A stretch of 64,000 bases of DNA, taken from NCBI RefSeq assembly GCF_019145355.1, contig NZ_JAHSTY010000002.1, positions 186,001 to 250,000 of the forward strand. Direction: 5' to 3'. Below the pieces are notes generated by a model. That model ran no database searches. It was not told the DNA's origin and worked only from the letters and a program-made list of their open reading frames with translations. Of this stretch, positions 1-64,000 are shown one piece after another. The translations under genes and the position numbers were made by a program. Numbering within the stretch: the stretch's first letter is position 1; each line of letters starts with the position of its first letter. The stretch is from Pseudomonas azadiae. GTDB taxonomy: Bacteria; Pseudomonadota; Gammaproteobacteria; Pseudomonadales; Pseudomonadaceae.

Positions 1-1
1 C

Positions 2-1105
2 TATGTGATCTTCGAAGTGCCGAGCAACATGATGCTCTACAAGGTCGGCGCCCGGCGCTGGATCGCGCGGATCATGATGTCGTGGGGGCTCGCCACCGCG
101 GCCATGGTGTTTGTCACGGCTGAATGGCAGTTCTATGTCCTGCGCTTCATCATTGGCGCGATGGAAGCGGGTTTCGCGCCAGGCGTGCTGTATTACCTGA
201 CGCTGTGGTTCCCACAGCACTTCCGTGGGCGGATCACGTCGATGCTGTTCCTCGCGTCAGCCTTTGCCGGGCTGGTGGGCGCGCCGTTCTCCGGGCTGGT
301 GCTGGAGCATCTCGATGGCGTGCTGCAAATGCGTGGCTGGCACTGGTTGTTCCTGCTTGGCGGCTTGCCGTGCGTTGGCCTGGGGTTCATGGTGTTGACG
401 TTGCTCAAGGACCGCATTGAAGACGCCCATTGGTTGAGCCCGGCTGAGAAGACCTTGTTGGCGAGCCGTATTGCCAAGCATGAGCCGAACCAGCATGGGG
501 GCTCGCTGTTGTCGGCGATCCGCATTCCTGGCTTTTTGATGCTGGGCTTTATCTACTTCCTGATCCAGGTAGCGTCGTACGGGCTTAATTTCTGGGCGCC
601 GCAACTGATCCGCAGCGCCGGCACCCAGAGCCCGGTGATGATTGGCCTGCTCACGGCAATTCCTTATGTGTGCGGCGCGATCACGATGGTCGTGATCGGG
701 CGGCTGTCGGACGCCACCGGTGAGCGTCGCAAGTTTGTCTGCGGCTTGGTGGTGCTCGGCGCGCTGGGCTTCTTCAGCGCCGGGATCTTTGCCGACCACA
801 CCACCTTCCTAATCATCGCCCTGGGCATGCTGGGCGCCGGCATCATTGCCTCGATCCCGACCTTCTGGACGCTGCCACCCAAGTTGCTGGCCGGTGCGGG
901 GGCAGGCGCGGCGGGCGGTATTGCGGTGATCAATACCCTCGGTCAATTCGGTGGCATTGTCAGCCCGGTGATGGTGGGGCGGATCAGGGACCTCACCGGC
1001 AGCACCACGCCGGCGCTCTACGTGATCGGCGTGTGCGCGCTGCTGGCGGCGGCGCTGCTGCTGTGGGGGCTGCCGCAGAAGTTGCGCACGCTCGACAAAG
1101 GTTGA
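2..1105 (+). CDS. MFS transporter, anion:cation symporter type (5' end outside window)
   Basis: The open frame runs in from the left edge, so the N-terminus is missing; 367 residues are visible. It begins inside the first transmembrane pair with the VPSN segment usual in the ACS branch of the major facilitator superfamily, followed by the loop motif GARRWIARI and about ten hydrophobic segments. ACS transporters import organic anions such as sugar acids, phthalates or hydroxy acids with protons. The same motif order is seen in the MFS protein at 57129-58454. The stop at 1103-1105 directly abuts the expected stop of the convergent gene at 1106. The substrate cannot be read from the sequence. 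Confidence 0.85.
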   Translation, partial: YVIFEVPSNMMLYKVGARRWIARIMMSWGLATAAMVFVTAEWQFYVLRFIIGAMEAGFAPGVLYYLTLWFPQHFRGRITSMLFLASAFAGLVGAPFSGLVLEHLDGVLQMRGWHWLFLLGGLPCVGLGFMVLTLLKDRIEDAHWLSPAEKTLLASRIAKHEPNQHGGSLLSAIRIPGFLMLGFIYFLIQVASYGLNFWAPQLIRSAGTQSPVMIGLLTAIPYVCGAITMVVIGRLSDATGERRKFVCGLVVLGALGFFSAGIFADHTTFLIIALGMLGAGIIASIPTFWTLPPKLLAGAGAGAAGGIAVINTLGQFGGIVSPVMVGRIRDLTGSTTPALYVIGVCALLAAALLLWGLPQKLRTLDKG

Positions 1106-1595
1106 TCAGCTCGCCGTTGCCAGGGCACGGGCGGGGGGGGGCGCTGAACTGGATCAACACCACCCCGCCGATCAACAACAACGCCCCCAATACCCGGGGC
1201 GTTGTGAGTGGGCGCTCAACCAGGCCGAACAGGCCGAAATGATCCAGCACCAACGACGCCAGGATCTGCCCGGCCATGGCCAAGGCGATAAACCCTGATG
1301 CGCCCAGCTTTGGCAGCAACATCAACGCCAGGGAAATAAAGCACACGCCAAACGCGCCACCGGCCCAGATCCACAGAGGAGCCTGAGTGATGAACGTCAG
1401 GCTCGGCAACGGCAAGCGCAGCGCCAGGATCACCGGCAGCAATACGATTACGCTCACCAGCAGCGACGCCAGGGTGGCCCATAACGGATGGCCGAGGCCG
1501 CGCCCGAGGTTAGCGTTGATCGCACTTTGAAACGGCACCACCGCCCCGGCGATGATCGCCAGCGCCAACGACCCCACCCAATGCAACGTCGTCAT
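1106..1595 (-). pseudogene. YdcZ/DUF606-family DMT transporter with frameshift in a 9-G tract
   Basis: The first ~150 codons encode a five-helix membrane protein of the small YdcZ (DUF606) family, starting at ATG 1595 behind a GGGAGA ribosome site. Near its end the frame meets nine G on the plus strand (1133-1141). As written it reads through to 993, overlapping the convergent MFS gene and adding about 50 Arg/Ala/Pro-rich residues that do not look like the family. With one base fewer the frame would end at TGA 1106-1108, giving 162 aa, a normal family length, with no overlap. The break is therefore either a sequencing slip or a genuine slippage event. The transporter is divergent from the LysR gene at 1664. 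Confidence 0.75.
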
Positions 1596-1663
1596 TTCAG
1601 ATCTCCCAGAGGTTTTGCTGGACTCTAGGCTATTCGTGCGGCAAATTTAAATTCCAAATTATT

Positions 1664-2596
1664 ATGCTTGGCATGCAGCTGATGAATGATCTGCGTCGCA
1701 TCGACCTTAACTTGCTGGTGATCCTCGACGCCTTGCTCAGCGAACAACACGTCACCCGCGCGGCCGAGCGCCTGCACCTGAGCCAGCCGGCGGTCAGCCA
1801 CGCCCTGGCACGTTTGCGTGACTTGCTTGGCGATTCGTTGCTGGTGCGCCAGGGCGGGAGCCTGGTGCCGACCGCTCGCGCACTGGAGTTGGCTACGCCA
1901 CTGGCTGAAGCCCTGGCCCAGGTGCAGGCCCTGCTGGCGCCGAATCGCTTTGATTCTGCTTCAGCCAAGCGCAGATTTCGTGTGGCGATGTCTGACTACA
2001 GCGCGGCGATTTTCCTGCCTGACCTTGTGCGTACGTTGCGCAGTGAAGCGCCGGGTATCGATCTGCAAATCATCCAGGCCAGCCGTGAAGGCATGGTCGA
2101 CGGGGTGGTCAATGGCGACCTCGACCTGGCGGCGGGTGTCTTTCCCGACATCCCCGCCGAATTGCGCACGACGCCGTTGTTCGAAGAACACTACACCTGC
2201 CTTGTGGACCGCAACAGCCTGCCGGCAAGTGGCACGTTGGATCTGCCGACTTACGTGTCACGCCCCCACGTATTACTGGAAATGCGCGGCAGCGGCACGC
2301 CGGAAATCGAGCGGGCGCTGACGGCGATTCGTGAGCGGCGGCATGTGGCGGTCAGCCTGCCGCATTGGGGCGTGGCGCCGCAGTTGATTCAAGGCACCGA
2401 CTTGATCCTCACCGTCTCGTCCCGAGGTTTGCTCAATATCGATCACCGGCACTTGCTGGCGGTACCGCCGCCGTTTCACATTCCATCGTTTGCGTTCGAA
2501 CTGGCCTGGCATGCGCGGCGGGGTGGAGACGCGGGGTTGCAGTGGTTGATCGGGCGGGTGCAGGGAGGGCTTGAAGACGACCGTTCGTCGTATTAA
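1664..2596 (+). CDS. LysR-family transcriptional regulator
   Basis: A 310-aa LysR regulator. The N-terminal winged helix-turn-helix is clear (LRRIDLNLLVILDALL, then SQPAVSHALARLR), with a NodD/PcpR-type N-terminus and a C-terminal substrate-binding domain. No good ribosome site marks the start; ATG codons at 1673 and 1682 are also possible, and 1682 would give the usual MNDLRRIDL beginning. It is divergently placed from the YdcZ-type transporter at 1106-1595, sharing a ~70 bp intergenic region, so that transporter is its likeliest target. The effector is unknown. Confidence 0.88.
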   Translation: MLGMQLMNDLRRIDLNLLVILDALLSEQHVTRAAERLHLSQPAVSHALARLRDLLGDSLLVRQGGSLVPTARALELATPLAEALAQVQALLAPNRFDSASAKRRFRVAMSDYSAAIFLPDLVRTLRSEAPGIDLQIIQASREGMVDGVVNGDLDLAAGVFPDIPAELRTTPLFEEHYTCLVDRNSLPASGTLDLPTYVSRPHVLLEMRGSGTPEIERALTAIRERRHVAVSLPHWGVAPQLIQGTDLILTVSSRGLLNIDHRHLLAVPPPFHIPSFAFELAWHARRGGDAGLQWLIGRVQGGLEDDRSSY

Positions 2597-2688
2597 CAAG
2601 TTTTTTCTAAACCTTTACCGCCCCAAAAATTCGAATTGAGGGCGGGGTGTGCTCTCCCGCACTTATTTTCAGCCTGGAGGAACCCATC

Positions 2689-3216
2689 ATGAGCCGCATG
2701 GCTATCCGGTTACGCACCGCCAGTTTAGCGATGCTGCTGGGCCTCGGCGCCAGCAGTGCTTTCGCCCAGTCGCCCGCAGAATTCATCGAGCAGGCTTCGG
2801 CCAAAGGCATGGCCGATATCGAAACCAGCCGCATGGCCCACGCCAAAACCTCGTCTCAGGAAATCAAGGATTACACCATCGAGGTGATCAACGAGCGGAC
2901 CCTGGCCAACCAGCATCTGGCAGCCATTGCCAAGAAGCTCGACCTGCCCGTGGCACCGCGGGAAAAGATCGTTGATAAGGCCGAAACCCTGATGCCCGAA
3001 CTCAAGGACGGCGACTCCTTTGACGCGGCCTACACCGCGCAGCAGGTCAAGGAAAACGAAGACGCCATCGCCTTGTTCAAACAGGAAGGTGCGGCGTCGA
3101 GTGTGCCGGAAATAAAGGCCCTGGTGGACGAGACGCTGCCCAAGCTGGAAGAGCGTCTACAGAAAGCCCGCGCATTGGCGTCGACCTACGGCAAAAGTCA
3201 TCAAGGCGACGGTTAA
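2689..3216 (+). CDS. DUF4142-domain exported protein
   Basis: A 175-aa protein with a signal peptide (hydrophobic core LAMLLGLGASSAFA) and a helical DUF4142 domain, a ferritin-like fold found in many exported proteins of unknown function. The start at 2689 has a strong GGAGG at 2677-2681; an upstream in-frame start at 2647 is less likely because it precedes this site. It is a single gene followed by a strong bidirectional terminator. Helices rich in Glu/Lys/Ala fill residues 25-170. A periplasmic location is inferred from the signal peptide. The function is not known. Confidence 0.82.
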   Translation: MSRMAIRLRTASLAMLLGLGASSAFAQSPAEFIEQASAKGMADIETSRMAHAKTSSQEIKDYTIEVINERTLANQHLAAIAKKLDLPVAPREKIVDKAETLMPELKDGDSFDAAYTAQQVKENEDAIALFKQEGAASSVPEIKALVDETLPKLEERLQKARALASTYGKSHQGDG

Positions 3217-3230
3217 CGTTTATCAGAATG

Positions 3231-3268
3231 AAAAACGGCGGTTGGATCAACTCCAACCGCCGTTTTTT
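3231..3268. terminator. Bidirectional rho-independent terminator
   Basis: A perfect stem (AACGGCGGTTGGA paired with TCCAACCGCCGTT) with a 5-nt loop, flanked by A and T runs. It lies between the converging genes 2689-3216 (+) and 3267-3692 (-) and can serve both. Confidence 0.92.
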
Positions 3269-3692
3269 ATGCCTGGTTCAAATCGGTTTTGCTTGGCGCG
3301 GCATCGTCTGCGGCGTGGCCACAACTGCTGTTGAGGTTCACGGTGCCGGCCTTGCCGATGCTGCGGTATTCCTGGCGCAGTTTTTCCAGTTCCTTGCGAT
3401 CCAGCCCGTCCAGGCTGAGCACGGCATTCTGCGCATCCTTGGACACCCGCAATAGCTCGTCGATCTTGATGTGCAGGATGTCGTTGTCGCGGTTCTGCGT
3501 ATTCTGGATCAGGAACACCATCAGGAACGTGATGATGGTCGTCGAGGTGTTGATGATCAATTGCCAGGTGTCGTTGTAGTGGAAATAAGGCCCGCTCAAG
3601 CTCCACGCAAGGATCAGCGCCACCGCCGCGTAGAACGTGCGTGGGCTGCCTGCCCAGCGGGACAGGGATTGGGAGACTGCGGAGAATTTCAT
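3267..3692 (-). CDS. Low-affinity iron permease-family membrane protein
   Basis: A 141-aa protein with two membrane helices (about residues 20-35 and 45-65). The second contains INTSTTIITFLMVFLIQNTQNRD, the signature of the bacterial low-affinity iron permease family (PF04120), followed by a cytoplasmic coiled-coil tail (IKIDELLRVSKDAQ). The name comes from a fungal relation; an iron transport role in bacteria is unproven. The start at 3692 follows an AAGAGG ribosome site. It is transcribed alone and ends in the shared terminator at 3231-3268. Confidence 0.8.
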   Translation of the reverse strand: MKFSAVSQSLSRWAGSPRTFYAAVALILAWSLSGPYFHYNDTWQLIINTSTTIITFLMVFLIQNTQNRDNDILHIKIDELLRVSKDAQNAVLSLDGLDRKELEKLRQEYRSIGKAGTVNLNSSCGHAADDAAPSKTDLNQA

Positions 3693-3798
3693 GACCGTTT
3701 TTTCCTCTTGAAGGGGTGATGAAATAATGGACCGCAGGGACTCTTTGAAATTTCTTTTTACATTTGCTCCACGACAATGCCGTACATCGCCTGCCGAC

Positions 3799-4299
3799 TT
3801 AAAAGGCCAGTTCGGCCTGACCGAAGCCTTCGAGCGCCAGCAGGTACTGCTTGGCTGCCAGGCCCCCGGCGAACCCGGTCAGCCCGCCCGACGCGCCGAT
3901 GACCCGGTGGCACGGCGCAATGATCGAGATTGGATTGCGCCCATTGGCTGCGCCCACTGCGCGTACGGCATTCGGGTTGCCGATCTGTCGGGCAATCTGG
4001 CTGTAGCTGCGGGTTTCGCCAAAGGGAATCGTCAGCAACGCTTGCCAGACTTGTTTCTGGAACGCGGTGCCGGTGAAGTCCAATTCCAGCTCGAAACGGT
4101 CGCGGCTACCGGCAAAATACTCTTGCAACTGGCGTTCGGTTTCCAACAGCACCGGGTTGCCATTGGCCTCGCGCAATTCACCCAGGCGCACACGGTTGGC
4201 GCGCTCTGTTTCCCACAGGATGGCGCCGAGTTTGCCATTGCGCGCCACTAGGGTGAGTTGGCCAACAGGGGAGGGCATGAGCGTGTATTCGCAGGGCAT
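3799..4299 (-). CDS. ogt: Methylated-DNA--protein-cysteine methyltransferase
   Basis: A 166-aa suicide DNA-repair enzyme that takes the methyl group from O6-methylguanine onto its own cysteine. The active-site motif PCHRV is at residues 129-133 (Cys130), preceded by the DNA-binding helix (FGETRSYSQIARQIGNPNAVRAVG) with the arginine finger. Length and domain order match Ogt, without the Ada regulatory domain. Ordinary single gene, convergent to nothing close. Confidence 0.95.
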   Translation of the reverse strand: MPCEYTLMPSPVGQLTLVARNGKLGAILWETERANRVRLGELREANGNPVLLETERQLQEYFAGSRDRFELELDFTGTAFQKQVWQALLTIPFGETRSYSQIARQIGNPNAVRAVGAANGRNPISIIAPCHRVIGASGGLTGFAGGLAAKQYLLALEGFGQAELAF

Positions 4300-4387
4300 G
4301 GGCTTATTCCTTGAAGAGGTGCGTTGCCACTATCCAACGTACGAACCTGGCGTAAAAGCTGTTTCTTGCGGTGAAATTCCGTAACCG

Positions 4388-4711
4388 TTAGAAACGCCCG
4401 TAGTACCACCAGCTCGACCCATATAGTCGGGCGAGTATGAAGACGAACCAGATTATGGAAGCCGTCCCCATTGCGACCAGCGAGAGCAAATTGAGCAGCG
4501 CCATAAGGGTCGCGCCGATTGCCAGGCTTCGACTGGTATGCTGCCACGCGTACCATGCGCCATAGAGGGATCCCCCAACGGTGGCTATCGCTACATAGCG
4601 GCCCAGGCCTAAAGGAGCCCGCATCAGTGGGAGCAACAGCGGGATGATCAGTACCAGCGCCACGACTTTTCTGAACGCCTGCGTCGACGTTTTTTGTGTA
4701 TGGGGGAGCAT
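4388..4711 (-). CDS. Small hypothetical inner-membrane protein
   Basis: A 107-aa protein with three to four hydrophobic helices (about residues 14-30, 38-56, 66-90) and an aromatic, glycine-containing C-terminus (YGSSWWYYGRF). ATG 4711 has a well-placed GGAGGA ribosome site, which supports real translation. No family was recognised. It lies downstream of hicAB on the same strand, but a 77-bp gap separates it from hicB. Confidence 0.65.
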   Translation of the reverse strand: MLPHTQKTSTQAFRKVVALVLIIPLLLPLMRAPLGLGRYVAIATVGGSLYGAWYAWQHTSRSLAIGATLMALLNLLSLVAMGTASIIWFVFILARLYGSSWWYYGRF

Positions 4712-4788
4712 TCTGGTTGGTCCTCCGGCGGCCAGGTATTTCCCATACTGATAGGCGACTTTTCTAATGTTTGTAGGGATTGGCTTAA

Positions 4789-5199
4789 TCAGTGCTCCTG
4801 CTGGAGCACCTTCAACGCTGCCGACGCCAGGAACCCTGAGCGGCTTTTTTCTTCGGGATGGTGCAATACATATTCATCGATGCGGTTGAGCAGGTACCCA
4901 GGCAGCGTGATATTGAGCTTCTGCGCCTTGCCCAGGTACTTGGTGACATCGATGTCCACCACGGCCCACGTGCAGCCTGCGTACTGGGGGTTGGCGGCAT
5001 GCAAGGTGACCTTTTGCGCGCTGGGAATCGGCGCGCCGTCTTCCGCGAGGAGCTCGAAGTGCCCCTCGATGGCTTCGCGGGCCATCGCCATGGCGTCGTC
5101 CAGGTCGTCGCCGGCGGAGAAGCAGCCTGGAATATCCGGCACCTCCACGCCCCATGCGTGATCGTCGTCACCGGTTGAAATTGCAATCGGGTAAAGCAT
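4789..5199 (-). CDS. hicB: HicB-family antitoxin
   Basis: A 136-aa type II antitoxin. The N-terminal HicB partial RNase-H fold is seen in the motif WGVEVPDIPGCFSAGDDLDDA followed by an acidic helix; the C-terminal part (LNITLPGYLLNRIDEYV...SRSGFLASAALKVL) is a ribbon-helix-helix DNA-binding domain, so it probably autorepresses the operon. It starts 22 bp after hicA on the same strand with a GAGGAGG ribosome site. Confidence 0.93.
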   Translation of the reverse strand: MLYPIAISTGDDDHAWGVEVPDIPGCFSAGDDLDDAMAMAREAIEGHFELLAEDGAPIPSAQKVTLHAANPQYAGCTWAVVDIDVTKYLGKAQKLNITLPGYLLNRIDEYVLHHPEEKSRSGFLASAALKVLQQEH

Positions 5200-5221
5200 G
5201 TCTGTTGTCCTCCTCGGACGG

Positions 5222-5404
5222 TTAACTCAACAGAGCCTGTTTCAAAATGCTCTTGGCTGTCTTGTCCAGCAGGTCCTTCTTTGGATGAGGAATCGTTACC
5301 AGCCCCGGTTTCGTCGGATGCTTGAAGTGGTGATGACTGCCTCTGATGCGCGCCAGGTACCAACCGTCCGCAACGATGTGACCTATCAAATATCGGCTAT
5401 CCAC
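5222..5404 (-). CDS. hicA: HicA-family mRNA interferase toxin
   Basis: A 60-aa toxin of the HicA family, a double-stranded-RNA-binding fold that cleaves mRNA. The core GSHHHFKHPTKPGLVTIPHP carries the catalytic histidine region. It starts with GTG at 5404 behind a near-perfect AAGGAGGTG ribosome site, and precedes hicB, the usual toxin-first order for this family. All recognisable parts are intact, so the pair is probably functional. Confidence 0.93.
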   Translation of the reverse strand: MDSRYLIGHIVADGWYLARIRGSHHHFKHPTKPGLVTIPHPKKDLLDKTAKSILKQALLS

Positions 5405-5572
5405 AGCACCTCCTTGTGGTGTGTGATGGTGGCGACTATAACCACTTGATTAAAATTATCAACACTCTACCTACCGGTGGTCGATGACCAGCAGTTCAAT
5501 AGGCGGTAAATGCAGTGTATGAGCGGCCAGGAATGGCGCCGGAGAGAGGTATTGCGGGGTTTTACGAAGGCG

Positions 5573-6220
5573 TTACCGGGTGTGTAGGGATCGCGCAATG
5601 ACGGCGAGAAAGGCATCAACCAGAACACTTTTTGTTTCAGATCGAGTCAGTACCAAAAGCTGCGCACACGCATCCCGTTCCACCAACGGCCTGTACGTCA
5701 CGCCTTTATTCATCAAGCTCTGCGTGCATTCCGGCACCAAGGCCACGCCTTGCCCAGCCGCCACCAGCGCAATGATCGAGGTGACCTGCCGTCCGGTTGG
5801 CCCTGGGCGCAGGGGCAGCCCATGGCGCCGGTAAAGCTGTTCGATGGACGTGTTGAGCCCCGACCCATAGTCGGCAGGAAACAGTATCAACGGGTAGGCG
5901 CTCAGCTGTGCCAGGTTGACGCTTGGCTGACTGGCCAGTGAGCTGTCGCTGGACACGGCGGCCACCAGCCTCTCTTCGCCCAAGGACAGTGCTTGCACCT
6001 CTTCACCCTGCGGCGACAGGCGACTCAACCCGACATCCAGCCGCCCATCCGCCACCTGTGCGCCGAGGCTGCCGGAGGCGCACTCCCCCAAGGTCAATTG
6101 CACATCGGGAAAGCGTTGGGCAAACGCCTGGATCGCCTGGCTGAACAGGTCCGACAAGGCAATGAGCGGGCCCAGGCGTTGTGAAGGCTCACTGGCGCGT
6201 GTTTTTGAACCTTGCGGCAT
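5573..6220 (-). pseudogene. LysR-family regulator lacking its DNA-binding domain (5'-truncated)
   Basis: 215 residues covering only the LysR substrate-binding domain (from ALSDLFSQAIQAFAQRFPDVQLTLGE to the C-terminus). The ~85-residue winged helix-turn-helix is absent and nothing like it lies upstream; the sequence beyond 6240 changes into the leader of the DUF6124-like gene. The truncation therefore coincides with the edge of that unit. Without its DNA-binding domain it cannot act as an ordinary LysR regulator. Confidence 0.8.
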
Positions 6221-6299
6221 TGCCTACACAACGATCAGAATCGTCTGAGTTGTGCGCCTTGGGCGACCTCTTTAAGGTTCGTCTGCCGCTGCCCATCAG

Positions 6300-6505
6300 C
6301 GGTCGGGTTTAGTAGCCCGATGAAAATTTATCCGGCGTACGGCTGTCCTTATTTGTCAGGCATTTCATGCCTGTGCTTATTGGTAGTTGTACGTAGGGCG
6401 TCTTCGGGCGCGCCGGTTTTTTCGGATGAATTTTCCCGGTCTACTAACCTGCGTACAGCTGCCACCCTAACCCTTCGGGTGGCGGTCCTTATCGAGGATC
6501 AACAG
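6300..6505 (+). ncRNA. Structured 5' leader of DUF6124-like gene, copy A
   Basis: The 5' leader shares three blocks with a second leader at 39351-39560: 6300-6325, 6396-6417 and 6436-6467. Block 1 (TTAGTAGCCCG) pairs with block 3 (CGGTCTACTAA) over ~120 nt with one mismatch. In copy B both partners have changed together. Block 2 forms a GCGTC-UUCG-GGCGC hairpin. Other hairpins are CAGGCAT/ATGCCTG at 6357-6373 and GCCACCC/GGGTGGC at 6461-6483 just before the gene. The GAGG ribosome site lies after the last hairpin. Whether it is a cis-regulator or an independent RNA is unknown. Confidence 0.65.
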
Positions 6506-6745
6506 ATGTGTAATGACTCATGTAATCCATCCGTAAAACTCTTCAGCGTCCGTCCCGAAGCCAACACCGAAGCGTTGCTCGCCAACGCCTATGAAACCAT
6601 CGCTGGCGCCGGGGCCATGACCAATGAGTTCGCCGAAACCCTGCCTTCCCAACAGCGCTACCTGGCCCTGGCCATCCAGCAAATGATCGAGTTGGGGCTG
6701 ATGCTGGTGGAAGCGGCGCAAGACCGCGTGGACCGCGCCGCGTAA
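6506..6745 (+). CDS. DUF6124/DUF3077-like small protein
   Basis: A 79-aa protein starting at ATG 6506 behind GAGG. The core KLFSVRPEANTEALLANAYETIAGA followed by two helices (RYLALAIQQMIELGLMLVEAA) matches the small helical proteins annotated DUF3077/DUF6124 that are abundant in Pseudomonas and have no known function. The long in-frame extension upstream to 6212 is leader RNA, not protein. A decayed relative lies at 39565-39833 behind the same leader type. Confidence 0.7.
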   Translation: MCNDSCNPSVKLFSVRPEANTEALLANAYETIAGAGAMTNEFAETLPSQQRYLALAIQQMIELGLMLVEAAQDRVDRAA

Positions 6746-6825
6746 GTCATTTCGCGCAGTGCCCAGGCTTGCCTTCCCAGGCCGCCCATACCAAGGGGGA
6801 GGGGAGCCAGAAAACGCCACGCCCC

Positions 6826-7131
6826 TTAAAGGGACGAGGCCAGCGTAAAGGGAATGCGCAGGGCGCCGATCGGCCCTTCCCGAACACCGCACATTTCATC
6901 GTGCACGCACTGCTGCACCAGCACGCAGGGAAACGGCGGGACCCGTTGCAACAAGTCGCGCAAATGCGTGGTGGAGCCGATGCGCAGCGGCTTGGCATCA
7001 TCGCCCAGCAACGTCACCACGCCGTGATCGAGCCTGACGCGCGCGATGTAGAAGCCACCCTCCAGCGACAACAACTCCAGCTCACGAACTTCTCCTTTTA
7101 CCGCCGATTCAGTCAACATTTGCACATTCAT
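6826..7131 (-). CDS. DUF6482-like hypothetical protein
   Basis: A 101-aa soluble protein with a beta-rich core (LELLSLEGGFYIARVRLDHG) typical of the small Pseudomonas DUF6482 group. ATG 7131 has a GAGGTGA ribosome site. Convergent with the DUF6124-like gene. No signal peptide or membrane segment; function unknown. Confidence 0.68.
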   Translation of the reverse strand: MNVQMLTESAVKGEVRELELLSLEGGFYIARVRLDHGVVTLLGDDAKPLRIGSTTHLRDLLQRVPPFPCVLVQQCVHDEMCGVREGPIGALRIPFTLASSL

Positions 7132-7251
7132 GATTCACCTCAATGCGGGTCATTTCACCGTCCGACGACTGATTGGAAAGATACTTGTACAAAAATACTG
7201 ATTTGTACAGGTTGGCGGGCGAGCGACTGATGTGCCTTAAATCGCAGCCAT

Positions 7252-7283
7252 AAAAAAACCGGCCACAAAGGACCGGTTTTTTA
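7252..7283 (-). terminator. Rho-independent terminator after tRNA-Gly
   Basis: AAAAACCGGTCC paired with GGCCGGTTTTTTT around a short loop, reading downstream of the minus-strand tRNA-Gly. A and T runs flank both sides. Confidence 0.85.
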
Positions 7284-7326
7284 TGCATCCCCGTCAAGAT
7301 AACCTGACATGGAACGAGAATCTGAG

Positions 7327-7400
7327 TGGAGCGGGTAGAGGGAATCGAACCCTCAACTAAAGCTTGGGAAGCTTTCGTTTTGCCACTAAACTATACCCGC
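7327..7400 (-). tRNA. tRNA-Gly (CCC anticodon)
   Basis: A complete 74-nt cloverleaf including encoded CCA. The acceptor is GCGGGTA paired with TACCCGC, the anticodon stem AAAGC/GCTTT encloses loop TTCCCAA (anticodon CCC), and the T-arm contains GGTTCGAATCC. It is followed by the terminator at 7252-7283. Confidence 0.96.
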
Positions 7401-7504
7401 TCAGAGCGGCTGACTTTGTACCAGATGTTCGCCTGGATTTGAAGTTTTTCTTCAAAAATGTGTGGGTTGAGGCGCTTCAGGCACTCCTTAGTGGTGCTAT
7501 CGCA

Positions 7505-7697
7505 GCATAGGTATCTACACATTTTTTGTAGTGAGCGGGCTTGTCCCGCGCTGGGCTGAAGCGGCCCCAAACCAGGCGAATTGGGTTTGTCTGAAACTGC
7601 GCGGCGTCTTTATTGGGGCGGCTTCGCCACCCAGCGCGGGACAAGCCCGCTCACTACAGGGAATTGTCAGCCTCTGAAAGTTGTATAGATACCTATG
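7505..7697. repeat. Short inverted repeat enclosing a REPIN
   Basis: GCATAGGTATCTACA at 7505-7519 is matched in reverse by TGTATAGATACCTATG ending at 7697, one extra base in the right arm. Between them sits the REPIN at 7528-7658. A different REP-like word (GGCTATCGCAGGCAAGCCAG) follows from 7697, so two palindromic repeat families appear nested. Confidence 0.6.
7528..7658. repeat. REPIN-like palindromic element, copy 1
   Basis: 131 bp bounded by GTAGTGAGCGGGCTTGTCCC and its reverse complement. It contains inner inverted sequence (GGCTGAAGCGGCCCCAAACC / GGGGCGGCTTCGCCACC). The same layout occurs at 32931, 39887 and 62437. Such REP doublets are mobilised by RAYT transposases encoded elsewhere; none is in this window. 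Confidence 0.88.
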
Positions 7698-7745
7698 GCT
7701 ATCGCAGGCAAGCCAGCTCCCACCGTGCCAGCGGAAAACCGCGTT

Positions 7746-8630
7746 TCAAAGGGCAAAGGCCTGCTGCGTCTGGCCCCCTTGATAACGCGACCGGTTGACC
7801 CGCCGCTGCGCCGTCAGGAAGCCCACCACCGCGTTCCGGCTGTCCCGGCACGCTGCCTTGTGCTCCATGTCCAGAAAATGCCCGGTGGCCTGGATGGTGC
7901 TGAAGCTGCTGTTCGCCACAAGCTGGCCAAACAGCTTGGCATCCTGGGCACTGGTGTACTCGTCCCATTCGCCGTTGAGAAACAACACCGGAATGTCGAT
8001 CTGCCTGGCTGCCTTGAGGTAGCACGAGCGATCGCTGTTCAACACATGGCTGATGTGAAAATGCATCTGCCCGTATTCGTGCTCGGCCAGGCTGCTTACG
8101 TGTTTGTGATTAAAGCGTTTGAACAGCGACGGCAGGTGTTTGCCGAGGGTGCTGTTGACCAGGTGGCCGACGCGGTCGCGGTCGAGGTTACCGAGGTAGT
8201 CGACGCCGCGTTCAAGGTAGTCGCGCATCGGAGCGTTGATCACCGGTGAGAACGAACTGATCACCGCCTTTTCCACGCGGCGAGGGCGGTGGGCGAGGGC
8301 GACCAGGGCTGCAGCGCCGCCCCAGGAGAATGACAGCACATGTTCGGCGGCGAAATGGTCGATGAGCTCCAGCAGGATCTGGCCTTCGACTTCCTTTGTC
8401 AGCATCTGCTCATGGCGGTTATGGGTCTTGGAACGCCCAGCGTAGGGCTGGTCGTATAACACCACATTGAACTGTGGGTACAGGCTTTTCACGGTCTGTC
8501 CGAAGGACGCCGTGGTGGCCATGGAGCCGTTGACCAGGATGATGGTCTTTGCAGCAGCGTCCGCGCGATAGCACTCCGTGTAAACCCGATACTGACCCTG
8601 TATATCCAACACTGCGATTTCTGGCCTCAT
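7746..8630 (-). CDS. phaG: PhaG, (R)-3-hydroxyacyl-ACP:CoA transacylase / 3-hydroxyacyl-ACP thioesterase
   Basis: A 294-aa alpha/beta-hydrolase that links fatty-acid synthesis to polyhydroxyalkanoate production by drawing off (R)-3-hydroxyacyl groups from ACP. The N-terminus MRPEIAVLDIQGQYRVYTE and the C-terminal QAFAL are as in pseudomonad PhaG rather than RhlA. The nucleophile elbow is SFSWGG (Ser102), and the late histidine lies in GHFLDMEHK. ATG 8630 follows AGGAG; the 16-codon extension upstream is unlikely. Monocistronic, as is usual for phaG. Recent work treats PhaG as a thioesterase acting with a ligase; the sequence cannot decide between the names. Confidence 0.93.
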   Translation of the reverse strand: MRPEIAVLDIQGQYRVYTECYRADAAAKTIILVNGSMATTASFGQTVKSLYPQFNVVLYDQPYAGRSKTHNRHEQMLTKEVEGQILLELIDHFAAEHVLSFSWGGAAALVALAHRPRRVEKAVISSFSPVINAPMRDYLERGVDYLGNLDRDRVGHLVNSTLGKHLPSLFKRFNHKHVSSLAEHEYGQMHFHISHVLNSDRSCYLKAARQIDIPVLFLNGEWDEYTSAQDAKLFGQLVANSSFSTIQATGHFLDMEHKAACRDSRNAVVGFLTAQRRVNRSRYQGGQTQQAFAL

Positions 8631-8740
8631 GTCGTCAGACTCCTGGCAAGCGGGTAGTGCGCGCAGATCACTTTGCACGGGCTTTATGACAGGTAGGCAT
8701 ACGTCTGGAGAGGGACGCGTCGTGGCGTTCCGAACGGTCG

Positions 8741-9433
8741 TCAGATTTGTCGGATTTCTTCGTCGGTCAGCGGCCGGTACTGGCCCGGCGCAAGCTCGGC
8801 GTCCAGCACCAATGGGCCCATTCGCTCGCGATGCAGGCTGACCACCTTGTTGTCGAAATGCCCGAACATGCGCTTGACCTGGTGATAGCGCCCTTCGAGG
8901 ATGCTCAACCGCGCGGTCCTCGGCCCCAGCAGCGCCAGCTCGGCGGGTTGGGTGGTGAGGTTTTCAAACGCAAAGTACAGGCCCTCGGCAAATGTCGTTG
9001 CGTACTCAGGGCCAATGTCCTGCTCGGTCCCTACGAGGTAGACCTTGGGCAACTTGGTCTGCGGTTGCGTCAGGCGTCGCGACCACTGGCCGTCGTTGGT
9101 GATCAGCATCAGGCCGGTGGTGTTGAAATCCAGGCGCCCGGCGATATGCAATTGGGCCTTGTCCGGCTCATCCAGTAGATCAAGGACGGTCGGGTGTCGC
9201 GGATCCTCCGTAGCGCTCACGCAACCCTGGGGTTTGTGCAGCATAAAATAACGCGCAGGTTTGCCCGCTTGCAGCACTTCCCTGTCAACGCATACACGGC
9301 TGAATTCGCGCACCTCATGATGAGGGTCGCTGACCGCCACGCCATCGACCCAAACCCGCCGGTCAGCCAGCAACAGGCGCACTTGCCTGCGATTGAAACG
9401 TGGCAAATTGCTGAGGAAACGATCCACTCGCAT
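8741..9433 (-). CDS. rsuA: 16S rRNA pseudouridine(516) synthase RsuA
   Basis: A 230-aa enzyme that isomerises U516 of 16S rRNA. It has an N-terminal S4 RNA-binding domain (RVDRFLSNLPRFNRRQVRLLL) and the catalytic motif GRLDFNTTGL with Asp102. Length matches the RsuA family. Its ATG overlaps the stop of the upstream CWC gene by one base (TAATG), so the two are translationally coupled. Confidence 0.94.
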   Translation of the reverse strand: MRVDRFLSNLPRFNRRQVRLLLADRRVWVDGVAVSDPHHEVREFSRVCVDREVLQAGKPARYFMLHKPQGCVSATEDPRHPTVLDLLDEPDKAQLHIAGRLDFNTTGLMLITNDGQWSRRLTQPQTKLPKVYLVGTEQDIGPEYATTFAEGLYFAFENLTTQPAELALLGPRTARLSILEGRYHQVKRMFGHFDNKVVSLHRERMGPLVLDAELAPGQYRPLTDEEIRQI

Positions 9434-9645
9434 TACGTCGGCTCAGCCCCACGCAAGTGTTCCTCGACCTGGGCACAGCGCGGGCACAAACAGGCCTTGT
9501 TGCGTTGTTCAGGCGGCAGCGCTTCGAGCACGGCCGGGTCGATGGAGACGCCGTAGCACCAGCACGCCTGGTCGACGGTTTGTGGGTCGGCCAGGGTGCA
9601 GGCGTTACGGGCACCGCAGGCGGGGCAGAGGGTTGGCGTGGTCAT
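9433..9645 (-). CDS. Cysteine-rich CWC family protein
   Basis: A 70-aa protein with four Cys pairs/singles: CPACGARNAC, CWCYG and CLCPRC. This is the small Cys-rich CWC family, presumably metal-binding. Function unknown. It is the first gene of a two-gene unit with rsuA (TAATG overlap). Confidence 0.85.
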   Translation of the reverse strand: MTTPTLCPACGARNACTLADPQTVDQACWCYGVSIDPAVLEALPPEQRNKACLCPRCAQVEEHLRGAEPT

Positions 9646-9729
9646 GGTCGGGTTCGGGCTGGATCGGGCAAGGTTGCGCAGATTCTGCGCGCGCCTTGCA
9701 CGATACAGGGCCGACCCGGCCCAGGCTAC

Positions 9730-11352
9730 TCAGAGCTGGAACTTGCTGACCAACACATTGAACGAGGTGGCCAGGCGCGACAGGTCCTGGCTGGATGCGC
9801 TGGTCTGGTGGGCACCGGCGGCCGTCTGGGTGGACAGGTCCTGGATATTGAGCAGGTTGCGGTCCACTTCACGGGCGACCTGGGCTTGCTCTTCCGAGGC
9901 CGAGGCGATCACCAGGTTGCGTTCGTTGATCTTCGCCACGCTGGCGGTGATGCGCTGCAACGCTTGGCCGGCATTCTGTGCCAGGGTCTGGGTGTTGTTG
10001 GCCCAGGTCAGGCTCTTGTTCATCGCCGCCACCGCACCATCGGCGCCGGTCTGGACTTCGCCAATCATCTTTTCAATGTCGACGGTGGACACTTGCGTAC
10101 GGTGGGCCAGCGCCCGCACCTCATCGGCCACCACCGCAAATCCACGGCCTTGCTCACCCGCGCGGGCCGCTTCGATGGCGGCGTTGAGGGCCAACAGGTT
10201 GGTCTGGTCGGCGATGCCTCGGATCACATCGATCACCTTGCCGATTTCCCGCACCTGCCCGGCAAGATCGGCCACCGATTGCGTGGAATCGTTGATCTCT
10301 CCCACCATCGCGCTCATGCCGGACACGGCCTGCTCCACTTGCTGGCGGCCGTCCTCGGCCTCGGTGGTGGCTTGGCGCGAAGCCTGCGAGGTCGACACGG
10401 CGTTGCTCGCCACTTCGTCCACGGCGGCGGTCATCTGGTTGACGGCGGTGGCGGCTTGTTGGATTTCGTCATTCTGGCGCGTCAGGCCGCGGCTGCTTTC
10501 ATCGGTGACCGCACTCAACTCTTCGGCGGCAGAGGCCAACTGGTCGGAGGCGTTGGCGATTTCCACGAGGGTACTTTTCAAACCGCCCTGCATCTGCGAC
10601 AGCGCCATCAACAGTTGCCCGGCTTCGTCGGTGCGTTCGGTGATGATGGCTTGGGTCAGGTCGCCCTTGGCGATGCGTTGCGCGCTCTGCACGGCCTGGG
10701 CGATGGGGCGGGTGATCAGGCGGGTGATCAGCACGCCTACGGTGATGGCAATGATAAAGGCCAGGACAATGCCGCTGATCATCCACGCCAACGCGCTGGC
10801 GCGCAGCGCTTCAGCGGCGACGGTGCCTTCCTTGATCTGACGGTCATTGGACTCGATCATTACACGGATCAGCTCGCGGGCCTGACGGAAGAGTTCATTG
10901 TTGGTGGTATTGAGCAGGGCACGGGCCTGGTCGACCTGGCCGCCGTCAAGCAGCGACATGATGCGTTCGGAGCTGCTGATGTAGGCGGGCCAGATCTGGT
11001 CGAGTTTGTCTCCCGCCGCCCGTTCGTCATTGTCCAGTGGCGTTGCACGGTAGGTGGCGTAAGACGCCTGGCTGCGCTTGAGCTCGTTGGCAATGTCCTG
11101 GCGCACGCGGTCGCGGTCCTGGGACGCAACGTCGCCTTTGCTGGCGTCCATCAATCGGTACAGCCCGCGGTTGTGGGCTACCAGGCTATTGAGCGTGGCC
11201 GCCGTGTTGCTGACGGAGACCAGGTTGTTGGAGAAGGTCAGCTCCAATGCCGTGGCGAGGCGTACCACCCCTTTGATGCCGAGCAGGCCTACCCCGAGGG
11301 TAACTAACGCGCACAGTAGAAACGAAAGCAGCAGTTTGGTAGAGATGTTCAT
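9730..11352 (-). CDS. Methyl-accepting chemotaxis protein
   Basis: A 540-aa transmembrane receptor: TM1 at residues 8-28, a ~155-residue periplasmic four-helix bundle, TM2 at about 190-210, HAMP, then the methylation helices and the hairpin tip ([39 protein letters not shown]). It signals to CheA/CheW at the pole. The periplasmic domain looks like the 4HB_MCP type; the ligand is unknown. A close architectural relative is at 41731-43356. Confidence 0.94.
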
Positions 11353-11411
11353 GGGGTCGAGTCCGGCAATAGTTGCGAAGGGCGCACGCTAGAGCCTCCC
11401 TGGCGCTGTGC

Positions 11412-11428
11412 GATGTCATAGTGACATC
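11412..11428. promoter_or_regulatory. Perfect inverted repeat upstream of MCP gene
   Basis: GATGTCA-TAG-TGACATC lies ~60 bp upstream of the MCP start on the minus strand. The symmetry suits a dimeric regulator site. No regulator has been assigned, and no sigma-28 promoter was found for this MCP. Confidence 0.4.
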
Positions 11429-11615
11429 ATCGCAATTGAGAAAGTTGCTCGCCAGAAAAATTTACTGAATCGATTAATCTGGCGTAGATGTATCAAGCTG
11501 TTGCTTGAACGCACCAGATTCTGTTTTTGATGTCAGATACTTCGTCATTCGGTGAAAGCCGAATGCCGCACTCCAGCGTCGCTGGAGATGCTCTTCCGCG
11601 GTCCAGGAGGCCGCC

Positions 11616-11981
11616 ATGTATCGACGACTGCTGCTCAGCGCTTTACTCGGTCTGACCCTTTGCGCTTGCGTCCCCTATTACGAAGGAGGCCAAAGTTATT
11701 ACCGTTCTGAGGTCTACACCTCACCGGCACCGGTGTATTACTACGGCGGTGGCGCAGCGTACCCTTACCGTCGTGAGTACTATCGCGCGCCACGCTATTA
11801 CGCCCCGCAACCGCGCTACTATTCGGCACCGCGTTATTACCAGCCGGCACCGCGCTACTATCCCGCCGGACCGCGTGCCGGTTACCGGCCTTACCCCAAC
11901 CAAGGCTGGGGCGGGGAGCACTGGAGTAACGGCGGGCACGGTCGTGGCGACCATAGAGGTGGCCGCGGCGGTCACCGTTGA
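11616..11981 (+). CDS. Tyr/Pro/Arg-repeat lipoprotein of unknown function
   Basis: A 121-aa protein with a lipoprotein signal peptide (LLSALLGLTLCAC; lipidated Cys at about 16-18). The mature part is low-complexity: four to five repeats of PRYYxP/APRYY between residues 58 and 85, then a Gly/His/Arg-rich tail (GHGRGDHRGGRGGHR). ATG 11616 follows AGGAGG. Similar proteins are common in Pseudomonas and uncharacterised. Surface or envelope location is inferred. It ends at a strong terminator. Confidence 0.75.
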   Translation: MYRRLLLSALLGLTLCACVPYYEGGQSYYRSEVYTSPAPVYYYGGGAAYPYRREYYRAPRYYAPQPRYYSAPRYYQPAPRYYPAGPRAGYRPYPNQGWGGEHWSNGGHGRGDHRGGRGGHR

Positions 11982-11993
11982 CAGACTTTTTGC

Positions 11994-12021
11994 AAGCGGC
12001 GCAGTGGCGCCGCTTTTTTTA
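11994..12021 (+). terminator. Rho-independent terminator
   Basis: AAGCGGCGC paired with GCGCCGCTT around a 4-nt loop, followed by a T run, directly after the lipoprotein gene. Confidence 0.9.
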
Positions 12022-12134
12022 TTCTACCGTTTATCATAACTGTCAGATTTAACAGCTATCTTAGGCGTTCCAGATGAGCTTCACTGGAGACGAAGCCGTT
12101 GTGCTTCCTACTACCAGTGATATGGAACTTCCTA

Positions 12135-12566
12135 ATGATCAAGCATGTGGTGTATGCGTTCTTCCTGAGCTGCTTTGTTATCGCATCAGCTAAAGCGGCG
12201 CAGGGGTGCCCCTATGCTTCAGCGATTAATTACGCTGACGATGCCTATCAGTCCAGCGGTGGGGGGAAGCTTTGGCAAAGTCAAAAAGTAAAAGAGCGGG
12301 ATTTTATTGACCGTTTCATTGGAGCTATCTTTTTTCCTGATAAAGACGACGAGTTGAACGTTGGCCGTATGGAGTGCGCCTATCTTACAGGCGGTGGGCG
12401 CAGGGTGACGTTGAGATATGTGACGCAAAACGTTCACGAACGCATGTTGATGGAGTCCGACTACTATTGGCAGTCCACCGTCGATCTGCTGGGCCAAGCG
12501 GTGCACATCTGCCAGGACAGCCAGCCGGACAACTGCAAAGCCACACCCCAGAATTCCACGCCTTGA
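12135..12566 (+). CDS. Hypothetical exported protein
   Basis: 143 aa from ATG 12135, with a signal peptide (HVVYAFFLSCFVIASAKA). The mature part has four Cys (at CPYAS, MECAY, HICQD and DNCKA), suggesting disulfides, and begins CPYASAINYADDAYQSSGG. It resembles the small DUF3757-type exported proteins of Pseudomonas only loosely; function unknown. An upstream in-frame ATG at 12099 would put extra hydrophobic residues before the signal peptide. The GC content is below that of its neighbours. Confidence 0.6.
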   Translation: MIKHVVYAFFLSCFVIASAKAAQGCPYASAINYADDAYQSSGGGKLWQSQKVKERDFIDRFIGAIFFPDKDDELNVGRMECAYLTGGGRRVTLRYVTQNVHERMLMESDYYWQSTVDLLGQAVHICQDSQPDNCKATPQNSTP

Positions 12567-12570
12567 TCTG

Positions 12571-13683
12571 TCAAAAATCGGAAATGTCTGCCAGAGGATT
12601 CCTACCTTCCCCCACCTTATTGAAATGCGCCTGCACCACCGCTTCAGGAACGGTGTTGATATCCGGCCAATGCCAATGCGGCGTCTGGTCCTTATCGATC
12701 AAACGCGCGCGCACCCCTTCGCTGAATTCCGGGTGACGGCAGCAATTGAGGCTCAGGGTGTATTCCATCTGGAACACCTCGGCCAGGGACAGGTGCCGGG
12801 CGCGCTGGATCTGTTCCCACACCAGGTGCGCGGTCAGGGGGCAGCCTTCGCTCAAGGTCTTGCCGGCACGGCTGAACAAAGGATCGGCATGCTCGCGCAG
12901 TTGGCTCAATGCGCGCCACGCACCCTGCACATCGCCCACATCCAGCCATTCGTCGATCTGCCGGCGGCGCGGCAGCCATTGCGCGTCAGGTTGCTGATCG
13001 ACGGCTTCCTGGGCCAGCGCCTTGAGCAGGCTATTGAGTTGCATCGAAGTCTGTTCCTGCCAGTTCAGTTGCAGCAGGCCGTCGAGCAATTCGTCTTGCT
13101 GGTCGTCGCGCAGGAAGCGGTCGGCAAGGCCCAGGTCCAGCGCGTCACGGCCGTTGATATGGGCGCCGGTAAGGCCCAGAAACAAACCGAGTTTGCCCGG
13201 CAGGCGCGACAGGAACCAGCTGGCGCCGACATCCGGGTATAAACCGATGCTGATCTCCGGCATGGCCAACCGGCTGCTCGGCGTGACGATGCGCACTGAC
13301 GCACTTTGCAGCAGGCCCATGCCGCCGCCCAGCACGTAGCCGTGGCCCCAGCAGATCAAAGGTTTTGGGTAGGTATGCAGGGAATAATCCAGGCGATACT
13401 CCGCCGCAAAGAACTGTGCGGCCAGCGCCGGCACGGTACCGGGTTGCTCTCGACAGGCCATCGCCAGGCTGCGCACTTCACCACCGGCGCAAAACGCTTT
13501 GGGGCCGTTGCCGCGCAGCAGTACACAGACGATGTTCGGGTCTTTGGCCCAGGTATCCAGGCGTTCGCTCAGGGCCAGGATCATTGGCAAGGAGAGGGCA
13601 TTCAGGGATTTTTCAGCGTCGAGGCTGGCGATGCCAATGCGGGCACCGTCGCTGCCGGTCAGTTCTTCGAAGTGCAGGTTCAT
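12571..13683 (-). CDS. 3-hydroxyisobutyryl-CoA hydrolase / enoyl-CoA hydratase family protein
   Basis: A 370-aa crotonase-fold protein. The oxyanion segment is CAGGEVRSLA near residue 65, and SRLAMPEISIGLYPDVGASWFLSRLPG is the HIBCH signature, including the catalytic Glu and Asp. HIBCH releases 3-hydroxyisobutyrate from its CoA ester in valine breakdown. ATG 13683 follows GAGG; the 27-codon upstream extension is unlikely. It is not beside other valine genes here. Confidence 0.87.
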   Translation of the reverse strand: MNLHFEELTGSDGARIGIASLDAEKSLNALSLPMILALSERLDTWAKDPNIVCVLLRGNGPKAFCAGGEVRSLAMACREQPGTVPALAAQFFAAEYRLDYSLHTYPKPLICWGHGYVLGGGMGLLQSASVRIVTPSSRLAMPEISIGLYPDVGASWFLSRLPGKLGLFLGLTGAHINGRDALDLGLADRFLRDDQQDELLDGLLQLNWQEQTSMQLNSLLKALAQEAVDQQPDAQWLPRRRQIDEWLDVGDVQGAWRALSQLREHADPLFSRAGKTLSEGCPLTAHLVWEQIQRARHLSLAEVFQMEYTLSLNCCRHPEFSEGVRARLIDKDQTPHWHWPDINTVPEAVVQAHFNKVGEGRNPLADISDF

Positions 13684-13818
13684 CGTGACCTCAATCGAGA
13701 AGGTGAAAGGATGAGTATGATCGCTTGGCAGGAAAGTGCCGTGATGTGTCAGATCAATTGACAAGCAAGGTCGGCTTTCCTAGGGTTCGCCTCATTCTTA
13801 TTACAAGACAATTCAACT

Positions 13819-14520
13819 ATGACCGAAGAAGACCGTATCAAACTCGAACCCAGCTGGAAACACGCCTTGCGCGATGAGTTCGACAAGCCCTACATGACCC
13901 AGTTGCGTGAATTCCTGCGCCAGGAACATGCCGCCGGCAAAGAGATCTACCCGCCCGGCCCGCTGATTTTCAACGCGCTCAATTCCACACCACTGGACAA
14001 GGTGAAAGTGGTGATCCTGGGCCAGGATCCTTACCACGGCCCCGGCCAGGCCCATGGCCTGTGTTTCTCGGTGCAGCCGGGCGTGCCGGCGCCGCCTTCA
14101 CTGGTCAATATCTACAAAGAACTCAAGCGCGACTTGAACATCGATATCCCTAACCACGGCTACCTGCAAAGCTGGGCCGACCAGGGCGTGCTGATGCTCA
14201 ACACCACCATGACGGTGGAACGCGCCAATGCCAACGCCCATGCGGGCAAGGGCTGGCAGTTCTTTACTGATCGTATTATCGAGGTGGTCAGCGAGCATCA
14301 GCCGCATCTGGTGTTTTTACTGTGGGGCGCGCATGCGCAGAGTAAGCAGAAGCTGATCGACGCGACCAAGCATCTGGTGCTGACGTCGGTGCATCCGTCG
14401 CCGTTATCGGCGTATCGCGGATTCCTGGGCTGTGGGCATTTCAGCCGCACCAACAAGTTTCTCGAGCAGAATGGCGAGACGCCGATCGAGTGGCGGTTGC
14501 CGCCGATTCACACCGCTTAA
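13819..14520 (+). CDS. ung: Uracil-DNA glycosylase
   Basis: A 233-aa family 1 uracil-DNA glycosylase that starts base-excision repair of uracil. The water-activating loop [10 protein letters not shown] has Asp70; the DNA-binding loop [12 protein letters not shown] supplies the catalytic His. Length is normal. Its stop overlaps the 3' end of the decayed propeller gene. Confidence 0.97.
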
Positions 14521-14815
14521 AGCCTGACTCTGGCGATCGTATTGTTGCCGCTATTGGCTACAAAAGCCGTGCGACCATCCCGAGTAGCGGCAATGCCTCT
14601 GGGTTTGTTGTATTGATTGTGTTGACCAGGCTATGGGTTCCCAAACGGACGATTAACCAACCTGCGTACCCTTTTGCCAAGTGGGCATATGCATTGCCAG
14701 GAGCAATTGTGATTGTGTCAGGGGCATCGAAGATTCTCAGTTTTCTCCTTTGGCTTGGGTTGCTGGTAGTGATGGCATTCAGGTCCCCGGCTCTATCGGG
14801 AGCATAAAGTCGCAA
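14517..14815 (-). pseudogene. Remnant of a YncE-like beta-propeller protein
   Basis: Two minus-strand frames join into a propeller C-terminus. The first (14558-14815) reads ...GWLIVRLGTHSLVNTI; the second, after a frame change near 14600, reads KPRGIAATRDGRTAFVANSG and ends in NNTIARVRL at 14517. The PRGIA-DGRTAFVANSGNNT pattern is a YncE/40-residue propeller repeat. No start or N-terminal repeats remain. The stretch to 15000 shows no other gene. Confidence 0.6.
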
Positions 14816-15000
14816 TCCATTCGAAGGTGCCGTGACCTGTGATGGTATGTATGACGGTATTGCTGAAAGTGTTGATGCCCAGGGCGATTAAACCTGAAGT
14901 TCTGGGGAGTGAGCCTTCGTTGTCTCGGCTTTACTAGCTGTCAGAGTTGACAGTTCAGACAAATGGTGGAAGTTCTGCCAGGGCCACGGCTCAAGGGCGA

Positions 15001-16029
15001 TCAAGGTTGGCGGTCCCACCGCCGAAACAACGGCTCCGCCAGAAACAACACCAACAACAACCGCATCACCTGCATCGCCGTCACCAGCGGTACCGACAGT
15101 TGCAGGGTCTCGGCCGTGAGGCTCATCTCCGCAATGCCGCCGGGCATCATGCCCAGGGTCAACGAGCGCAGATCCAGATGAGTCAGGGCGCTCAAGCCCA
15201 CCGCCGCCAATGTCGCCAATGCCATGGTCAAGGCCGTGCCAATCAAGGTGCGGCCCATGAACGACGGTGCACTCCGGAAGAACTCCCGGTTGAAATGGCA
15301 GCCCAATCCGCTGCCGATCAACCACTGGCCCATCTGGCTGCCGCCGTCGGGCAAGCCGATGTGCAAGTCCCAGACAACACTGGCCGTCGCACTGACCAAC
15401 AACGGCCCAAACAGCCACGGGTTCGGCTGTCGCAAACGCTGCCAACCCCAGGCCACCAGCGCGCCCATCGGAAACAGCATCAATAGCCAAAGCCAGCTCA
15501 CCGGTGCCGGATGAAACTGCGGCGCGCCGCCTTCCAGTAGATACTTGAAGATCGCCGGCACACACAGCACCACCACCAGCACCCGGAGGCTTTGCCCTGC
15601 CGCGACGCGGCTGAGCACCGCGCCGTTGCGCGCCCCAAGGTTGACCATCTCACCGGAACCGCCCGGCATGCTCGAGAAAAACGCGGTAGCGCGGTCTTCC
15701 CCGCTGCGGCGCATCAGCCACACGCCAACCACGCTCGACAGGCTGGTGACCAGCGCGCCGAAGAAGATCAGGCCGAAGTGGCTCATCACTTGCTCGATCA
15801 CCAGCGGGGTGAAGTGCAGGCCGATGCCGATGCCCACCACCCATTGGCCGCATTTGCGTCCGCCGGGAATCTCCGCCAACTGCCATGGCGTGAGGCAACG
15901 CACCAGGATGATCGCCAACAACGAACCGACCATGTACGGCAACGGCCAGCCGACGAGGCTGGCCAGGTAACCGCCGGCCAGGCCGACCAGCGGTGTTGCC
16001 CACCAATGTTTAAAAGTGACCTCAGACAT
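15001..16029 (-). CDS. AbrB-family membrane protein
   Basis: A 342-aa integral membrane protein of the PF05145 family (often called AbrB or ammonia monooxygenase by old transfer). About ten helices are arranged as two homologous halves, each with the motif MPGG (SSMPGGSGEMV and MMPGGIAEMS). ATG 16029 overlaps the tctA end by 8 bp, so it is the last gene of the tct operon. In many proteobacteria this family neighbours tripartite tricarboxylate transporters. The role is unknown. Confidence 0.85.
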   Translation of the reverse strand: MSEVTFKHWWATPLVGLAGGYLASLVGWPLPYMVGSLLAIILVRCLTPWQLAEIPGGRKCGQWVVGIGIGLHFTPLVIEQVMSHFGLIFFGALVTSLSSVVGVWLMRRSGEDRATAFFSSMPGGSGEMVNLGARNGAVLSRVAAGQSLRVLVVVLCVPAIFKYLLEGGAPQFHPAPVSWLWLLMLFPMGALVAWGWQRLRQPNPWLFGPLLVSATASVVWDLHIGLPDGGSQMGQWLIGSGLGCHFNREFFRSAPSFMGRTLIGTALTMALATLAAVGLSALTHLDLRSLTLGMMPGGIAEMSLTAETLQLSVPLVTAMQVMRLLLVLFLAEPLFRRWDRQP

Positions 16030-17536
16030 CGGCCAGGGCACGACGCTGCAAGGCACGTTTACGGTAGATGCGCACCAGCGGGAACATCAGCATCAACGCG
16101 GTCAGTACCCACACGCCAAAGGTGATCGGGCTCGACCACAGGATCTCCAGCGCACCGTTGGAGATCGACAGCGCGCGGCGCAGGTTCTGCTCCATCAGGC
16201 CGCCGAGGATAAAGCCCAGCAGCACCGGCGACAGCGGGAAGTCGAGCTTGCGCAGGATGTAGCCGAAGATGCCGATGCCGACCATCAGGAACAGGTCGAA
16301 AGTGGTGGCGTGCACCGCGTATACACCAATCGCGGTGATGATCGCGATCACCGGCACCAACGCCCAGTTCGGCACGGCGAGGATGCGCGTGAAGATGCGG
16401 ATCATCGGGATATTGAGGATCACCAGCATGATGTTGGCAATGAACAACGAGGCGATCAGGCCCCAGACAATGTCCGGTTGCTGTTGGAACAACAGCGGGC
16501 CCGGGGTGATGTTGTACAGCGACAGCGCGCCGATCATCACCGCCGTGGTGCCCGAACCCGGTACGCCCAGCGTCAGCATCGGCACCAGCGCACCGCAGGC
16601 GGAGGCGCCGATCGCGGTTTCCGGCGCGGCGAGGCCGCGCATGTCGCCCTGGCCGAATTTACCGCTGGCGCCGGCCAGGCGTTTCTCGGTCATGTAGGCA
16701 ACCGCCGAGGCCAACGTAGCCCCCGCGCCCGGCAGCACACCCATGATGAAACCGAGCAGGCCGCAACGAATGTTGACTACGAAAACGGAGGACGCTTCCT
16801 TCAGGTTGAACATCATCCGGCCGGTGGCTTTCACGGCTTCCTGGCCACGGTGGGTTTTTTCCAGCAGCAACAGGATCTCGCTGATGGAGAACAGGCCCAG
16901 CACCAACACCACAAACTGGATGCCGTCGGTCAGGTGAATGTTATCCCCGGTAAAACGGTACACACCGCTGTTGGCGTCGATGCCCACCGCCGAAAGGAAC
17001 AGGCCGATCAGCGCCGCTACAAAAGTCTTCAGCGGTTTGTCACCGGCCATGCCGCCCAGGCACACAATCGCGAACACCATCAGGACGAAATATTCAGCCG
17101 GACCGAAGGCAATCGCCCATTTGGCCAGCAGCGGCGCAAACAGCACCATGCCGCAGGTGGCGATGAATGCGCCGATGAACGAACTCCATGCCGACAGCGA
17201 AAGGGCCACGCCGGCCAGGCCTTTGCGGGCCATCGGGTAGCCGTCGAGCGTGGTCATGACGGTGGAGGCTTCGCCCGGGATGTTCAGCAGGATCGAGCTG
17301 ATACGGCCGCCGTACTCGCAGCCCAGGTACACGGCGGCCAGCAGGATCAAGGCCGACTCCGGCGGCAGGCCGAGGGCGAAGGCGATGGGGATCAGCAGCG
17401 CCACGCCGTTGATCGGCCCCAGCCCCGGCAACAGGCCGACCACCGTGCCGATCAAGGTGCCGCATAACGCGGTTATCAGGTTGTAAGGGGACAGTGCAAC
17501 GCCGAAGCCCTGGCCCAAATAGCCGAAAGTATCCAT
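16022..17536 (-). CDS. tctA: Tripartite tricarboxylate transporter, large permease TctA
   Basis: A 504-aa, ~12-helix membrane subunit that carries the substrate with sodium or protons. It has the TctA motifs GLLPGLGPINGVALLIP near the N-terminus and MGVLPGAGATLASAVAYMTEKR in the middle. ATG 17536 abuts tctB (stop 17538). The upstream 15-codon extension is not supported. Confidence 0.95.
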   Translation of the reverse strand: MDTFGYLGQGFGVALSPYNLITALCGTLIGTVVGLLPGLGPINGVALLIPIAFALGLPPESALILLAAVYLGCEYGGRISSILLNIPGEASTVMTTLDGYPMARKGLAGVALSLSAWSSFIGAFIATCGMVLFAPLLAKWAIAFGPAEYFVLMVFAIVCLGGMAGDKPLKTFVAALIGLFLSAVGIDANSGVYRFTGDNIHLTDGIQFVVLVLGLFSISEILLLLEKTHRGQEAVKATGRMMFNLKEASSVFVVNIRCGLLGFIMGVLPGAGATLASAVAYMTEKRLAGASGKFGQGDMRGLAAPETAIGASACGALVPMLTLGVPGSGTTAVMIGALSLYNITPGPLLFQQQPDIVWGLIASLFIANIMLVILNIPMIRIFTRILAVPNWALVPVIAIITAIGVYAVHATTFDLFLMVGIGIFGYILRKLDFPLSPVLLGFILGGLMEQNLRRALSISNGALEILWSSPITFGVWVLTALMLMFPLVRIYRKRALQRRALADV

Positions 17537-17537
17537 G

Positions 17538-17996
17538 TCAATTCTCCAGAACGTCGAGCAGGCCAAGGGGCAGCGGCACATCCATGACTTTATCGAACAG
17601 CAGGTAAAGACCCACGGCCATCAGGCCGACGATGACCACGCTGGGCAACCAGCGGCCGCCATACAGGCGTGCCATCGGGATGCCGATCAGCAGGCTGCTG
17701 AGGATGAAACCCAGGGGTTCGAAGGTGCCGGCGAACACGATCAACAGCGCGACGCACACGCCGATCTTGACCAGGGTGTCGCGGTCCAGCGCCGGTTCTT
17801 CTTCGGTGTGTTTGGTCGCTTGCGGGCGAATCAGCATGTAGATCAGCGCCAGGCTCATCAGCCCGAGCATCAGCAATGGGAAGGCGCGTGGCCCGACCGG
17901 CTCGTAGGAAAAGGCTGCTTGATACGGCCAGGCCATCAGCGCGAGGCCGGCACAGGCCAGCAGCAGCACGGCGGCAAAAATGCGTTGTATGAGCAT
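17538..17996 (-). CDS. tctB: Tripartite tricarboxylate transporter, small permease TctB
   Basis: 152 aa with four membrane helices, the usual size and shape of TctB (AWPYQAAFSYEPVGPRAFPLLML). It partners TctA. ATG 17996 follows GGAG. An intergenic REP pair (18012-18116) lies between it and tctC, which may reduce read-through so that TctC is made in excess. Confidence 0.92.
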   Translation of the reverse strand: MLIQRIFAAVLLLACAGLALMAWPYQAAFSYEPVGPRAFPLLMLGLMSLALIYMLIRPQATKHTEEEPALDRDTLVKIGVCVALLIVFAGTFEPLGFILSSLLIGIPMARLYGGRWLPSVVIVGLMAVGLYLLFDKVMDVPLPLGLLDVLEN

Positions 17997-18011
17997 AGGA
18001 AACTCCAAGGC

Positions 18012-18116
18012 TACGCTTCCAGAAGCGAGCAAACTCGCGAAGAACTCAAAAACCGTGCATCCACATAGCGCGCGTTATCGTTGAGGTCTTTCGCGAGCGA
18101 GCCCGCTTCCACAGGG
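18012..18116. repeat. REP pair between tctC and tctB
   Basis: CTTCCAGAAGCGAGCAAACT at the left matches, in reverse, GAGCGAGCCCGCTTCCACAG at the right. It is a REP type distinct from the four REPIN copies, and lies within the tct operon transcript. Confidence 0.75.
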
Positions 18117-18123
18117 AGGACGG

Positions 18124-19107
18124 TTACTGGATCAGGCCGAACTCTTTGGCCAGCACTTTGTAGTCCGCCACCTGTTTCTTCACGTAGGTGTCCAGCTCCG
18201 GGCCGGTCATGGCGAACGGGAACAATTCGCGCTGGTCACGCAGCTTGGCGAACTCGTCGGAGGCCAGCAGCTTGTCGAAGGCATCTTTCCACCAGGCGTA
18301 GTCGGCATCGCTGACTTTTGGCCCGAGGTAGAAACCGCGGACCACTGGCCAGACGATGTCGTAGCCTTGCTCTTTGGCGGTCGGAATGTTCTTCATTTCC
18401 GGCTCGTCCAGGCGCTTTTCGGAGAACACCGCCAGCAGGCGCATGTCGCCGCTCAAGATATGCGGCATGGAGTCGGAGATGTCGGTACTGCCCACCTGGA
18501 TGTGACCGCCGAGCAGGGCGGTGGCGATTTCACCGCCGCCTTCCAAGGCCACGTAGCGCAGCTCGCGCGGGTTGATCCCGGCGGCCTTGGCGATCAGTGC
18601 GGTTTGCATCCAGTCCTGGCTGCCGACGGTGCCGCCGGAACCGATCACCACGCTGCCCGGGTCTTTCTTCAAGGCTTTGACCAGATCGTCGAGGGTCTTG
18701 TAGGGCGAATCGGCTTTCACGGCGATGGCGCCGTAGCTGGTGCCGACCGCCGCCAGCCAACGCACGGCGCTCTCATCGAAGCGCCCGAACTTGCCCTGGG
18801 CCAGGTTAAGCAACGAACCGCTGGACCACGCCACCAGGGTGCCGCCGTCCGCCGGGCGCTGGGCGACCACGGCGTTGTACGCCACCGCGCCCACGCCACC
18901 CGGCATGTAGGTCACGCGCATCGGTTTGCTCAACAATTTCTCGTTGACCAGTGCGCTTTGCACCAGTTTGCAGGTCAGGTCGAAACCGCCGCCAGGGGAG
19001 GCCGGGGCGATGCATTCGGGGCGCTTGGGTTCTTCGGCGGCCAGCAGGTGGCCGGCGAACAGCATGCAGCCGGCGGCGAGGGCGAGTTTACGTAGGGGGA
19101 ACGTCAT
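18124..19107 (-). CDS. tctC: Tripartite tricarboxylate transporter, periplasmic binding protein TctC
   Basis: A 327-aa exported binding protein: signal peptide KLALAAGCMLFAGHLLAA, then the Bug/TctC fold with PECIAPASPGGGFDLTCKL near residue 35, the strand that wraps the ligand carboxylate. Likely ligand is citrate or another tricarboxylate by analogy and by the adjacent tctDE. ATG 19107 follows GGAG. Confidence 0.95.
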   Translation of the reverse strand: MTFPLRKLALAAGCMLFAGHLLAAEEPKRPECIAPASPGGGFDLTCKLVQSALVNEKLLSKPMRVTYMPGGVGAVAYNAVVAQRPADGGTLVAWSSGSLLNLAQGKFGRFDESAVRWLAAVGTSYGAIAVKADSPYKTLDDLVKALKKDPGSVVIGSGGTVGSQDWMQTALIAKAAGINPRELRYVALEGGGEIATALLGGHIQVGSTDISDSMPHILSGDMRLLAVFSEKRLDEPEMKNIPTAKEQGYDIVWPVVRGFYLGPKVSDADYAWWKDAFDKLLASDEFAKLRDQRELFPFAMTGPELDTYVKKQVADYKVLAKEFGLIQ

Positions 19108-19138
19108 GTGTGTCTCCATTTATTGTTCTTATTTGGCG

Positions 19139-19160
19139 AAAACGCTTCGAGGCGTTTTTC
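19139..19160. promoter_or_regulatory. Palindrome in the tctC/tctD divergent region
   Basis: AAAACGC-TTCGAG-GCGTTTT between divergent tctC and tctD. It could be an operator for TctD or a small attenuator in the tctC leader; nothing in the sequence decides. Confidence 0.4.
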
Positions 19161-19337
19161 GGGTGCTATCGCTCAATAGCTTGGCGGGCGTAACCTGCCG
19201 TCGCCTGATGCTAAACGGCGAAGCTTTCAGTAACCTTTCAACTGTCTTTCACTGTTTTCGGGCTTCACAGGGCAGTCGGCGCCTGTAAACTGCCTCGCAA
19301 AGCGTGGCGCCGACCACCCCGAATAAGGTAGAAATCC

Positions 19338-20009
19338 ATGCGTGTCCTTCTGGTTGAAGACCACCTGCAGCTCGCCGAAAGTGTGGCCCAGGCGCTCAAG
19401 AGCACGGGTTTGACCGTCGATGTGCTGCACGATGGCGTGGCCGCGGACCTCGCCCTGAGCAGCGAGGAATATGCGGTGGTCATCCTTGATGTGGGCTTGC
19501 CGCGCATGGACGGTTTCGAGGTGCTCGCACGTTTGCGCAGCCGTGGAAAAAACCTGCCGGTGCTGATGCTGACCGCGCGCAGTGATGTGAAGGACCGCGT
19601 TCACGGCCTGAACCTTGGGGCTGACGACTACCTTGCCAAACCTTTCGAACTGACGGAATTGGAAGCGCGGGTCAAGGCACTGCTGCGACGCAGCGTGTTG
19701 GGCGGTGAGCGTCAGCAGACCTGCGGTGTGCTGGTCTACGACCTCGACACGCGGCGGTTCACCGTGGGCGGCGAGTTGATGACGCTCACCTCCCGTGAAC
19801 AGGCGGTGCTGGAAGCGCTGATCGCCCGTCCGGGACGGGTGATGAGCAAGGAACAGCTGGCCTCCCAGGTGTTCGGCCTCGACGAAGAGGCCAGCCCCGA
19901 TGCCATCGAGATCTACGTGCACCGCCTGCGCAAGAAACTTGACGGCCAGCCCATCGCCATCGTGACCTTCCGTGGCCTCGGCTATTTGCTGGAAGCCCGC
20001 GATGTATAA
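19338..20009 (+). CDS. tctD: Response regulator TctD (OmpR family)
   Basis: A 223-aa response regulator: receiver domain with phospho-acceptor Asp51 (VVILDVGLPRMDGF) and C-terminal OmpR-type winged helix (EIYVHRLRKKLDGQPIAIVTFRGLGYLL). Divergent from tctCBA and translationally coupled to tctE by an 8-bp overlap; expected activator of the uptake operon when tricarboxylates are present. Confidence 0.93.
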   Translation: MRVLLVEDHLQLAESVAQALKSTGLTVDVLHDGVAADLALSSEEYAVVILDVGLPRMDGFEVLARLRSRGKNLPVLMLTARSDVKDRVHGLNLGADDYLAKPFELTELEARVKALLRRSVLGGERQQTCGVLVYDLDTRRFTVGGELMTLTSREQAVLEALIARPGRVMSKEQLASQVFGLDEEASPDAIEIYVHRLRKKLDGQPIAIVTFRGLGYLLEARDV

Positions 20010-21390
20010 GCCCAGCAGCCTGCGCTGGCGCTTGCTGTGGAACCTGGCGTTGTTGCTGGTGCTGTTGATGTTGGCCAGCGGCATGAGCGCCTACTGGAAT
20101 GGCCGCGAAGCCGCCGACACCGCTTACGACCGTACGCTGCTGGCCTCGGCGCGCACCATCGCCGCCGGCTTGACCGAGGTGGACGGTACCTTGAGCGCCA
20201 ATGTGCCCTATGTGGCCCTGGACACCTTTGCCTACGACAGCGCCGGGCGTATTTATTACCAGGTCAATGACATCGACCAGAAGCTGATCTCCGGCTACGA
20301 AAACCTTCCCGGCCCGCCACCCGGCACGCCACGCACCGACGACTATCCGGCGCTGGCGCGCTTCTACGACGCCACCTACCAAGGCCAGCAGGTGCGCGTG
20401 GTCAGCCTGCTCAAGGCGGTTTCAGAACCGAACATGAACGGCATGGCAGAGGTCCGTGTCGCCGAAACCGATGAAGCGCGCGTAAGCATGGCCCGCAGCC
20501 TGATGGCCGATACGTTGCTGAGGTTGGGAATGCTTGCTATCGGTGCCTTGTTGCTGGTGTGGTTTGCCGTGAGTGCGGCGCTGCGTCCGCTGGAGCGCCT
20601 GCGCACGGCGGTCGAAGAGCGCCAGCCTGACGATCTGCGGCCGCTGCCATTGGTGGAAGTGCAAGACGAGTTTGGCCCGCTGGTGCGCTCCCTCAACCAC
20701 TTCACCGAACGCCTGCGCGCTCAGTTCGAACGCCAGGCGCAGTTTATTGCCGATGCCGCCCATGAACTGCGCACGCCGCTGGCCGCGCTCAAGGCCCGGC
20801 TGGAGCTGGGCTTGCGCGCGCAGGAACCCGCCACCTGGCGCAGTACGCTGGAAACCGCGGCCCAGGGCACTGACCGCCTGACTCATCTGGCCAATCAACT
20901 GTTGTCCCTGGCGCGTATCGAGAACGGCGCCCGGGCGATTGCCGAAGGCGGGGCGCAGTTGCTCGACCTCAGCCAGTTGGCCCGGGAACTGGGCATGGCG
21001 ATGGCGCCGTTGGCGCACGCACGTGGCGTGGCGCTGGCGCTGGAAGCCGACGAGCCGGTGTGGCTGCGTGGAGAGCCGACGCTGTTGAACGAGTTGCTGA
21101 GCAACCTGGTGGACAATGCCCTGGCCCACACGCCACCCGGCGGCAATGTGATCCTGCGGGTGACGGCGCCGGCGGTACTGGAAGTTGAAGACGATGGCCC
21201 CGGTATCCCGCTGGATGAACGGGAACGGGTGTTCGAGCGTTTCTATCGCCGCAGTCAGCAGGGGATGGGCTCGGGGCTGGGGCTGGCGATTGTCGGTGAA
21301 ATCTGTCGGGCGCATCTGGCGCAGATCAGCCTGCACGATGGCGAGCAGGCGGGGTTGAAAGTGCGGGTGAGTTTTATCGCGGCAGTGTAG
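20002..21390 (+). CDS. tctE: Sensor histidine kinase TctE
   Basis: A 462-aa membrane sensor kinase: TM1 at residues 10-28, a ~140-residue periplasmic 2CSK-N type domain, TM2 at ~175-195, H-box DAAHELRTPLAAL with His254, then the ATPase (DNALAHTPPGGN, DDGPGIP, SGLGLAIV). ATG 20002 overlaps the tctD stop. The stop codon TAG at 21388 lies inside a REP sequence. Confidence 0.93.
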   Translation: MYKPSSLRWRLLWNLALLLVLLMLASGMSAYWNGREAADTAYDRTLLASARTIAAGLTEVDGTLSANVPYVALDTFAYDSAGRIYYQVNDIDQKLISGYENLPGPPPGTPRTDDYPALARFYDATYQGQQVRVVSLLKAVSEPNMNGMAEVRVAETDEARVSMARSLMADTLLRLGMLAIGALLLVWFAVSAALRPLERLRTAVEERQPDDLRPLPLVEVQDEFGPLVRSLNHFTERLRAQFERQAQFIADAAHELRTPLAALKARLELGLRAQEPATWRSTLETAAQGTDRLTHLANQLLSLARIENGARAIAEGGAQLLDLSQLARELGMAMAPLAHARGVALALEADEPVWLRGEPTLLNELLSNLVDNALAHTPPGGNVILRVTAPAVLEVEDDGPGIPLDERERVFERFYRRSQQGMGSGLGLAIVGEICRAHLAQISLHDGEQAGLKVRVSFIAAV

Positions 21391-21421
21391 GAGCGAGCTT
21401 GCTCGCGAAAATCGTTAACGA
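21386..21421 (+). repeat. Single REP at the tctE stop codon
   Basis: TGTAGGAGCGAGCTTGCTCG followed by CGAAAATCGTTAACGA, a common fluorescens-group REP with an internal palindrome. It includes the tctE stop and could act in 3' end protection or termination. Confidence 0.7.
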
Positions 21422-21439
21422 TGACTGGGTAACCTTGAA

Positions 21440-22261
21440 TCAATAAAGCATTGAGCGTGCTTCATCCAGCTCCGCGCGCAGCTTTTCGCTGTAAGGGTCA
21501 ACCCGCAGCTTTTTCATTGCAGGCACGCTGGAGACGTCCACTTTCGCCAAGGGGTGTTCGGTGCCGCGATGGCAATACAACACGGCGACCTGTACCAGGT
21601 CGATGTAGTCGAGGCTGGCCGAGTCGCGTTCCAGGTCCAGGTACAGGCCGGGCAATTTTGCCAGCATTTCCGGAAAGTCCCAGACGCCTAACAATTTGTC
21701 GCCCAGGAGCGGGTGAATGCTTTCGATAACGTGGTTGAGGCTGACCGGGTCCGCGAGCAACTCGTAGTGGTCTTCGGCATAGGTCAGGATCGGCAGTACG
21801 CCGATCTGGTGCACCAGGCCGCCAAGGGCCGCCTGGTCCGGCTTCAGCTGGCTGTGGCTGCGGCACAGGGCGTAACTCACCCCCGCGACTTCCAGGCTAC
21901 GGCGCCACACATCACGCATCTTTTGTTCGACCACGTCGGAGCGAGCATGGAAGATCTGCTCCATCACCAGGCCGATCGCCAGGTTGCTGCTGTAGTTGGT
22001 GCCCAGCCGGGTGATGGCGGTGTGCAGGTCGGTGACTTCCTGGGTGGCGCGCAGCAACGGGCTGTTGACCACTTTGATCAGGCGCGCCGACAGTGCGGTG
22101 TCGCGACCGATGACTTTGCTCAAGTGGCTGATACTGATTTCCGGGTCTTCAGCGGCCTGGCGAATATTCAGCGCCACTTCCGGCAATGTCGGCAGAACCA
22201 GGTCATCGTTGTCGATGGCCTTCACCAAAGCCTGTTGGACTTTTTCCGCCAGCTTGTTCAT
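21440..22261 (-). CDS. HDOD-domain protein
   Basis: A 273-aa single HDOD-domain protein (LPTLPEVALNIRQAAEDPEISISHLSKVI, then ALSARLIKVVNSPLL). HDOD proteins are HD-related but lack the metal-binding catalytic residues and act in signalling. No other domain is attached. ATG 22261; divergence or operon partners are not obvious. Target unknown. Confidence 0.88.
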   Translation of the reverse strand: MNKLAEKVQQALVKAIDNDDLVLPTLPEVALNIRQAAEDPEISISHLSKVIGRDTALSARLIKVVNSPLLRATQEVTDLHTAITRLGTNYSSNLAIGLVMEQIFHARSDVVEQKMRDVWRRSLEVAGVSYALCRSHSQLKPDQAALGGLVHQIGVLPILTYAEDHYELLADPVSLNHVIESIHPLLGDKLLGVWDFPEMLAKLPGLYLDLERDSASLDYIDLVQVAVLYCHRGTEHPLAKVDVSSVPAMKKLRVDPYSEKLRAELDEARSMLY

Positions 22262-22297
22262 TCATGATCTCTAGGGTGTTGCAAAAAGGTACGGCGA

Positions 22298-23239
22298 CTA
22301 ACGCTGGATCTCTCGATCACGGTCGAGTGTGTAAGGAAGGTCGAGCAGGTGCAAACCGGGGCCTTCCAGTGTGCCTATATGCACATCGCCACTATCGGCA
22401 GCTTCGGCTTGCAACACGGCCAGAAGTTCAATGGTGCGGTCAGCTTTCGCTGCAATTACCACTTCGCCGATTGAGCTGTTGTGGCTGGGTGAAAACAGTG
22501 GCGTGCCTGGCTCGGGTATTTCAGCCGCATCTAGGCGCAGGCGGTACAGGCGGCGCTTGAGCTTGCCCAGGTACTGCATGCGCGCAACGATTTCCTGGCC
22601 GGTGTAGCAACCCTTCTTGAAGCTGACGCCACCCACGGCTTGCAGGTTGAGCATCTGCGGGATGAACAATTCGCGTGTCTGCGGCATGACCTGGCCGATG
22701 CCTGCACGGATTTGGCCCAGCAGCCATTCATTCAAGGCAGCTTGTTGCAGGTGTGCGGCCAGTTGGCTGCGCACGCTCTCGGCTTGCTCGGCAGGTACCC
22801 AGAGTTCGGCACGGCCAGGGGAAACGCGAATGACGATCAATGCATCGCGGCGGGCGACGCTGTCGGTCTCGGCCGGCAACTCAAGGCCAAGGCTGGCCAG
22901 GGCCGGGTCGGCATTGACCAGGCCGAAACGCACCCAGGCGGCGCTTTCGTCGGTGAGTTTGGATTTGGAGAACACCGCGTATTTTTTCAGGTCCGCCAGT
23001 TGCGGCTCCAGCAGCTCGCTGGCCATGGCCAGCACCACGCCGTCGCCTTGCAGCAGGATGCGAAAGCTCGATTGCATACGCCCTTTTTGTGTGCAGCGCG
23101 CGCCGAGGCTGGCCTGGGTCTCGCTCAGGTAGTTGAGGTTACACGTCAGTTGGCCCTGAAGGAATTTGGACGCGTCGGCGCCGCGGACGGCGAGAACGCC
23201 TTCGTGGGACAGGGGGCAGAAGAAAGCAGAGTCAGCCAT
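22298..23239 (-). CDS. ygfZ: Folate-binding protein YgfZ
   Basis: A 313-aa GcvT-like folate-binding protein that helps repair or mature certain iron-sulfur enzymes. The conserved motif KGCYTGQEIVAR is present with its essential Cys. Divergent from sdhE, the arrangement usual in gammaproteobacteria. Confidence 0.94.
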   Translation of the reverse strand: MADSAFFCPLSHEGVLAVRGADASKFLQGQLTCNLNYLSETQASLGARCTQKGRMQSSFRILLQGDGVVLAMASELLEPQLADLKKYAVFSKSKLTDESAAWVRFGLVNADPALASLGLELPAETDSVARRDALIVIRVSPGRAELWVPAEQAESVRSQLAAHLQQAALNEWLLGQIRAGIGQVMPQTRELFIPQMLNLQAVGGVSFKKGCYTGQEIVARMQYLGKLKRRLYRLRLDAAEIPEPGTPLFSPSHNSSIGEVVIAAKADRTIELLAVLQAEAADSGDVHIGTLEGPGLHLLDLPYTLDRDREIQR

Positions 23240-23378
23240 GGGTCATCGCAGTTCAATAAGTCATAGGTGCATCATAGAGGCGCGCCCGGCAAATGGATAG
23301 TTTCGTCGTGGGCGACCAAAGCCGACTGTTCCGGTGCCGTCCGGCCTGTATACTTGCGCCCTATTTGAGGAGCGCTCC

Positions 23379-23633
23379 ATGGTCGAAGAAGTCGAAATCA
23401 ATCGTCTCTACTGGCACAGCCGTCGCGGCATGCTGGAGTTGGACGTGTTGCTGGTACCGTTCACCAAAGAGGTGTACGCGACGCTCAATCAGGCAGATCG
23501 CGGCCTTTATGTGCGGCTGCTGGAATGCGAAGACCAGGACATGTTCGGCTGGTTCATGGAGCGCGCGGAGTCCGAAGACCCGGAGCTGCAGCGCATGGTC
23601 CGGATGATTCTGGATCGTGTCCAGCCCAAGTAA
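23379..23633 (+). CDS. sdhE: FAD assembly factor SdhE
   Basis: An 84-aa protein needed for flavinylation of succinate dehydrogenase. The RGxxE motif is at [12 protein letters not shown] 23379 follows GGAG; the upstream 15 codons are not needed. Overlaps ygfX by 17 bp. Confidence 0.95.
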
Positions 23634-24063
23634 TGCTTTCGAATGCCGCTGGCAGGCCTCACGGCTGCTGCTGGCGGTGTACCTCCTCGCCCAGTTGTTC
23701 GCGCTGGGTGCGCTGTCGGCGATTGAGCTGCCTTATTCAAGCCTCGGCATGCTGCTGTGTGTCGCGCACGCCGCCTGGATCTTGCCGCGTTTTATCCTGC
23801 TGACTCACCGTTCGTCTGTTCGTGGCCTGCGCCGTGATGCGGATGGCTGGCAGCTGTACAGCGCTGAGCGAGGTTGGCACAGCGTGCAGTTGCGTCCCGA
23901 CAGCCTGGCCTTGCCATTGATCGTTGTGCTGCGATACCGGGCGCAGGGGGAGTGGCGGGTGCGCACGATCTGCGTGCCCAGGGATGCACAGGCCGCCGAT
24001 GTGCATCGGCGCCTGCGGGTACGCCTCAAGTTCAGCCGCCGTAGGTGGCTGGCACCAGGATAG
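23617..24063 (+). CDS. YgfX-family membrane protein
   Basis: A 148-aa protein with two adjacent N-terminal membrane helices (about residues 15-58) and a cytoplasmic beta-rich domain, as in YgfX, the partner of SdhE/YgfY. It starts with GTG at 23617 inside sdhE. In E. coli the pair was once described as a toxin-antitoxin system (CptAB); that role is debated. Its 3' end overlaps convergent nadB by 32 bp. Confidence 0.82.
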
Positions 24064-25648
24064 TGTCGCGGGCCTCGGGCAGCATCTGCGGGTAGTCGAG
24101 GGTGTAATGCAGCCCTCGGCTTTCCTTGCGTTCCATGGCTGAGCGGATCATCAGTTCGGCGACTTGGGCCAGGTTACGCAGCTCGATCAGGTCGCGGCTG
24201 ACCTTGTAGTTGCTGTAGAACTCGTCGATCTCATCCAGCAGCAATCGCACGCGGTGCTGCGCCCGTTGCAGGCGTTTGTTGGTGCGCACGATTCCTACGT
24301 AGTCCCACATGAAGCGGCGCAACTCGTCCCAGTTGTGGGCGATGATCACGTCTTCGTCCGAGTCGGTCACCTGGCTGGCGTCCCAGCGGGGCAGGGCGGC
24401 AGGCACCGAAATGCGGGGCAATTGTTCGAGAATGTCCGCCGCTGCGGAGCGCGCATAAACAAAGCATTCAAGCAGCGAGTTGCTGGCCATGCGGTTGGCG
24501 CCGTGCAGGCCGGTGAAGCTGGTTTCGCCAATCGCATACAGACCGGGTACGTCGGTGCGGCCATGCTTGTCGACCATCACGCCGCCGCAGGTGTAGTGCG
24601 CGGCTGGTACCACGGGGATCGGGCCTTTGGTGATGTCGATATTGAAGGCCAGGCAACGCTCGTACACCGTGGGGAAGTGGGTCTTGATGAAGGCCTCGGG
24701 CTTGTGGCTGATGTCCAGGTAGACGCAGTCGACGCCCAGGCGCTTCATTTCATGGTCGATGGCGCGGGCCACGATATCGCGGGGCGCGAGCTCGGCGCGC
24801 GGGTCGAAGCGCTGCATGAAACGCTCGCCGTTGGGCAGTTTCAAGTGTGCGCCTTCGCCGCGCAGGGCTTCGGTGATCAAGAAGCTTTTGGCCTGCGGGT
24901 GATACAGGCAAGTAGGGTGGAACTGGTTGAACTCCAGGTTGGCCACGCGGCAGCCGGAGCGCCAGGCCATGGCGATGCCGTCGCCACAGGCGCCGTCCGG
25001 GTTACTGGTGTAAAGGTAAACCTTGGCTGCGCCACCCGAGGCCAGGATGGTGAAGCGCGCGCCGTAGGTGTCGACTTCTCCGCTGCCACGGTTGAGCACG
25101 TAGGCCCCGAGGCAGCGGTCTCCGTCCAGTCCCAGGCGTTTTTCAGTGATCAGGTCGACGGCGACACGCTGTTCCAGTAATTCGATATTGGGGCGTTGCC
25201 TGGCCTGTTCGAGCAGCGTCTTGAAAATCGCAGCGCCGGTGGCGTCGGCGGCGTGGATGATTCGGCGGTGGCTGTGGCCGCCTTCGCGGGTCAGGTGGAA
25301 TTCGAAACCGCCGTCGTCGCTGCCCGCGTGTTCGTCTCGGGTGAACGGCACGCCCTGGTCGATCAGCCACTGGATGGCTTCGCGGCTGTGCTCGACGGTG
25401 AAGCGTACCGCTTCTTCATCACACAGGCCGCCGCCGGCGTTAAGGGTGTCTTCGACATGGGATTGCACCGTGTCGGTGTCGTCCAGCACGGCGGCAACCC
25501 CGCCTTGGGCCCAGAACGTCGAGCCGTTGGCCAGGTCGCCTTTGCTCAGCACTGCAATGCGCAGGTGGCTGGGAAGGGTCAGCGCAAGGCTCAAGCCGGC
25601 CGCGCCGCTGCCAATCACCAGGACATCGTGTTGAAACTGTTGGCTCAT
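24032..25648 (-). CDS. nadB: L-aspartate oxidase
   Basis: A 538-aa flavoenzyme that oxidises L-aspartate to iminoaspartate, first step of NAD synthesis. N-terminal FAD site [18 protein letters not shown]; capping-domain motif HPTCLYHP; and [16 protein letters not shown] near residue 385. Length is normal. Convergent with ygfX; divergent from the algU operon. Confidence 0.96.
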
Positions 25649-25830
25649 TTAAGGGATTCCGCAAAAAGCGATCCGAAGGGCTGGCGCAAACAGGACGCCT
25701 GGATCGGCGAATCAAAGGGTCACACGGGCCACTAGTATATAGAGGGGTGGAGCGGCACAATAGCCGGGCATTCGTGGCAATCTGCGATTACAGTGCACGG
25801 CTCGGGTAAAATTGGCCGGTTTTGAGACGG

Positions 25831-25858
25831 GAACTTTTTGCATAAGCCCCGACTCAAT
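25831..25858 (+). promoter_or_regulatory. AlgU (sigma-22) promoter of algU, distal
   Basis: GAACTT-N17-TCAAT, a match to the sigma-E/AlgU consensus (GAACTT, N16-17, TCtga), ~275 bp before algU. It matches the distal autoregulated algU promoter known in P. aeruginosa. The 25649-26111 interval holds no gene. Confidence 0.72.
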
Positions 25859-26023
25859 AGCAGGTTGCCCGAAAGCTGGGAAAACGTTGAGTTTATTGGC
25901 CCGTCGGGAGCATTGGACGCGTCAGAAAAACCGGCGACAAGATTATTCGCGCAGCCGGCGTTGCCCGCGCTGCGTTTTTCGTGTGTGCCAAATCAGTGCG
26001 TGCCGGAAACTTGCTTGAAGGGG

Positions 26024-26050
26024 GAGAACTTTTGCGAAAAGACCGAGTCT
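26024..26050 (+). promoter_or_regulatory. AlgU (sigma-22) promoter of algU, proximal
   Basis: GAACTT-N16-TCTAT, 60 bp before the algU ATG, matching the AlgU consensus and the proximal autoregulated promoter of P. aeruginosa algU. Confidence 0.8.
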
Positions 26051-26111
26051 ATGTTTGCAAGCCTGATCGTTTAGTTATGCAAGCCTCCTACGAGCACAAC
26101 GAGGAGTGTTC

Positions 26112-26693
26112 ATGCTAACCCAGGAAGAGGATCAGCAGCTGGTCGAGCGCGTACAACGTGGCGACAAGCGAGCTTTTGATCTGCTAGTGCTGAAATACCA
26201 GCACAAAATTCTCGGGTTGATCGTGCGGTTTGTGCACGACACCCATGAAGCGCAGGACGTTGCACAGGAAGCCTTTATCAAGGCTTACCGTGCACTTGGT
26301 AACTTTCGCGGTGATAGTGCGTTTTACACGTGGCTATACCGAATCGCCATCAACACGGCGAAGAACTATCTGGTGTCTCGCGGACGCCGCCCACCGGATA
26401 GCGATGTAAGTTCAGAAGATGCGGAATTTTACGATGGTGATCACGGGCTCAAGGATCTCGAGTCCCCGGAGCGCGCATTGCTGCGCGACGAGATCGAAGG
26501 CACCGTTCATCGCACAATTCAGCAATTGCCAGAAGATTTACGTACGGCGTTAACTTTACGTGAATTCGATGGTCTGAGTTACGAAGACATTGCGAGCGTC
26601 ATGCAGTGTCCGGTGGGGACTGTAAGGTCACGGATTTTCCGGGCCAGGGAAGCCATCGATAAAGCCTTGCAACCGTTGTTGCAAGAGAACTAA
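26112..26693 (+). CDS. algU: RNA polymerase sigma factor AlgU (RpoE, sigma-22)
   Basis: A 193-aa extracytoplasmic-function sigma factor. Region 2 (LLVLKYQHKILGLIVRFVHDTHEAQDVAQEAFIKAYR) and region 4 (LTLREFDGLSYEDIASVMQCPVGTVRSRIFRARE) are intact. It directs envelope-stress and alginate genes and its own operon through the two upstream promoters. ATG 26112 follows GAGGAG. Confidence 0.97.
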   Translation: MLTQEEDQQLVERVQRGDKRAFDLLVLKYQHKILGLIVRFVHDTHEAQDVAQEAFIKAYRALGNFRGDSAFYTWLYRIAINTAKNYLVSRGRRPPDSDVSSEDAEFYDGDHGLKDLESPERALLRDEIEGTVHRTIQQLPEDLRTALTLREFDGLSYEDIASVMQCPVGTVRSRIFRAREAIDKALQPLLQEN

Positions 26694-26725
26694 AGACAGC
26701 GGCGACAGCCAAGAGAGGAACCGCC

Positions 26726-27313
26726 ATGAGTCGTGATGCCCTGCAGGAATCGCTGTCCGCAGTGATGGATAACGAAGCGGATGAACTGGAACTTCGTCGA
26801 GTGCTCAATGCATTTGATGATGCCGAAACCCGTGATACCTGGTCTCGTTACCAAGTCGCTCGGGCGGTGATGCACAAGGATCTTCTAATCCCTCGTCTGG
26901 ATATTGCTGCGGCCGTTTCTGCCGCGCTGGCTGATGAAGCCGTTCCGGCAAAAGCTGCTCGTGGTCCTTGGCGTAGCCTGGGTCGCCTGGCAGTGGCTGC
27001 CTCGGTAACTGTTGCCGTGCTGGCGGGTGTTCGCCTGTACAACCAGGACGAAATCGCCGGTGCCGAACTGGCCCAGCAGACTCAGCAGCCGGTCATGGCC
27101 GGTCCGCAAGTCAAAGGCCCAGCGGTATTGGCCGGCTACAAGGAAAGCTCCGACAGCACCGGGCCTATGGCCAACGGTGTATTGCAAGGGCAATCCGGCT
27201 GGCAAGACCAGCGTCTTCCAGGCTACCTGCGCCAACACGCACAGGAATCGGCCCTGAAAGGCACTGAAACCGCTCTGCCCTATGCTCGCGCAGCAAGTCT
27301 GGAAAACCGCTAA
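26726..27313 (+). CDS. mucA: Anti-sigma factor MucA
   Basis: A 195-aa single-pass inner-membrane protein. The cytoplasmic N-terminal RseA domain (LQESLSAVMDNEADELELRRVL) binds AlgU; TM at about residues 85-104 (LAVAASVTVAVLAGV); the periplasmic tail is the target of AlgW and MucP cleavage. Frame intact, so no mucoid-type truncation. Ends in GYLRQHAQESALKGTETALPYARAASLENR-like tail typical of MucA. Confidence 0.94.
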   Translation: MSRDALQESLSAVMDNEADELELRRVLNAFDDAETRDTWSRYQVARAVMHKDLLIPRLDIAAAVSAALADEAVPAKAARGPWRSLGRLAVAASVTVAVLAGVRLYNQDEIAGAELAQQTQQPVMAGPQVKGPAVLAGYKESSDSTGPMANGVLQGQSGWQDQRLPGYLRQHAQESALKGTETALPYARAASLENR

Positions 27314-27328
27314 TCCGTAAGGAGCTCT

Positions 27329-28291
27329 ATGCGAGCCATACCGCTCCTTACGCTTTTGCTCAGTGGTTGCTTAGCACTCCCCGCCCATGCCGATGAAGCC
27401 CAAGACTGGTTGACTCGACTTGGGCGTGCAGAGCAGCAGCAAAGCTTCCAGGGTACATTCGTCTACGAACGTAACGGCAGTTTTTCCACCCATGACATCT
27501 GGCACCGCGTCCAGAATGGTCAGGTCCGTGAACGGCTCTTGCAGCTCGACGGTTCTGCCCAGGAAGTTGTGCGAGTGGATGGCCGCACGCAATGTGTCAG
27601 CGGCACCCTTGTCGCAGGCCTTGGCAATTCCCCTGACGCACCCTCACGTGCGCTGGATCCGCAAAAACTCATTCAATTCTACGAACTGGCCGTCATTGGC
27701 AAATCCCGTGTGGCCGGTCGAAATGCGGTGATCGTGTCGATTACGCCGCGCGATCAATACCGCTATGGTTTTGAGCTGCACTTGGACCATGAAACTGCGC
27801 TACCGCTTAAATCCTTGTTACTGAGTGATAAAGGCCAGTTGCTTGAGCGCTTCCAGTTCACGCGACTGAACACGTCAGTCGTGCCGGATGACCGCGATCT
27901 GCAGCCCAGTGCCGAATGCGCACCGATTGCCGTCGCCAGTAGTAAAGCAGCCAAGGTGCAGTCCACTGAGACGTGGCATATGGAATGGTTGCCGCCAGGT
28001 TTCCAGCTGACCACCCGCAGTGCCCGTAAAGACATCCACACCAAAACGACCATAGACAGCCTGATGTATAGCGACGGGCTGGCGCGTTTCTCTGTGTTCC
28101 TGGAACCGGTCAGCGACGCGGGCGTCACGGAGGCTCGCACTCAGCTAGGGCCGACGGTGGCTGTGTCTCGCCGCTTGAATACAGTGGATGGCGAAATGAT
28201 GGTCACGGTGGTGGGTGAGATCCCTGTCGGCACTGCGGAACGTATCGCGCTGTCGGTGCGCGGTGAAAAAAAGTCAGCCGCCCAGCCGTGA
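27329..28291 (+). CDS. mucB: Periplasmic regulator MucB (RseB)
   Basis: A 320-aa periplasmic protein that shields MucA from proteolysis. Signal peptide ends at LALPAHA (~residue 21); MucB/RseB N-terminal lipid-sensing domain (QQSFQGTFVYERNGSFSTHDIWH) and C-terminal MucA-binding domain (~220-315). GGAGC before ATG 27329; 15 bp after mucA. Confidence 0.94.
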   Translation: MRAIPLLTLLLSGCLALPAHADEAQDWLTRLGRAEQQQSFQGTFVYERNGSFSTHDIWHRVQNGQVRERLLQLDGSAQEVVRVDGRTQCVSGTLVAGLGNSPDAPSRALDPQKLIQFYELAVIGKSRVAGRNAVIVSITPRDQYRYGFELHLDHETALPLKSLLLSDKGQLLERFQFTRLNTSVVPDDRDLQPSAECAPIAVASSKAAKVQSTETWHMEWLPPGFQLTTRSARKDIHTKTTIDSLMYSDGLARFSVFLEPVSDAGVTEARTQLGPTVAVSRRLNTVDGEMMVTVVGEIPVGTAERIALSVRGEKKSAAQP

Positions 28292-28524
28292 ATCGTTAAT
28301 CTTATGTTCATCCTGACGTTTCAGTGTAGGTGCATGCCTGGTGGGTCGCCGAGAGCATGAAATGTCTGGATCAGCATTTTCACTTGCAAAAATCACTCAT
28401 GTTTTTTATAGGTCAGGGCTTGTCGGCGCTGGCCTTGTTTTGTTCGCGGAACAAAGATGCCGGTCGCATTACCGGCGTTTCTTGAACCCTGTCGCTCAAC
28501 CCTGCTCGTCGTAACGGGAGCTGT

Positions 28525-29964
28525 ATGTCGATACCACGTTTGAAGTCTTACCTATCCATAATCGCCACGGTATTGGTGCTGGGCCAGGCTTTGCCTGCGC
28601 AAGCAGTCGAGTTGCCTGACTTTACCCAATTGGTTGAGCAGGCCTCGCCGGCCGTGGTGAACATCAGCACCACGCAAAAACTGCCGGATCGCAAAGTCTC
28701 CAACCAGCCAATGCCGGACCTTGAAGGCCTGCCGCCGATGCTGCGCGAGTTCTTCGAGCGCGGCATGCCCCAACCGCGCGCGCCGCGGGGTGGTGGTGGC
28801 GGCCAGCGTGAAGCGCAGTCCCTGGGCTCGGGCTTCATCATTTCGCCGGACGGCTACATCCTGACCAACAACCACGTGATTGCCGACGCCGATGAGATTC
28901 TGGTGCGCCTGGCCGATCGCAGTGAGCTCAAGGCCAAGCTGGTAGGCACCGACCCACGTTCCGATGTGGCCCTGCTGAAAATCGAAGGCAAAGACCTGCC
29001 GGTGCTGAAACTGGGTAAATCCCAGGACCTGAAAGCCGGTCAGTGGGTCGTCGCCATCGGTTCGCCGTTTGGTTTCGACCATACCGTGACCCAAGGCATC
29101 GTCAGCGCCATCGGCCGCAGCCTGCCGAACGAAAACTATGTACCGTTTATCCAGACCGACGTGCCGATCAACCCGGGTAACTCCGGTGGTCCGCTGTTCA
29201 ACCTTGCGGGTGAAGTGGTAGGGATCAACTCGCAGATCTACACCCGTTCCGGTGGTTTCATGGGCGTATCGTTCGCTATCCCGATCGACGTGGCCATGGA
29301 CGTTTCCAACCAGTTGAAAAGCGGTGGCAAGGTCAGTCGTGGTTGGTTGGGTGTGGTGATCCAGGAAGTGAACAAAGACTTGGCTGAATCCTTCGGCCTC
29401 GACAAACCGGCCGGTGCCCTTGTTGCGCAGATCCAGGACGACGGCCCGGCTGCCAAGGGTGGCTTGCAGGTCGGCGATGTGATCCTGAGCATGAATGGCC
29501 AGCCGATCGTCATGTCGGCCGACCTGCCGCACCTGGTGGGTGCACTCAAGGCTGGCAGCAAAGCCAAGCTGGAAGTGATCCGCGATGGTAAGCGTCAGAA
29601 CGTGGAGTTGACCGTAGGCGCCATCCCCGAAGAGGGCGCAACCCTGGATGCCCTGGGTAACGCCAAGCCGGGTGCCGAGCGCAGCAGCAATCGTCTGGGC
29701 ATTGCCGTGGCCGAGCTGACCCCTGAGCAGAAGAAGACCTTCGACCTCAGGAGCGGCGTCGTGATCAAGGAGGTGCAGGATGGTCCTGCCTCGCTGATCG
29801 GCCTGCAGCCCGGTGACGTGATCACCCACCTGAACAATCAGGCGATCGACAGCACCAAGCAGTTCACCGACATCGCCAAGGCGTTGCCGAAGAATCGTTC
29901 GGTGTCGATGCGCGTACTGCGTCAGGGACGTGCAAGCTTCATTACGTTCAAGCTGGCCGAGTAA
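28525..29964 (+). CDS. mucD: Periplasmic serine endoprotease MucD (DegP-like)
   Basis: A 479-aa HtrA-family protease. Signal peptide ends LPAQA (~26). Catalytic triad His117 (TNNHV), Asp147 (RSDVALL) and Ser220 (NPGNSGGPL); two PDZ domains follow. Degrades misfolded envelope proteins and dampens AlgU. It lies 233 bp after mucB with no mucC between; that gap shows no gene. Confidence 0.95.
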   Translation: MSIPRLKSYLSIIATVLVLGQALPAQAVELPDFTQLVEQASPAVVNISTTQKLPDRKVSNQPMPDLEGLPPMLREFFERGMPQPRAPRGGGGGQREAQSLGSGFIISPDGYILTNNHVIADADEILVRLADRSELKAKLVGTDPRSDVALLKIEGKDLPVLKLGKSQDLKAGQWVVAIGSPFGFDHTVTQGIVSAIGRSLPNENYVPFIQTDVPINPGNSGGPLFNLAGEVVGINSQIYTRSGGFMGVSFAIPIDVAMDVSNQLKSGGKVSRGWLGVVIQEVNKDLAESFGLDKPAGALVAQIQDDGPAAKGGLQVGDVILSMNGQPIVMSADLPHLVGALKAGSKAKLEVIRDGKRQNVELTVGAIPEEGATLDALGNAKPGAERSSNRLGIAVAELTPEQKKTFDLRSGVVIKEVQDGPASLIGLQPGDVITHLNNQAIDSTKQFTDIAKALPKNRSVSMRVLRQGRASFITFKLAE

Positions 29965-29970
29965 GTCGGT

Positions 29971-30012
29971 AAAAAAAGCCCCGCCTTCGTTTAACGAAAG
30001 CGGGGCTTTTTT
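29971..30012. terminator. Bidirectional terminator between mucD and bepA
   Basis: AAAAAAAGCCCCGC ... GCGGGGCTTTTTT with an inner CTTTCG/CGAAAG extension. It can serve both convergent genes. Confidence 0.93.
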
Positions 30013-30025
30013 GTGCGCGATGGGT

Positions 30026-31459
30026 TTAGCTCATCATCCCTTTGACCAGGCGTTCCTGCTCGATCAGTTCGCGCTGGCGTGCGTCAATACGGGAAGACAG
30101 GGGGAAATTGCTGCCGGCCCTGCGCTTGGCAAAATCCAATTGCTGGATCGCTTGCTGGAAATCGCCCACCAGCGCGAAGTACTCGGCACGCGCTTGATGC
30201 AGGCCAATGATGTTGCCGGACAAGCCGCGTGTTTCGGCGACCTGGTACCAGACGTCGGGATCGTCTGGGCGGGATTTGAGCAGTGCGTCCAAGGCTTTCT
30301 CGGCATCGGCGGTGCGGTTCTGCTTGAGCAACAGGTCGACCCGAATCTGATTCAGCGGATAGTTGCCCGGATACTGGGTGAGCAGCCGATCCGTGCGTTG
30401 CTGGGCATCAGGCAGGCGATTGTTGTCGATATCCAGCTGGATCTGCGCCAGGTTGTAGGTGATGTCGTTTGGCGCCTTGGCCAGCAGCGGCGCCAGGCTG
30501 TCCCGCGCCTGCTTGAACTGAGAGGCTTTGATCTGAGCGATGGCCAGGCCGTAACGCGCCACATCGTTTTTCGGGTTCTCGTCCAGTTGCGCCTGGAAGC
30601 GCTTGGCGGCCAGGCCTGAGGTGTCTTCGTACTGCAACTGCACCCGTGCGCGAATCAATTGATAGCGCAGACTGTCTTCCTTGCCGCCCGGTTTGGCTTG
30701 TTCGGCACGGTTGCGGGTGTCGGCGATACGCGATTCGGTGACCGGGTGCGTCAGCAGGAACTCCGGTGGCTTGGCGTCGAAGCGGTATTGGCGGCCCAGG
30801 CGCTCGAACATGGTCGGCATGGAGCGTGGATCGTAGCCGGCCTTTTCCAGGTTGACGATACCGATGCGGTCGGCCTCTTGTTCATTTTGCCGAGAGAACC
30901 TGCGCTGCTCCTGGATCGCGGCGGCCTGGGTGCCGGCGATCGCCGCGATGCCGGCATCGCCAGCGCCTGCCGCCGCCGCGATGATACCGCCAAGCAGGGC
31001 AGCCATCATTGGGATCTGCATGCGCTGCTGCGCTTCCACGCCACGAGCGAAGTGACGTTGGGACAAGTGCGCCAATTCATGGGCCAGCACCGAGGCATAC
31101 TCCCCTTCGGTCTGGGCATTGAGAAATAGCCCGCCGTTCACCCCCACGATGCCGCCTGGCGCCGCAAAGGCGTTGAGTTGCGGGCTGTTGATCAGGATGA
31201 ACTCCAGGCGCCGGTCATTGACCTGGCTGGTCTCCACCAGTTTGTACACGCTGGTTTCGACGTAATCCTTGAGCTGCGGGTCGTTCAGTTGCGAGACCTG
31301 CCCGCGCAGATAGGCCAGCCATGCGCGGCCCAACTGGTATTCCTGTTGTGGCGAGACAATGGCAGAACTGGCGTCGCCAAGTGACGGCAGGTCGTCAGCG
31401 AAGCCTGGGGAGGCCAGCAGGCAAGCCAGCGTCAGCAGGGTGGGGCGCAAAAAAGTCAT
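30026..31459 (-). CDS. bepA: M48-family metalloprotease BepA/YfgC-like
   Basis: A 477-aa periplasmic zinc protease/chaperone for outer-membrane assembly. Signal peptide ends at GFA (~residue 21); zinc site HELAH (His127-Glu128, His131); C-terminal half is a TPR superhelix. Architecture and length fit BepA. Convergent with mucD, which fits a shared role in envelope quality control. Confidence 0.9.
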   Translation of the reverse strand: MTFLRPTLLTLACLLASPGFADDLPSLGDASSAIVSPQQEYQLGRAWLAYLRGQVSQLNDPQLKDYVETSVYKLVETSQVNDRRLEFILINSPQLNAFAAPGGIVGVNGGLFLNAQTEGEYASVLAHELAHLSQRHFARGVEAQQRMQIPMMAALLGGIIAAAAGAGDAGIAAIAGTQAAAIQEQRRFSRQNEQEADRIGIVNLEKAGYDPRSMPTMFERLGRQYRFDAKPPEFLLTHPVTESRIADTRNRAEQAKPGGKEDSLRYQLIRARVQLQYEDTSGLAAKRFQAQLDENPKNDVARYGLAIAQIKASQFKQARDSLAPLLAKAPNDITYNLAQIQLDIDNNRLPDAQQRTDRLLTQYPGNYPLNQIRVDLLLKQNRTADAEKALDALLKSRPDDPDVWYQVAETRGLSGNIIGLHQARAEYFALVGDFQQAIQQLDFAKRRAGSNFPLSSRIDARQRELIEQERLVKGMMS

Positions 31460-31553
31460 GCACAGGGCCTTTCGACAAAGAGCTTACTGTAGCCGGACAC
31501 TGAGCTTCGGACCAGATATTCTAAGCGCCCCCATGCGTGCCCGGAGTTAAACC

Positions 31554-31793
31554 ATGACCGACGCTGTAGCCTTTGATGCCGAACTTGACGCCAGCGGCCT
31601 CAATTGCCCGTTACCCTTGCTCAAGGCCAAGCTGGAGCTCAATCGCTTGGCCAGTGGCGCGGTGCTCAAGGTGATCGCGACGGATGCCGGCTCCCAGCGG
31701 GATTTTCGCACGTTCGCCAAGCTGGCCGGCCACACCCTGTTGCATGAAGAAGACGCCGCCGGTGTGTACCGTTACTGGTTGCGCAAGGCCTGA
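31554..31793 (+). CDS. TusA-family sulfurtransferase
   Basis: A 79-aa sulfur-carrier protein with the CPxP motif (GLNCPLPLLKAK, Cys18). It carries persulfide sulfur; whether it serves tRNA thiolation or another path cannot be told. 29 bp before the PerM-type gene and divergent from bepA. Confidence 0.88.
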   Translation: MTDAVAFDAELDASGLNCPLPLLKAKLELNRLASGAVLKVIATDAGSQRDFRTFAKLAGHTLLHEEDAAGVYRYWLRKA

Positions 31794-31822
31794 ACCGTTT
31801 GCCCACCCTCCGAGGTTGATTG

Positions 31823-32893
31823 ATGTTCAAAGTGTTACGAGACTGGATTCAGCGCTACTTCTCCGATGAAGAAGCGGTGGTGCTGGCGGTCCTGCTGTTT
31901 CTGGCCTTTACGGCCGTGCTCACCTTGGGTGGCATGCTGGCGCCGGTACTGGCGGGGATGGTGCTGGCGTATCTGATGCAGGGCCTGGTCACCTCCCTGG
32001 AACGCTTGCGCTTGCCGGGCGCGGTCGCCGTGGGGCTGGTGTTCGCTTTGTTCATGGGCCTGCTGGTGCTGTTTATCGTGGTGGTGCTGCCGTTGTTATG
32101 GCACCAACTGATCACCCTGTTCAATGAATTGCCGGGCATGCTCGCCAAATGGCAATCCCTGCTGCTGCTGTTGCCGGAGCGCTACCCGCACCTGGTCTCG
32201 GATGAACAAGTGCTGCAAGCCATCGAAGTGGCGCGCGGTGAGATCGGAAAATTCGGGCAATGGGCGTTGACCTTTTCCCTGTCCAGCCTGCCGCTGCTGG
32301 TCAACATCATGATCTACCTGGTGCTGGTGCCGATCCTGGTGTTCTTCTTCCTCAAGGACCGCGTCATGATCGGCCGCTGGGTACGTGGCTACCTGCCGCG
32401 CGAACGTGCGCTGATCACTCGCGTGGCTGAGGAAATGAACCGGCAGATCGCCAACTATATTCGCGGCAAGGTCATCGAGATCATTATCTGCGGGGGCGTG
32501 ACCTACATCGCTTTTATTGCCCTGGACCTGAACTACGCGGCTTTGCTGGCGCTGCTGGTGGGGGTTTCGGTGGTGGTGCCGTACGTCGGCGCCGTGGTGG
32601 TGACGGTACCCGTGACTTTGATCGCACTGTTCCAGTGGGGCTGGAGCGACCAGTTCATCTATTTGATGGCGGTCTACGGGATCATCCAAACGCTGGATGG
32701 CAACGTGCTGGTGCCGCTGCTGTTCTCGGAGGCCGTCAATCTGCACCCGGTGGCGATCATCTGCGCGGTGCTGCTGTTCGGGGGGCTGTGGGGATTCTGG
32801 GGCGTGTTTTTTGCGATACCGCTGGCGACGCTGTTCAAGGCCGTGCTGGATGCGTGGCCGCGCAAGGAGCCGGTTGTAGCACCGTTATTATAA
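31823..32893 (+). CDS. AI-2E/PerM-family membrane protein
   Basis: A 356-aa protein with seven to eight membrane helices of the AI-2E (PerM/TqsA) family; LDGNVLVPLLFSEAVNLHPVAII is the conserved C-terminal signature. ATG 31823 follows GAGG. Transport of AI-2 is known for TqsA, but others act as antiporters; the substrate here is unknown. Confidence 0.88.
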   Translation: MFKVLRDWIQRYFSDEEAVVLAVLLFLAFTAVLTLGGMLAPVLAGMVLAYLMQGLVTSLERLRLPGAVAVGLVFALFMGLLVLFIVVVLPLLWHQLITLFNELPGMLAKWQSLLLLLPERYPHLVSDEQVLQAIEVARGEIGKFGQWALTFSLSSLPLLVNIMIYLVLVPILVFFFLKDRVMIGRWVRGYLPRERALITRVAEEMNRQIANYIRGKVIEIIICGGVTYIAFIALDLNYAALLALLVGVSVVVPYVGAVVVTVPVTLIALFQWGWSDQFIYLMAVYGIIQTLDGNVLVPLLFSEAVNLHPVAIICAVLLFGGLWGFWGVFFAIPLATLFKAVLDAWPRKEPVVAPLL

Positions 32894-32930
32894 TTCTGTC
32901 GCGCGGCAAACCAGTGGCGAGCGGGCCTTT

Positions 32931-33064
32931 TGTGGCGAGCGGGCTTGCCCCGCGTTGGGGGGCGAAGCACCCCTATGCAAGACGCATGCGGTGTATCAGA
33001 CACTCCGCAGAGGCTGGTTTTGGGCTGCTGCGCAGCCCAACGCGGGGCAAGCCCGCTCGCCACA
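32931..33064. repeat. REPIN-like palindromic element, copy 2
   Basis: Bounded by TGTGGCGAGCGGGCTTGCCC and its reverse complement. A partial extra head (AGTGGCGAGCGGG) sits just left at 32913-32925. The centre differs from the other copies. Confidence 0.88.
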
Positions 33065-33086
33065 ACAGCTCGCTCCAGAGCGAAAT

Positions 33087-33560
33087 TCAGGCCTTGTTCA
33101 ACGCCTGGGCCGCGGCCAGAACAGCCTCCACATGCCCCGGCACTTTCACGCCGCGCCATTCCTGGCGCAACACGCCGTCCTTGTCAATGAGGAAGGTGCT
33201 GCGATCCACACCCAGGTATTCCTTACCGTATAGCTTCTTGAGTTTGATCACATCAAACAGCTGGCAAACCGCTTCATCCTTGTCGCTGATCAGCTCGAAG
33301 GGGAATGCCTGTTTGCCCTTGAAGTTCTCGTGAGACTTCAGGCTGTCGCGCGATACGCCGAACACCTCGGTGTTGGCCGCCTTGAACGCTTCATGCTGGT
33401 CCCGAAAACCCTGGCCCTGCGTGGTGCAGCCCGGCGTGCTGTCTTTCGGGTAGAAGTAGATCACCACCTGTTTGCCCTTGAGGGCGGCCAGGCTGAAGGT
33501 CTGGCCGCTGGTGGCCTGGGCTTCGAAATCGGCGACCGGTGTATCAATGACTACCGCCAT
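33087..33560 (-). CDS. bcp: Thioredoxin-dependent peroxiredoxin Bcp
   Basis: A 157-aa thiol peroxidase reducing peroxides. Peroxidatic Cys45 in DSTPGCTTQGQGFRD. The second Cys five residues later, present in E. coli Bcp, is replaced (Gln50), so it must use another thiol (Cys at ~92) or act as a 1-Cys enzyme. It follows gcvR by 10 bp on the same strand. Confidence 0.93.
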   Translation of the reverse strand: MAVVIDTPVADFEAQATSGQTFSLAALKGKQVVIYFYPKDSTPGCTTQGQGFRDQHEAFKAANTEVFGVSRDSLKSHENFKGKQAFPFELISDKDEAVCQLFDVIKLKKLYGKEYLGVDRSTFLIDKDGVLRQEWRGVKVPGHVEAVLAAAQALNKA

Positions 33561-33570
33561 GAAAACTTCC

Positions 33571-34131
33571 TTACATTGGGTTCTGTGGGCGCCAGGGTTC
33601 GATCAGTGCGTCGAGGTTCAACGCATCGGCGAAATCCAGGAACTGGTCGCGCAGCCAGCTGATCTGCACGCCGGCCGGCAAGGTTACGGTGAACGTGGCG
33701 TTCAGCATGGTGCCGCCGGTCTGCGGGGCCAGGTAGGTGTCGCAGGTCAGGTTTTCCAGCTCGACGTTGTGGTCGATAAAGAACTGGCACAGTTCGTTGA
33801 CGATGTCCGAACGATAGGCCGAGCTGACATACGCCACGTAGGGTAGGGCCTGTGGGCGATTCTCCAGGGCGGCGCTGCGCACCACGTTGACCGTGAAGTC
33901 GTGCTTCTTGGCCAGGCCCGGCAGGCCGGTCTCCAGGCGCGCCAGGGCATCCCAGGTGCCGGAGATCTGCAAGACCAGTGCACTGCACTCGCCGTGGCGG
34001 GTCAGGCGCGAGGTTACGACGGCGCAGCGGTTTTCATGGCTGGCGCGGCACAGCACGTTGGTCAGCTCCATGGGGTTGGCGCCGAGGGCACTGATAACAA
34101 GGAATTGTTCGCGAACTGTGGGGGTGGACAT
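33571..34131 (-). CDS. gcvR: Glycine cleavage system repressor-type ACT protein (GcvR)
   Basis: A 186-aa protein with two ACT domains (FLVISALGANPMELTNVLCRASHENRCAVV and LPYVAYVSSAYRSDIVNELCQFF), the GcvR arrangement. GcvR binds glycine and restrains GcvA. No gcvA is in the window. Divergent from dapA and upstream of bcp, the order common in Pseudomonas. Confidence 0.88.
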   Translation of the reverse strand: MSTPTVREQFLVISALGANPMELTNVLCRASHENRCAVVTSRLTRHGECSALVLQISGTWDALARLETGLPGLAKKHDFTVNVVRSAALENRPQALPYVAYVSSAYRSDIVNELCQFFIDHNVELENLTCDTYLAPQTGGTMLNATFTVTLPAGVQISWLRDQFLDFADALNLDALIEPWRPQNPM

Positions 34132-34403
34132 GCAGCCTTCCTAAAACGATGAGCGGTCGATACTGTGAGGCCGTATCGATCAAAGGATGAAGGGTAGCGA
34201 AAAGCGCCGCCAAGGGATAGGAGGTGGCGTTTTCATTGCGTGATCGGTCCTATTTCATCGTGCTTCAGCACGTGCTTTGGTCCAATGATGGCCTTGCCTG
34301 TCGTTTAGTTGCGCCAGAACGCATCCTCAGGCGGTACTTCGCTTGTGCAAGCATCTTGGCGCCAGTACCATTACCGCTCTCTTTTTCCGGCAGGAGCGGT
34401 TGC

Positions 34404-35282
34404 ATGATTGCGGGCAGTATGGTGGCACTGGTCACACCCATGGATGCACAAGGTCGTCTCGACTGGGACAGCCTGGGCAAACTGGTGGACTTCCACCTGC
34501 AAGAAGGCACCAATGCCATCGTGGCGGTCGGCACCACCGGTGAATCGGCCACCCTCGATGTGGAAGAACACATCCAGGTGATCGAGTTCGTGGTCAAGCG
34601 CGTTGCGGGACGTATCGCCGTGATCGCCGGTACGGGCGCCAACTCGACGCGTGAAGCCATCGAGCTGACCAAAAACGCCAAAAAGGCCGGCGCCGATGCC
34701 TGCCTGCTGGTGACCCCGTACTACAACAAGCCGACGCAGGAAGGCCTGTACCAGCACTTTCGCGCCATTGCCGAAGCCGTCGATATTCCGCAGATCCTCT
34801 ATAACGTACCGGGTCGTACCGCGTGCGATATGAAGGCCGAGACCGTGATCCGCCTGTCCACCGTGCCGAACATCATCGGCATCAAGGAAGCCACGGGTGA
34901 CCTGCAGCGCGCCAAGGACATCCTGGCCGGCGTGAGCAGCGACTTCCTGTTGTATTCCGGTGACGACGCCACCGCCGTGGAACTGATCCTGCTGGGCGGC
35001 AAAGGCAACATCTCCGTGACCGCCAACGTGGCCCCGCGTGCCATGAGCGACATGTGCGCCGCCGCCATCGCCGGCGACGCCGTGACCGCCCGCGCGATCC
35101 ACGAGAAGCTGATGCCGCTCAACAAGACACTGTTTATCGAATCCAACCCTATTCCCGTGAAATGGGCGCTGACTGAAATGGGCATGATGCCGGACGGTAT
35201 CCGTCTGCCGCTCACCCGTCTCAGTGAAGCCTGTCACGAACCGCTGCGACAGGCCCTGCGCCAGTCCGGCGTCCTGGTTTAA
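34404..35282 (+). CDS. dapA: 4-hydroxy-tetrahydrodipicolinate synthase
   Basis: A 292-aa class I aldolase that condenses pyruvate with aspartate semialdehyde in lysine/peptidoglycan synthesis. Schiff-base Lys161 (GIKEATGDL), Tyr133 (LYNVPGRT), Thr44-Thr45. ATG 34404 follows AGGAG; the longer upstream frame is not needed. First gene of dapA-bamC. Confidence 0.96.
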   Translation: MIAGSMVALVTPMDAQGRLDWDSLGKLVDFHLQEGTNAIVAVGTTGESATLDVEEHIQVIEFVVKRVAGRIAVIAGTGANSTREAIELTKNAKKAGADACLLVTPYYNKPTQEGLYQHFRAIAEAVDIPQILYNVPGRTACDMKAETVIRLSTVPNIIGIKEATGDLQRAKDILAGVSSDFLLYSGDDATAVELILLGGKGNISVTANVAPRAMSDMCAAAIAGDAVTARAIHEKLMPLNKTLFIESNPIPVKWALTEMGMMPDGIRLPLTRLSEACHEPLRQALRQSGVLV

Positions 35283-35299
35283 TTGAGGAAGCACTACGC

Positions 35300-36415
35300 A
35301 TGAAGCGATTGGCCGGACTTTCCGCACTTGCCTTGATTATCTCCAGCACCAGTGGCTGCGGTTGGATCTGGGGGCCGGAAGGCTACTTCCGTGACCGCGG
35401 TAGCGATTACCTGGAAGCCCAACCCACTAAACCCATGGAATTGCCGCCGGGCGTCAATGTCGCCAAGCGCCTTGACCCGTTGCTGCCGATTCCGCGCAAC
35501 GTCGCCGACGACACCACCAGGGGCGAGTACGTGGTACCGCGTCCGCAGCCGATCGCTTCCGTGGCGGATGCCAGCGACTACAGCCTGCAGAAGAGCGGCG
35601 ACTCCCGCTGGATCGTGGCCCAGCGCCCGCCTGCCGAAGTCTGGCCGGTGGCCGTGCAGTTCTTCCAGGACAATGGTTTCCGCATCGACGAACAGCGCCC
35701 GCAGACCGGTGAATTCACCACCGCATGGCAGCAGGGCAGCGAACTGTCGGCCACCCTGGCCAAGCGTCTGCAGGCCGGCGGTGTAGCCGCCGACAGCGAA
35801 GCCCGCGTGCGTGTGCGCATCGAGCCAGGCGTGCAGCGCAATACCAGTGAAGTCTACGTGGTCAGCGCCGAGCGTCCTGCCGGCAGCACCGCCAACGTTG
35901 ATTTCACCAACCGTTCGGTCAACAGCGGCGTCGACTCCGCATTGGTCGACGAAATGCTGGCCAGCATGAGCCGTATCTCCGAGAAGGGCGGTTCCGTATC
36001 CCTGCTCGCCGCACGTGATTACGACACCCCGAGCCGTGTCAGCCTCACCGAAGATGGCAGCGGTAACGTGGTGCTCAACCTGGGTGAAGACCTCGACCGT
36101 GCCTGGGCCAGTGTTGGCCGTGCGCTGGAGCAGGGCCCATGGCGCGTTGAAGACATCAACCGCAGCCTGGGCCTGTACTACATCAACGTGGCCGAGAAGG
36201 CCGAGCGTAAAGATGAAGAGCCCGGTTTCTTCGGCAAGCTGTTCGGCAGCCAGCCGACCAAGGAAGAGATCGAGACCCGCGCCGAGCGTTACCAGGTTCG
36301 TTTGAGCAAGGTAGGCGACGCCGTGCAAGTCACCGTCGAGAAGAACATCAATACCGTTGCGCCCGCTGAAACAGCGCGCAAAGTATTGGGCGTGATTCAG
36401 GACAACCTGGGCTGA
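35300..36415 (+). CDS. bamC: Outer membrane assembly lipoprotein BamC
   Basis: A 371-aa lipoprotein of the Bam complex that inserts outer-membrane proteins. Lipobox STSGC with lipidated Cys20, an extended BamD-binding N-terminal stretch, then two helix-grip domains. 17 bp after dapA, the conserved dapA-bamC (nlpB) linkage. Confidence 0.93.
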   Translation: MKRLAGLSALALIISSTSGCGWIWGPEGYFRDRGSDYLEAQPTKPMELPPGVNVAKRLDPLLPIPRNVADDTTRGEYVVPRPQPIASVADASDYSLQKSGDSRWIVAQRPPAEVWPVAVQFFQDNGFRIDEQRPQTGEFTTAWQQGSELSATLAKRLQAGGVAADSEARVRVRIEPGVQRNTSEVYVVSAERPAGSTANVDFTNRSVNSGVDSALVDEMLASMSRISEKGGSVSLLAARDYDTPSRVSLTEDGSGNVVLNLGEDLDRAWASVGRALEQGPWRVEDINRSLGLYYINVAEKAERKDEEPGFFGKLFGSQPTKEEIETRAERYQVRLSKVGDAVQVTVEKNINTVAPAETARKVLGVIQDNLG

Positions 36416-36419
36416 TCCG

Positions 36420-37178
36420 ATGCGTTTTGCCGTTCTCGGCAGCGGTAGCCAAGGGAACGGCACGCTGGTCGCACATGACGAGACCTATGTGCTGGTGGAT
36501 TGTGGTTTCTCGCTACGGGAAACCGAGCGGCGCCTGCTGCGGCTGGGGGTTCACCCCACGCAGCTGAGCGCGATTCTGGTGACCCACGAGCATGCCGACC
36601 ACGTGCATGGCGTGGGTTTGCTGTCTCGGCGCTACAATCTTCCGGTCTACCTCAGTCGCGGCACCTTGCGCGGGATGCGCAAACCCATTGAACCCGCAGG
36701 TTTCCTGGCCGGTGGCGAGCAACTGCAGATCGGTGCCTTGGGCATCGATGTCATTGCCGTTGCGCACGACGCCCAGGAGCCGACGCAGTACGTATTCAGT
36801 GATGGCGAGCGGCGCTTCGGCGTACTCACCGACCTGGGCTCCTACTGCGCCAAGGTGCTGGACGGTTACCGGAACCTCGATGCGCTGATGATCGAGTCCA
36901 ACCACTGCCGAGACCTGCTGGCGCGCGGGCATTACCCGTACTTTCTCAAGCAGCGGGTGGGCGGCGAACGGGGGCATTTGAACAACCATCAGGCGGCGTA
37001 CCTGGTGTATGAGTTGGGCTGGCAAGACTTGCAACACCTGGTCCTGGCCCACCTGAGCAGCAAGAACAACCTGCCGACGCTTGCCCGGCAATGTTTTGTC
37101 GACACCCTCGGGTGCGACCCGGACTGGCTGCAACTGGCCGATCAAGATTCAGGGCTCGACTGGCGACACATCGCCTAG
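36420..37178 (+). CDS. MBL-fold metallo-hydrolase (YycJ/PhnP type)
   Basis: A 252-aa metallo-beta-lactamase-fold hydrolase. Metal motif THEHADH (His56, His58, Asp60, His61) and further ligands at ESNHC and LAHLSSKNN. Relatives are RNA or cyclic phosphate hydrolases; the substrate is unknown. 4 bp after bamC and 27 bp before purC: same transcript. Confidence 0.88.
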   Translation: MRFAVLGSGSQGNGTLVAHDETYVLVDCGFSLRETERRLLRLGVHPTQLSAILVTHEHADHVHGVGLLSRRYNLPVYLSRGTLRGMRKPIEPAGFLAGGEQLQIGALGIDVIAVAHDAQEPTQYVFSDGERRFGVLTDLGSYCAKVLDGYRNLDALMIESNHCRDLLARGHYPYFLKQRVGGERGHLNNHQAAYLVYELGWQDLQHLVLAHLSSKNNLPTLARQCFVDTLGCDPDWLQLADQDSGLDWRHIA

Positions 37179-37205
37179 CCCACCATTTAGCAAGCGGAGC
37201 CCATC

Positions 37206-37919
37206 ATGGAAAAACGTGAAGAACTCTACCGCGGCAAAGCCAAGTCGGTGTACAAGACCGACGACGCCAACCGCCTGATCCTGCTGTTTCGCAACGACAC
37301 CTCGGCGTTCGACGGCAAGCGCATTGAACAGCTCGATCGCAAAGGCATGGTGAACAACAAGTTCAACGCCTTCATCATGCAAAAGCTCGAAGCGGCCGGC
37401 ATTCCGACGCAATTCGACAAACTGCTGGGCGACAACGAGTGCCTGGTGAAGAAGCTCGACATGATCCCGGTGGAATGCGTCGTGCGTAACTACGCCGCCG
37501 GCAGCCTGGTCAAGCGCCTGGGCGTGGAGGAGGGCCTCAAGCTCAACCCCTACACCTTCGAACTGTTCCTGAAGGACGACGCCAAGGGCGACCCGTTCAT
37601 CAACGAATCCCACGTCGTGGCGTTCGGCTGGGGCACCGCTGAGCAACTGGCGCGCATGAAGGAGTTGTCCCTCAAGGTCAACGACGTGCTGAGCAAGCTG
37701 TTCGACGATGCAGGCCTCTTGCTGGTGGACTTCAAGCTTGAATTCGGCGTGTTCCACGACGGCTCCATCGTCCTGGGCGACGAATTCAGCCCGGACGGCT
37801 GCCGCCTGTGGGACAAGGACACCAAGAAGAAGATGGACAAAGACCGCTTCCGCCAGGGCCTCGGTGACGTGATCGAAGCCTACGAAGAAGTCGCCAAGCG
37901 CCTCGGCGTACCGCTTTAA
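37206..37919 (+). CDS. purC: SAICAR synthase
   Basis: A 237-aa purine biosynthesis enzyme joining aspartate to CAIR. Starts [19 protein letters not shown] (ATP loop) with [13 protein letters not shown] and [13 protein letters not shown]. Normal length. Last gene of the dapA-bamC-MBL-purC block. Confidence 0.97.
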
Positions 37920-38002
37920 TCGACGCAAGCATCTGATAGCACGGAAAAAAATCGCCTCGGCGCTTTGCATCCACGAATCATGCTGTTATGATGCGCGCCG
38001 TT

Positions 38003-38092
38003 GGAGAGATGCCAGAGTGGCCGAATGGGACGGATTCGAAATCCGTTGTACCTTCACCGGTACCTAGGGTTCGAATCCCTATCTCTCCGCCA
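38003..38092 (+). tRNA. tRNA-Ser (CGA anticodon)
   Basis: 90 nt with encoded CCA. Acceptor GGAGAGA/TCTCTCC, anticodon stem ACGGA/TCCGT around loop TTCGAAA (anticodon CGA), long variable arm as in class II tRNAs, T-arm GGTTCGAATCC. An accessory patch follows, but no duplicate of its 3' end was seen downstream. Confidence 0.97.
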
Positions 38093-38107
38093 TTATTTGT
38101 AAACGAG

Positions 38108-38148
38108 AACCCCCAATAACTTAAATGTTGTTGGGGGTTTTTGTTTTT
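38108..38148 (+). terminator. Rho-independent terminator after tRNA-Ser
   Basis: AACCCCCAA paired with TTGGGGGTT around ATAAC...GTTG inner pairing, followed by a T-rich tract. Confidence 0.9.
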
Positions 38149-38213
38149 GTAGCAGAAAGGGTCAGGTGAATTCTGCTACGGTCATCATCACCGGATGCCA
38201 ATGCGGGTCGATC

Positions 38214-38609
38214 ATGAACTTTGAAACAGTGCTCACGCATTTACGGGCGAACCTCCCTGGTCTGTTGGCGGTGTACGCGTTTGGCAGCCAGGTAGCGGGC
38301 GAGGCACAGGCAGACAGTGACCTTGACCTGGCTGCTCTGGTTGAGGGGCGTATTGACCCACTGCAGTTGTGGCGTCTATCTGGAGAGCTGGCGGATATCG
38401 TGAAAGTACCTGTCGATTTGTTGGACTTGCGTACTGCATCAACCGTCATGCAATACCAAGTCATAACGACAGGGCGCCTGCTCTGGAGGAAGGACAGCCA
38501 GGCGGGTATTTTTGAGAGCTATATTCTCAGCGAGAAAACGGCGTTGGATGCTGCCAGAGCCGGGCTGCTAGCCGACATTCATAAGGACGGGACGGTATAT
38601 GGTCGATGA
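38214..38609 (+). CDS. mntA: MntA-type nucleotidyltransferase antitoxin
   Basis: 131 aa of the minimal nucleotidyltransferase (MNT) fold. The GSx10DxD motif is complete: GSQVAGEAQADSDLD. In MntA-HepT pairs the antitoxin neutralises HepT by adding AMP to its tyrosine. Overlaps hepT by 11 bp. An earlier in-frame ATG at 38166 exists; 38214 fits the family N-terminus MNFETVLTHL better. Confidence 0.88.
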   Translation: MNFETVLTHLRANLPGLLAVYAFGSQVAGEAQADSDLDLAALVEGRIDPLQLWRLSGELADIVKVPVDLLDLRTASTVMQYQVITTGRLLWRKDSQAGIFESYILSEKTALDAARAGLLADIHKDGTVYGR

Positions 38610-39030
38610 CGTACTCATCAACAAGGCTGCCAGTATTGAGCGTTGTGTTGCACGTGCCAGGGAGGAATACGAAAAGGATCCTGCCAGTTTTGCCACTGAC
38701 TTCACTCGTCAGGATGCGGCCATTCTCAATATTCAGCGTGCCTGTGAGGCCGCGCTGGACATGGGGCAACATCTGATTCGTCGTGAGCGCCTCGGCGTTC
38801 CCCAAGGCGCACGCGACGTGTTCGAACTGCTGGCCCAGGGCGGCTGGATGAGCCCGTCTTTGTTGACCAACCTGAAAAATATGGTCGGCTTCCGCAATAT
38901 CGCCGTGCATGAGTATCAAACGCTTCAGCTGCCGATCACGGTTGCGATCATTACTCAGCACCTGGGCGATTTCCTGGCATTCAGTTCGCACATTTTAACT
39001 AAGGACTCGGTACACCCAGCCACTTCTTAG
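38599..39030 (+). CDS. hepT: HepT-type HEPN ribonuclease toxin
   Basis: A 143-aa HEPN protein with the RNase motif Rx4HxY (RNIAVHEY) near residue 113-120; the Tyr is the site AMPylated by MntA. Overlaps mntA, so co-translated. The pair can act in phage defence or maintenance. 3' end overlaps a convergent 49-aa gene by 32 bp. Confidence 0.9.
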   Translation: MVDDVLINKAASIERCVARAREEYEKDPASFATDFTRQDAAILNIQRACEAALDMGQHLIRRERLGVPQGARDVFELLAQGGWMSPSLLTNLKNMVGFRNIAVHEYQTLQLPITVAIITQHLGDFLAFSSHILTKDSVHPATS

Positions 39031-39148
39031 ACTTCGGTTTGGCTGGCGGCTTTTTATCCGTCTCCTTAACCGTCTCCCTTGGCCTTTTCTTTGCCTCACC
39101 CTCTGTCACGTATTCCCCTGTAACCGCATCACGGTATCTCGTTGGCAT
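38999..39148 (-). CDS. 49-aa basic protein (MPTRYRDAVTGEYVT type)
   Basis: ATG 39148 behind AGGAAGG; stop TAG 38999-39001. The N-terminus MPTRYRDAVTGEYVTEGEA followed by a Lys/Pro-rich tail matches a widespread small soluble protein type seen in phages, plasmids and chromosomes whose role is unknown. It overlaps hepT at the 3' end by 32 bp, so either the products are regulated in opposition or termination is inside the toxin gene. Too short for routine gene finding. Confidence 0.7.
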   Translation of the reverse strand: MPTRYRDAVTGEYVTEGEAKKRPRETVKETDKKPPAKPKSKKWLGVPSP

Positions 39149-39350
39149 ATAACCTTCCTGGCAATTATGTCGCCACACGGCGACCTTTTTCAGGCTAGCT
39201 CAGAGGCGCCGTTGCTCAAGTTTCGGTAGGCGATTTGTCGTTACCAAGCCTTTCCGAAATAGCCGCTTACGTTGTGCAGGATCGGCAGTTCCCGAGCAGG
39301 GTTGCGTTGGCTGGGGCAGGGCGCTAACCTTCCGCCGTCGCCCTTATGGC

Positions 39351-39560
39351 GACCGGTTTTGACAGACCGAATAACGTGCGACTCTGCGCATCCCCAAACT
39401 GGTTTCAGACGTTTGTCTGTGCCCACCTGTTATGGCGGCTGTGCGTGGGGCACCTTCGGGTGCGCCGGGTGCCCACGTTTCCGGTCTGTCAACCCGCGTA
39501 CAGCTGCCACCCAAACCTGTTTGACAGCAGGAGTGGTAGCTCCTTCATAACGTGGAGTTA
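39351..39560 (+). ncRNA. Structured 5' leader, copy B
   Basis: Shares three blocks with 6300-6505. TTGACAGACCG (39359-39369) pairs perfectly with CGGTCTGTCAA (39482-39492), 11 bp closing ~112 nt. Inside are CAGAC/GTCTG (39406-39419) and the GCACC-UUCG-GGTGC hairpin at ~39450-39464. Then GCTGCCAC pairs with GTGGTAGC just before the broken gene. Three positions of the long helix and two of the UUCG hairpin differ from copy A while staying paired. Copy B precedes a decayed gene, yet its pairing is perfect. 39149-39350 shows nothing clear. Confidence 0.65.
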
Positions 39561-39564
39561 CATC

Positions 39565-39833
39565 ATAAAAAAAATCACCGCTAATCCAACTGAACCTCTC
39601 TATAGCGAAAGGCATTCGCCAAGATCTTTTGCGTAGCCGATGATGTCGGCACCGAAGAAGCCCTGACAAACGCCTCCGAAATTCTCTCGTCCGCTCTCCA
39701 AACTGCCTACCAATGCGCTGAAGATCCAGACAGCAGGCAGTCACCCGTGATCATGGCCTTGGCTCAATTGATCGAGAACGCCCAGGCATTGGTGGATTCA
39801 GTCCTGGAGCGTGCTTTCCCTACAGCCGGATAA
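39565..39833 (+). pseudogene. Decayed DUF6124-like gene
   Basis: Behind GGAG (39554-39557) the expected start is ATA at 39565, then KKITANPTEPLYSERHSPR. The frame ends at 39636. The rest continues in another frame from 39609/39624: KIFCVADDVGTEEALTNASE through VDSVLERAFPTAG to TAA 39831-39833. This tail resembles KLFSVRPEANTEALLANAYE of the gene at 6506. Lost ATG plus a frameshift argue for a pseudogene. Confidence 0.72.
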
Positions 39834-39886
39834 ACACTTGCTCCTGAAACAGAAAATCCTGCTGAGCTCAACGCTCGGCAGGCTTT

Positions 39887-40019
39887 GTAGTGAGCGGGCT
39901 TGTCCCGCGCTGGGTGGCGAAGCCGCCCCAATAAAGACAGCGCCGAGTACCAGATAGAACCAAGTCGCCTGGTTTGGGGCCGCTGCGCAGCCCAGCGCGG
40001 GACAAGCCCGCTCACTACA
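39887..40019. repeat. REPIN-like palindromic element, copy 3
   Basis: Bounded by GTAGTGAGCGGGCTTGTCCC and reverse complement; the left half is near-identical to copy 4. The interval 39834-40050 holds nothing else. Confidence 0.9.
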
Positions 40020-40050
40020 GGGAGCATTTTGAGCCTTTGGAGGACATGGG

Positions 40051-41277
40051 TCAGGCCGGCTGCGCCACCATGCGATTGCTGATGTTACGCCCCAGCACCA
40101 ACACCGTGACAAAACCCACGCCCACCAGCGCCGTCGCCAGGCTCAACAACACTGAGGTGCCCAGGTGGTCGACGATCTGCCCACCAAAGAACGACCCCAG
40201 CGCGATAATCACCTGGAACAACGCAACGAACAGCGGCATGCCACGTTCCACATCCTTGGGCGCGACCACGAACATCCAGATACTGGCGCATGCCGGGAAG
40301 GCGCCGAAGGCGAAGCCCCATAGCGCGATCAGCATCGTGGCGCCGATCATGCCGGTGGCGAAGTAGGGGAACAGGGCGGTGCTGGTGCCGATCATCAGCG
40401 CGACCAGCAGCAGGGTGTGACGTACGCTGCGGTTGGCGGCGAAACCGGCGAAAATGTTACCCGCGACCCCGGCCACGCCAAACATCAGCAACAGCGAACC
40501 GATCGTCGGCCCGTCGAAGCCGGCGCTGTTCTTGAAGAACGGCGCGACATAGGTGTAGGCGGCAAAGTGCGCGAGGCCGATCAGCAATACGGCGATCAGC
40601 CCAACCCGAGCGCGTGGGTTGATAAACAACGCCGGCAGGTCTCTGACAAGAATGGCTTTCTCCGGGTGGAGCCGAGGCAACAGGAATACCTGCGCGAGCA
40701 GGACCGGTATCCCCACCAACGCGGTGACCAGGAACGTCATGCGCCAGCCCATCAGGCCGCTCAGCCAGGTGCCGACGGGGACGCCCAGTACGGTGGCGAG
40801 GGTGACGCCCATCATGATGATCGAGGTGGCTTTGGCGACGTCCACGCCCTTGGGCGCCAGGCGGCCGCTGAGGGCGATGGCGGTCGCCCAGAAACCACCG
40901 ATGCTGATGCCCAGCAACACGCGGCCGAACAGCAGCAGGCTGAAGTCGCTGGCGAAGGCCACGACCAGGTTGGCGATGATCATGACCAGCGTCAGTCCGA
41001 TCAGTAGATAGCGGCGATCCATCTTGCCAATGACTACAGACAGCAGCGGCGCGGCGAGGGCGGCCATGATGCCGGGCAATGTCACCATCAGGCCCGCGTG
41101 GCCGGCGCTGATGCCGAGGTCGCTCGCAACGTCGTTGAGCACGCCTACCGGCAGAAACTCGCTGGTCACCAGGGCGAAGGCGCCCACGGCGACCGAGAGG
41201 ATCGCCAGCCACTGCTGTTTGACACTCTGTTGATTATGTTCGGGAAGGCCGCGAGGGGCCTGGGTGGCACTTGGCAT
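40051..41277 (-). CDS. MFS transporter, DHA1-type exporter
   Basis: A 408-aa, 12-helix major facilitator protein: AFALVTSEFLPVGVLNDVASDLG at TM1, GKMDRRYLL in the first loop, and GRVLLGISIGGFWATAIALSGRLAP in TM4-5. This is the DHA1 branch of drug/sugar exporters (PbuE/YdhP/SotB-like). The substrate is unknown. Single gene. Confidence 0.85.
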   Translation of the reverse strand: MPSATQAPRGLPEHNQQSVKQQWLAILSVAVGAFALVTSEFLPVGVLNDVASDLGISAGHAGLMVTLPGIMAALAAPLLSVVIGKMDRRYLLIGLTLVMIIANLVVAFASDFSLLLFGRVLLGISIGGFWATAIALSGRLAPKGVDVAKATSIIMMGVTLATVLGVPVGTWLSGLMGWRMTFLVTALVGIPVLLAQVFLLPRLHPEKAILVRDLPALFINPRARVGLIAVLLIGLAHFAAYTYVAPFFKNSAGFDGPTIGSLLLMFGVAGVAGNIFAGFAANRSVRHTLLLVALMIGTSTALFPYFATGMIGATMLIALWGFAFGAFPACASIWMFVVAPKDVERGMPLFVALFQVIIALGSFFGGQIVDHLGTSVLLSLATALVGVGFVTVLVLGRNISNRMVAQPA

Positions 41278-41660
41278 GGAGTCAGGTTCCGGGGTGAACG
41301 TCGCCTGAAGCCAGGCGAAGGGGAGGGAATTTGGAGCCGATTATAGAAACCTGTTGTGGTAATTGAGCAGGCGCTCGGTTCGATAGTAATCATCAGTGCA
41401 ATCGATGCGACGCTCAATCGCAGTCGTCAATGTCGGGATATTAGCTGATCAAACTGCAGCTTGGTCGGAGTACGCACGGAACTCTATGTGTTAGACATCA
41501 ATCCCTTCAAGGCCCCCGTAGAAGGACGCGTCTGTTAACTACGTCAGGCAAATCTTCAAATGTGCGGTGCTCTGCGTGCTTATCGAACACTCAAAGGGTG
41601 CCAGGGATGCGTCGGTTTAAAATTCGAAAGAAACGATCAGTATTACTTTCTGCCATTCGC
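41278..41660. other. Long intergenic region before an MCP gene
   Basis: No gene, repeat or hairpin was found that can be supported. The in-frame upstream extension of the MCP (from 41560) lacks a ribosome site and covers its probable promoter. Confidence 0.5.
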
Positions 41661-41687
41661 TAAAGTCCCGCCCCCGCAGGCCGAAAC
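41661..41687 (+). promoter_or_regulatory. Sigma-28 (FliA)-like promoter of the MCP
   Basis: TAAAGTCC-N11-GCCGAAAC, 43 bp upstream of the MCP start. It matches the FliA pattern (TAAAGTTT-N11-GCCGATAA) in spacing and in 13 of 16 positions. Flagellar-regulon expression is expected for a chemoreceptor. Confidence 0.7.
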
Positions 41688-41730
41688 CCTCTCATACGAC
41701 GTCATATCCCCAATAAGAGATCCTCCCGAA

Positions 41731-43356
41731 ATGTCCCTTCGCAACCTGTCCATCGCTCGCCGTGCGGGTCTGGGTTTTGCCTTGATCGCTTTGCTTGTAG
41801 CCCTGCTGGGTTTTTTTGCGCTGTCGAATATGGCGAGCATCCGCGCCAGTGCGGTGCAGGTTGAAAGCGGGCTGGTGCCCAAGATGCGGCTGGTGGCGGA
41901 CATTCGCGAAATCATGCTGCGCATTCGGACGATCTCGTTGCGCATGGCGCTGGACCCGAACCCGGCGAGCATCCCGCAATACCGCAGCCAGATGGACACC
42001 CGCAGCCAGGACCTGACCAAAAGGCTGGCCGAACTCGATGCGGTCATCGATACCCCGCAAGTGCGCGCGCTCTACGATCAATTCCAGGGTTCGCTGCGTC
42101 AGTACCAGCAGGGGTTGGCCCAGTCCTTTGTTCTTGCCGACAAGCAGCAGGGCGCCGAGCTCAACAAGCTGTTGCTGGTGGACATGAAAACCGTGATCGA
42201 TGGCTCCGGTGCGCAGCTCAATGCCCTGGCTGACTATTACAACGCGCAGATCAACCAGCAGGGCCAACTGGCCGAGTCGCAGTACAGCCGCTCGCGCACC
42301 ATGGTGTTTGGCTTCGTACTCCTGGCCGCTTTGAGCACCGTGGCGCTGGCGTGGCTGCTGACGCGCAGCATTGTCGGTCCGCTGAGCCATGCGGTGAGGG
42401 CTGCCGAGAACGTGGCTCAAGGCGACCTGACGCAGACGGTGGACGTGACCGGTGACGACGAAGTGACGCGGCTGCTGGTTGCCCTCAAGACCATGCAGGC
42501 CAACCTGCGCGGGACCTTGCAGTTGATCCGCCAGTCGGCGGGGCAGATGGCCTCAGCCGCCACTGACCTCAATGGCATCACTGACCAAAGCAGCCGCAGC
42601 CTGCAAAAGCAGACCGCCGAAATCGAACAGGCCGCTACCGCCGTCAACGAGATGACCTCTGCCGCCGATGAAGTGGCGCGCAACGCAGTCTCCACCTCAG
42701 AGTCCACGCGTGTCTCCAATGAAACGGCGCGCGAAGGTCAGCATCGCGTTGGCGAAACCGTCAGCGCCATCCAGGCCCTGAGCACGAACATAGGTGAAAC
42801 CTCGACGCTGGTGCAGAACCTCGCCGAACAATCGCGTGATATCGGCAAGGTGCTCGACGTGATTCGCTCCATTGCCGAACAGACCAACCTGCTGGCCCTC
42901 AATGCCGCCATCGAGGCTGCGCGAGCCGGTGAGTCCGGGCGCGGCTTTGCGGTGGTTGCCGACGAGGTGCGCGCATTGGCGCACCGTACCCAGCAATCCA
43001 CCCTGGAAATCGACCAGATGGTCACAGCGATGCGCACAGGCTCGGATCACGCGCTGACTTCAATGCAGTCGAGTACCCAGCGCGCCACCGATACCCTGGC
43101 CTTGGCCGAAGGGGCGGGTGGCGCGTTGAGCCAGATCACCGACTCCATCGATCAGATCCACCAACGTAACCTGGTGATTGCCAGCGCTGCGGAAGAGCAG
43201 GCGCAAGTGGCCAAGGAAGTCGACCGCAACATCGTCAACATTCGCGACTTGTCTGCCCAGTCCTCGTCCGGCGCCGGGCAGATCAATGGATCGAGCCGCG
43301 AACTGGCGCAGTTGGCGGCTTCGCTGAATGAAGCGGTGGCGCGGTTTCAGCTGTAA
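41731..43356 (+). CDS. Methyl-accepting chemotaxis protein
   Basis: A 541-aa chemoreceptor: TM1 ~12-30, periplasmic 4HB domain, TM2 ~190-210, HAMP, and signalling tip ([40 protein letters not shown]). ATG 41731 is chosen because the sigma-28-like promoter lies just upstream. Ligand unknown. Ends 10 bp from the convergent hybrid kinase gene. Confidence 0.94.
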
Positions 43357-43366
43357 TCAGCAGCGC

Positions 43367-45292
43367 TCAGGACTTCGCCTCCAAGCCCTGGCGAATCTTC
43401 TCAAGCAGTTCATCGATGTGAAACGGCTTGGTGATCAGGTCCATGCGTTCACCCAGGAAGTTTTGCCGATTCGCTGCATTCTCGGCGTAGCCGGTCATGA
43501 ACAGGATCGGCAAATCGTTGCGCAGGCCACGGGCGAAGTCAGCCAGTTCGCGGCCGGTCATGTAGGGCAGGCCGACATCGGTGAGCAGCAGGTTGATCGT
43601 CAGGTCGGTCTTCAAGATTGCGATCGCTTCGTCACCGTCGGCCGCCAGGCTGCACTGGTAACCGGCGTCTGCCAGTACTTCGGCGACAAAGCTGCGCACC
43701 GAGGGCATGTCTTCGACAATCAGTATGTGTTCACCATGGCTTTTGCCTGGCTTGGCCAGCGTCCTGGTGGCCACCGAGGCCGGACCGTCCGCGGCCGGCA
43801 GCATGATCGTCACTTCAGTGCCCTGGCGGGTGACGCTGCGGATCTGCGCATCACCGCCGGACTGGCGTGCAAAACCGTAGATGGTCGACAAGCCCAGGCC
43901 CGTGCCCTGGCCCACCGGCTTGGTGGTGAAGAAAGGGTCGAACACCTTGTCGATGACGCTGTGCTCGATGCCCACGCCGTTGTCGCGTACCGACAGCGCA
44001 ATGTACGGACCGTTTTCCAGCTTGAGGTTGCCGTTGGAGTAGGCAGGGTAGGTGGTCACCCAAATGTTGCCGCCTTTGGGCAACGCATCTCGGGCGTTGA
44101 TCACCAGGTTCAGCACCGCGCTTTCCAGTTGGATCGGGTCGACCATCGCCACGGCAGAGTTGTTGGTCAGCTCCAATTTCAGGGCGATGTGTTCGCCGAT
44201 GGTGCGCACCAGCAATTCTTCCAGGGAGCGGATATGTGCGTTGATGTCGATCGGGCGCGTGTCCAGCGGCTGCTGGCGGGCAAACGCGAGCAGGCGGTTG
44301 GTCAGGCCGGCGGCGCTCAGGGCTGAACTGAGCGCGGCATCGGCATAGCCCAGGACCTTATCGGTACGCTGGCTTTCGATGCGCTTCTTGATCAGTTCCA
44401 GGCTGGTGATGATACCGGTGAGCAGGTTGTTGAAGTCATGGGCGATGCCGCCGGTGAGTTTGCCCAGGGCATCCATTTTCTGCGCCTGCAGCAGCTGCGC
44501 TTCGGTGCGTGCCAGGCGCGTTGCGGCGTTGGCGAGTTCGGCCTGTTGGTGACGTTCGCGATGACGGTGTTCGGTGACGTCTTCGACAAACACCAGGCTC
44601 AGTTCGGCACGGTCATAGGGCGAAATCTGCCATTCGGTTTCACGCAGTTGGCCGTCGACTTTCATCTGCAACGTGCCTTTCCAGCGTTCACCGGCGGCCA
44701 GGCGCAGGCACAGTTCCTGGATGACCGCGTACTGGTCGCCGGCAAAGCATTCCAGCAGCGCATCGGGGTTGAGGTTGTCGTGAATCAACTGGGCGAACGC
44801 ATGGTTGCATTCGTGCACCTTCAGTTGTGCGTCGATCACGGCAATCGGCGCGCTGATATTAAAGAAGATCTCGCGAAAACGCGCCTCGCTCTCCCGCAGC
44901 GCGTATTCGGTATCGCGCACGCGCAAAAGGGTGCGCAGCGTTGCCAGCAAGACGTCAGGGTCCACCGGGTGGATCAAGTAGGCGTCCGCGCCAGCGTCCA
45001 GGCCGGTGATGATGTCGCCGGTCTCGATGGAGGCCGCCGAAACGTGCACCACCGGCAGCAAGGCCGTGTTCGGGTCGGTGCGCAAACGGCGCACGATATC
45101 GAAGCCGCTCATGTCCGGCAGGTTGACGTCGAGGATCAGCGCATCGATTTTTCCACTGGCGATCAGGTCCAGCCCGTCCTGCCCCGTACCGGCCTCAAGC
45201 ACCTTATAGTGATGGCGTTCGAGACGTCGGCGCAGTGCGTAGCGCGTGGCGGCGTTGTCGTCGACGATCAGCAGTTGGATGTCACGTTTCAT
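43367..45292 (-). CDS. Hybrid sensor histidine kinase/response regulator
   Basis: A 641-aa cytoplasmic protein: N-terminal receiver (Asp55 in ALILDVNLPDMSGF), PAS domain (~135-255), HisKA (GGIAHDFNNLL, His285), ATPase, C-terminal receiver (Asp572 in LTDVGLP). No membrane segments. Last gene of the stressosome-like operon, overlapping the preceding kinase by 11 bp. Output is probably phosphotransfer; no DNA-binding partner is encoded here. Confidence 0.92.
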   Translation of the reverse strand: MKRDIQLLIVDDNAATRYALRRRLERHHYKVLEAGTGQDGLDLIASGKIDALILDVNLPDMSGFDIVRRLRTDPNTALLPVVHVSAASIETGDIITGLDAGADAYLIHPVDPDVLLATLRTLLRVRDTEYALRESEARFREIFFNISAPIAVIDAQLKVHECNHAFAQLIHDNLNPDALLECFAGDQYAVIQELCLRLAAGERWKGTLQMKVDGQLRETEWQISPYDRAELSLVFVEDVTEHRHRERHQQAELANAATRLARTEAQLLQAQKMDALGKLTGGIAHDFNNLLTGIITSLELIKKRIESQRTDKVLGYADAALSSALSAAGLTNRLLAFARQQPLDTRPIDINAHIRSLEELLVRTIGEHIALKLELTNNSAVAMVDPIQLESAVLNLVINARDALPKGGNIWVTTYPAYSNGNLKLENGPYIALSVRDNGVGIEHSVIDKVFDPFFTTKPVGQGTGLGLSTIYGFARQSGGDAQIRSVTRQGTEVTIMLPAADGPASVATRTLAKPGKSHGEHILIVEDMPSVRSFVAEVLADAGYQCSLAADGDEAIAILKTDLTINLLLTDVGLPYMTGRELADFARGLRNDLPILFMTGYAENAANRQNFLGERMDLITKPFHIDELLEKIRQGLEAKS

Positions 45293-46145
45293 CGACGTTC
45301 TCGCTGGAGATGGAGAGAGGAATAACCACAAAGAACAGCGAGCCCACGCCGGGCGTGCTTTCAACGCCGACCCGGCCACCCAGCAACTCGGCGAAACGCT
45401 TGCACAGGGACAGGCCCAGGCCGGTGCCGCGCAGGCGTTTCTGCAGGGGGGAGTCGATCTGGGAAAAGTCTTCGAACAGGTTGTTGTGCAACTCGGCGGG
45501 TATGCCCAGGCCGGTGTCCCGCACCGCAAAACGGATCTCGTGTTCGCTCTCCATGCGCGCCGAGACCCTGACTTCACCCTGCAGCGTGAATTTCAGGGCA
45601 TTGGAAATAAAGTTGCGCAGGATCTGCGCGAGTTTCTTGTCATCGGTGTAGAGCTTGGGCAAGCCGGACGGCTTCTCGAAAATCAGGTCCACAGATGACG
45701 CGTCGACAATCGGGCGGAACATCCCGCGCAACGCCGAGAACAGGTCGAACATATCGAACCAGGCCGGCGAAATCGTGATGCGCCCGGCCTCGATCTTGGC
45801 CAGGTCGAGCAAGTCGTCGACCATCTCGCGCAATTCGCTTGCCGAGGTGCGGATAAACCCCACCTGAGTGTGTTGCTCCGGGCTCAGCGGGCCGTCCAGC
45901 TCGTCGGCAAGCAGGCTGGTGATGCTCAGGATCGAGCCCAGCGGCGTGCGGAACTCATGGCTCATGTACGACAGGAAGCGACTCTTGAGGTCTGACGCCT
46001 GACGCAGTTGGTCAGCTTGCATGTCCAGTTCGGCATACAGCGCCAGCACGCCCTGGTTGGTTTCATCCAATTCCGTGCGCAGGGCATCCGCTTCCTGGCG
46101 CAGGCGTTGGATTTCAGCGGCGAGCGAGGCAGTGGTGTCAGCCAT
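45282..46145 (-). CDS. Cytoplasmic sensor histidine kinase
   Basis: A 287-aa kinase: N-terminal coiled coil (residues 8-55, LAAEIQRLRQEADALRTEL), H-box YMSHEFRTPLGSIL with His63, then ATPase (SNALKFT, DTGLGIP, GTGLGLSL). No sensor domain and no membrane helix, so the signal must come from a partner. GGAGG before ATG 46145; overlaps the RsbT/X gene by 8 bp. Confidence 0.9.
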   Translation of the reverse strand: MADTTASLAAEIQRLRQEADALRTELDETNQGVLALYAELDMQADQLRQASDLKSRFLSYMSHEFRTPLGSILSITSLLADELDGPLSPEQHTQVGFIRTSASELREMVDDLLDLAKIEAGRITISPAWFDMFDLFSALRGMFRPIVDASSVDLIFEKPSGLPKLYTDDKKLAQILRNFISNALKFTLQGEVRVSARMESEHEIRFAVRDTGLGIPAELHNNLFEDFSQIDSPLQKRLRGTGLGLSLCKRFAELLGGRVGVESTPGVGSLFFVVIPLSISSENVDET

Positions 46146-47145
46146 CGATGGCCTCCAGGGCAATCACGAAGACGGTAACGTCATCCCGGCCGCGGCAGAA
46201 GTCACGGTGCAGGATGGCGGCGATCAGGGCAGGGTGGCGGTGGACGAGCCCTGGGTAGTCCGAAAGATTCCAGCGTGATTGCAGGCCGTCGCTGTAAAGA
46301 ATCAGCAGCTGATTGGCCACCTGAGCATAGTCGAAGGGTTGTGCCTTGCGAAACTGCACGCCGATGATGCCCGGGTGGGACGCCAGGCCGCGCGACTTGT
46401 CAGGCCCGATCAGGCTGCCGCCGATGTTGCCCACGCCGGTGAACCGGAGCGTGTCGGCCACGGCATCGTACTGCGCCACCGCCATGGCGGCACCACGGGT
46501 ACTGTTCATGCCGACGTGCATGTCGTTCATCAAAACCGTCGAATCCACGAAGGCGCTCTGTGCAAACACCTCCTCTCCCGCTCGGGCGGCCTGCTCGGCG
46601 TATTCGCCATGGCCGAGGCCGTCGGCCATCATCACACTGAACCGTCCAGGTTCGATCGCCAGGTGCCAGGCATCACCGCAGTGAGGGTCGTTATGCAGCG
46701 AGTGCTGGCTGACGCCATAGCGAATATCCGGGGTCGTGACGGCGCGCGGTGTCAGCCTGGCCAGTATCGCCGCGCCGCGCTGATCGGCGTACGCATCGAA
46801 CACCTGCGCCAGGCGTGATATTGCCCCCAGCCCGATACCTTGGGTGCCTCCGGTGGAAAAACCGTCGACCAACCCGCTGTTGATATCAAAGCCTTGCCCA
46901 CGGTCGATGGCGATCATCTCGACGCCGCCGTTGCCGGTGGCGCGCAGGTGCAATTCACCGTGGGTGGCATGTTTGAGGATATTGCTGGCAAGCTCGGTGG
47001 CGACCAGCGCCACGCGCCCCGCATCGGTCTCATCGAAGCCCAGGGATTGAGAGAACTGCTGCGCCGTGCGTCGGGCGTGGCCGATCTGGCTGGTATCTTC
47101 AATCAAGAGCACTTGCGTCAGCGCGCTGGGAATATTCAGGCCCAT
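46138..47145 (-). CDS. RsbT-like ATPase fused to RsbX-like PP2C phosphatase
   Basis: A 335-aa two-domain protein. Residues 1-140: GHKL anti-sigma-type ATPase (VALVATELASNILKHA; RGQGFD). Residues ~145-335: SpoIIE/RsbX-type phosphatase (FSVMMADGLGHGEYAEQAA; GVGNIGGSLI; RDDVTVFVIAL). RsbX resets stressosomes by dephosphorylating RsbS/RsbR. Overlaps rsbT by 10 bp. Confidence 0.87.
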   Translation of the reverse strand: MGLNIPSALTQVLLIEDTSQIGHARRTAQQFSQSLGFDETDAGRVALVATELASNILKHATHGELHLRATGNGGVEMIAIDRGQGFDINSGLVDGFSTGGTQGIGLGAISRLAQVFDAYADQRGAAILARLTPRAVTTPDIRYGVSQHSLHNDPHCGDAWHLAIEPGRFSVMMADGLGHGEYAEQAARAGEEVFAQSAFVDSTVLMNDMHVGMNSTRGAAMAVAQYDAVADTLRFTGVGNIGGSLIGPDKSRGLASHPGIIGVQFRKAQPFDYAQVANQLLILYSDGLQSRWNLSDYPGLVHRHPALIAAILHRDFCRGRDDVTVFVIALEAIDG

Positions 47146-47540
47146 CGGGTGATCGTCACGCGGGTACCCTTGCCAGGCTCGGTGTCCAGTTCAAACTCAT
47201 CCACCAGGCGCTTGGCGCCGGTGAGCCCCAGGCCAAGGCCGCTGCCGGAGGTCCAGCCGTCGGTCATCGCCAGCTTGAGGTCGGGAATGCCCGGGCCTTC
47301 ATCGCGAAACGTCAGGCGTACACCGGGGCGGTGGTCTTTCTCGATCACAGCCCAGTCCATATAACCACCGCCGCCATAGACCACCGTGTTACGCGCCAAC
47401 TCACTGACCGCCGTAACCAGTTTGGTCAGGTCGATCAGGCGCATGCCGCAGTCCTGGGCCAGTTTTCGTACCAATTGTCGAGCCAGCACAACGTCCTGTT
47501 CTATCAGCACAGGGTGTGTGCCGCTGCTGGCTTGGCTCAT
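47136..47540 (-). CDS. rsbT: RsbT-like serine/threonine kinase
   Basis: A 134-aa GHKL kinase closely resembling RsbT: SELARNTVVYGGGGYMD (N-box), FRDEGPGIPDLKLAMTDGWTSGSGLGLGL. In Bacillus it is held by the stressosome, phosphorylates RsbS/RsbR on stress, then activates the phosphatase RsbU. Overlaps rsbS by 4 bp. Confidence 0.92.
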   Translation of the reverse strand: MSQASSGTHPVLIEQDVVLARQLVRKLAQDCGMRLIDLTKLVTAVSELARNTVVYGGGGYMDWAVIEKDHRPGVRLTFRDEGPGIPDLKLAMTDGWTSGSGLGLGLTGAKRLVDEFELDTEPGKGTRVTITRWA

Positions 47541-47899
47541 GAGTGTTCTACCCGGTCGCGTAACAGCTTCATGCCGCGCTCGACGTTAAGGGCGGTCGCG
47601 ACGCCGGGCAGGGTCATGCCCAACTCCACCAAGGTGATGGCAACCGCAGGCTGCATGCCCACCAACACGGTTTGTGCATCCATGATCCGGGACAGCCCGG
47701 AGATGGTGCCGATCATGCGGCCGATGAAGGAGTCGACCATGTCCAGCGCCGAGATATCGATGAGCACGCCGCGCGCCGAGGTACGGCTGATACGCTCGGA
47801 CAGGTCGTCCTGCAAGGTCAGCGCGAGTTGGTCGTGCATGTCCACCTGGATGGTCACGAGTAAAAACTCACCCATCTGCAAAATAGGGATGCGTTCCAT
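47537..47899 (-). CDS. rsbS: RsbS-like STAS scaffold protein
   Basis: A 120-aa STAS-only protein with the phosphorylatable serine in LDMVDSFIGRM (Ser57). The core stressosome subunit with RsbR. 2 bp after rsbR. Confidence 0.92.
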   Translation of the reverse strand: MERIPILQMGEFLLVTIQVDMHDQLALTLQDDLSERISRTSARGVLIDISALDMVDSFIGRMIGTISGLSRIMDAQTVLVGMQPAVAITLVELGMTLPGVATALNVERGMKLLRDRVEHS

Positions 47900-47901
47900 G
47901 C

Positions 47902-48753
47902 TTAAACAGCCTTGATGACGTTGACGCCCAGGCGTTTGAGCGCCAAGGCCAATGCGTCGGCAAGGTTGGCTTTGGTTACCACGCCTTGCAGGTCGAGGCC
48001 CAGGTGCACGATGGTCTGGGCGATCTGCGGACGTACGCCGCTGATGATGCAGTCAGCGCCCATCAGGCGGATGGCGGTCACGGTTTTCAGCAGATGCTGG
48101 GCCACCAGGGTATCGACGGTCGGCACGCCGGTGATATCGATGATGGCGATTTCCGCGCCGGTGTCGACGATGCGTTGCAGCAGCGATTCCATCACGACCT
48201 GGGTGCGTTGCGAATCCAGGGTGCCGATCATCGGCAGGGCCAGTACGCCATCCCACAATTTGACTACCGGGGTGGAGAGTTCCAGCAGTTCTTCCTGCTG
48301 GCGCTTGATCACCGACTCACGGGATTTCTGGAAGGTACGGATGGTGTGCATGCCCAGCGCATCGAGCAGCTCGGAGACTTCCCAGAGTTGTTCGCCCAGT
48401 TGCGCCGGTTGCTCGGCGTATTCGCGCTGCAGCAATGCGAACAGTGGTCCCTTGAGGGCGAAAATGAAGCTGGCGGTCTGTTGCGAGTCCTGCCCGGCCA
48501 GGGCACGGCTGTGGGACAGTTTCTCCAGGAAAATCCGGGTTTCCGCCCAGTTTTCGTGGTTGATATTTTGCGAGCCGCCTTGTTGCAGGGCGGCGCTCAG
48601 CAGCCCGAGGAATTCACGGGTCTGCTGTTTGACATCGTCGCCCTTGACGTTACGCGTCGCACCCGAAGCCTCAAGGCTGGTGTTCCATTCGTCAAGGAGC
48701 GCGATACGATTTTCGTGCAGTGCCTGGATTGTGTTCGTTTGCAGAGTTGCCAC
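47902..48753 (-). CDS. rsbR: RsbR-like stressosome sensor
   Basis: A 283-aa protein: an all-helical N-terminal sensor domain (1-155) and C-terminal STAS (160-283). Both RsbT target threonines have counterparts: Thr215 (PTVDT) and Thr247 (RPQIAQT). First gene of a six-gene overlapping operon. N-terminal domain does not show an obvious heme/flavin site; the signal is unknown. Confidence 0.92.
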   Translation of the reverse strand: MATLQTNTIQALHENRIALLDEWNTSLEASGATRNVKGDDVKQQTREFLGLLSAALQQGGSQNINHENWAETRIFLEKLSHSRALAGQDSQQTASFIFALKGPLFALLQREYAEQPAQLGEQLWEVSELLDALGMHTIRTFQKSRESVIKRQQEELLELSTPVVKLWDGVLALPMIGTLDSQRTQVVMESLLQRIVDTGAEIAIIDITGVPTVDTLVAQHLLKTVTAIRLMGADCIISGVRPQIAQTIVHLGLDLQGVVTKANLADALALALKRLGVNVIKAV

Positions 48754-49032
48754 GGTGACCTCCTTGAGTGCCTTGGATAAGCTGCACGCAATTTATACTA
48801 AATTGAGGGATTTAGAAGTATTTCGCAGGCTTTTCCTGCCGAAGTCGCACAGGTTTTGCCTGTGCCGCACGCTTCGGCCAACGCATAGTCGCGCACCGCC
48901 AATAACCCGCTGATAGGTATGACTTCATGGTTGTAGCCAGGTTATTCGCGCCAACCGCTCCCGGCACACATGGCGCCCCATCCGCTCCCATACGATAATG
49001 CCCGCCATCTCGACCACCCTGGTTTGCCTGCC

Positions 49033-49935
49033 GTGATCATCAACTTCGACCTCAACGACCTCCAAGCCTTCCGCGCCGTGGTAGACAAGGGCAGTTTTCG
49101 CGGCGCCGCCGAGGCCATTCGGATCTCGCAACCGGCGCTCAGCCGACGCATCGAAAAGCTCGAGACCGCCCTGGATGTGAAGCTGTTCGAACGCACCACC
49201 CGGCGCGTCAGCCTGACCATGGTCGGCCGCGCTTTCCTGCCGAAAGTCGAACGCATGCTGGACGACCTCGACGTCGCGCTGATGGGCATCAGCAATGTCG
49301 CGTCCACGCGCATGGGCAATGTCACCATCGCGTGCGTGCCCTCGACCGCGTACTACTTCATGCCCCACGTGATCTCCGAATTCCACAAGCTGTATCCGAA
49401 GATTCGCCTGCGGGTGCTGGACGCCAGCGCAGGCGAGGTTTGCAATGCGGTGGCCAGTGGCGAGGCGGATTTCGGCGTGAGTTTCAGCGGCAGCCTGGCC
49501 GATGAAGTCGAGTTCGAACTGTTGCTGCAGGAACGCTATGTGTTGGCCTGTCGTCGTGACCATCCGCTGGCCCGGCGCGAAAGCGTGACCTGGACCGAAG
49601 CCTACGAGCATGACTACATCACCGTGGACAAAACCTCGGGCAACCGCTTTCTGCTGGACCAGGCGTTGCGCGGTGTGCGCGTGAAAAAGCCGAGTCTCTG
49701 CGAGACGCACCACGTGACCACCATGATCGGGTTGGTGGAGGCGGGGTTGGGGGTGGCGATGGTGCCATCGATTGCGATGCCGGCGGGTGAACACCCGATT
49801 CTGGTGAGTGTGCCGCTGGTGGAGCCCCACGTGATGCGTAACGTGGGCTTGATAAAACGCCGCGGGCGGACCTTGCCGCCAGCGGCGCTGGAGTTGGAGC
49901 GGTTGGTGCGCGAGATGCCGTTTCGGTCAGCGTGA
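49033..49935 (+). CDS. LysR-family transcriptional regulator
   Basis: A 300-aa LysR regulator (FDLNDLQAFRAVVDKGSFRGAAEAI... SQPALSRRIEKLE) with substrate-binding domain. GTG 49033 fits the family N-terminus; ATG 48970 adds 21 unconserved residues. Its end overlaps the convergent binding-protein gene by 9 bp. Probable target is the binding protein/MFS pair. Confidence 0.88.
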   Translation: MIINFDLNDLQAFRAVVDKGSFRGAAEAIRISQPALSRRIEKLETALDVKLFERTTRRVSLTMVGRAFLPKVERMLDDLDVALMGISNVASTRMGNVTIACVPSTAYYFMPHVISEFHKLYPKIRLRVLDASAGEVCNAVASGEADFGVSFSGSLADEVEFELLLQERYVLACRRDHPLARRESVTWTEAYEHDYITVDKTSGNRFLLDQALRGVRVKKPSLCETHHVTTMIGLVEAGLGVAMVPSIAMPAGEHPILVSVPLVEPHVMRNVGLIKRRGRTLPPAALELERLVREMPFRSA

Positions 49936-50685
49936 CACCGAGTCCAGGCCGGTGGATTGCACCACCGGTTGCGCCTCGGGCGACGCCAGGAATTGCAGCA
50001 GCGCCCTGGCTCGATCCGGGTGTTCGGCGTTCACCGGAACGCCGGCCGCAAATCGCGTAACCGATTGCACCTCTTCCGGGATCTTGCCGACGTAGGTCAC
50101 GCCCGGCACCGGCAACAACTCGGCGACCTGCTGCAGGCCCACTTCGTAGTCACCCTTGGCAACCTGCTCAGCCACCGGGAGGCGTTCGATCATGGTGCCT
50201 TTGGCCGGCATGCCGAGCTTTTTGAACAACTCTTTCTCGACATACACACCGCTGGCGCTGTCCGAATACGCGATGGACTTGGCTTTGCTCAGCACGGCTT
50301 TGAGTTCGGCGACCGTGCCGATGGCAGGCTTCGCCGCGCCTTCCTTCACCACCAGGCCGATGCGCGAGTCTGCCAGCTCCATGCGGGAAGCCTTGTCGAC
50401 CTTGCCTTGTTTGATCAGCTCATCCAAGGCGTAGCCAACCATGATCACCACGTCGGCGTGTTCGCCACGCGCAAGGCGGTTGGGGATCGCTTCCGGCGCC
50501 TTGCCCATTGACGGACCGAGGAGGGTGTCGAGGGTGTCGCCGCTTTTCTGGGCGTATTGCGGGCCGAGCAATTTATACGCGGCGGTGAAGCCACCGGAAG
50601 TCATCACGGTGAGCTGTTCGGCCTGGGCCGTCAGCGCGATGGCGCCAAGGGCCAGCGCGACGAGGGTGTTGAACAGAGGCTTCAT
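49927..50685 (-). CDS. ModA-like periplasmic substrate-binding protein
   Basis: A 252-aa exported binding protein: signal peptide [11 protein letters not shown], then the type 2 fold ([26 protein letters not shown]). It resembles molybdate-type SBP_bac_11 proteins, but has no ABC permease nearby and is coupled by a 4-bp overlap to an MFS gene. Solo proteins of this sort in Pseudomonas are uncharacterised. True ligand unknown. Confidence 0.82.
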
Positions 50686-51989
50686 TGCACCGCCCCCTGC
50701 ATCACTTGCCCACGGGCATTGGCGCGACGGTACAGCGCCAGGGTCGAGCACAGTGCGCACAGCGCCGCGAACATCATCCAGTAGGCCGGCGAGGCCTTGT
50801 CTGCGGTGATGTGGATGAACCAGGTGGAGATCGCCGGGGTGAAGCCGCCGAATATCGCGGTCGCCAGGCTATAGGCCAGGGAGAAGCCTGCCACGCGGAC
50901 TTCCACCGGCATGATTTCGGTGAGGGCCGGGATCATCGCGCCGTTGTACATGCCATAGAGGAACGAGAACCAGAGCAGGGTTTCCAGCATATGGCTGAAG
51001 CTCGGTGCATTCACTACGTAGGACAAGGCCGGGTATGCGGTGAGAACGGTCAGCACGGTCATGGCGACCAATACCGGTTTCCGGCCGAAACGGTCGCTCA
51101 AGGTGCCGCCGATCGGCAGCCAGACAAAGTTCGACACGGCCACCAGCAGCGTCACCAGCAACGCATCGGAGGTGGTCAACTGCAGCACGGTTTTGCCGAA
51201 GGTCGGCGCGTATACGGTGATCAGGTAGAACGCCGTCGTGGTCATCGCCACCATCAACATGCCGCCGATCACCACGGTCCAGTTCTTCACCAGGGTGGCC
51301 AGCACTTCGCGCATGGTCGGGCGGTGCTTGCGGTTGGCGAACTCTTCGGTTTCCTGCAGGTTGCGACGCAGAATAAAGATGAACGGGATGATCACGCAGC
51401 CGAGGGCGAACGGAATGCGCCAGCCCCAATCGGCCACCACGGCCGGGTCCATCCATACGTTCAAGCCATACCCCAGCGCGGCGGCGACCACGATGGAGAT
51501 CTGCTGGCTGCCCGATTGCCAGCTGGTGTAGAACCCTTTGCGACCCGGCGTGGCCATTTCCGACAGGTACACCGACACGCCGCCCAGTTCCGCGCCGGCC
51601 GAAAAACCTTGCAGCAGGCGGCCCAGCAATACCAGCAACGGCGCCCACAGACCAATGGTGTGATAACCGGGCACCAGCACGATCAGCAGCGTGCCGCTGG
51701 CCATGATCGCCAAGGTCACGATCAGCCCTTTGCGACGGCCGACGTCATCGATGTAAGCCCCCAGGATAATCGCGCCCAAGGGGCGCATCAGGAAGCCTGC
51801 GCCGAACACGGCGAAGGTCATCATTAATGACGCAAACTCATTAGCGGCGGGAAAGAACGCGGCAGCGATGTAGGTGGCGTAGAAGCCGAACAGAAAGAAA
51901 TCGAACTGTTCGAGGAAGTTGCCCGAAGTAACGCGAAATACCGCGCCAACTTTCGAACTGGCAGCCTGGGGCCGGGTAGGGCTAGTCAT
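50682..51989 (-). CDS. MFS transporter, citrate/tricarballylate-proton symporter-like (MHS)
   Basis: A 435-aa, 12-helix MFS protein of the metabolite:H+ symporter family ([51 protein letters not shown]), nearest in style to CitA/TcuC. Organic-acid import is likely. Operon with the ModA-like gene through an ATGA overlap. Confidence 0.87.
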
Positions 51990-52229
51990 GGTCTTGTGTC
52001 TCCAGCGTTCTTTTTGAAGTGCTTGTTTCGCTTAAGACCTGGGATAGTGGCTGACACATTTAGAAATGATAAGTGACAAATTTGGATGGATTGATGTTGG
52101 CTGGCTATCAATGCGTCGCGCGGACAACACGTTGATCGCTCCTCTACTCAATGACTGGGAAACTATTTGACATATTTGATTTGTGATCACATATTGGAGC
52201 CATAAGAACTACAACACAGGTTTTGCCTC

Positions 52230-52952
52230 ATGACAGATGGACCGCTCCTCCTGCCCACCCTGCGTCAGGTTTCCCGCGATACCTTGCAAGACCAGGTCTA
52301 TCGCCAGATCCGCGAAGCGCTGATGAGTGGCCGCTTCCAGCCGGGTCAGAAGCTCACCATTCGTGGCCTCGCCGAAGCCCTGGGTTCCAGCCCGATGCCC
52401 GTACGCGAAGCGCTGCAACGCCTTAGCGCCGAAAACGCGTTTGAAGTCACCGAGACCTCCCGCCTGCGGGTACGCCTGATGACGGTCGAGCGCCTGCGCG
52501 AAATTCGCGATGCCCGGGTCGCCCTTGAAGGGCTGCTGGCCGAAAAGGCCGTGCTGCTCCTGAAAACAGCCGACCTCGACGAAATCACCGACCTCTGCCA
52601 GCAGATGCAGCACGCCGCCGACGAGGTGGACGTGTCCCGCTATCTCTGGACCAACTTCGCTTTTCACCGGCGCATTTACGCGGTGGCCCAGGCCGAATTG
52701 ACCATGGCGGCGGTGGAAAACTTCTGGCTGCACATGGGCCCGTGCTTTGCGCTGGTCGCCCCGGATAAAGCTCACCTGCAACGCTCGATGGAAGCGCACA
52801 CGCGCATCGTCGACGCCTTGGCCGCCCGTGATGGCGCCGGCGCGCGCGCAGCGGTGACCGACGATATCATGCAGGCCGCCGATTCCCTGGCGCGCCTGCT
52901 CGTCAAGAGCGACCGTACGCGGTCGTCTGTTTCAGGAGGTAAACGTGCATGA
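52230..52952 (+). CDS. GntR-family (FCD) transcriptional regulator
   Basis: A 240-aa regulator: N-terminal GntR winged helix (VYRQIREALMSGRFQPGQKLTIRGLAEALGSSPMPVREAL) and C-terminal FCD domain with metal-binding His residues. First gene of the SDR/BKACE cluster, overlapping SDR by 4 bp; likely pathway repressor. Confidence 0.92.
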   Translation: MTDGPLLLPTLRQVSRDTLQDQVYRQIREALMSGRFQPGQKLTIRGLAEALGSSPMPVREALQRLSAENAFEVTETSRLRVRLMTVERLREIRDARVALEGLLAEKAVLLLKTADLDEITDLCQQMQHAADEVDVSRYLWTNFAFHRRIYAVAQAELTMAAVENFWLHMGPCFALVAPDKAHLQRSMEAHTRIVDALAARDGAGARAAVTDDIMQAADSLARLLVKSDRTRSSVSGGKRA

Positions 52953-53737
52953 GTGTCCTACAGCGGCTACAGCCCTATCCCGGGTTACGTGTGTTGATTT
53001 CCGGCGGGGCTGCCGGCATCGGTGAAGTGCTGGCGGCGGCGTATCTGGAAGCCGGTGCCCAGGTGCATGTGTGTGATGTGAGCGAGCCGGCCCTGGCCGC
53101 GTTTCGCGACAAATACCCAGGCACCGTCGCCACCCGCGCCGACGTCAGCGATGCCGCGCAGATCGAAGCGGTGTTCCGGGTGCAGCGTGAACAGTTCGGC
53201 GGCCTCGATGTGCTGGTCAACAACGCTGGCATCGCCGGGCCCACCGGCGGCATCGATGTGATCAGCGACGCCGAGTGGCAAGCCACCATCAACATCAATC
53301 TCACCGCGCAATACCGCTTTGCCCATTACGCGGTGCCGATGCTCAAGCAATCGTCCTACGGCCATCTGCTGCATATCGCCTCGGTGGCGGGGCGCTTGGG
53401 CTACGCCTGGCGCACCCCGTATGCGGCGACCAAGTGGGCGATTGTCGGCTTGATGAAATCCCTCGCCTCGGAGCTCGGCGAGAGCGACATCCGCGTCAAC
53501 GCCTTGCTGCCCGGCATCGTCGAAGGCCCGCGCATGGACGGCGTGATCCGCGCCCGTGCCGAACAGGTCGGCGTGCCCGAATCCCAGATGCGCCAGGCGT
53601 ACCTCGACAAGATTTCCCTCAAGCGCATGGTCACCGCCGAAGACGTGGCCGCCATGGCCTTGTTCCTTTGTTCGCCCGCCGCCCGCAACGTGACCGGCCA
53701 GGCGATCAGCGTCGACGGTAACGTCGAGTACCTGTAA
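52949..53737 (+). CDS. SDR-family oxidoreductase
   Basis: A 262-aa short-chain dehydrogenase. Nucleotide motif SGGAAGIG (residues 18-25), NNAG at 91-94, catalytic Ser145, Tyr158, Lys162 (YAATK). AGGAGG before ATG. Asp at ~43 favours NAD. In this cluster it probably oxidises a hydroxy acid to the 3-keto acid used by BKACE. Confidence 0.9.
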   Translation: MSVLQRLQPYPGLRVLISGGAAGIGEVLAAAYLEAGAQVHVCDVSEPALAAFRDKYPGTVATRADVSDAAQIEAVFRVQREQFGGLDVLVNNAGIAGPTGGIDVISDAEWQATININLTAQYRFAHYAVPMLKQSSYGHLLHIASVAGRLGYAWRTPYAATKWAIVGLMKSLASELGESDIRVNALLPGIVEGPRMDGVIRARAEQVGVPESQMRQAYLDKISLKRMVTAEDVAAMALFLCSPAARNVTGQAISVDGNVEYL

Positions 53738-53803
53738 GCCACGCAAGACCCATTGCGCTGTACCTAGGATTTTTTTCATAAGAATAAAAGTCGGAGATTC
53801 GTC

Positions 53804-54736
53804 ATGTCCAAAAATCGTCCTGTCATCATCACCTGCGCCGTCACCGGTGCGATTCATACGCCGTCGATGTCGCCGCATTTACCGATCACCGCGCAGGAAA
53901 TTACCGATGCCGCCCTCGGCGCCGCGCAAGCTGGCGCTGCGATTGTCCACCTGCATGCCCGTGACCCCATCGATGGCCGCCCGAGCCAGGACCCGGCGCT
54001 GTTCGCGCAATTTTTGCCACAGATCAAGGCCGCCAGCGACGTGGTGATCAACATCACCACCGGCGGCGCACCGACCATGGGCGTGGAAGAGCGCCTGCAG
54101 CCGGTGATGCAGTTCAAGCCGGAACTGGCCTCGCTGAACATGGGCTCGATGAACTTCGGCCTGTACGAAATGCTCAACCGCTTCACCGAGTTCAAGCACG
54201 ACTGGGAGCGCCCCTACCTGGAAGAAAGTGACGACCGGATCTTCCGCAACACCTTCCGCGACATCACCCACATCCTCAATGCCTGCGCCGAGAACCGCAC
54301 CCGTTTTGAAATCGAGTGCTACGACATTGGCCACTTGTACACCGCCGCGCACTTCCTGGAGCGCGGCCTGCTCAAGCCGCCGTTGTTTATCCAGTCGGTG
54401 TTCGGCCTGCGCGGCGGCATCGGCGGGCACCCGGAAGATCTGGCGCACATGCGGCGTACCGCCGACCGCCTGTTTGGCGACGACTATGTGTGGTCGATCC
54501 TCGGCGCCGGCCGTGGGCAAATTCCGCTGGCGACCATGGGCCTTTCCATGGGCAGCAACGCACGGGTCGGCCTGGAAGATTCGCTGTGGGATGGTCCCGG
54601 CAAGCTGGCGGCGTCGAACGCCGATCAGGTGCGGCGCATTCGCACGGTGATCGAGGCGCTCGGGCAGCGTGTCGCCACGCCGGATGAAGCGCGAGAAATC
54701 CTCGGGCTCAAAGGGCGCGATCAGGTCAACTTTTAA
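53804..54736 (+). CDS. Beta-keto acid cleavage enzyme (BKACE, DUF849)
   Basis: A 310-aa TIM-barrel Zn enzyme. Zn-binding HLHARD (His49, His51), NITTGG, GSMNFG and the late MGSNARVGLEDSL. BKACEs join acetyl-CoA to a beta-keto acid and yield acetoacetate plus a CoA ester. The 3-keto-5-aminohexanoate enzyme (Kce) is one member; here there are no lysine-fermentation genes, so the substrate differs. Confidence 0.93.
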   Translation: MSKNRPVIITCAVTGAIHTPSMSPHLPITAQEITDAALGAAQAGAAIVHLHARDPIDGRPSQDPALFAQFLPQIKAASDVVINITTGGAPTMGVEERLQPVMQFKPELASLNMGSMNFGLYEMLNRFTEFKHDWERPYLEESDDRIFRNTFRDITHILNACAENRTRFEIECYDIGHLYTAAHFLERGLLKPPLFIQSVFGLRGGIGGHPEDLAHMRRTADRLFGDDYVWSILGAGRGQIPLATMGLSMGSNARVGLEDSLWDGPGKLAASNADQVRRIRTVIEALGQRVATPDEAREILGLKGRDQVNF

Positions 54737-54743
54737 CCACAAG

Positions 54744-54768
54744 AGGCCGTGCCGTAGCGCGGCCTGAA
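54744..54768 (+). other. Intergenic hairpin between BKACE and SMP-30 genes
   Basis: AGGCCG/CGGCCT-type stem without a T run; may slow or protect the transcript rather than end it. Confidence 0.4.
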
Positions 54769-54797
54769 TCCCGCACAACAACAATAAGGGGATCACC

Positions 54798-55676
54798 ATG
54801 CGTATCGAAGTGCTTGTCGACGTCAAGACCACCCTGGGCGAAGGCCCGGTGTGGGACGTCGAGCAACAACGCTTGTACTGGATCGACAGTGCCGACGGCC
54901 GCATCCTGCGCTGCACCGACGACGGCCGCGAGCTGCGCGCCTGGGAGGTGGGCCAGAAAATCGGCTCCATGGCCCTGCGCCACAGCGGTGACAGCGCCAT
55001 CGTCGCCCTGCAGAACGGCGTGCACACCCTCGACCTCAAAAGCGGCGACCTCAACCTCGTCATCGACCCGGAACCGCACCTGCCAGGCAACCGCCTCAAC
55101 GACGGCAAGGTCGATCGCCAGGGCCGCTTTGTGTTCGGCTCGATGGACACCTCGGAGGACAGCGCCAGCGCCGGACTCTACAGACTGGACGCCGACCTGA
55201 GCCTGCACACCCTGGACGAAGGCATCATCGTGTCGAACGGCCCGTGCTGGAGCCCATCGGGAGACACCTTCTATTTCTGCGACACCTGGTCCGGCGAGAT
55301 CTGGGCCTATGACTATGACCTCGCCAGCGGCAACGTCAGCCACCGCCGCACCTTTGCCAAGGTCGATACCCGCGAGGGTGGCGCCGCCGACGGCTGCACC
55401 GTGGACGCCGAAGGCTGCTTGTGGCAAGCGCTGGTCTACGCCGGAAAGCTGGTGCGCTACACCCCCGATGGCCAGGTCGACCGCATCATCGCGATGCCAG
55501 TGAAAAAGGTCACCAGCCTGACCTTTGGCGGGCCGAACCTGGACACCCTGTTTGTGACGTCGATGGCCAAGCCGCCGCTGCCGCGTTTTCCGGCGGACGG
55601 CCAGCAGCGCGGCGCGCTGTTCGCGATCACCGGGTTAGGCGTGCAAGGAATAGCTGAGCGACGGTTCGCCAGCTAG
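54798..55676 (+). CDS. SMP-30/gluconolactonase family lactonase
   Basis: A 292-aa six-bladed propeller. Metal ligands are suggested by LGEGPVWD (Glu15), SNGPCWSPSG (Asn) and a late Asp. Lactonase opening a sugar or hydroxy-acid lactone. ATG 54798 follows AAGGGG. Fits the front of the proposed pathway. Confidence 0.9.
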   Translation: MRIEVLVDVKTTLGEGPVWDVEQQRLYWIDSADGRILRCTDDGRELRAWEVGQKIGSMALRHSGDSAIVALQNGVHTLDLKSGDLNLVIDPEPHLPGNRLNDGKVDRQGRFVFGSMDTSEDSASAGLYRLDADLSLHTLDEGIIVSNGPCWSPSGDTFYFCDTWSGEIWAYDYDLASGNVSHRRTFAKVDTREGGAADGCTVDAEGCLWQALVYAGKLVRYTPDGQVDRIIAMPVKKVTSLTFGGPNLDTLFVTSMAKPPLPRFPADGQQRGALFAITGLGVQGIAERRFAS

Positions 55677-55750
55677 CGCGTTTTTTTCAATAAGGCATAT
55701 TCCTTCGCAACCTTGTGTCAGTGCGCGCCCTCGCGCGCCTGGAGAGGCTC

Positions 55751-57073
55751 ATGGCAACTTTAAAAAAAGCGTCGCTGCGCAGCATTCACCGGCATTCCTG
55801 GGTGTCGCTGCTGGTCTGCTGGATGATCTGGATCCTCAACGCCTACGACCGTGAGATCGTGTTGCGCCTCGGGCCGACCATCTCCAAGCATTTCGATTTG
55901 TCCGCCGACCAATGGGGCACCGTAGCCACGGTGGTGATGCTGGCGCTGGCCTTGCTCGATATCCCCGGCTCCATGTGGAGCGACCGTTACGGCGGCGGCT
56001 GGAAACGTGCGCGCTTCCAGGTGCCGCTGGTGCTCGGCTACACGGCGATCTCGTTTTTGTCCGGCTTCAAGGCCTTGAGCGGCAACCTCGCCACCTTTAT
56101 TGCCCTGCGCGTCGGTGTCAACCTCGGTGCCGGCTGGGGCGAACCGGTGGGCGTGAGCAACACCGCCGAATGGTGGCCGGTGGAGCGTCGCGGGTTTGCC
56201 CTGGGCGCGCACCATACCGGTTACCCGATCGGCGCCATGCTCAGCGGTATTGTCGCGAGTTTCGTCATCACCGTGTTTGGTGAAGAGAACTGGCGCTACG
56301 TGTTCTTCTTCGCCTTCGTCGTGGCGCTGCCGCTGATGATTTTCTGGGCGCGTTACTCCACGGCCGAACGCATTACCGCGCTGTACGTCGACATTGCCGC
56401 CAAAGGCATGACCCCGCCGGACAATGCGCCGGCCAGCCAAGTCAAGGGCGAGGCCTGGCGTACCTTTGTCGCCACCTTGCGCAACCGCAATATCGCCCTC
56501 ACGGCGGGCAATACGATGCTCACGCAAGTGGTGTACATGGGCGTGAACATCGTGCTGCCGGCCTACCTCTACAACATCGCCGGGCTGTCGCTGGCGGAGT
56601 CGGCGGGCATGAGCGTGGTGTTCACCCTCACCGGGATTCTGGGGCAACTGGTGTGGCCGTCGCTGTCCGACATCATTGGTCGGCGCACCACCTTGATCAT
56701 CTGCGGGCTGTGGATGGCGGCGAGTGTCGGCGCGTTCTACTTCGCCAACACCCTGACGTTGATCGTCGTGGTGCAACTGCTGTTCGGCCTGGTCGCCAAC
56801 GCGGTGTGGCCGATCTACTACGCCGTGGCTTGCGATTCGGCCGAGCCGTCGGCGACGTCGACCGCCAACGGCATCATCACCACGGCGATGTTCATCGGTG
56901 GCGGCCTGGCGCCGGTGCTGATGGGCAGCCTCATCGCTATGGGCGGCGGCTGGACCACGCTGCACGGTTACACCGTGTGTTTCTTCGTCATGGCCGGCTG
57001 CGCCCTGGGCGGCGCACTGCTGCAACTGTTTTCCCATCGCCCCCAGGCGTTGGCCGTGCAACTGGACGTCTAG
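55751..57073 (+). CDS. MFS transporter
   Basis: A 440-aa, 12-helix transporter (WMIWILNAYDREIVLRLGPTI; GWGEPVGVSNTAEWWPVERRGFALG). ATG 55751 follows GGAGAGG. Organic anion uptake is likely from the context. 55 bp before the next MFS gene with a GC-rich hairpin between. Confidence 0.87.
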   Translation: MATLKKASLRSIHRHSWVSLLVCWMIWILNAYDREIVLRLGPTISKHFDLSADQWGTVATVVMLALALLDIPGSMWSDRYGGGWKRARFQVPLVLGYTAISFLSGFKALSGNLATFIALRVGVNLGAGWGEPVGVSNTAEWWPVERRGFALGAHHTGYPIGAMLSGIVASFVITVFGEENWRYVFFFAFVVALPLMIFWARYSTAERITALYVDIAAKGMTPPDNAPASQVKGEAWRTFVATLRNRNIALTAGNTMLTQVVYMGVNIVLPAYLYNIAGLSLAESAGMSVVFTLTGILGQLVWPSLSDIIGRRTTLIICGLWMAASVGAFYFANTLTLIVVVQLLFGLVANAVWPIYYAVACDSAEPSATSTANGIITTAMFIGGGLAPVLMGSLIAMGGGWTTLHGYTVCFFVMAGCALGGALLQLFSHRPQALAVQLDV

Positions 57074-57084
57074 AACAACACCGA

Positions 57085-57113
57085 TGCGCCCCCCGGCCTG
57101 GCCGGCGGGGCGC
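57085..57113 (+). other. GC-rich intergenic hairpin
   Basis: GCGCCCCCCGGCC / GGCCGGCGGGGCGC between two MFS genes; no T run. May be an mRNA stabiliser or attenuator. Confidence 0.45.
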
Positions 57114-57128
57114 CAAGAGGAATTGCCG

Positions 57129-58454
57129 ATGACTATCGCCACCCCCGTCCGCGAGCCGCAGGCGCTTAATAAACTGATGTTCGTCAAGCTGATGCCCTTG
57201 TTGATCATCGCCTACATCCTGAGCTTCCTGGACCGCACCAACATCGCCCTGGCCAAGCATCACCTGGACGTCGACCTGGGCATTTCCGCCGCGGCCTACG
57301 GGCTGGGCGCGGGGCTGTTTTTCCTGACCTATGCGCTGTCGGAAATCCCCAGCAACCTGATCATGCACAAGGTGGGCGCGCGGTTCTGGATCGCGCGGAT
57401 CATGGTGACCTGGGGCCTGATCTCGGCAGCCATGGCCTTCGTACAGGGCGAGACCTCGTTCTACGTATTGCGCCTGTTGCTGGGCATTGCCGAGGCCGGT
57501 CTGTTTCCCGGAGTCATGCTCTACCTCACCTACTGGTTCAACCGTGAACAGCGGGCGCGCGCCACCGGTTATTTCCTGCTCGGCGTGTGCTTCGCCAACA
57601 TCATTGGCGGCCCGGTGGGCGCAGCGTTGATGCGCATGGACGGCCTGCTCGGCTGGCACGGCTGGCAGTGGATGTTCCTGCTCGAAGGCCTGCCGGCCGT
57701 GGCGTTTGCCTGGGTCGTCTGGCGCAAGCTGCCTGACCGCCCGAGCAAGGCGCCGTGGCTGTCGGCAGAGGAAGCGCGCGGGATCGAACAGCGCATCGCC
57801 TTGGAAACCGAAGAGGGCGCGGGCGAGGGTGGCCACTCGTTGAAAAACTGGCTGACCCCACAAATCCTGCTGGCGATCTTTGTGTATTTTTGCCATCAGA
57901 TCACCATTTATACCGTGATCTTTTTCCTGCCGAGCATCATCGGCAAGTACGGCGAGCTGAGCACCATGAGCGTTGGCTTGCTGACTTCGTTGCCCTGGAT
58001 CGCGGCGGCGCTCGGTGCGGTATTGATTCCGCGGTTTGCCACCACGCCGGGGCGTTGTCGTCGGTTGTTGGTGACCGGCCTGCTGACCATGGCCTTGGGC
58101 CTGGGCATTGCGTCGGTGTCGGGACCGGTCTTCAGTTTGCTGGGTTTCTGCCTGTCGGCGGTGATGTTCTTCGTGGTGCAATCGATCATCTTCCTGTACC
58201 CGGCTTCGCGTCTTAAAGGCGTGGCACTGGCGGGCGGCTTGGGCTTCGTCAACGCCTGCGGGCTGTTGGGCGGGTTTGTCGGGCCGTCGGTGATGGGCGT
58301 GATCGAGATGAGCACCGGCAACGCAATGAATGGCTTGAAAGTGATCGCGCTGGTGCTGGTGGTGGCCGCGTTGGCGGCGTTGCGCCTGCGCCAGGGCCAG
58401 GAGGCGCCTCAGACCAGCAACGACGTCGGAAACCCCCAAGCCAGCACGAAGTAA
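57129..58454 (+). CDS. MFS transporter, anion:cation symporter type
   Basis: A 441-aa MFS/ACS protein (SFLDRTNIALAKHHLDVDLGIS; GARFWIARIMVTWGL; GIAEAGLFPGVMLYLTYWF). Related in motifs to the truncated one at 2-1105. Second transporter of the BKACE cluster. Its 3' end overlaps a possible small minus-strand gene. Confidence 0.88.
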   Translation: MTIATPVREPQALNKLMFVKLMPLLIIAYILSFLDRTNIALAKHHLDVDLGISAAAYGLGAGLFFLTYALSEIPSNLIMHKVGARFWIARIMVTWGLISAAMAFVQGETSFYVLRLLLGIAEAGLFPGVMLYLTYWFNREQRARATGYFLLGVCFANIIGGPVGAALMRMDGLLGWHGWQWMFLLEGLPAVAFAWVVWRKLPDRPSKAPWLSAEEARGIEQRIALETEEGAGEGGHSLKNWLTPQILLAIFVYFCHQITIYTVIFFLPSIIGKYGELSTMSVGLLTSLPWIAAALGAVLIPRFATTPGRCRRLLVTGLLTMALGLGIASVSGPVFSLLGFCLSAVMFFVVQSIIFLYPASRLKGVALAGGLGFVNACGLLGGFVGPSVMGVIEMSTGNAMNGLKVIALVLVVAALAALRLRQGQEAPQTSNDVGNPQASTK

Positions 58455-58585
58455 GCCACGACCGCCGCCAGGCATAAACCGACAAAGACGCGTAGCAGTG
58501 TCCTGGCGGTGGGGTGAGTAATGAGTTTGATGGCCCAGAGCAAAACCCCGCCGAGCAGGACGCTTGAGGCAAGAATGACCAGCAC
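58409..58585 (-). CDS. Candidate 58-aa two-helix membrane protein
   Basis: GTG 58585 behind AGGGA; two hydrophobic helices (VILASSVLLGGVLLWAI and LRVFVGLCLAAVVAYFVLAW) separated by a basic loop. It ends 46 bp inside the convergent MFS gene. Pattern is convincing for a small membrane protein, but no family is recognised. Confidence 0.5.
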   Translation of the reverse strand: MLVILASSVLLGGVLLWAIKLITHPTARTLLRVFVGLCLAAVVAYFVLAWGFPTSLLV

Positions 58586-58713
58586 GGTGATGTTCCCTGC
58601 GACGTTCGAGAGCTGATTTATAAGCGCAAAGCCTGCCGATGAACAGTGCGCACATAGACGCAGGCCCCCGCGCTTTCTAAACTGCGGCTTGTCTTGGAAA
58701 AGGGCAGGCGCCG

Positions 58714-59637
58714 ATGAACCGCAATGAATTACGCAAGGCCGACATCAACCTGATGGTGGTGTTCGAAGCGCTGATGCTCGAGCGCAACGTGACACGGGTG
58801 GCGGAGAAACTGTTTCTCGGCCAACCGACCATCAGCTCGGCCCTCAACCGCTTGCGCACCTTGTTCAACGACCCGCTGTTCATTCGCGTCGGCCACCGCA
58901 TGGAGCCCACCGCGCGCGCCGAGGAGATCATCCAGCACCTGTCGCCGGCCCTGGATTCGCTGTCGTCGGCCCTGAGCCTGACCCACGATTTCGACCCGTC
59001 CGTCAGTACCATGACCTTTCGCATAGGCCTGTCCGATGATGTCGAGTTCGGCCTGCTGCCGCCGTTGCTGCGCGCCCTGCGCCAGGAAGCGCCGCAAGTG
59101 GTGTTCGTGGTGCAGCATGTGGACTATTGGCGCATTCCCGACTTGTTGGCCTCCGGCGACATCACCGTCGGCATCACCCAGACCCGTGGCCTGCCGGCGA
59201 ATGCCAAGCGCAAGCTGCTGCGCCATATCCGCCCGCGATTGCTGCGCGCCGATGCGTCGGACACGCCACTGACCCTCGACGAATATTGCTCACGGCCCCA
59301 TGTACTGGTTTCCCACACCGCCAACGTGTCGGGGTTTGCCGATGAGTGGCTGGCGGAAATCGGCCGCAAGCGCCACGTGGTGCTGTCGGTCCCGCAATAC
59401 AGCGCACTGCCGGCCTTGCTGGCCGGCACCGACCTCATCGCCAGCCTGCCGGACTACACCGCCGAGGCCATGGCGGTGTCGGGCCAACTGTTCTGTGAGC
59501 CGTTTCCATTCGAGACACCGACCCTGGATTTGTCCATGGTCTGGCTCAGCCATGTGGACACCGACCCGGCTGAGCGTTGGGTGCGTTCGCGGTTGGAAGC
59601 CTTCATGAGTGATCGAGGGTTGGCGACCAACGTCTGA
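58714..59637 (+). CDS. LysR-family regulator, NodD-like
   Basis: A 307-aa LysR regulator with KADINLMVVFEALMLERNVTRVAEKLFLGQPTISSALNRLR, the NodD/SyrM style N-terminus. Followed by the CHMI-like gene in the same direction, 49 bp away. Effector unknown. Confidence 0.9.
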   Translation: MNRNELRKADINLMVVFEALMLERNVTRVAEKLFLGQPTISSALNRLRTLFNDPLFIRVGHRMEPTARAEEIIQHLSPALDSLSSALSLTHDFDPSVSTMTFRIGLSDDVEFGLLPPLLRALRQEAPQVVFVVQHVDYWRIPDLLASGDITVGITQTRGLPANAKRKLLRHIRPRLLRADASDTPLTLDEYCSRPHVLVSHTANVSGFADEWLAEIGRKRHVVLSVPQYSALPALLAGTDLIASLPDYTAEAMAVSGQLFCEPFPFETPTLDLSMVWLSHVDTDPAERWVRSRLEAFMSDRGLATNV

Positions 59638-59686
59638 TCCACGTGGTATATCTACGCGTCTTCCTACAAAAAACTCGGAGCGATCC

Positions 59687-60049
59687 ATGCCACACCTGCA
59701 CCTGGAATACACCGCCAACCTCACAGAGTTGGCTGTCGAGAAGACCCTGTTGCGGCTTAATAACGTGCTGATGGCGTCTGGGCAGTTCGGTTCCGAGTTC
59801 GATATAAAAAGCCGTGCGATCAAGGTCGAGAGTTTCCAGGTAGGCACTTCCCTCAACCCGCGCGGGTTTATCGCAGTCAAGCTGTCGCTGCTCAGTGGGC
59901 GGTCGCCGCAGGTCAAGCAGCAGTTATCGCAAAGCCTGCTGGCGGCGTTGCAGGACCTGGGCGACTGGCCGGCCGATATCCAGGTTCAAATCAGCGTGCA
60001 ATTGGTCGACATGGATCGCGAGTCCTACAGCAAGGTCGCCATCGGCTGA
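59687..60049 (+). CDS. 5-carboxymethyl-2-hydroxymuconate isomerase-like tautomerase
   Basis: A 120-aa tautomerase-superfamily protein starting MPHLHLEYTANL, with the catalytic N-terminal Pro. In HpaF/CHMI it works in homoprotocatechuate degradation, but no other hpa gene is here. CGGAG precedes ATG 59687. Possibly accessory to an unrelated pathway. Confidence 0.85.
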   Translation: MPHLHLEYTANLTELAVEKTLLRLNNVLMASGQFGSEFDIKSRAIKVESFQVGTSLNPRGFIAVKLSLLSGRSPQVKQQLSQSLLAALQDLGDWPADIQVQISVQLVDMDRESYSKVAIG

Positions 60050-60052
60050 GGA

Positions 60053-60988
60053 CTACAACAACCCCTGGTCCGCGCACACCTTCACCACCTGCTCACGAAA
60101 CCAGGTATTGGCACTGTCCTGCCCACTGGTTTCATTCCACTGCATCTCCAGCGTGAACCCCGGCAAGCCGTGGGGCGGTTCGCAGTGGCCGAACGTCGTC
60201 GCAGGTGCCAGCAGTTTTTGCACGCGGCGCGGCAGCGTGACCATAAAGTCGGTGCCGGTGATCATCTTCAAGGCCGCGGTGTAGCTGTTGGCGCGGGCGA
60301 TCACCTGGCGCTTTTGGGCCTGGCGCGCCAGCCAACCGTCGATCATGTTGGTGTCGGAGGTCCACGGCGTGGGGAACACATGGCGCCGCTCGACGAAGGA
60401 TTGCAGGCTCAACACCGGCTCTTGCGGCGCCGAGCGTTTATCGAACACGCACACCAGTTCGTCCTCAAGCAGCATCTGGCTGCGCAAGTCCTTATGGGCG
60501 CGGTGGAAGTTGGGGCCGAAGCAGATCACCAGGTCAAGACGGCCTTGGCGCAGGTCGTCGGCGGGAATCTCGGTTTCCAGTTTCTGCACGTTGACGATGA
60601 CCGGCAGGTCGGCGTGGTCGAAGTGTCTCAACAGGCGCGGCAGGATCAACTGTTCGAAATATTCCGGCGCACGCAGGTTGAAGGTCACGGCCTTCTGCGT
60701 CGGGTCGAAGGCCTGGCCACCGGCGTGGCACAGGTTGATGCTCTCCAGGATTTTCTGCACATGGCCGTACATGGTGGTGGCCTTGTACGTCGGCCGCATG
60801 CCCGCCCGGGTGTTGATAAACAAGTCGTCTTCAAAGCTGGTGCGCAGCTTCTTCAGGCTATAGCTCACGGTGGACTGGCTGACAAACAGCGTTTCAGACA
60901 CCTCGGTAACGCTGCTTTGGTCATAGACGGCGATAAACACCATCAAGTCCTGCATATCGAGCTTTCTGAGCAAGTTACTGTTTAGCAT
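60053..60988 (-). CDS. LysR-family regulator
   Basis: A 311-aa LysR regulator (LLRKLDMQDLMVFIAVYDQSSVTEVSETLFVSQSTVSYSLKKLR). Convergent with the CHMI-like gene (4-bp gap). Possibly regulates the downstream transporter; effector unknown. Confidence 0.88.
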   Translation of the reverse strand: MLNSNLLRKLDMQDLMVFIAVYDQSSVTEVSETLFVSQSTVSYSLKKLRTSFEDDLFINTRAGMRPTYKATTMYGHVQKILESINLCHAGGQAFDPTQKAVTFNLRAPEYFEQLILPRLLRHFDHADLPVIVNVQKLETEIPADDLRQGRLDLVICFGPNFHRAHKDLRSQMLLEDELVCVFDKRSAPQEPVLSLQSFVERRHVFPTPWTSDTNMIDGWLARQAQKRQVIARANSYTAALKMITGTDFMVTLPRRVQKLLAPATTFGHCEPPHGLPGFTLEMQWNETSGQDSANTWFREQVVKVCADQGLL

Positions 60989-61125
60989 CGGTTTCGTCCG
61001 TAAACCCGTTGTACCGAACTCAGTACAAGACAGCGCAAAAGCTTACGGAACGAACGTGCCAATAGAAAGCTCTGTAGGGCGTTTCCATGTTCGCAGGGGA
61101 GACAAATTCTGTTTGCAATACGACG

Positions 61126-62313
61126 TCAGCGGATATGCCGCGCGTAACGCTGCGGGTTGAAGCGCGTGACGATCAGCAGCATCACCACGATCACGGCGGT
61201 CAGAGACCACCAGGCCCACTCGAAGCTGCCCAAGTGGTCGCGGATCATTCCCGCGATCAACGGCGACAGCCCGGCAATCAGGTAACCCACGCCTTGCACA
61301 AACGCAGTCAGGCCGCCGGCGCGGCGCGGGTTGTCCAGGTGGTCAAGGGACAGGATCAGGCTCATCGGGAACAGGCCGCCGATGCCCAGGCCCAGCAGGC
61401 AGGGCCACAACAAGGTCAAGTGTCCAGGGCTCAGCACCAGGCCGCAGAAACCCAGGATAATCAGCACCAACAACACGGCAACGACACCGCGTTTATCCCG
61501 GCGTCGATTGGCGATGGCCGGTGTGACCAAGCCGGAAACGACTTCCATTGCCGTCAGGAAACCCAGCAGCAAACCGGCGTCCTGTTCGCTCCAGCCTTGC
61601 TCCACGTAGTACGGCGCCAGCCAGGCCAGTACGCAGGTGTAGGACGCGGTGCCGAGGCCAAAAAACACGGCGAGCAGCCACGCTCGCCGGTTGCCGGAAA
61701 ACGCGTCCTGCGGGCCGGCATCGGCCTGCGGCAGCGGCGCCAGTCCCGAGCGCTGCGCCGACCAGCACACCCACGCCAGCGCGGCGAGCACCGCCCAGAT
61801 GGCCAGGCCGGCGCGCCAACTGCCGGTCTGCACCTGCACTAACGGTGCGAACGAGGCCGCCAGCGCGGCGCCGCCCATGATCGCGGTGACATACAGGCCC
61901 ATGAACAGCGAGACGTTGTCGCTGAACCGCGACTTGATCAGCGCCGGCATCAACGCCTGGATCATCGCGATCCCCACCCCGGCCGCGATGGCGCTGACGA
62001 TCAACTCCAGCGCCGAATCCAGCCACAGCCGCGACAGCGTGGCCACGCCAATCACCACCAGCGACACCGCAATGCTGCGGTGCTCGCCAAAACGCCTGGC
62101 CAGGCCCATGCCAAAGAACATCGCCAAACCCATGGCCATCACCGGCAACATGGTCAGCAATGCGGCACTGCTGAAGCTCAACGGTACGTCGCCGCGAATC
62201 GATGAAAGCAGCGGTCCCACGGCGGCCATCGACGGACGCAGGTTGAGCGCGACCAGCACGACGCTGATCATCAGCCAGAGGGCGGTGGTGGGTTTTGCGT
62301 GAACCGTTTGCAT
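61126..62313 (-). CDS. MFS transporter, CynX/NimT family
   Basis: A 395-aa MFS protein of the CynX/NimT (cyanate/nitroimidazole) branch: ALNLRPSMAAVGPLLSSIRGDVPLSF is the family start. ATG 62313 follows AAGG; the upstream extension is unlikely. Substrate unknown. Confidence 0.86.
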   Translation of the reverse strand: MQTVHAKPTTALWLMISVVLVALNLRPSMAAVGPLLSSIRGDVPLSFSSAALLTMLPVMAMGLAMFFGMGLARRFGEHRSIAVSLVVIGVATLSRLWLDSALELIVSAIAAGVGIAMIQALMPALIKSRFSDNVSLFMGLYVTAIMGGAALAASFAPLVQVQTGSWRAGLAIWAVLAALAWVCWSAQRSGLAPLPQADAGPQDAFSGNRRAWLLAVFFGLGTASYTCVLAWLAPYYVEQGWSEQDAGLLLGFLTAMEVVSGLVTPAIANRRRDKRGVVAVLLVLIILGFCGLVLSPGHLTLLWPCLLGLGIGGLFPMSLILSLDHLDNPRRAGGLTAFVQGVGYLIAGLSPLIAGMIRDHLGSFEWAWWSLTAVIVVMLLIVTRFNPQRYARHIR

Positions 62314-62436
62314 GGGCGAGCCTTGAGAGAACAAGGGTGAATCAGGCCATGGGTGCCTGCGTGGGGGCAAATGAGAAAGTCGTTGGGGCTATTGAAAAAT
62401 CGCTGACTGCCTGAAACACCACCGATCAAGCTGGCT

Positions 62437-62568
62437 GTAGTGAGCGGGCTCGCCCCGCGCTGGGTGGCGAAGCCGCCCCAATAAAGGCACCGCAGTGTTC
62501 TGATAAAACCAAGTCGCCTGGTTTGGGGCGGCTTCGCCACCCAGCGCGGGGCAAGCCCGCTCACTACA
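62437..62568. repeat. REPIN-like palindromic element, copy 4
   Basis: Bounded by GTAGTGAGCGGGCTCGCCCC and its reverse complement. The left half and centre are near-identical to copy 3; the right half is like copy 1. Confidence 0.9.
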
Positions 62569-62584
62569 CAGGCAAGCTTGGGTG

Positions 62585-64000
62585 TCAGTCAGGCCGCAGC
62601 TGATTAAAAGCCTCCATCCAAAGACCCTGCTCGACTTCAATCAGCGTCGGCCCCGTGCGGTCAGTGGCGGCCCGCAGCGCAACGCGCAACGACTCAACGC
62701 CCTGGATGCGTTCGGCCGCGCAGCCCAGCGCCTTGGCCGCGCCGATAAAGTCCGGTGTGTAGATGTCTACACCGACCGGCTCAATGGCGCGGTTGACCAT
62801 GTATCTCTTGATCTCTTCATAACCGTGGTTATTCCACAGCAACACGATCACCGGCGTGCGCGCTTCCACGGCGCTGGCCAGTTCCGGCAGGGTGAATTGC
62901 AGGCCGCCGTCGCCGATCAGGCACACCACCGGTTGCCCGTCGCCGCGCCCCAGCCAGGCACCGATGGCGGCGGGCAGGGCGTAGCCCAAGGTGCCGTAGC
63001 CGGTGGATGAGTTGAACCAGCGGCGCGGGTGATCGAGGTTCAGGGTCAGGTTGGCGCTGTACACCGGCTGAGTGGAGTCGCCTACCCATAGGGCGTTGGG
63101 CACTATTTGCAAAACGGTGTCGAGGAACCGGGCGTGCGCGCGGGTGGCTGCGTCCCAGGTGGGTGCCAGCTCGGCCCACAGGCGCGCTGCACGCGCCGCG
63201 CCCCAAGCGCTGTCGCGAGGCGGCAAGGGTGTGCTGTTCAACTCGGTCAGCAACGCTTCGGTGGCGATTTGCGCATCGGCCACCAAGGCCACGCTCGGCA
63301 GGTAGTTGCGCACGGTCTGGTCGGGGTCGATATCGATGCGCAGCAACGCGCCCGGAATCTTGAAGCCACCGGCGAAGGTGACGTCATAATCGGTTTCCGC
63401 CAACTCGGTGCCGATGGCCAGCACGACGTCCGCTTCGGCCACCAGCGCGCGGGTGGCGGCCAGGGTCTGGGTCGAGCCGATCAGCAGCGGGTGGCGCGAG
63501 GGCAGCATGCCTTTGGCGTTGATGGTCAGAGCCACCGGCGCGCCGAGCGCCTCGGCCAACCGGGTCAACGCCGGCGCTGCGTCGATGGCACCGCCGCCTG
63601 CAAGAATCAAGGGTTTCCTGGCTGCTGCAAGCAACTGGCTCATCTGCTTGACCGCCGCCGGTGCCGCGCCGGCCCGGGCCACCCGCACCGGCGTGCAGCC
63701 CAACAGCGCGTCGGCATTTTCCACCAGCACATCCAGCGGAATCTCGATATGCACCGGGCGCGGTCGCCCGGCCTGGAACACCGCAAACGCCCGCGCCAGC
63801 ACGCCGGGCAGCTCGGCCGCCGACATCAGGGTATGGGAGAACGCCGCCACGCCGGCCATCATCGCGCGTTGGTCCGGCAGCTCGTGCAACTTGCCGCGTC
63901 CACCGCCCAACTGGCTGCGCGACTGCACGCTGGAAATCACCAGCATCGGTATCGAATCGGCATAGGCCTGGCCCATCGCGGTGGCGATATTGGTCATGCC
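62585..64000 (-). CDS. ThDP-dependent decarboxylase, probably 5-guanidino-2-oxopentanoate decarboxylase (5' end outside window)
   Basis: 472 codons without the N-terminal PYR-domain start, which lies beyond the right edge. The visible part has the end of the PYR domain (SSVQSRSQLGGGRGKLHELPDQ), the central DHP-like domain, and the PP domain with GDGGLQFTLPELASAVEARTPVIVLLWNN. It strongly resembles AruI of the arginine transaminase pathway. Transaminase AruH is not in the window. Confidence 0.82.
   Translation of the reverse strand, partial: GMTNIATAMGQAYADSIPMLVISSVQSRSQLGGGRGKLHELPDQRAMMAGVAAFSHTLMSAAELPGVLARAFAVFQAGRPRPVHIEIPLDVLVENADALLGCTPVRVARAGAAPAAVKQMSQLLAAARKPLILAGGGAIDAAPALTRLAEALGAPVALTINAKGMLPSRHPLLIGSTQTLAATRALVAEADVVLAIGTELAETDYDVTFAGGFKIPGALLRIDIDPDQTVRNYLPSVALVADAQIATEALLTELNSTPLPPRDSAWGAARAARLWAELAPTWDAATRAHARFLDTVLQIVPNALWVGDSTQPVYSANLTLNLDHPRRWFNSSTGYGTLGYALPAAIGAWLGRGDGQPVVCLIGDGGLQFTLPELASAVEARTPVIVLLWNNHGYEEIKRYMVNRAIEPVGVDIYTPDFIGAAKALGCAAERIQGVESLRVALRAATDRTGPTLIEVEQGLWMEAFNQLRPD

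Follow-up and report, generated by a model that had tools for sequence, protein, structure and literature searches.

C4 antisense RNA units with matching leader targets precede DUF6124 and other small-protein genes in the chromosome of Pseudomonas azadiae

The stretch of the Pseudomonas azadiae genome analyzed here (64,000 nucleotides, contig NZ_JAHSTY010000002.1, positions 186,001 to 250,000 of the forward strand; hereafter the window) contains two leaders that lie in front of DUF6124 genes, at locus A (6300–6505) and at locus B (39351–39560), and each of them holds a C4 antisense RNA. In phages P1 and P7, C4 antisense RNA holds an antirepressor gene off. Very probably, both leaders are chromosomal C4 units of the type known from P1 and P7, a type that would hold its small-protein gene off at translation, and we regard, with equally high confidence, a domesticated P1-type translational off-switch that has expanded in Pseudomonas as the best reading of the data. 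The membership in this RNA family, the bipartite complementarity, the co-evolution of that complementarity, the copy number, and the linkage to genes are demonstrated below. According to the proposed mechanism, a single promoter would drive a transcript in which a target copy (a1b1) and C4 are followed by a repeat of the target (a2b2) at the ribosome-binding site and by the small-protein gene. RNase P would probably cut C4 out at a conserved GG, and, judging from the pairing, the 3′ junction of C4 would bind a2 while the loop of its second hairpin would bind the Shine-Dalgarno region (b2), so that the gene would be kept off. The promoter, deduced from its sequence, and RNase P processing, binding, and repression are the parts of this scheme that we infer. 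The blocks were named a and b by geometry after the published description of P1, and the correspondence is a presumed one.

As an Rfam search of the window revealed, the C4 antisense RNA model (RF01695, cut-off 45) matches locus A with 70.2 bits and locus B with 86.3 bits. Upstream of C4, the c4-a1b1 model (RF03163) scored 50.9 bits at locus A and 44.2 bits, just under the cut-off of 46.7, at locus B, where the a1b1 complementarity is clear despite this score. A first-pass annotation had described the two leaders as a structured RNA with compensatory changes, perhaps a riboswitch-like regulator or a thermosensor. The observation is real: the leader sequences and their blocks are present at both loci, with coordinates that we verified; the RNA structure is under selection, as indicated by the C4 matches and by covariation well beyond chance; and an RNA regulator does precede small DUF6124 proteins at both loci (RF01695). 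The kind of RNA is, however, already known, and because both leaders match Rfam families with an explained function (RF01695 and RF03163), the interpretation given then is superseded. No riboswitch family was found among the Rfam matches of the window and no sign of a ligand aptamer or of a thermosensor was seen; both ideas were dropped in view of the C4 match. Nor is either locus a P1-type immunity unit, that is, C4 with an antirepressor in a phage or prophage, as it is DUF6124 that follows C4 at both.

In the 30 of 36 units of the genome that were aligned, the C4 helices are paired in 97.8% of cells and 10 of 27 pairs show two-sided change; none of 500 shuffles reached the value for helix pairing or for two-sided change, to be read with the reservation that related sequences can exceed shuffles. 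Helix 3 alone has two-sided change in none of its five pairs. Covariation extends beyond the two copies, being present over 36 paralogues and 17 sequences of locus A, with two versions among eight sequences of locus B. Judged by eye, variation is greatest in the block complementary to the Shine-Dalgarno region.

All features described here lie on the forward strand. At locus A, a putative sigma-70-like promoter, recognized by sequence only, consists of TTGTGC (6250–6255), a 17-base spacer, and TAAGGT (6273–6278); in the 17 aligned sequences of this locus, TAAGGT is always kept and the −35 box is TTGTGC or TTGTAC. The RF03163 match (6272–6323) takes in the 5′ hairpin of the c4-a1b1 element (6286–6302) and the a1 hairpin (6304–6319), in which TTTAGTAG (6308–6315) is complementary to the C4 junction. 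This block is invariant in the 17 sequences, and the junction is likewise unvarying. The upstream partner of the C4 loop, b1 (6321–6336), forms 14 contiguous pairs with 6421–6436. C4 itself (6376–6469) comprises the UUCG hairpin (6398–6411), which is its first hairpin, the loop block b′ (6421–6436), and the junction a′ (6438–6449), and the GG at 6382–6383 matches the position of the RNase P site reported for P1/P7 (PMC5320573). In the region where the downstream target would be expected (6470–6500), the TTTAGTAG block is absent, and the Shine-Dalgarno sequence GAGGA (6494–6498) matches the loop poorly. The gene that follows (6506–6745) is intact and encodes a DUF6124 protein of 79 amino acids (PF19619, 2.9e-20). 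The span first annotated, 6300–6505, holds C4 and leaves out the promoter-like site (6250–6278) and the start of the target element (from 6272).

At locus B, the promoter-like site, again a matter of sequence, consists of TTGCGT (39302–39307), 17 bases, and TAACCT (39325–39330). Here the a1 hairpin (39354–39369; RF03163 match 39324–39373) is followed by b1 (ATAACGTG, 39371–39378) and by C4 (39428–39514) with its GG (39434–39435), loop block (CCCACGTT, 39472–39479), and junction (39483–39494). Complementarity and orthologue comparison assign the junction target a2 to GTTTGACAGC (39519–39528) and the loop target b2, in the Shine-Dalgarno region, to ATAACGTGGAG (39547–39557). The second target over the ribosome-binding site is present at locus B, as it is across the 36 units as a set, and absent at locus A. 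The DUF6124 gene of locus B (39565–39812) is broken: the start position reads ATA (39565–39567) in the window versus ATG in all seven aligned orthologues, and the DUF6124 remnant (39624–39812) is in a different frame. To judge from the sequence, the locus keeps the layout of a C4 unit although its gene is broken. By eye, REP-like inverted repeats of the form AGTGAGCGGGCTTGTCCCGCGCTGGG lie near both loci (7530–7662 and 39887–40022).

What had been taken for an outer helix of one RNA fold joins TTAGTAGCCCG (6309–6319) to CGGTCTACTAA (6437–6447) at locus A, with 10 of 11 pairs and one C × U, and TTGACAGACCG (39359–39369) to CGGTCTGTCAA (39482–39492) at locus B, with 11 of 11 pairs. The three two-sided pair changes noted between the loci are correct; the pairing is actually that of the leader target copy a1 with the 3′ junction of C4, an antisense-target interaction. 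Of the two compensated pairs ascribed to the UUCG hairpin, which is present in both loci, only the change from G-C to A-U is two-sided; that from U-G to C-G is one-sided.

The 6.1-Mb genome contains at least 36 C4 matches over the RF01695 cut-off, a count that may be a lower bound as 150 of 1983 first-look candidates were scored. In the 36 units, all inspected, the usual order is promoter-like site, short hairpin, a1, b1, C4, a2, Shine-Dalgarno sequence (b2), and start codon. An a1b1 match (E up to 0.1) was detected in 33 of the 36 and ends 25–62 bases before C4, and in ∼30 of the 36 promoter-like boxes lie directly before the a1b1 element, as judged by eye from a scan that was forced to report boxes for every unit. 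Many units (L004, L005, L023, L030, and others) share a palindrome-like motif, GGAnnTTTCCTACA, which precedes the −35 box by ∼10–20 bases. It carries 12.7 bits per site compared with 6.5–6.7 in shuffled sequence (34 of 36 units, which are related and several of which have no clear copy), and it suggests a common transcription factor. A regulon defined by the palindrome GGANNTTTCCNRCA was rejected: 7 of 26 exact hits in the genome fell at C4-type units, a reversed control pattern had 6 hits, and most of the 8 inspected among the 19 hits outside such units appeared genic or unrelated.

The genome encodes 33 distinct DUF6124/DUF3077 domains (E up to 0.01), of which 29 lie no more than 400 bases behind a C4, two lie behind a1b1 without C4 (L104 and L106), and two more have neither. 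Conversely, 29 of the 36 C4 units precede DUF6124/DUF3077 and seven precede other proteins, namely four of MNRY type, two of PPRRF type, and one with a Bro-N domain. No Pfam match was found for the MNRY-type and PPRRF-type proteins (one of each scanned), and a kinship of DUF6124 to these proteins of six units was rejected by profile comparison (probability 0.1%). The Bro-N domain of the remaining protein (unit L019, G000:C1:2982753-2982840) matches phage anti-repressors and lies behind an N terminus (MQVLTPDPPT) that resembles that of DUF6124 and DUF3077 proteins; the proteins of many units start M-x-K-x-x-P-N/D-P-P regardless of the domain that follows. In four cases (L104, L106, L107, and L108), a1b1 leads directly to a Shine-Dalgarno sequence and a small gene, and recombination between the direct repeats may have removed their C4. 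One DUF6124/DUF3077 gene without a C4 leader (L105) adjoins a PrrF small RNA gene (160.9 bits).

AlphaFold2, run with 56 sequences, predicts the DUF6124 protein of locus A to be a helical hairpin (pLDDT 86.6, pTM 0.69). A Foldseek search with this model returned no convincing match, the best E being 0.40 in the PDB and 0.29 among viral models. A defence protein was considered because Pfam matched the Acb2/Tad1 hairpin weakly (E 0.11, short of the cut-off), an idea that Foldseek did not support, and a type I toxin was rejected because the proteins appear soluble and charged on inspection. Against the off-switch reading, our searches revealed no resemblance of DUF6124 to a known antirepressor.

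To compare pairing within and between units, duplex energies were calculated for the C4 hairpin-2 loop and 3′ junction against the two downstream targets (the Shine-Dalgarno region and the block that follows C4) and against both of the upstream copies, taken from the same unit or from foreign ones (start codons of L001, L003, and L025 were set by hand). Each of the four pairings favors the own target: −13.6 versus −7.9 kcal/mol for loop with Shine-Dalgarno region and −9.6 versus −5.3 for junction with a2 (36 units), and −13.3 versus −7.9 for loop with b1 and −11.2 versus −6.2 for junction with a1 (33 units). In every case, 0 of 10,000 permutations reached the observed mean; because the units are paralogues, these figures overstate independence and are not probabilities. 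The own target ranked first in 16/36 units for loop with Shine-Dalgarno region, in 17/36 for junction with a2, and in 12/33 for each upstream pairing, and when both blocks were summed, it ranked first in 27/36 downstream and 26/33 upstream, with another unit's target outscoring the own one downstream in 9/36. The C4 of locus A scores better with L017 than with its own target (−20.9 versus −14.0), and L017 and locus A have the junction block in common. The adjacent units L027 and L028 encode nearly identical proteins and differ in the loop and its partners. In a run with wide windows, the junction showed no excess against the whole downstream region (1212/10,000 permutations) and the loop a small one against 140 upstream bases (2/10,000), and a reversed-loop control showed none (4355/10,000). 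A second set of 34 units from other genomes (33 with an ORF, some of them short and doubtful; 30 distinct) gave −16.3 versus −9.7 for loop with Shine-Dalgarno region and −9.5 versus −6.7 for junction with a2 (0/10,000 permutations each, 30 units), and the excess of the loop with the upstream copy was small (−12.4 versus −11.1; own first in 2/30).

The pairing data also bear on a second reading, that the leader is mainly a two-state RNA acting in cis, in which either a1b1 forms a long hairpin with the loop and junction of C4 or C4 adopts its own fold; we consider this possible and yet rather unlikely. When the 3′ strand of the C4 closing helix was barred from pairing, the long hairpin incorporated the loop (6 nucleotides or more) in 36/36 units and the junction in 34/36; in 216 chimeras with the upstream part of another unit, the corresponding figures were 33% and 22%. 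The mean gap between the two folds is 7.1 kcal/mol for own leaders versus 14.9 in 288 chimeric leaders, and in 21/36 units the own leader does better than all eight of its chimeras. When whole leaders were folded without constraint, the long hairpin prevailed in 15/36 and the C4 fold in 21/36. Locus A, where loop–b1 complementarity is kept without a2b2, has two folds of nearly equal energy (−81.0 and −80.0). However, by computed stability the C4 fold is favored in 31/36 units, with locus A among the five exceptions; the case for two states in cis is built on computed energies, and most of the data fit simple repression with a second binding site. Under a two-state leader, a C4 acting in trans on a new a1b1 would push that transcript toward the C4 fold, and the off state would therefore be self-maintaining. 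The modeled alternative fold of a1b1, which depends on a matching upstream part, could make the switch bistable. A bolder extension, which we think improbable, is that chromosomes of Pseudomonas harbor dozens of mutually insulated, self-sustaining RNA memory switches: released C4 would occupy the a1b1 of the next transcript, force C4 to be remade, and shut the gene, so that each DUF6124-type gene would be heritably off and singly flippable, with new private codes arising when, following duplication, three blocks change in concert.

For locus A, 16 relatives in named Pseudomonas (L045–L060; L060 matches the first half of the protein only) and the window make 17 sequences, in which loop and b1 occur in 10 distinct versions. 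The loop prefers its own b1 (−13.2 versus −6.7; own first in 7/10; 0/10,000 permutations), and over the same 10 loop versions there is almost no own excess with b2 (−8.5 versus −8.1). The TTTAGTAG block behind C4 is retained in seven of the 17 sequences (L049–L052, L054, L055, and L060), where loop with Shine-Dalgarno region gives −9.9 to −13.2 kcal/mol, and is deleted or changed in the other 10, the window included, where it gives −5.9 to −8.7. It follows that loss of the downstream target did not stop loop and b1 from evolving together. Locus A, which has no a2b2, is an informative exception within the C4 unit family: its DUF6124 gene has probably escaped repression, and its C4–a1b1 pairing most likely still co-evolves because it matters as transcript structure or as feedback on C4. 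For locus B, seven aligned relatives (L069–L075) and the window make eight sequences in two versions, with b1/loop/b2 of about AACGTG/CACGTT/AACGTGGAG in the window and L069 and about ACAGG/CCTGTA/ATACAGGAG in the other six. As b1, loop, and b2 all differ together, there was at least one concerted change. The neighboring tRNA is kept in 11 of 15 scanned orthologues of locus A and 3 of 5 of locus B.

The co-changes of loop and b1 at locus A could also be purely mutational, that is, produced by template switching between the arms of an inverted repeat and owing nothing to selection on RNA, given that the two blocks are inverted repeats ∼85 bases apart with long matches (up to 14 pairs). This is very unlikely, as the co-change at locus B extends to b2, which repeats b1 in direct orientation, and the C4 scaffold stays intact in 15 of 16 orthologues of locus A, those scanned (72.8–83.1 bits).

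C4 was detected in 110 of 119 genomes of Pseudomonas species, this one included; 33 candidates were scored per genome, so that a count close to 33 is a minimum. Of 228 further genomes in the class (18 candidates scored in each), 11 have C4, in 1–4 copies. DUF6124 was present in 95 of the 119 and was not found in any of 273 further genomes in the class. Among 7997 scored candidates, 905 were DUF6124 homologues, and among the 120 homologues listed, the named organisms are Pseudomonas except for one Klebsiella quasipneumoniae record. A role as mobile-element cargo was rejected: a DUF6124 query found a single phage record, at the record edge beside a prophage repressor gene, another found no plasmid record, and a DUF3077 query found no phage record. 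C4 itself is present on mobile DNA: part of the locus B leader is matched in 10 records of phages and 11 of plasmids, although one plasmid match spans just bases 10–54, outside C4. In phages PAJU2 and PAShipCat1, 52 bases separate the end of the C4-like stretch from an 861-base gene that is annotated as anti-repressor in PAShipCat1 and as hypothetical in PAJU2, and the phiAH14b match falls within a hypothetical gene that adjoins a Rha-like gene. One of the 34 units from other genomes (L102) precedes a protein that, by eye, resembles a phage Rha-type regulator. That the C4 RNAs form an immunity repertoire acting in trans on antirepressor transcripts of incoming phages, one option named in a study of Acinetobacter baumannii (PMC5320573) and in keeping with C4-like stretches in 10 phage records, mostly of Pseudomonas phages and in two cases immediately ahead of an antirepressor or an equally long gene, is very unlikely, as most C4s here have in their own transcript a matching target that would be superfluous for such a repertoire.

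The units resemble the C4 RNA of P1/P7 (RF01695, with a1b1 RF03163) in fold, in the pairing with a leader copy and a copy at the ribosome-binding site, and in the GG at the reported processing site. In P1, a small ORF or the antirepressor lies downstream of C4, and here likewise a small gene. Unlike in P1/P7, the units are chromosomal, occur in dozens of copies, and carry DUF6124/DUF3077 and other small proteins as cargo, and locus A is without a downstream target. In P1 and P7, RNase P releases C4 from a longer transcript by cleavage at GGW, and C4 binds its target at the ribosome-binding site, as PMC5320573 in part describes; the anatomy of the units here is consistent with this. The same source, in the part accessible, presents the Group 1 sRNAs of A. 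baumannii, with 21 C4-like members; as here, they form a large C4-derived family in one genome with a variable recognition loop, and whereas that part names no target for them (PMC5320573), the units here stand before their own matching target and gene. In Weinberg et al. (2010), c4 and c4-a1b1 are assigned to Proteobacteria or gamma-Proteobacteria and to phages, and both are marked as RNA and as neither cis-regulatory nor riboswitch (PMC2864571). The isrK RNA of Salmonella Gifsy-1 (RF01394) overlaps the a1b1 of locus A weakly, scoring 29.4 bits (E 0.02) against a cut-off of 50, whereas a few relatives and one C4-less unit of this genome exceed that cut-off. In Burkholderia cenocepacia, isrK and C4 belong to one transcript, according to extracts of PMC4603805. 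isrK differs in being, as far as the accessible text of a review goes (PMC12197685), an mRNA and an sRNA that activates anrP/antQ. DUF3077 is named in work on furfural tolerance (PMC9630843, in part) and was not found named elsewhere in the open-licence literature, and no link between C4 and DUF6124 was found in the open-licence literature searched. The multi-copy chromosomal form of C4, with private codes and new cargo, is undescribed as far as these searches reach.

Overall, the results tie DUF6124, a large orphan family, to a known RNA mechanism and give a clear first test of its function. The dozens of related antisense RNA–target pairs in one cell are a natural set from which the rules of RNA insulation can be read, and locus A, in which the downstream target is gone and the upstream pairing is still co-evolving, is a natural experiment that makes the role of a1b1 testable.
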